Source: Nitrospirae bacterium GWC2_42_7 (GTDB lineage Bacteria; Nitrospirota; Thermodesulfovibrionia; Thermodesulfovibrionales; UBA6898). Taken from it: 13,266 nt of DNA. This document shows positions 1 to 13,266 of this stretch, one piece after another (position 1 is the first letter of the stretch; each line of letters opens with the position of its first letter). The notes beneath the pieces were generated by a model. The model worked only from the letters and a program-made list of their open reading frames with translations, had not been told where the DNA came from and ran no database searches. The translations under genes and the position numbers were made by a program. Where the stretch lies: NCBI GenBank assembly GCA_001803645.1, contig MHDW01000188.1, forward strand, positions 6,182 to 19,447, given 5' to 3'.

Positions 1-244
1 ATTTCCCGAACCATGTTTTGGTTATTCCCAGATCATATGGAGATGATACTGTATACATATACTCTATCCTCGGCTCCAGCGGAGGCGGAGGCCAGAATAT
101 CTTAACATCAGGTCTTGCAATCTCTCCTGTTGCTGCACAGCCAGCAATAAGCGCCAGCAAAAACACAAAAGCACTTGTAGTTCCCATACTTATCTGAAAT
201 CGCTGTTTTGTCACTTTGCTTGCCCTGCAAAAAAATCTCTCCAT
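1..244 (-). CDS. NHL-type lipoprotein, N-terminal part only (cut by window edge)
   Basis: Minus-strand reading frame open from about 244 to the left edge. It encodes a basic stretch, a hydrophobic segment ending in the lipobox LIAGC, then the motif FWPPPPLEPRIEY. The complete NHL lipoprotein at 4254-5324 has the near-identical FWPPPPAQPKIKY just after its own lipidated Cys, so I infer that this is a paralogous propeller lipoprotein whose repeats lie outside the window. The chosen ATG at 244-242 overlaps the TAA of the barrel gene by one base (TAATG), implying translational coupling. GTG at 214 (AGGG about 8 nt upstream) and ATG at 187 are in-frame alternatives. The 187 start would leave a signal peptide with no basic residue, so it is less likely. 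This is the third gene of the isomerase-barrel operon. Family assignment is by resemblance; the start is uncertain. Confidence 0.7.
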   Translation of the reverse strand, partial: MERFFCRASKVTKQRFQISMGTTSAFVFLLALIAGCAATGEIARPDVKIFWPPPPLEPRIEYMYTVSSPYDLGITKTWFGK

Positions 245-2127
245 TAGAACGGCCTGGTTGCCCTAAGAAATATAACCCTTTTATTAATTATATTCCCATT
301 GTCGTCCCGGCTGGATATATTATATTCTCCATGCAGATAAAGCTTTCTGATACGGTAATTGAGAGATGTCAATATCTCATTGGACTTCGAGGTGTTCCCA
401 TCCGAAGAAGTCATTGTCTGTGTTGCTGCCACGGTCAGATAAAAGTTCCTGTAAAGATCAATTTTCAGATTTTCATTCAGTATCAGTGAGTTGGAAGATG
501 AACTGCCTGATCTATAAGCTGAATACTGGGCTGTTGCAGAAAATGTCGAGTATCGGGTCGGCCTTGCATATAATCCTGCATTGAGTACAAATGAAAGTCC
601 ATTAGATGAAGCGCCCTCACTTGGCATATTAATGGAATAACCAAGACTTGCCGAGCTTGTAAGGGTAAATTTTCTGAAGGACCTTGAGGCCGAAATACCT
701 AGGGAGATACTATCGTTAATACTCCCTTCAGTGTCTGCTGTTCCTATCAGTTCTCCATAATAACTATATAAAAAAAGGCCATTAGTCCTTTGGTATGTTT
801 CGTATCGCGAGCCGTAACTCAAATACAATGCATAAGAATGCGATGAAGAACCGGTTGCGGAATTCATTGAAGAACTTAATCCTGTACCGGCATAAGCAGT
901 CAGGATAGATGAATCAAAACGCTTGGAATAATGATAGTTGTAATTGGCGCCCAGATTAGCCTCATATTTATTTTGAGTATCCTCGTTCTCTCGTGTATAT
1001 CTATTATAGGACAGATTTCCGTTAAACGTTAAATTTTTCGAGTAATTGTAGATATTACTGGTCCTGATATCATGGCTTGTTGATTTTACATTATGATCAT
1101 CAAGCATGCTAAAGGCATAACTGTTATAAGAGTAGAATTTCTCGGTCCGGCGTTGCAGGCTAAATGAAAAATGTGTGTCCTTATTGGTATCTGACTTATA
1201 AAATACAAGGTCTGCATATGCAGAGAAAAAATTAAAGAGATCTCTTTGAGCAAAAAGGCTCAGCCTCTGGGATTTCCCGGTATCAGATGAGGAACCGCTG
1301 TCTGTTTTGTATTTCTGTAATTCATATTGCACACCCCATGTTATACCTAGTCCAAAGTCAGAACTTGAGCGATGGCTAAGGTTTGTGTTATTGTTGTTAT
1401 TGTTCAGATTTGAATTATTGTTGCCTCCATTGTTGCCTCCATCTTCACTATTATCTTCTGTATTATCATTATTACTGTTGTTGTTCCTGTTATTGTTCCT
1501 GAAATTATTTCTGTTATTGTTCCTGAAATTATTCAAAAAACTCCCCCTGTCAAAATATGGTGAACCTCTTAAACTGATCGTAAAATAATCAAAAGTAGAC
1601 TCTGTTTTTCCTGTGTTTTGATTGTCACGCTCATATATTGAATGGGAATGTGCTATTGAAAACATTTTATTTGTCCTGGATGAATAGCTCCATCTAGAAC
1701 TAAACTGCGTTATTGTTGTTGTATTATTCAGGCCGAGAAAACCGTCAAGGGTCGACGTTGACCTGCTCGCATTCAGGGATAATGGAAATCTGGTCATGGG
1801 AAATATTAAGGATTCGAAATTAAAACCAATACCCCTGCTGTCACTCTTTGGGGTCTGCTTGTAAAAACTAAAATATATCTCTGATCTAAATAATGCCAGC
1901 CTCGGCCTCCATATATACCCTGAAAGTCCGAGGCTATACTGCATTCCAAAGGTTTTCTGTTCCTCTTTAGCGCCATTGACTTCCCCTGAATAGTTTCTAT
2001 ATGAAAAATCAGCAATTCCATAAAAACGGTACCGTTTTGAATGATCCCAGCGGGATTGCGCTCCGGCAAGAGACGGCAGTAAAACAAGAACAAGCAAAAC
2101 CAATAATAATAATTTTCCCTTTTTCAT
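244..2127 (-). CDS. Putative outer-membrane beta-barrel protein with Asn-rich insert
   Basis: The 627-residue product has a clear Sec signal peptide (MKKGK, a Leu/Val run, cleavage near AGA-QS at 23-24). After it come many short alternating polar/aromatic stretches typical of transmembrane beta-strands, rich in Tyr, Ser, Phe and Asn. The last residue is Phe (RATRPF), as expected for BAM-inserted barrels. Residues 199-249 form a low-complexity Asn-rich segment (FRNNNRNN repeats, then NNGGNNN) that probably makes a long surface or periplasmic loop and separates a smaller N-terminal region from the larger barrel-like half. No CxxCH is present, so it binds no haem c itself. The start lies 3 nt after the isomerase stop and the stop overlaps the next start, so the three genes are one operon. 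I do not recognise the specific family. A role as the porin part of a cytochrome conduit or export pore is inferred from context; an exosortase- or polysaccharide-associated barrel is an alternative. Confidence 0.8.
   Translation of the reverse strand: MKKGKLLLLVLLVLVLLPSLAGAQSRWDHSKRYRFYGIADFSYRNYSGEVNGAKEEQKTFGMQYSLGLSGYIWRPRLALFRSEIYFSFYKQTPKSDSRGIGFNFESLIFPMTRFPLSLNASRSTSTLDGFLGLNNTTTITQFSSRWSYSSRTNKMFSIAHSHSIYERDNQNTGKTESTFDYFTISLRGSPYFDRGSFLNNFRNNNRNNFRNNNRNNNSNNDNTEDNSEDGGNNGGNNNSNLNNNNNNTNLSHRSSSDFGLGITWGVQYELQKYKTDSGSSSDTGKSQRLSLFAQRDLFNFFSAYADLVFYKSDTNKDTHFSFSLQRRTEKFYSYNSYAFSMLDDHNVKSTSHDIRTSNIYNYSKNLTFNGNLSYNRYTRENEDTQNKYEANLGANYNYHYSKRFDSSILTAYAGTGLSSSMNSATGSSSHSYALYLSYGSRYETYQRTNGLFLYSYYGELIGTADTEGSINDSISLGISASRSFRKFTLTSSASLGYSINMPSEGASSNGLSFVLNAGLYARPTRYSTFSATAQYSAYRSGSSSSNSLILNENLKIDLYRNFYLTVAATQTMTSSDGNTSKSNEILTSLNYRIRKLYLHGEYNISSRDDNGNIINKRVIFLRATRPF
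1381..1533 (-). repeat. Low-complexity Asn-codon tract in barrel gene, with 24-bp tandem repeat
   Basis: Codons 199-249 of the barrel gene are mostly AAT/AAC with a few Arg, Gly, Ser and Asp. Within it, on the plus strand, a 24-bp unit beginning ctgttattgttcctg occurs twice in direct tandem (1487-1510 and 1511-1534), differing only in the last base, with a partial further copy before it. A 12-bp unit encoding Gly-Gly-Asn-Asn is duplicated near 1425-1440. Both units are multiples of three, so slippage would change loop length without a frameshift. Confidence 0.85.
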
Positions 2128-2130
2128 TAT

Positions 2131-3102
2131 TTATCTGAATTCCGGATCAAAAATCTCCATTTTCGTGTTTTTCATCAGAGAATTCATGAAATTAACATAA
2201 TTCTCTTCTCTCTTTGAACTAATAAGCTGTCTTTTAGCTTTTTCTTTTACATTCTCAAAAGATGGCGTCTCGCCAAGGATCTTTTCTCCAGCCTTGACAA
2301 TGCTGTAACCGTACATCGTTTTCGCAGGCCCTCCTGTTTCGCCTTCATTCAAAGAAAAAGCAAGCTCTTCAATTTCGGGTTCGAGCCTTCCCTTATGAAT
2401 AAATCCAAGGTCGCCTCCCTTTAAACTATAATCATCCTTAGAGTACTGCATGGCAAGAAGGGAGAAGTCTTCGCCTGCTTTTGCCCTCTTCACAATATCT
2501 TCTGCCAGTTTCAATGCCTTCTCGCGAGCATCCTGATTAGAAGACGGGGCCACTCCGATCATTATATGAAAGATCCTTACCCTGTCAGGCTCCTTGAAAC
2601 TATCTGAGTTATTATTGTAAAATTTCTTTATCTCTTCATCTGTTACAACAGCTTTTTCAAAAACCTCTTTTTTGATCAGTTTATCTACTGCGAGTTCCTT
2701 CTTAATAATATTCCTGTAATAAGCAATTGTCATGCCATTCTTTTTAAGAATATTTTCAAGATTTCTCCGTGTCTTGAATGTCTTAATATCCTCTTGCTCC
2801 CGCTTGTTGATTTCATCTGTATCAGGAAGAAGTCCTCTTCTGACAGCTTCAGTATAAATTAATTCTCTCTTCTTGATATTTTCGAACGCCTGTTTTCTTG
2901 CGGCCTTTTTATTTTCTTCAGGCACAGCGCCATGGACATAAGTTTTTGGTATAAGCCTTTCGGTTTCAAGTTCGATATCTATTGATGTTATGCTGCCTTC
3001 TCCTATTTTTGCTATTATCTTTTCCTCAGCAAAACTGCTCGAAGATTGACAAAAAATACATAAAAACAGAACCGGAATAGTTTTAAAATAAATTAGTTTA
3101 AT
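2131..3102 (-). CDS. Exported parvulin/SurA-like peptidyl-prolyl isomerase, apparent AUU start
   Basis: Peptidyl-prolyl cis-trans isomerase predicted to act in the periplasm on exported or outer-membrane proteins. Numbered from the AUU start (323 residues): signal peptide 1-25 (basic, then VLFLCIF, ending SSFA); an N-terminal chaperone-like helical domain opening EEKIIAKIGEGSITSIDIE, typical of SurA/PrsA-type proteins, to about 170; parvulin domain about 173-272 with the FHIMI active-site strand (His179) and GGDLGF (229-234). The usual GYHII near its end reads GYSIV, so the second conserved His is Ser. A short helical tail follows. The first conventional start in frame is GTG at 2925, which would delete the signal peptide and begin inside the N-domain. 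The frame continues open upstream to ATT at 3102-3100, 5 nt after AAAGGAGG. It heads the operon with the barrel and second lipoprotein and probably helps fold them or the cytochrome. Confidence 0.85.
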   Translation of the reverse strand: MKLIYFKTIPVLFLCIFCQSSSSFAEEKIIAKIGEGSITSIDIELETERLIPKTYVHGAVPEENKKAARKQAFENIKKRELIYTEAVRRGLLPDTDEINKREQEDIKTFKTRRNLENILKKNGMTIAYYRNIIKKELAVDKLIKKEVFEKAVVTDEEIKKFYNNNSDSFKEPDRVRIFHIMIGVAPSSNQDAREKALKLAEDIVKRAKAGEDFSLLAMQYSKDDYSLKGGDLGFIHKGRLEPEIEELAFSLNEGETGGPAKTMYGYSIVKAGEKILGETPSFENVKEKAKRQLISSKREENYVNFMNSLMKNTKMEIFDPEFR

Positions 3103-3115
3103 TTTTTCCTCCTTT
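3100..3115 (-). promoter_or_regulatory. Strong Shine-Dalgarno followed by AUU initiation codon
   Basis: The minus strand reads AAAGGAGG (3115-3108), five A residues, then ATT AAA CTA. The spacing is ideal for initiation at ATT. An in-frame TGA sits directly before the Shine-Dalgarno, and the only conventional start downstream before the mature domain is a distant GTG. The position of the signal peptide fixes the start here. A single T-to-G change would make it ATG, so a sequencing error cannot be excluded. Confidence 0.7.
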
Positions 3116-3133
3116 CAAAAAAAACATTTCTAC

Positions 3134-3139
3134 ATTATA
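3134..3139 (-). promoter_or_regulatory. Probable -10 box of the isomerase-barrel-lipoprotein operon
   Basis: A perfect TATAAT on the minus strand lies about 32 nt upstream of the AUU start and just downstream of the cytochrome terminator, so the three-gene operon seems to have its own promoter. The -35 region is poor (TCATTT or CATTTT at the expected distance). The predicted RNA would start near 3127 and carry a leader of about 25 nt with the Shine-Dalgarno. Confidence 0.5.
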
Positions 3140-3177
3140 ACCACATATTTAGCCTGAAAATGACCTAAAAAATCAAC

Positions 3178-3210
3178 AAAAAAAAGGGATACCTGAAAGG
3201 TATCCCTTTT
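3178..3210 (-). terminator. Rho-independent terminator after cytochrome gene
   Basis: Perfect inverted repeat AAAAGGGATACC / GGTATCCCTTTT with a 5-nt loop. On the minus strand it is followed by a run of eight T. It lies about 20 nt after the cytochrome stop codon. It separates the cytochrome transcript from the downstream isomerase operon. The A/T flanks are symmetrical enough for some activity in the other direction, but no plus-strand gene ends here. Confidence 0.92.
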
Positions 3211-3230
3211 GAGCAACTTAATAAAACCTA

Positions 3231-4019
3231 CTACTTACAGTGACATGAGAGACACAATCCACTGCCTACGTTGTTAACTTTCAGGAACGGAGAATATCCT
3301 GACTGAGTACCGCCATAGTAAATATGCGCTCCATGGCATGATGAACACTGGAACTGATTGCTTGGTGTAAGTTTTGCACTGATTGATGTTGCTGTAGGAT
3401 AATCAGTAACAAATTGCCCAATAGCAGTTGCATAGTTTCCAGTTACACAAGTAGCTACAGTAGCTGGATCAACTAGTCCACCATCAAGATTCGCCAGTGC
3501 TGTGTCATAAGTAAAGTTCACAGGATGGTCATTAGAAAGATCTGTTCCGATATTCGCGTTTGTGCTTATCGTTGTCATGAAACCAGCATTCGACATTGTA
3601 GGATTAGCACCGATATCATTCGAAGGATTGTAAAGCGAGTTAACAGCCTGCGTTCCATCATGACAGCTCATGCAGAGGTTTGACAAAGCGGTCCCGTTTC
3701 CAGAAAGCTCAACTTGAGTACCCTGTCCCTGCGGTGCAGCTCCAGCATTAAATGTCGTGCTGTTATACATGCCATAACCATCAGTTTTTGTCGACAACGA
3801 GTGGTTCCATAGTGGGTCTGTACTAATGCCTGTTGCCTGGTGAGGGGTATGGCAAAATACACATATCTGGTCCTCATTTGAAGACTTATAGCTGCCAGTA
3901 CCTGATGTCGACAGGTTATGCTTTGTGCCTGATACGTTGTTAATCGGGGCACTGATCGCAATCGCTACCAAAGCAAGAGACATCAATACAACCATCAATA
4001 AAAGTAAGGATTTTTTCAT
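3231..4019 (-). CDS. Secreted tetrahaem c-type cytochrome (doubled-CXXCH type)
   Basis: Exported electron-transfer protein of 262 residues. The signal peptide is MKKS plus a long Leu/Val/Ala core, cleaved near ISA-P at 24-25. Four haem c sites are visible: CVFCH 53-57, CMSCH 116-120, CSSCH 225-229 and CLSCH 256-260. Five other histidines (34, 60, 73, 165, 232) could serve as distal ligands, so bis-His coordination is possible. The patterns GTKHNLS, ICVFCHTPH, PLWNHS, LCMSCHDGT and LSNDHPVNFTYD are of a kind common in single-domain cytochromes of Desulfobacterota and Nitrospirota. The protein is rich in Ser, Thr, Asn and Gly, as in extracellular cytochromes. The start is the ATG 7 nt after GGGAGG; an upstream TTG at 4088 gives a poorer N-terminus. 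It lies downstream of an NHL lipoprotein gene and ends at a strong terminator. The four-haem count invites comparison with the filament-forming cytochrome OmcE of Geobacter; identity with it is not shown. Confidence 0.93.
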   Translation of the reverse strand: MKKSLLLLMVVLMSLALVAIAISAPINNVSGTKHNLSTSGTGSYKSSNEDQICVFCHTPHQATGISTDPLWNHSLSTKTDGYGMYNSTTFNAGAAPQGQGTQVELSGNGTALSNLCMSCHDGTQAVNSLYNPSNDIGANPTMSNAGFMTTISTNANIGTDLSNDHPVNFTYDTALANLDGGLVDPATVATCVTGNYATAIGQFVTDYPTATSISAKLTPSNQFQCSSCHGAHIYYGGTQSGYSPFLKVNNVGSGLCLSCHCK

Positions 4020-4049
4020 TTTAACACCTCCCTTCACCTTTGAAATTTG

Positions 4050-4068
4050 ACTTAAACAATGTTTAAGT
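4050..4068. repeat. 8-bp inverted repeat in cytochrome leader
   Basis: ACTTAAAC-AAT-GTTTAAGT is a perfect palindrome with 3-nt spacing, 31 nt upstream of the cytochrome ATG. It has the shape of a dimeric-repressor operator, or of a small AU-rich hairpin in the leader. It has no T-run and is AT-rich, so it is not a terminator. Function unknown. Confidence 0.5.
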
Positions 4069-4114
4069 TTGATAAATAATGTATGCAATTTTTATTCCTT
4101 TCTGAAACTTTGTA

Positions 4115-4143
4115 TAAATATCAATACTTTCATAAAATCTCAA
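4115..4143 (-). promoter_or_regulatory. Candidate promoter of the cytochrome gene
   Basis: On the minus strand TTGAGA (4143-4138), a 17-nt spacer and TATTTA (4120-4115) form a plausible sigma-70-like promoter. It would give a leader of about 90 nt containing the palindrome at 4050-4068 and the GGGAGG ribosome site. The -10 match is weak. The cytochrome may alternatively be read through from the NHL lipoprotein gene. Confidence 0.35.
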
Positions 4144-4183
4144 CAAAAAAACCATTACAGCTTGTGCGTCAAAAAACAACATA

Positions 4184-4199
4184 TGCGCTTTTTAGCGCA
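4184..4199. repeat. Small GC hairpin in NHL-cytochrome gap
   Basis: TGCGCT-TTTT-AGCGCA is a 6-bp perfect inverted repeat in a very AT-rich stretch between the NHL lipoprotein and the cytochrome. The GCTTGTGCG at 4160-4168 can pair, with one mismatch, to CGCACCAGC at 4196-4204, giving a competing longer stem. On the minus strand the hairpin is followed after about 7 nt by a run of T. It could attenuate or partly terminate the transcript, or stabilise RNA ends between two unequally expressed genes. Confidence 0.4.
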
Positions 4200-4253
4200 C
4201 CAGCTATATCACAAGAAAATCAAAATACTTTTAATATAATCTATAAAAAACGT

Positions 4254-5324
4254 TTATTTGTCAAGAAGATTTTTCTTTTCACCCGAATATCTCCCGCCAA
4301 GATACTGAAATACCTGAACCCGGAAATTCAACTGGTCAACAACATATATCCTATCCTGTTGATCTATTGATATGCCTGATGGATTCTGGAATTCACCGGG
4401 CCCGAGTCCGGCATGTCCGACATCCATAAGTAACTGGCCGTCAGGATTAAATAACCTGAAGTTATTGAAAGCAGTGTCGCCGACATAGACATGGTCCTCT
4501 GAGTCAATAGCAATTCCCTTGGGCCGGGCAAAACAATTAAGACAGTCCCCTATCTGGCCGAATTTCCGTATGAATTTGCCTTCAGAATCAAATGCCTGCA
4601 CCCTGAAATTACCGGAGTCTGTAATATAAACCTCATTTTTTGAATTTATCGCAATATATATAGGATAATTAAACTGTCCATCTTCGCTCCCCCTGCTGCC
4701 CATTGTTGAAATATATTTTCCATCGAGCGAAAATACAAAAATCTTATGTTTAAGTGTGTCAATCACATACAATCTTTTTAGTTTTTTGTCTATTGCAAGG
4801 CCAGTCGGTCTTTCAAATGACCCTTCAGGGCCGCCGCCGCTAATATTCATTTGAAAAAGGCCGTTCATATTGTATATATTAACTACATTATTTTTAGAAT
4901 CAGAGACATAAATCCTACCGCTTCCTTCATCAATTGCTATATCCACAGGCACTGATAGTTTACCCTGTCCCACTTTCCCCAAAAACCAGAAGTTTTTTGC
5001 AACCCTGTCTATCACAATCACTGCTCCATGCATTGTATCAGTAACATATATCCTGCCGCTTGAATCCACTGCCACTGCCTGCGGCTTGCGCAACATCAAT
5101 GTGCCTTCTTCTCCAATAATGTTTTCCGCAAATACTGCAAATGCAGACTTTCCGAAATCATCCACTCTGTGCCATGACTCAAGATATTTGATCTTCGGCT
5201 GGGCAGGGGGAGGAGGCCAAAACAGATCAACCTGCTCAACGGTTGTCGGAGAGCATCCAAAAAACACTAACAACATAAGAAGCATATAACGTTCTGCGCG
5301 TTTTCTATTAATAAATTTTCTCAT
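4254..5324 (-). CDS. Six-bladed NHL-repeat beta-propeller lipoprotein
   Basis: Exported propeller protein of 356 residues. The basic N-terminus and hydrophobic stretch end at FFGC, making Cys24 the likely lipidated residue (the lipobox is imperfect, Phe at -3). The FWPPPP motif at 35-40 follows. Six NHL repeats with the pattern P-x-G/A-[IV]-A-[IV]-D ... [IL]-Y-V-x-D lie at about 80-106, 126-152, 172-199, 220-246, 267-293 and 314-340, enough for one closed propeller with no other domain. A CLNC pair (261-264) sits in the loop before blade 5; it lacks the His of a haem site. The start has AAAGGA 6 nt upstream. Such propellers usually act as protein-binding scaffolds. Its place immediately upstream of the cytochrome suggests that it binds or anchors the cytochrome or the barrel at the membrane. 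A catalytic role, as in some NHL lyases, is less likely. Confidence 0.9.
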   Translation of the reverse strand: MRKFINRKRAERYMLLMLLVFFGCSPTTVEQVDLFWPPPPAQPKIKYLESWHRVDDFGKSAFAVFAENIIGEEGTLMLRKPQAVAVDSSGRIYVTDTMHGAVIVIDRVAKNFWFLGKVGQGKLSVPVDIAIDEGSGRIYVSDSKNNVVNIYNMNGLFQMNISGGGPEGSFERPTGLAIDKKLKRLYVIDTLKHKIFVFSLDGKYISTMGSRGSEDGQFNYPIYIAINSKNEVYITDSGNFRVQAFDSEGKFIRKFGQIGDCLNCFARPKGIAIDSEDHVYVGDTAFNNFRLFNPDGQLLMDVGHAGLGPGEFQNPSGISIDQQDRIYVVDQLNFRVQVFQYLGGRYSGEKKNLLDK

Positions 5325-5367
5325 CTTTTATCCTTTAATCCTTATAATTATAGTTATAATAATTAGT

Positions 5368-5396
5368 AAATTAACAAATGGTTCTTATAATGTCAA
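5368..5396 (-). promoter_or_regulatory. Candidate promoter of NHL lipoprotein gene
   Basis: A perfect TTGACA (minus strand, 5396-5391) in the 82-nt gap upstream of the lipoprotein gene is followed after 17 nt by the weak -10 TAATTT. A perfect TATAAT also occurs further down the gap, nearer the ribosome site, with only a poor -35. One of these may start a transcript separate from the glycosyltransferase genes upstream. Confidence 0.4.
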
Positions 5397-5406
5397 TATA
5401 ATCTCG

Positions 5407-6900
5407 TTAATTTTCATATCTTTGTTTGCGAACATACTCAATAAGATATGGATTTCCTGATGCAGAATACTCAGCCCTGTCCCATATTTTTTTTGCTTCG
5501 CCGGAATTCCCCTCCTGATCTCTTCTCTTTGCAAAATATACATATCTTTCAACTGCAGCCCGGTTTATCCTCAGCATAGCATCATATTCATGACGGGCCT
5601 TCTGTTCTTCTCCTGACTTTAAATAGATCCTGTGGAGATTCCATCTGACAACAAGAGAGTCAGGCGCTATTCTCACTGCGCTCTCAAAAAGTGCAGTGTC
5701 ATTCTTCCAGTCAACTGTCCTTGCTGCGCTTCTCACTGTCAAAGCGATTAGTATTAACAAAAAAGCGGGTAGAAAACGCCTTATAATGACGTCCTCTTTT
5801 AAGAATACCGCACCTGTCAGACAAAGAGCGCTTAAAGGCATATAAATATATCTTTCTGACATTATATGCCCTATAACAGGAACAATATTGCTTAGCGGTA
5901 AAAGTGAAATAATAAAAAAAACAAGGGGAAATGCCCTGTGGTCTTCCTTTTTTATCAGATATATTGACGATACTGACAGTAAAATGATTAAAACAACCAC
6001 TGATATTACATGCCAGTCCAAAGGAGTGACTATCCAGGCTATGTCATGCCTCACTGAAAGATCAGCAGGCCAGAATATTATTTTAATATATTCTAAAAAT
6101 GCGGCTGATGTAGTATAAAGTGTAATAGCAGGACTGCCGAGTATATACTCACCGCGTTCAGGCCCCGGAGAGACATAAAGTATCATAAACATATATAAAA
6201 CTGTTACAGCAAGTAGAGGCAACACGCCATACAAAAATAATTTTCCGGCCTTCTGCCTGAAGATGATCAGCATAACAATCGATACTATCGGTATCACCAA
6301 TGCAGTTTCTTTCGAAAGATGCCCTGCAAGTGCGGATATAGTAATAATAATGGAATAACTTATCCTGCCTTCATTAGAATCAACAATACGATAAAGATAA
6401 TATATTGTTATCAGGACAAAAAGAGCGGATAATATTTCCTTTACATTTGATATTCCTGCTACGGATTCTGTGACAACCGGATGAACAGCAAATAATAATG
6501 CACTAAACAATGAGACAAGCCTTTTTTTTGTAATGGAAAGTGCAAGAATAAAAACCATGAAAGAAACTAATATTTGCAATAGGATCGAGAATGAATGAAG
6601 ATATATTGTATGGGGCCCGGGTAGAGACACAACAAACATAAAAATAAGAGTTCTCAAAGGACGGTAATATGAACCGCCTGCTCCTGAACTTCCGGCCTGT
6701 CTGTCTGTAAAAGCCCCCTTAAGAATAGAGCTGATATTATCATCTGATGCAAGTTTTTCTGCCTGTGGGATGAGATAATTGTCATCCCATGTATATCCGT
6801 TGAAAATTCCGGCCCCGTGAGCTGCAAGAGTAAAGATGATCAGCACCAGAAAAACAACCTTGTTACTCCTGATTAACTGATCGATGCTATCGGTTGACAT
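5407..6900 (-). CDS. GT-C type membrane glycosyltransferase-like protein with C-terminal TPR
   Basis: Polytopic inner-membrane protein of 497 residues, roughly ten hydrophobic helices, then a soluble C-terminal TPR region (about 402-476). The architecture and motifs resemble the TMTC/PMT group of GT-C enzymes, which use polyprenyl-phosphate sugars. Key features are WDD at 38-40 in the first periplasmic loop (the usual place of the catalytic acids), YYRPL at 78-82, HPVVTE at 140-145 with K154-E155, LSKE at 195-198 and SERYIYMP at 348-355. A DWKND motif at the end of the membrane part leads into the TPR. It starts 3 nt after the upstream gene, so the two are co-transcribed. Likely reaction: transfer of a sugar from a lipid carrier to an exported protein or glycan. 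Donor and acceptor are unknown. Confidence 0.8.
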   Translation of the reverse strand: MSTDSIDQLIRSNKVVFLVLIIFTLAAHGAGIFNGYTWDDNYLIPQAEKLASDDNISSILKGAFTDRQAGSSGAGGSYYRPLRTLIFMFVVSLPGPHTIYLHSFSILLQILVSFMVFILALSITKKRLVSLFSALLFAVHPVVTESVAGISNVKEILSALFVLITIYYLYRIVDSNEGRISYSIIITISALAGHLSKETALVIPIVSIVMLIIFRQKAGKLFLYGVLPLLAVTVLYMFMILYVSPGPERGEYILGSPAITLYTTSAAFLEYIKIIFWPADLSVRHDIAWIVTPLDWHVISVVVLIILLSVSSIYLIKKEDHRAFPLVFFIISLLPLSNIVPVIGHIMSERYIYMPLSALCLTGAVFLKEDVIIRRFLPAFLLILIALTVRSAARTVDWKNDTALFESAVRIAPDSLVVRWNLHRIYLKSGEEQKARHEYDAMLRINRAAVERYVYFAKRRDQEGNSGEAKKIWDRAEYSASGNPYLIEYVRKQRYEN

Positions 6901-6903
6901 TGA

Positions 6904-8907
6904 TTATCGCCTGTCCTGTAAATATTTTTCATATATCTTCTCGGCCTCTTTGTTCCTGCCTTGCAATATGGATATTCTCCAAAGCATTTCATAAGCCTGT
7001 TTGTCTGGCAGTACTTCAACAAGTCTCTTTAATACCCTCTCGGCCTCTGTCAGTTTTCCAACTGACATATATGCTTTTGCAAGATTAAAATATATAGCAG
7101 GGACAGGCCTGACTGAAAGCCTTAAAGCCTCCTCATAACTCTTTACAGATTCCTCCTTATCATCTAATAAATATTGTATGTTACCAATCATGAATCTGGC
7201 CATCCATGAACTTTTTGCATTCTCAATATTTTTTCTGACTTCCTCATATCCAATAAGCAGTTTTACTGTATCAGTTTGTGAGACATCGAATCTTCCGGTG
7301 TCCGGATTGAGAACATGCATAGAATACTTATTATTTACATCCTTAAAAACTGTACTGTCTTTCAGGTAAAGCAGGCTGTGATCATCCCAGTAGACAAGTC
7401 GCCATCCACTGCTGTTGAAAAGACGATCCCTGATGTTTCTATCATCAGAAGAGCTATAATTAAGAAGGACTATATTTATCCCATACTTATCTAAAATGCT
7501 CTGCCATTCGGGTCTTCCAGATAATACCGCATGATATTCATCAAAAAATTTTTTATGAAAAAAACGGTTATCTATATAGATTCTCACCTGAGGGTATAGT
7601 TCCCATATCAAATAACCGCCCCAGCCGTGTGTATTGAACATATTGCCTTTTATGTTTTGGTTCTTTACAAAACTCACGGCTCCTGCTGGATATGGGACAT
7701 TATCAAATTTCCTGAAATAATGTTTGCTGGTTACAATCGAAAAAACTGCGGCTGCGATCAGAGATAAAAGAAGCAATCTGAGAAAATAAACAACTCTGAC
7801 TTTCTTTCTGAAAAGTGCTGCGCTAAATCCGCCCAAAGCAGAAACAATAACCGGTGCTGATGCAAAAACAAAATGGGGAATTCCCCTGTTGGCGATCCAT
7901 GCAGAGATCGAAAATAAAGCAGCAATGATCACAAAATGGATCTTCACCCTTTTTATTGAAAACATGATCGAGATAACAAACAAACCAAAGAATGTCCAAA
8001 AAGACCAGTATCGTAAGGTTGTTGAAGGCAGAAGTTCCTCTACACCCGCAAATTGCTCTGACATAACAAAAAGAGGCCAGACAACGGTTTTATATGAAAA
8101 GGGATTAATTAACGACGCAGCAATTATCAGTGCATAAACCATGATGAGTTTTTTAAAATTACCAGGAAGTTCATAATTGTGATCACTCGTTTTGTCACTC
8201 CGGCTGGCCTGTGCCCGATGTTTGGGTATCCGGAGTCTTTCCGAAGAAGGATTTCCGGTAAGCGGGAATGACGTATGGTTATTTTTTTTCTTCGAGTAAA
8301 ATAGCAGTATCCCTTCAACAATAATAAAGACTCCCGGCACTGCAATACCCCATAAGCTTTCTGCATGAATATTCACCCACAAAAGCATGACAGGTGGAAG
8401 AATATATATATATTTCATCCTCCCCTCTGTATATTGATGAAGGCAGAAAAGATTAATTAGAAGAAAAACATAAGAGAAGTGCTGGGGCCTGAGGGCAAAT
8501 CTATGTGAAGATGCCAACACCCCTAATGCAAGCACAAAGACGATTAACGGTATGTTGTCCGAATACATTCTCGCAGTCCTGTAGAGAATTGCAAAAGAAA
8601 CCATAGTTAGAAAGACCTGAAGTCCGACAATTAATGCCTCGCCCCCAATATTGTAAAGGCTATAAACAATCGCCTGAAAAAGCCACTCATGGTTCAGATA
8701 TGGAAATTCAGGCCAGCTGCAGTTGAAGTAATGAGTGGTGAGTATGGAACCGGTTTTAAAGAAATATTCTCCTGCCTTCAGATGCCCCCAGAGATCGTAA
8801 TCCGACATCCTCCTGAGTGAAAGCAGAAAAGCAAGGCAGAAAAGACCCGCTACGAGAAGAATATCAGATACCCTGTTGATCTTTGTTTTTCCTGAAAGAA
8901 AAGTCAT
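6904..8907 (-). CDS. Large polytopic GT-C-like membrane protein with C-terminal TPR
   Basis: Protein of 667 residues with about ten hydrophobic helices in the first 400, a periplasmic-type globular part (about 405-520) and TPR-like helices near 560-660. The first loop carries DYDLWGHLKAGE (36-47), followed by LNHEWL (71-76), ALRPQ (138-142) and NIHAES (179-184). This D-x-W-x-H arrangement is typical of a group of bacterial GT-C proteins related to the PMT-like family but distinct from the WDD/TMTC-like neighbours. Residues about 212-239 are encoded by an inserted palindromic repeat (separate entry) in a polar loop between helices. No Shine-Dalgarno precedes the ATG; a TATAAT box lies 6 nt upstream, so the mRNA may be leaderless. 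It is the first gene of the leftward glycosyltransferase pair. Substrate unknown. Confidence 0.75.
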   Translation of the reverse strand: MTFLSGKTKINRVSDILLVAGLFCLAFLLSLRRMSDYDLWGHLKAGEYFFKTGSILTTHYFNCSWPEFPYLNHEWLFQAIVYSLYNIGGEALIVGLQVFLTMVSFAILYRTARMYSDNIPLIVFVLALGVLASSHRFALRPQHFSYVFLLINLFCLHQYTEGRMKYIYILPPVMLLWVNIHAESLWGIAVPGVFIIVEGILLFYSKKKNNHTSFPLTGNPSSERLRIPKHRAQASRSDKTSDHNYELPGNFKKLIMVYALIIAASLINPFSYKTVVWPLFVMSEQFAGVEELLPSTTLRYWSFWTFFGLFVISIMFSIKRVKIHFVIIAALFSISAWIANRGIPHFVFASAPVIVSALGGFSAALFRKKVRVVYFLRLLLLSLIAAAVFSIVTSKHYFRKFDNVPYPAGAVSFVKNQNIKGNMFNTHGWGGYLIWELYPQVRIYIDNRFFHKKFFDEYHAVLSGRPEWQSILDKYGINIVLLNYSSSDDRNIRDRLFNSSGWRLVYWDDHSLLYLKDSTVFKDVNNKYSMHVLNPDTGRFDVSQTDTVKLLIGYEEVRKNIENAKSSWMARFMIGNIQYLLDDKEESVKSYEEALRLSVRPVPAIYFNLAKAYMSVGKLTEAERVLKRLVEVLPDKQAYEMLWRISILQGRNKEAEKIYEKYLQDRR
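8194..8272. repeat. In-frame palindromic repeat element inside coding sequence
   Basis: The stretch begins GTCACTCCGGCTGGCC and ends, on the opposite strand, with GTCATTCCCGCTTACC. These are imperfect terminal inverted repeats with 11 of the first 15 positions equal by eye. Inside is a second imperfect hairpin bounded by CCGGA and TCCGG (about 8230-8257). It is much richer in GC than the flanking gene. The ends match the general look of dispersed GTCATTCCCGC...GCGGGAATGAC repeats known from many bacterial genomes. It is read through in frame as residues about 212-239, a polar Arg/Ser/Pro-rich loop. No second copy is in this window, so repeat status rests on structure and composition. Confidence 0.6.
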
Positions 8908-8913
8908 TGTTGT

Positions 8914-8942
8914 ATTATAATCAACATTGTGATACGTAGCAA
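8914..8942 (-). promoter_or_regulatory. Promoter for leaderless transcript of the 667-aa GT-C gene
   Basis: On the minus strand TTGCTA (8942-8937), a 17-nt spacer and a perfect TATAAT (8919-8914), then ACAACA and the ATG at 8907. The predicted transcription start coincides with the A of ATG, and there is no Shine-Dalgarno. Confidence 0.65.
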
Positions 8943-8948
8943 AGACTA

Positions 8949-8977
8949 TTGTGTTAGTTCCGTACAGTTCTTATAAA
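8949..8977 (+). promoter_or_regulatory. Candidate promoter of the divergent GT-C/TPR gene
   Basis: TTGTGT (8949-8954), 17 nt, TATAAA (8972-8977). RNA would start near 8984, after the ATG at 8981 and about 6 nt before the in-frame ATG at 8990, which would then be the start. It overlaps the same 70-nt divergent region as the minus-strand promoter. Confidence 0.4.
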
Positions 8978-8980
8978 AAC

Positions 8981-10618
8981 ATGGATCACATGAATAGTTT
9001 GACTGAATATTTTTTGAAAACCAGAAGGTATTTGCTTCCCTTAATACTGGCCTGTGCTGCTATTGCTGTCTATGCTAACAGTTTCGGGAATGGCTTTGTA
9101 TGGGACGATAGCCAGATTATAGTAACCAACAATGAAAACAGGGATTTATCCAAAATACCAGGATTATTCGTCAGCACTGATACTGCATACACTTATGATG
9201 AATCGTCATATTACAGACCCCTCAACAGGCTTACTTATGTTCTTGAATATAAACTCTACGAGTTAAACCCTTTTGGTTACCATGCAGGGAATATATTGCT
9301 TCACGCTACTGCTGTCCTGCTTCTCTATTACCTTTTAAACAGTCTTTTTTCAAGCACAGGGCTGGCATTTACTACCGCACTATTATTCGCTGTTCATCCA
9401 ATAAATTCAGAGACTGTCAATTTCATCTCAGCAAGAAATAATATACTATCCACAGTCTTTGTTCTCTCTTCTTTCATCGTTTTTATCAGGGCGGAAATAA
9501 AACAAAAGACTGTATATTTCTGGTTCTCAGGATTCTTGTTTTTCCTCGGTCTTCTGAGCAAAGAGATTGCAGCCATGCTGCCGATTATGCTACTTGCATA
9601 TAACTTCAAGTTTTCAAGTCCCATAGCAAAAAAGATACGGCAAAAATTCATTTCTCTGCTCCCCTTTGCCTTCTTTGCAATAATCTACATCGTTTTGAGG
9701 GCAATCACACTTTCAAATAACATTGAGCCCGTCTTTAATACTAATAATTTTGGGGTAAGAATCCTGCAAAATATTTATATAATTCCAAAATATCTTTCGG
9801 TCTTCTTTCTTCCCTCAAATCTTAACGCCTATTATCTAATACCGGAGGATTACCTTCATTTCAAGACTTTTCTGATTTCCGGATGGGCCATAATAATGCT
9901 GCTGCTATTTTATTTAATAAAAAGCAAACGTCCCGCAGCCATTTTCGGTCTTGTCTGGTTCGCAGTCAATTTCATACCTATAAGCAATATAATTGCCATC
10001 CCAAGTGCGCAAATGGCTGAGAGATATATGTACCTGCCTGCTATAGGTTTATTTATAATTACAGCAGAGTATCTTAATACTTTTTACATGAAAGGCATAT
10101 GGAACAAAGCAGTTATCTCCTGCTTTGTAATAATCATATTCGCCCTCTCACTTATCACTGTCAAAAGAAATACTATCTGGAAAAACGACTTCTCATTATT
10201 TGAAAGCATTACAATATCTCAGCCTGAATCACCTTTTGGCTACTATAATCTCGGCTGCGTTTACAAAGGCAGCGGCGATCTGCAAAATGCAAAAAAAGAA
10301 TGGGAAAAAACACTTGAGATCGCTCCCCTACATTCTAATGCCTTGAATCAGTTAGGCAACATATACTACTTGTCAGGCCTTCTTACGAAGGCCAAAGTAT
10401 ATTACTACAGCTCAGTTCAGTCAGATCCTGAAAATGCAGAGGCACATTATAATCTTGCCATGACACTTGAAAATTTGAATGACACAGATGAAGCATTTTT
10501 ACATTACAGCATATTTCTTCAAAAGGCATCTCCTGAATATGCAACCCAAATCCAGCAGGTTAAAAACAAATTTTCAGGCAACTTAAGCAGGGACCAAGGA
10601 CATTTCAAGGAAAGATGA
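8981..10618 (+). CDS. TMTC-like GT-C membrane protein with three C-terminal TPRs
   Basis: Predicted polyprenyl-phosphate-sugar dependent glycosyltransferase of the inner membrane, 545 residues from this ATG. Motifs: WDD 41-43 in the first periplasmic loop, YYRPL 77-81, FGYHAGN 98-104, HPINSE 139-144, LSKE 192-195, AERYMYLP 346-353 and IWKND 399-403. About ten helices are followed by three good TPRs (about 417-450, 453-485 and 487-519; e.g. GYYNLGCVYKGSGDLQNA). The order of motifs is the same as in the leftward 497-residue protein, so the two are paralogues. Starts at GTG 8951, ATG 8981 and ATG 8990 are all in frame and none has a good Shine-Dalgarno; all keep the first helix. Divergently arranged from the 667-residue gene and followed by the GT2 gene. 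The sugar and acceptor are unknown; the TPRs probably bind the acceptor protein or a partner. Confidence 0.8.
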   Translation: MDHMNSLTEYFLKTRRYLLPLILACAAIAVYANSFGNGFVWDDSQIIVTNNENRDLSKIPGLFVSTDTAYTYDESSYYRPLNRLTYVLEYKLYELNPFGYHAGNILLHATAVLLLYYLLNSLFSSTGLAFTTALLFAVHPINSETVNFISARNNILSTVFVLSSFIVFIRAEIKQKTVYFWFSGFLFFLGLLSKEIAAMLPIMLLAYNFKFSSPIAKKIRQKFISLLPFAFFAIIYIVLRAITLSNNIEPVFNTNNFGVRILQNIYIIPKYLSVFFLPSNLNAYYLIPEDYLHFKTFLISGWAIIMLLLFYLIKSKRPAAIFGLVWFAVNFIPISNIIAIPSAQMAERYMYLPAIGLFIITAEYLNTFYMKGIWNKAVISCFVIIIFALSLITVKRNTIWKNDFSLFESITISQPESPFGYYNLGCVYKGSGDLQNAKKEWEKTLEIAPLHSNALNQLGNIYYLSGLLTKAKVYYYSSVQSDPENAEAHYNLAMTLENLNDTDEAFLHYSIFLQKASPEYATQIQQVKNKFSGNLSRDQGHFKER

Positions 10619-10648
10619 TCAGCAGAACATTTTCTGACAGCAGTTTTT

Positions 10649-10677
10649 TTCAACAAGACACCTTTTTTGTATATAAT
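10649..10677 (+). promoter_or_regulatory. Promoter for leaderless GT2 transcript
   Basis: A perfect TATAAT at 10672-10677 is followed by ACAAA and then the ATG at 10683, so RNA should begin at or within a base of the start codon. The -35 (TTCAAC, 10649-10654, 17-nt spacer) is weak. No Shine-Dalgarno is present. Confidence 0.6.
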
Positions 10678-10682
10678 ACAAA

Positions 10683-11435
10683 ATGGTCAGAAACAAAAAA
10701 GTAGTAGTTGTTCTTCCGGCATACAATGCTGAGAAGACTCTGCAAGACACTTACTCCGAAATTCCCCAGGACATCGTTGATGAGATCATCCTTGTGGACG
10801 ATGCAAGCAGTGACAGAACTGCTGAAGTCGCCAGATCGCTCGGCATAAGGACCATTATCCATCCTGAAAACAAAGGATACGGCGGCAACCAAAAGACCTG
10901 CTACAGGGAAGCCTTAAAGCTCGGCGGAGATATAATTATTATGCTTCACCCTGATTATCAGTACACCCCAAAATTAATACCTGCAATGGCCTATCTGATA
11001 CAATCAGATGAATTCGATGCTGTTCTAGGTTCAAGAATACTCTCAGGAGGGGCCTTGAAAGGCGGGATGCCTCTTTACAAATATATATCAAACAGAGTTC
11101 TGACTTTGATACAGAATTTCTTTCTCGGAGCAAAGCTTTCCGAATACCATACCGGCTACAGAGCCTTCAGGCGAGAGGTCCTCGAGCAACTGCCGCTTGG
11201 GGAAAACTCCGATGATTTTGTATTTGATAACCAGATGCTTGCACAAATAATATATTTCGGTTACAGGATCGGGGAGATAAGCTGTCCTGCAAAATATTTT
11301 AAAGATGCATCTTCAATAAATTTCAGCAGAAGCGTTAAATATGGGTTAGGTGTACTTGCCACCACATTTAAATTTGTACTACAGAAAATAGGAATCGCAA
11401 AGATAAATATTTTCAAAGACAAAAACAGCAAATAA
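10683..11435 (+). CDS. Family 2 glycosyltransferase, polyprenyl-phosphate sugar synthase type
   Basis: Cytosolic GT-A fold enzyme of 250 residues. VVVVLPAYNAEKTL (7-20) is the nucleotide-binding start and ILVDDASSD (36-44) carries the usual acid pair. LHPDYQY (88-94) takes the place of the metal-binding DADLQH-type motif, and SEYHTGYRAF (153-162) corresponds to the acceptor-site SxxTGFR-like motif. Length and motifs fit the dolichyl/undecaprenyl-phosphate mannose or glucose synthase group without the two C-terminal membrane helices found in some members. Such enzymes move a sugar from UDP or GDP to a lipid phosphate, the donor used by GT-C enzymes. Its place between two GT-C/TPR genes supports that pairing. 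The exact sugar cannot be read from sequence. Confidence 0.88.
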   Translation: MVRNKKVVVVLPAYNAEKTLQDTYSEIPQDIVDEIILVDDASSDRTAEVARSLGIRTIIHPENKGYGGNQKTCYREALKLGGDIIIMLHPDYQYTPKLIPAMAYLIQSDEFDAVLGSRILSGGALKGGMPLYKYISNRVLTLIQNFFLGAKLSEYHTGYRAFRREVLEQLPLGENSDDFVFDNQMLAQIIYFGYRIGEISCPAKYFKDASSINFSRSVKYGLGVLATTFKFVLQKIGIAKINIFKDKNSK

Positions 11436-11483
11436 GGACAAAAACCTGTTTAATTAGATGTGGACACAAAGATCATTAACTCT

Positions 11484-11514
11484 TTGCATAAAATTGACTT
11501 TCTGAAATTATAAT
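11484..11514 (+). promoter_or_regulatory. Promoter for leaderless transcript of last GT-C gene
   Basis: A perfect TATAAT at 11509-11514 is followed by ACAAACA and the GTG at 11522. TTGCAT (11484-11489) is a possible -35 with a long 19-nt spacer; TTGACT at 11494 is too close to pair with it. No Shine-Dalgarno precedes the GTG. Confidence 0.55.
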
Positions 11515-11521
11515 ACAAACA

Positions 11522-13204
11522 GTGGAAATAAAAGAAAAACCCTATCAACACCTATTTCAAAAGAACAATTTCATCAAAGAATTGTCTATAAGTATTTTTT
11601 TTATTTCTTTTATTCTGCTCATCTACTGGAGAAGTCTTTATGGGGATTTTATATGGGATGATTCATCGTATTTTATATATAATGACATTCTTACACACTT
11701 GAAGCCTCACAATGTCATTGAGATTTTCTCAAAGCCAAGTAATTACTGGAACGAACATCTGCCAGTCAGAGATTTGCTTTTTGTAGTCGAGTACAATATA
11801 TTTGGGCTTAATCCGGTTGGTTATCATGCAGTCAGTATTGTTTTATATATTTTAATAGTTTTTTTAGTATATTTATTTTTACAGAGCTTGTATTCAAATT
11901 ACATCGGGAAATCCAGTGTATTGTGGCCAAAACACAGCAGAGTACCTGTCATTGCAGTTACCTTGATCTTCATTGCTTACCCTGTACATGCCGAGTGCGT
12001 TGCTTATATTTCTGGTCAAAAAGACCTTCTGTATTCCTTGTTCTCATTATCAGCTATTTACGCTTTTTCCCTGCTTTTCAATGCTACGGACAGAAAAAAA
12101 CTACTTTTCAGCATTGGACTTTTTTTTTACTACCTTGCATTGCTTTCGAAGCTTACCGGTTTTGCACTATTTATTTTTATTCCGTTGCTCTGGGTGATCA
12201 GTGATAATGATCAAAAACCCAAATTATCTATGGCTGCTTCAGCCTGGTTGCTTGTAAATATTCCTGCGATATCATGGATTTTAATAAATATTTATAAAAC
12301 GCCGCTCGAAAGCAATATCTCTACGTCTGCGCTGGAACATATTATAGTAGCCCTTAAGGTCCTTGGTGCACATACAGCCCTGGCCCTCAAGCCATTCCCG
12401 CTTAGTTTTGGGTATCCATTTGATCGATCAACCACTTTCGATCCGAATTTATTAATAGGTATAATGACCTTTGCTGCTACAGCATTTATTATTGTCTTTA
12501 TGAGGAAAAAGATATTATTGGTATTTTCCTCGGCACTTTTCATTGCTTTTTTATTGCCTGTTTTACAACTGCAAGGCTATTTAACAAATGAGTTTGTATA
12601 CGATAGATATCTTTTCTTGCCGGTTTTAGGGACTGCAATTCTATTTGAACAAGGCTCTGCGTTCTTGGCTGTTTCTTTAAAAAATAAAGCAAAAGGATTT
12701 TACATTGCTCTGATTTCTTGTTTAGTCATATTTTTTGCCTTTATTACAATTTCTTATATACCTGCTTTTCGGGATGATCTTTCATCGAAGAGAAATTCTT
12801 ATAATATCTACCCGGGATGGCAATCCAGTACTTTCTATTATATTTCTGCTTTAATTAACTATGGCAAAGTGGATGAAGCCGATAAAATCATATCAAGCGA
12901 AAATAATATTTATCTGCCTCTCTGGACCAAGCATTATTTCAGGGGATTGATCTTTATCAAAAAAGGAATGAGTGATAAAGCAATGCCCGAGTTGTTAACT
13001 GCTTCTCATCTGTCAGTCAGTAACGGATATTTCCCCTATCCCAATATACCTCTGGCCGAACTTCTGTTACGAAAAGAAAAATATTCAGAAGCTCAATTGG
13101 CTCTGCATCAGGTTATCAACTCTCCCCAACGCAAACCACTCGATCTTTATCAGGCGAAACAACTTCTTGGAGCCATCTCATACATGGAAAAAAAGCAGAA
13201 CTGA
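11522..13204 (+). CDS. Diverged GT-C/TPR membrane protein
   Basis: Polytopic protein of 560 residues, a third paralogue of the TMTC-like group. WDD 45-47, NPVGYHAVS 97-105, YPVHAE 153-158 with QKDLL 166-170, LLSK 207-210 and YDRYLFLP 360-367 align with the other two. Two motifs are changed: YYRPL is replaced by LPVRDL (80-85), and the Glu of LSKE is Leu211. The C-terminal 130 residues are helical with weak TPR-like repeats (e.g. residues near 440-470 and 515-545). The GTG start is supported by the -10 box 7 nt upstream and because it keeps a basic segment before the first helix. It could have another substrate or be a non-catalytic partner. It is followed by 62 nt without recognised features. 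Confidence 0.75.
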   Translation: MEIKEKPYQHLFQKNNFIKELSISIFFISFILLIYWRSLYGDFIWDDSSYFIYNDILTHLKPHNVIEIFSKPSNYWNEHLPVRDLLFVVEYNIFGLNPVGYHAVSIVLYILIVFLVYLFLQSLYSNYIGKSSVLWPKHSRVPVIAVTLIFIAYPVHAECVAYISGQKDLLYSLFSLSAIYAFSLLFNATDRKKLLFSIGLFFYYLALLSKLTGFALFIFIPLLWVISDNDQKPKLSMAASAWLLVNIPAISWILINIYKTPLESNISTSALEHIIVALKVLGAHTALALKPFPLSFGYPFDRSTTFDPNLLIGIMTFAATAFIIVFMRKKILLVFSSALFIAFLLPVLQLQGYLTNEFVYDRYLFLPVLGTAILFEQGSAFLAVSLKNKAKGFYIALISCLVIFFAFITISYIPAFRDDLSSKRNSYNIYPGWQSSTFYYISALINYGKVDEADKIISSENNIYLPLWTKHYFRGLIFIKKGMSDKAMPELLTASHLSVSNGYFPYPNIPLAELLLRKEKYSEAQLALHQVINSPQRKPLDLYQAKQLLGAISYMEKKQN

Positions 13205-13266
13205 TAATTTCATTGAAATATCACTTAAAACATTCCAAATTCTTGTCTCTCACTGTAAAATAAAGT

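Follow-up and report, generated by a model that had tools for sequence, protein, structure and literature searches.

A Nitrospirota locus that probably encodes an OmcE-type cytochrome filament together with its outer-membrane base

Analysis of 13,266 nucleotides of a Nitrospirota contig (the window) and of the sequence that continues its cytochrome operon suggests that the operon probably encodes both an extracellular cytochrome filament of the OmcE type and a dedicated outer-membrane base for it. The genes for the cytochrome, a prolyl isomerase, a barrel and two NHL lipoproteins are consecutive, and all five lie on the minus strand, so that the row of genes described in the first-pass annotation is present throughout. 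The features of the window are listed below, where UetA-, UetB- and UetC-like refer to the undecahaem electron transfer (Uet) cluster.

1..244, minus strand: NHL2, N-terminal part (signal, lipobox, WPPPP) of a second NHL lipoprotein; lipobox IAGC judged by eye
244..2127, minus strand: barrel, 627-aa outer-membrane beta-barrel, UetC-like; 28 predicted strands, no plug
2131..3102, minus strand: PPI, periplasmic parvulin prolyl isomerase, UetB-like; SurA_N_3 and Rotamase
3182..3210, minus strand: strong intrinsic terminator immediately behind cytA; stem of 13 bp followed by Ts, z -4.7
3231..4019, minus strand: cytA, secreted tetrahaem cytochrome, OmcE homologue by sequence homology, UetA-like, proposed filament subunit
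4254..5324, minus strand: NHL1, NHL-repeat beta-propeller lipoprotein; NHL Pfam E 2e-39, lipobox FFGC judged by eye
5407..6900, minus strand: GTC1, multi-TM GT-C-like protein; weak TPR match, 8 crude TM segments
6904..8907, minus strand: GTC2, multi-TM GT-C-like protein; C-terminal TPR
8951..10618, plus strand: GTC3, glycosyltransferase-like protein; PMT_2 and TPR, divergent from GTC2
10683..11435, plus strand: GT2, glycosyltransferase family 2, dolichol-phosphate-mannose-synthase-like/GtrB-like; 5mlz E 1.6e-14
11522..13204, plus strand: GTC4, multi-TM protein; placed by us in one group with GTC1 and GTC3 on the basis of its size, membrane segments and start

The operon is cut by the window edge. 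The stretch that continues it (L004), on a 19-kb contig ending at both sides, contains the NHL repeats of NHL2 (L004:5375-6043, behind a run of N), cytB, a second OmcE-like tetrahaem (L004:4653-5378), and a heptahaem gene (L004:3478-4668). A six-frame scan of the window and L004 for frames of at least 40 aa revealed CxxCH motifs in cytA, cytB and the heptahaem only. The first-pass annotation had taken the single small cytochrome as a reason why the locus goes beyond a simple porin-cytochrome conduit; another tetrahaem and a heptahaem lie past the window edge, and relatives have an undecahaem, so this premise is wrong, and the argument that rested on it fails. The locus appears to combine a filament system with an outer-membrane base that resembles a conduit.

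The cytA product carries four CxxCH motifs and a signal peptide judged by eye. Its resemblance to OmcE, suspected earlier from its size and haem number, proved to be homology: comparison with OmcE (PDB 7tfs) gave an E of 7.4e-30 with the single sequence (residues 16-264 of 264; 40% identity) and of 1.2e-57 with a profile. The only other solved structure close to cytA by sequence is 9yuq_N (E 1.4e-28), which comprises 16 chains within one entry, and OmcS matched the profile over a short stretch only (6ef8, 8e-07). Judged by its sequence, the proposed wire subunit is a member of a known nanowire family, that of OmcE. Across cytA and 42 aligned relatives, picked for four CxxCH from the 47 four-haem relatives listed, exactly eight histidines are invariant, namely the four in CxxCH and four outside them (H34, H60, H165 and H232), which are the candidate distal ligands and are likewise present in cytB, OmcE and 9yuq. 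In a broader collection of 88 stand-alone copies, these four additional histidines are kept in 84, 85, 87 and 84, respectively. According to the available text of PMC12203936, haem 2 of OmcE receives a histidine ligand from the adjacent subunit; in cytA, H34 is our candidate for such a ligand. The rise of the OmcE filament is 34 Å (PMC12954529). The AlphaFold monomer of cytA, built from 43 sequences, was of low confidence (pLDDT 46.4), too low to reveal the fold or an open ligand site.

PPI is SurA/PrsA-like, and its start is apparently ATT, behind AAGGAGG, so that the gene is longer than in the list of open reading frames. The barrel had no match in Pfam or NCBIfam, and PDB searches with it, by profile and by single sequence, returned nothing reliable; the AlphaFold model contains 28 strands (pLDDT 77.7). 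In Foldseek, the highest TM among the 50 matches listed was that of MtrB (6r2q_B), a weak match (TM 0.44) that ties in Z with TonB receptors. Since the fold matches were mostly TonB receptors beside MtrB, with chaperone-usher pores also present, assignment of the barrel to one family from the fold searches was dropped.

To place the gene set among other genomes, we used 80 loci, the best 80 of 547 relatives, from a named-genome collection that possibly leaves out near relatives. These loci were fetched by OmcE-like domain patterns, so the presence of an OmcE-like domain is by construction, whereas that of the neighbour genes, labelled with our own small profiles, is not. The set was found again in many phyla: NHL genes occur in 70/80 loci and the barrel family in 58/80, confirming the conservation of gene neighbourhood that had been proposed as a check. 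PPI occurs in only 17/80, which counts against the filament reading. An NHL gene is directly adjacent on the same strand to 46 of the 76 small (3–5 haem) OmcE-like genes. Together, these NHL and barrel counts indicate that the association is more than chance; a barrel from a family with no conserved link to cytochromes, named earlier as a refuting outcome, is not what we found, since members of its family are repeatedly encoded near such cytochromes. For the larger OmcE-like proteins, the same-strand upstream gene is NHL in 44/55. NHL1 has six NHL stretches and a WPPPP after its lipobox FFGC, and a relaxed WPPPP-like motif is present in 49/105 and 21/35 NHL genes. The order NHL, OmcE4, PPI, barrel, NHL, OmcE4, 7-haem recurs in an Acidobacteriota locus (L006), and the same set recurs, with varying order of PPI and barrel, in the same taxonomic family as our genome (20 stretches chosen from 27 contigs with an OmcE-like match outside G000). 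In a Geobacteraceae locus (L051), a 5-haem gene replaces PPI and the undecahaem is fused, and trihaem genes are present in several proteobacterial relatives.

PPI, the barrel and the NHL proteins could mainly be an export machine, in which the barrel is an usher-like secretion pore for cytA and electrons reach the filament otherwise. The chaperone-usher pores among the fold matches and the SurA/PrsA-like nature of PPI are consistent with this reading, as is the OmcS companion (osc) cluster, attributed to Shen et al. (2025), in which a prolyl isomerase, channel-like proteins and a beta-propeller reportedly assist a cytochrome filament; that cluster resembles the present locus in these components and serves the hexahaem OmcS, whereas cytA has four haems. 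We nevertheless regard a mainly exporting role as rather unlikely: among the 59 barrel genes in the 80 named-genome loci, the gene directly before the barrel is a heptahaem-profile multihaem gene in 27 and PPI in 11, and an NHL gene directly follows in 22, an arrangement that fits a wired barrel. The roles of export pore and electron conduit are compatible.

Comparison of cytB and the heptahaem with the undecahaem proteins of relatives revealed how the base may be built. In 45 of 56 undecahaem relatives, matches to cytB and then to the heptahaem occur in that order without overlap; the undecahaem of relatives is here split into the 4-haem cytB and a 7-haem gene, homologous to its halves. The likeness of the heptahaem to NrfB/DmsE is weak and partly driven by CxxCH, and the DmsE/NrfB-like stretches lie below NCBIfam cut-offs. 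The OmcE-like halves of the fused proteins keep the eight histidines (53–58 of 58). We looked in the fused and split forms for a missing donor histidine, the mark of one lost filament interface in an adaptor, and all eight are kept in both, so the polarity of the adaptor is not readable from the ligands.

Among internal genes of the clusters, an intrinsic terminator follows 27 of 94 OmcE-like genes versus 6 of 306 other genes, counted without genes that have <100 bp of sequence behind them. Leaving out OmcE-like genes with a heptahaem-type gene next gives 24/73, restored to 27/94 when they are included, and in the same taxonomic family the terminator stands behind 16 of 24 stand-alone copies. 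Against this bias, NHL1 is also followed by a weaker terminator-like hairpin. A terminator after the OmcE-like gene is as expected if the subunit is needed in excess, and that behind cytA is a signature of separate and presumably higher expression.

By described composition, and without comparison of Uet protein sequences, the locus matches the Uet cluster uetA-J, known from Tenderiales (PMC10734462) and some Gallionella (PMC12575090), as far as the available text of these papers describes it: a tetrahaem (UetA), a prolyl isomerase (UetB), a barrel (UetC), two NHL proteins (UetHI) and both halves of the undecahaem UetJ are all present. It differs in that the trihaem UetDEG are absent from this 19-kb contig, which ends at both sides so that they may lie elsewhere, in that the single undecahaem UetJ there corresponds to split 4-haem and 7-haem genes here, and in that GT-C/GT2 genes adjoin the locus. 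In the available text of PMC10734462, Uet is a complex of porin and multihaem proteins in which UetA is predicted to be an extracellular tetrahaem and UetJ is the undecahaem, and UetA is not called a filament subunit; accordingly, cytA might be a monomeric extracellular tetrahaem that exchanges electrons with an undecahaem or heptahaem in the barrel, with no filament. This seems to us quite unlikely, since the solved structures close to cytA are only the OmcE filament and the 16-chain 9yuq_N, the cytA gene bears the expression signature noted above, and many loci of the same taxonomic family contain several OmcE-like copies, all of which argue for the filament.

Next to the operon, GTC1 lies 82 bp upstream of NHL1 on the same strand, and GTC4 had no Pfam or NCBIfam match. 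Of the 54 GTC2-like genes in 26 genomes of the same taxonomic family, 16, from 9 genomes, are located no more than 10 kb from an OmcE-like gene compared with 0.39 genes expected, and of the 121 GTC3-like genes 9 are, compared with 0.88; copies within one genome are not independent, which leaves the 9 genomes versus 0.39 expected genes unaffected. In two loci (L127 and L128), a GT-C-like gene lies on the opposite strand between an NHL and an OmcE-like gene. This enrichment argues against a surface-polysaccharide locus that adjoins the cytochrome operon by chance, a reading that still has a considerable, somewhat less than even, probability: both gene types are multi-copy in the family, and in other phyla GT-C genes rarely occur close to those for OmcE-like proteins. 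Outside the family, a GT-C match with at least six crude TM segments was present in 4/80 loci; before this filter the count was 21/80, as the profile also caught TPR-only proteins, and in two loci (L009 and L012) a GTC3-like match stays below six segments. The Ser/Thr content of OmcE-like domains likewise showed no enrichment near GT-C genes, with no significant difference between loci with and without them, between stand-alone and fused domains, or, within the family, between stand-alone and split domains. OmcE filaments carry glycosylation, according to the available text of PMC9473688, and GT-C/GT2 proteins encoded beside the operon probably glycosylate the exported filament.

In the filament reading that we prefer, cytA would be exported to the periplasm and receive four haems there, where PPI, as a SurA-like parvulin, would keep cytA or the barrel folded. 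Passage through the outer membrane would be by way of the 28-strand barrel, and outside it cytA would polymerise, a histidine from each subunit serving as ligand to a haem in the adjacent one. An adaptor would be formed by cytB and the heptahaem, corresponding to the fused undecahaem of many relatives; it is an adaptor whose OmcE-like half may act as the initial 'subunit' for filament stacking and whose heptahaem half would carry electrons through or to the barrel, a direction of flow that we infer. The two NHL lipoproteins may be anchors or scaffolds on the outer membrane, and the terminator behind cytA would allow more of the subunit than of the assembly parts to be produced.

Compared with OmcE of Geobacter sulfurreducens, cytA is a homologous tetrahaem and putative filament subunit that keeps all conserved histidines; it differs in coming with PPI and a proposed split adaptor. 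The OetABI/OmcKL conduits of syntrophic sulphate reducers, which occur with OmcS/OmcX-like cytochromes (PMC10553843), resemble the present locus in that genes for a porin-cytochrome conduit adjoin those for putative filament cytochromes. In those bacteria the candidates for the filament are OmcS-/OmcX-like cytochromes together with Apc2a, and a domain shared by filament and conduit is not described in the available text of that paper. In contrast to MtrCAB, no MtrA-family decahaem lies beside the barrel, and on this contig the heptahaem is the only larger cytochrome.

We tentatively propose that an OmcE-type nanowire has as its base the Uet-like undecahaem, split here, which would consist of a filament-subunit half and a heptahaem wire in the 28-strand barrel; this is a more speculative claim than the filament itself. 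If true, filament growth would start right at the outer-membrane conduit, each subunit adding to the one before, and the haems would form an unbroken stack outwards from the barrel; such a base would serve as a common plug for nanowires of the OmcE type in many phyla. A 2025 review (PMC12307469, in its available text) regards the export, anchoring and electrical connection of nanowires to the outer membrane as unresolved, and this class of loci offers a concrete, testable answer in the form of a conserved cassette whose larger cytochrome contains a copy of the filament subunit. PMC12575090 treats Uet, and in its available text OmcE is named only within a reference title; the proposed relation would link filaments of the OmcE type with the Uet clusters found in cathode and iron-oxidising bacteria.

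OmcE of Geobacter (7tfs) matches cytA over nearly the full length of cytA (E 7.4e-30), as does 9yuq, a second solved cytochrome, whose entry contains 16 chains of it (E 1.4e-28); thus the likeness to OmcE that the first-pass annotation had noted for this four-haem protein is now one of homology. When cytA was aligned with relatives from public genomes that also have four haems (42 of the 47 listed), exactly eight His proved invariant, four in CxxCH and four outside, which, judged from the alignment, is the complement required by four bis-His haems. The four His outside CxxCH are kept in 84, 85, 87 and 84 of the 88 stand-alone copies in a wider set. The monomer prediction for cytA was poor (pLDDT 46). 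In OmcE, one ligand of haem 2 is supplied by the neighbouring subunit, according to an excerpt of PMC12203936.

The window is G000:C188:6182-19447 of a draft genome (completeness 70.8%). NHL1, cytA, PPI and barrel follow one another on its minus strand in the direction of transcription, and NHL2 begins behind them. L004, the rest of the contig past the position-1 edge, continues with the remainder of NHL2 after an N run, then cytB, a heptahaem gene and a set of secreted-looking proteins.

Features of the cassette
4254–5324, minus strand, NHL1
3231–4019, minus strand, cytA, tetrahaem OmcE homologue
2131–3102, minus strand, PPI, parvulin prolyl isomerase
3100–3102, minus strand, apparent PPI start, ATT, a rare initiator, in the context AAGGAGGAAAAAATT AAA CTA
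244–2127, minus strand, barrel
1–244, minus strand, NHL2, start only
L004, cytB, second OmcE-like tetrahaem, 241 aa, 4 CxxCH
L004, heptahaem, 396 aa, 7 CxxCH

The 3-bp gap between PPI and barrel and the one-base overlap of barrel and NHL2 suggest translational coupling of these three genes. PPI is longer than in the ORF list: its frame is open upstream of GTG 2925 as far as the ATT at 3102, which is preceded by AAGGAGG, and the extra N-terminal stretch resembles a signal peptide; no in-frame ATG, GTG or TTG yielding it was seen. The short N run inside NHL2 (L004, about 6145–6180), with an unequal reading frame on either side, is most easily explained by a gap in the assembly whose length is uncertain. 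Both NHL lipoproteins carry WPPPP..P.I.Y about 12–15 residues past the lipobox cysteine (window 5205–5219 and 80–94), and a relaxed WPPPP-like motif is frequent among related NHL genes. Three of the four consecutive secreted-looking proteins after the heptahaem (L004:1-3211) have carboxypeptidase-regulatory-like matches, and a similar CPR3-like protein (E 8e-26) follows an OmcE-like gene in a Geoalkalibacter (L061).

This neighbourhood proved to be conserved in a scan of named genomes: among the best 80 of at least 547 relatives, NHL genes were present in 70 loci, a barrel of the same family in 58, a larger cytochrome with an OmcE-like domain in 58, and PPI in 17. Titles in this sample named Gammaproteobacteria, Betaproteobacteria, Acidobacteriota, Verrucomicrobia, Planctomycetes, Bacteroidetes, Desulfobacterota-type, Nitrospirae and other bacteria. 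Its two main layouts were OmcE4-NHL-(≥5-haem cytochrome)-barrel-NHL-undecahaem, where OmcE4 is a four-haem OmcE-like gene, and, mostly in Proteobacteria, OmcE4-PPI-barrel-trihaems-NHL-undecahaem; exactly eleven CxxCH occurred in 54 of its 63 larger cytochromes with an OmcE-like domain. An OmcE-like protein is encoded by 22 of the 27 genomes in the window's taxonomic family, a count that includes the window's genome. The split pair OmcE4-heptahaem is present in 13 of 20 fetched family stretches, and the order of PPI and barrel is variable in the family, the barrel being followed by PPI (5/11) or NHL (6/11). Acidobacteriota loci L006 and L011, and probably L010, have 4-haem and 7-haem genes split in the same way, and L006 contains the complete gene set in the same order. 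In seven loci (L121, L122, L125, L127, L128, L129, L133) a further OmcE-like tetrahaem, without terminator, follows the heptahaem; after it come an NHL protein of 837–958 aa and another multihaem gene, with up to 18 haems. Desulfuromonas sp. BM515 (L043) has, behind an OmcE-like gene and an NHL protein of 974 aa, a 3298-aa open frame with 61 CxxCH.

A cytB match followed by a non-overlapping heptahaem match was found in 45 of the 56 undecahaem proteins that contain an OmcE-like domain; ten of the remaining 11 had the cytB match alone and one (L008) had neither. Because the His are retained in the OmcE-like half (53 to 58 of 58 fused and 15/15 split proteins), the larger cytochrome bears a domain that, judged by its ligands, is a putative filament subunit.

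A signal outside what had been claimed before is a strong terminator immediately 3' of cytA, ahead of PPI (stem of 13 bp; z −4.7); the hairpin 3' of NHL1 is weaker (z −1.6). Across all mapped loci, terminators followed 33/94 stand-alone OmcE-like copies, 1/15 split copies, 3/60 larger OmcE-like cytochromes, 2/30 PPI, 2/68 barrels, 1/154 NHL genes, 0/22 seven-haem and 3/92 other heptahaem-like genes, and one shuffled copy per stretch gave 2 hits in total. When only genes with another cluster gene next were compared, the counts were 27/94 for OmcE-like genes versus 6/306 (Fisher p 1e-13), and 24/73 (p 5e-14) after removal of OmcE-like genes preceding a heptahaem-type gene. Within the family, a terminator followed 16 of the 24 stand-alone copies; seven of the other eight precede an NHL gene, six of these directly behind a heptahaem-type gene, and because of this position we regard them as another copy class. 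The bias fits a polymer subunit, of which more has to be made than of the factors that assemble it.

The cassette resembles, by described composition, the Uet cluster, which excerpts of PMC10734462 describe for Tenderiales and six Gallionella genomes as tetrahaem UetA, isomerase UetB, barrel UetC, trihaems UetDEG, NHL UetHI and undecahaem UetJ; the name uetABCDEFGHIJ also appears in PMC12575090. The contig has no trihaems and the counterpart of the single UetJ is split in two genes, so we do not class it as Uet proper. Among the passages retrieved, both Uet and OmcE were named only in PMC12575090, with OmcE merely in a reference title and no linking passage; the search did not reach the original Uet, nanowire-ubiquity or OmcS-assembly papers.

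GT-C/TPR-like genes flank NHL1 on its upstream side, and further out is GT2, most like dolichol-phosphate-mannose synthase (DPMS). The four multi-TM GT-C/TPR-like proteins, TMTC-like in layout, and the DPMS-like GT2 at 5407–13204 possibly form an O-glycosylation island. Extensive glycosylation of OmcE filaments is described in PMC9473688. Across 26 genomes of the family, not counting the one that holds the window, an OmcE-like gene lay no more than 10 kb from 16 of the 54 GTC2-like genes (9 genomes; 0.39 expected) and from 9 of the 121 GTC3-like genes (6 genomes; 0.88 expected). Two results count against the link: outside the family, a GT-C member with at least six crude TM segments occurred in only 4 of 80 loci (best 80 of at least 547 relatives), and no Ser/Thr enrichment was found in OmcE-like proteins near GT-C-like genes.

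The locus is likely a filament locus, as the first-pass annotation had proposed, on better grounds than were given there. It looks like more than a filament gene and its helpers, including the apparent outer-membrane base of the filament. The system is of a known kind, and offers a specific, testable model.
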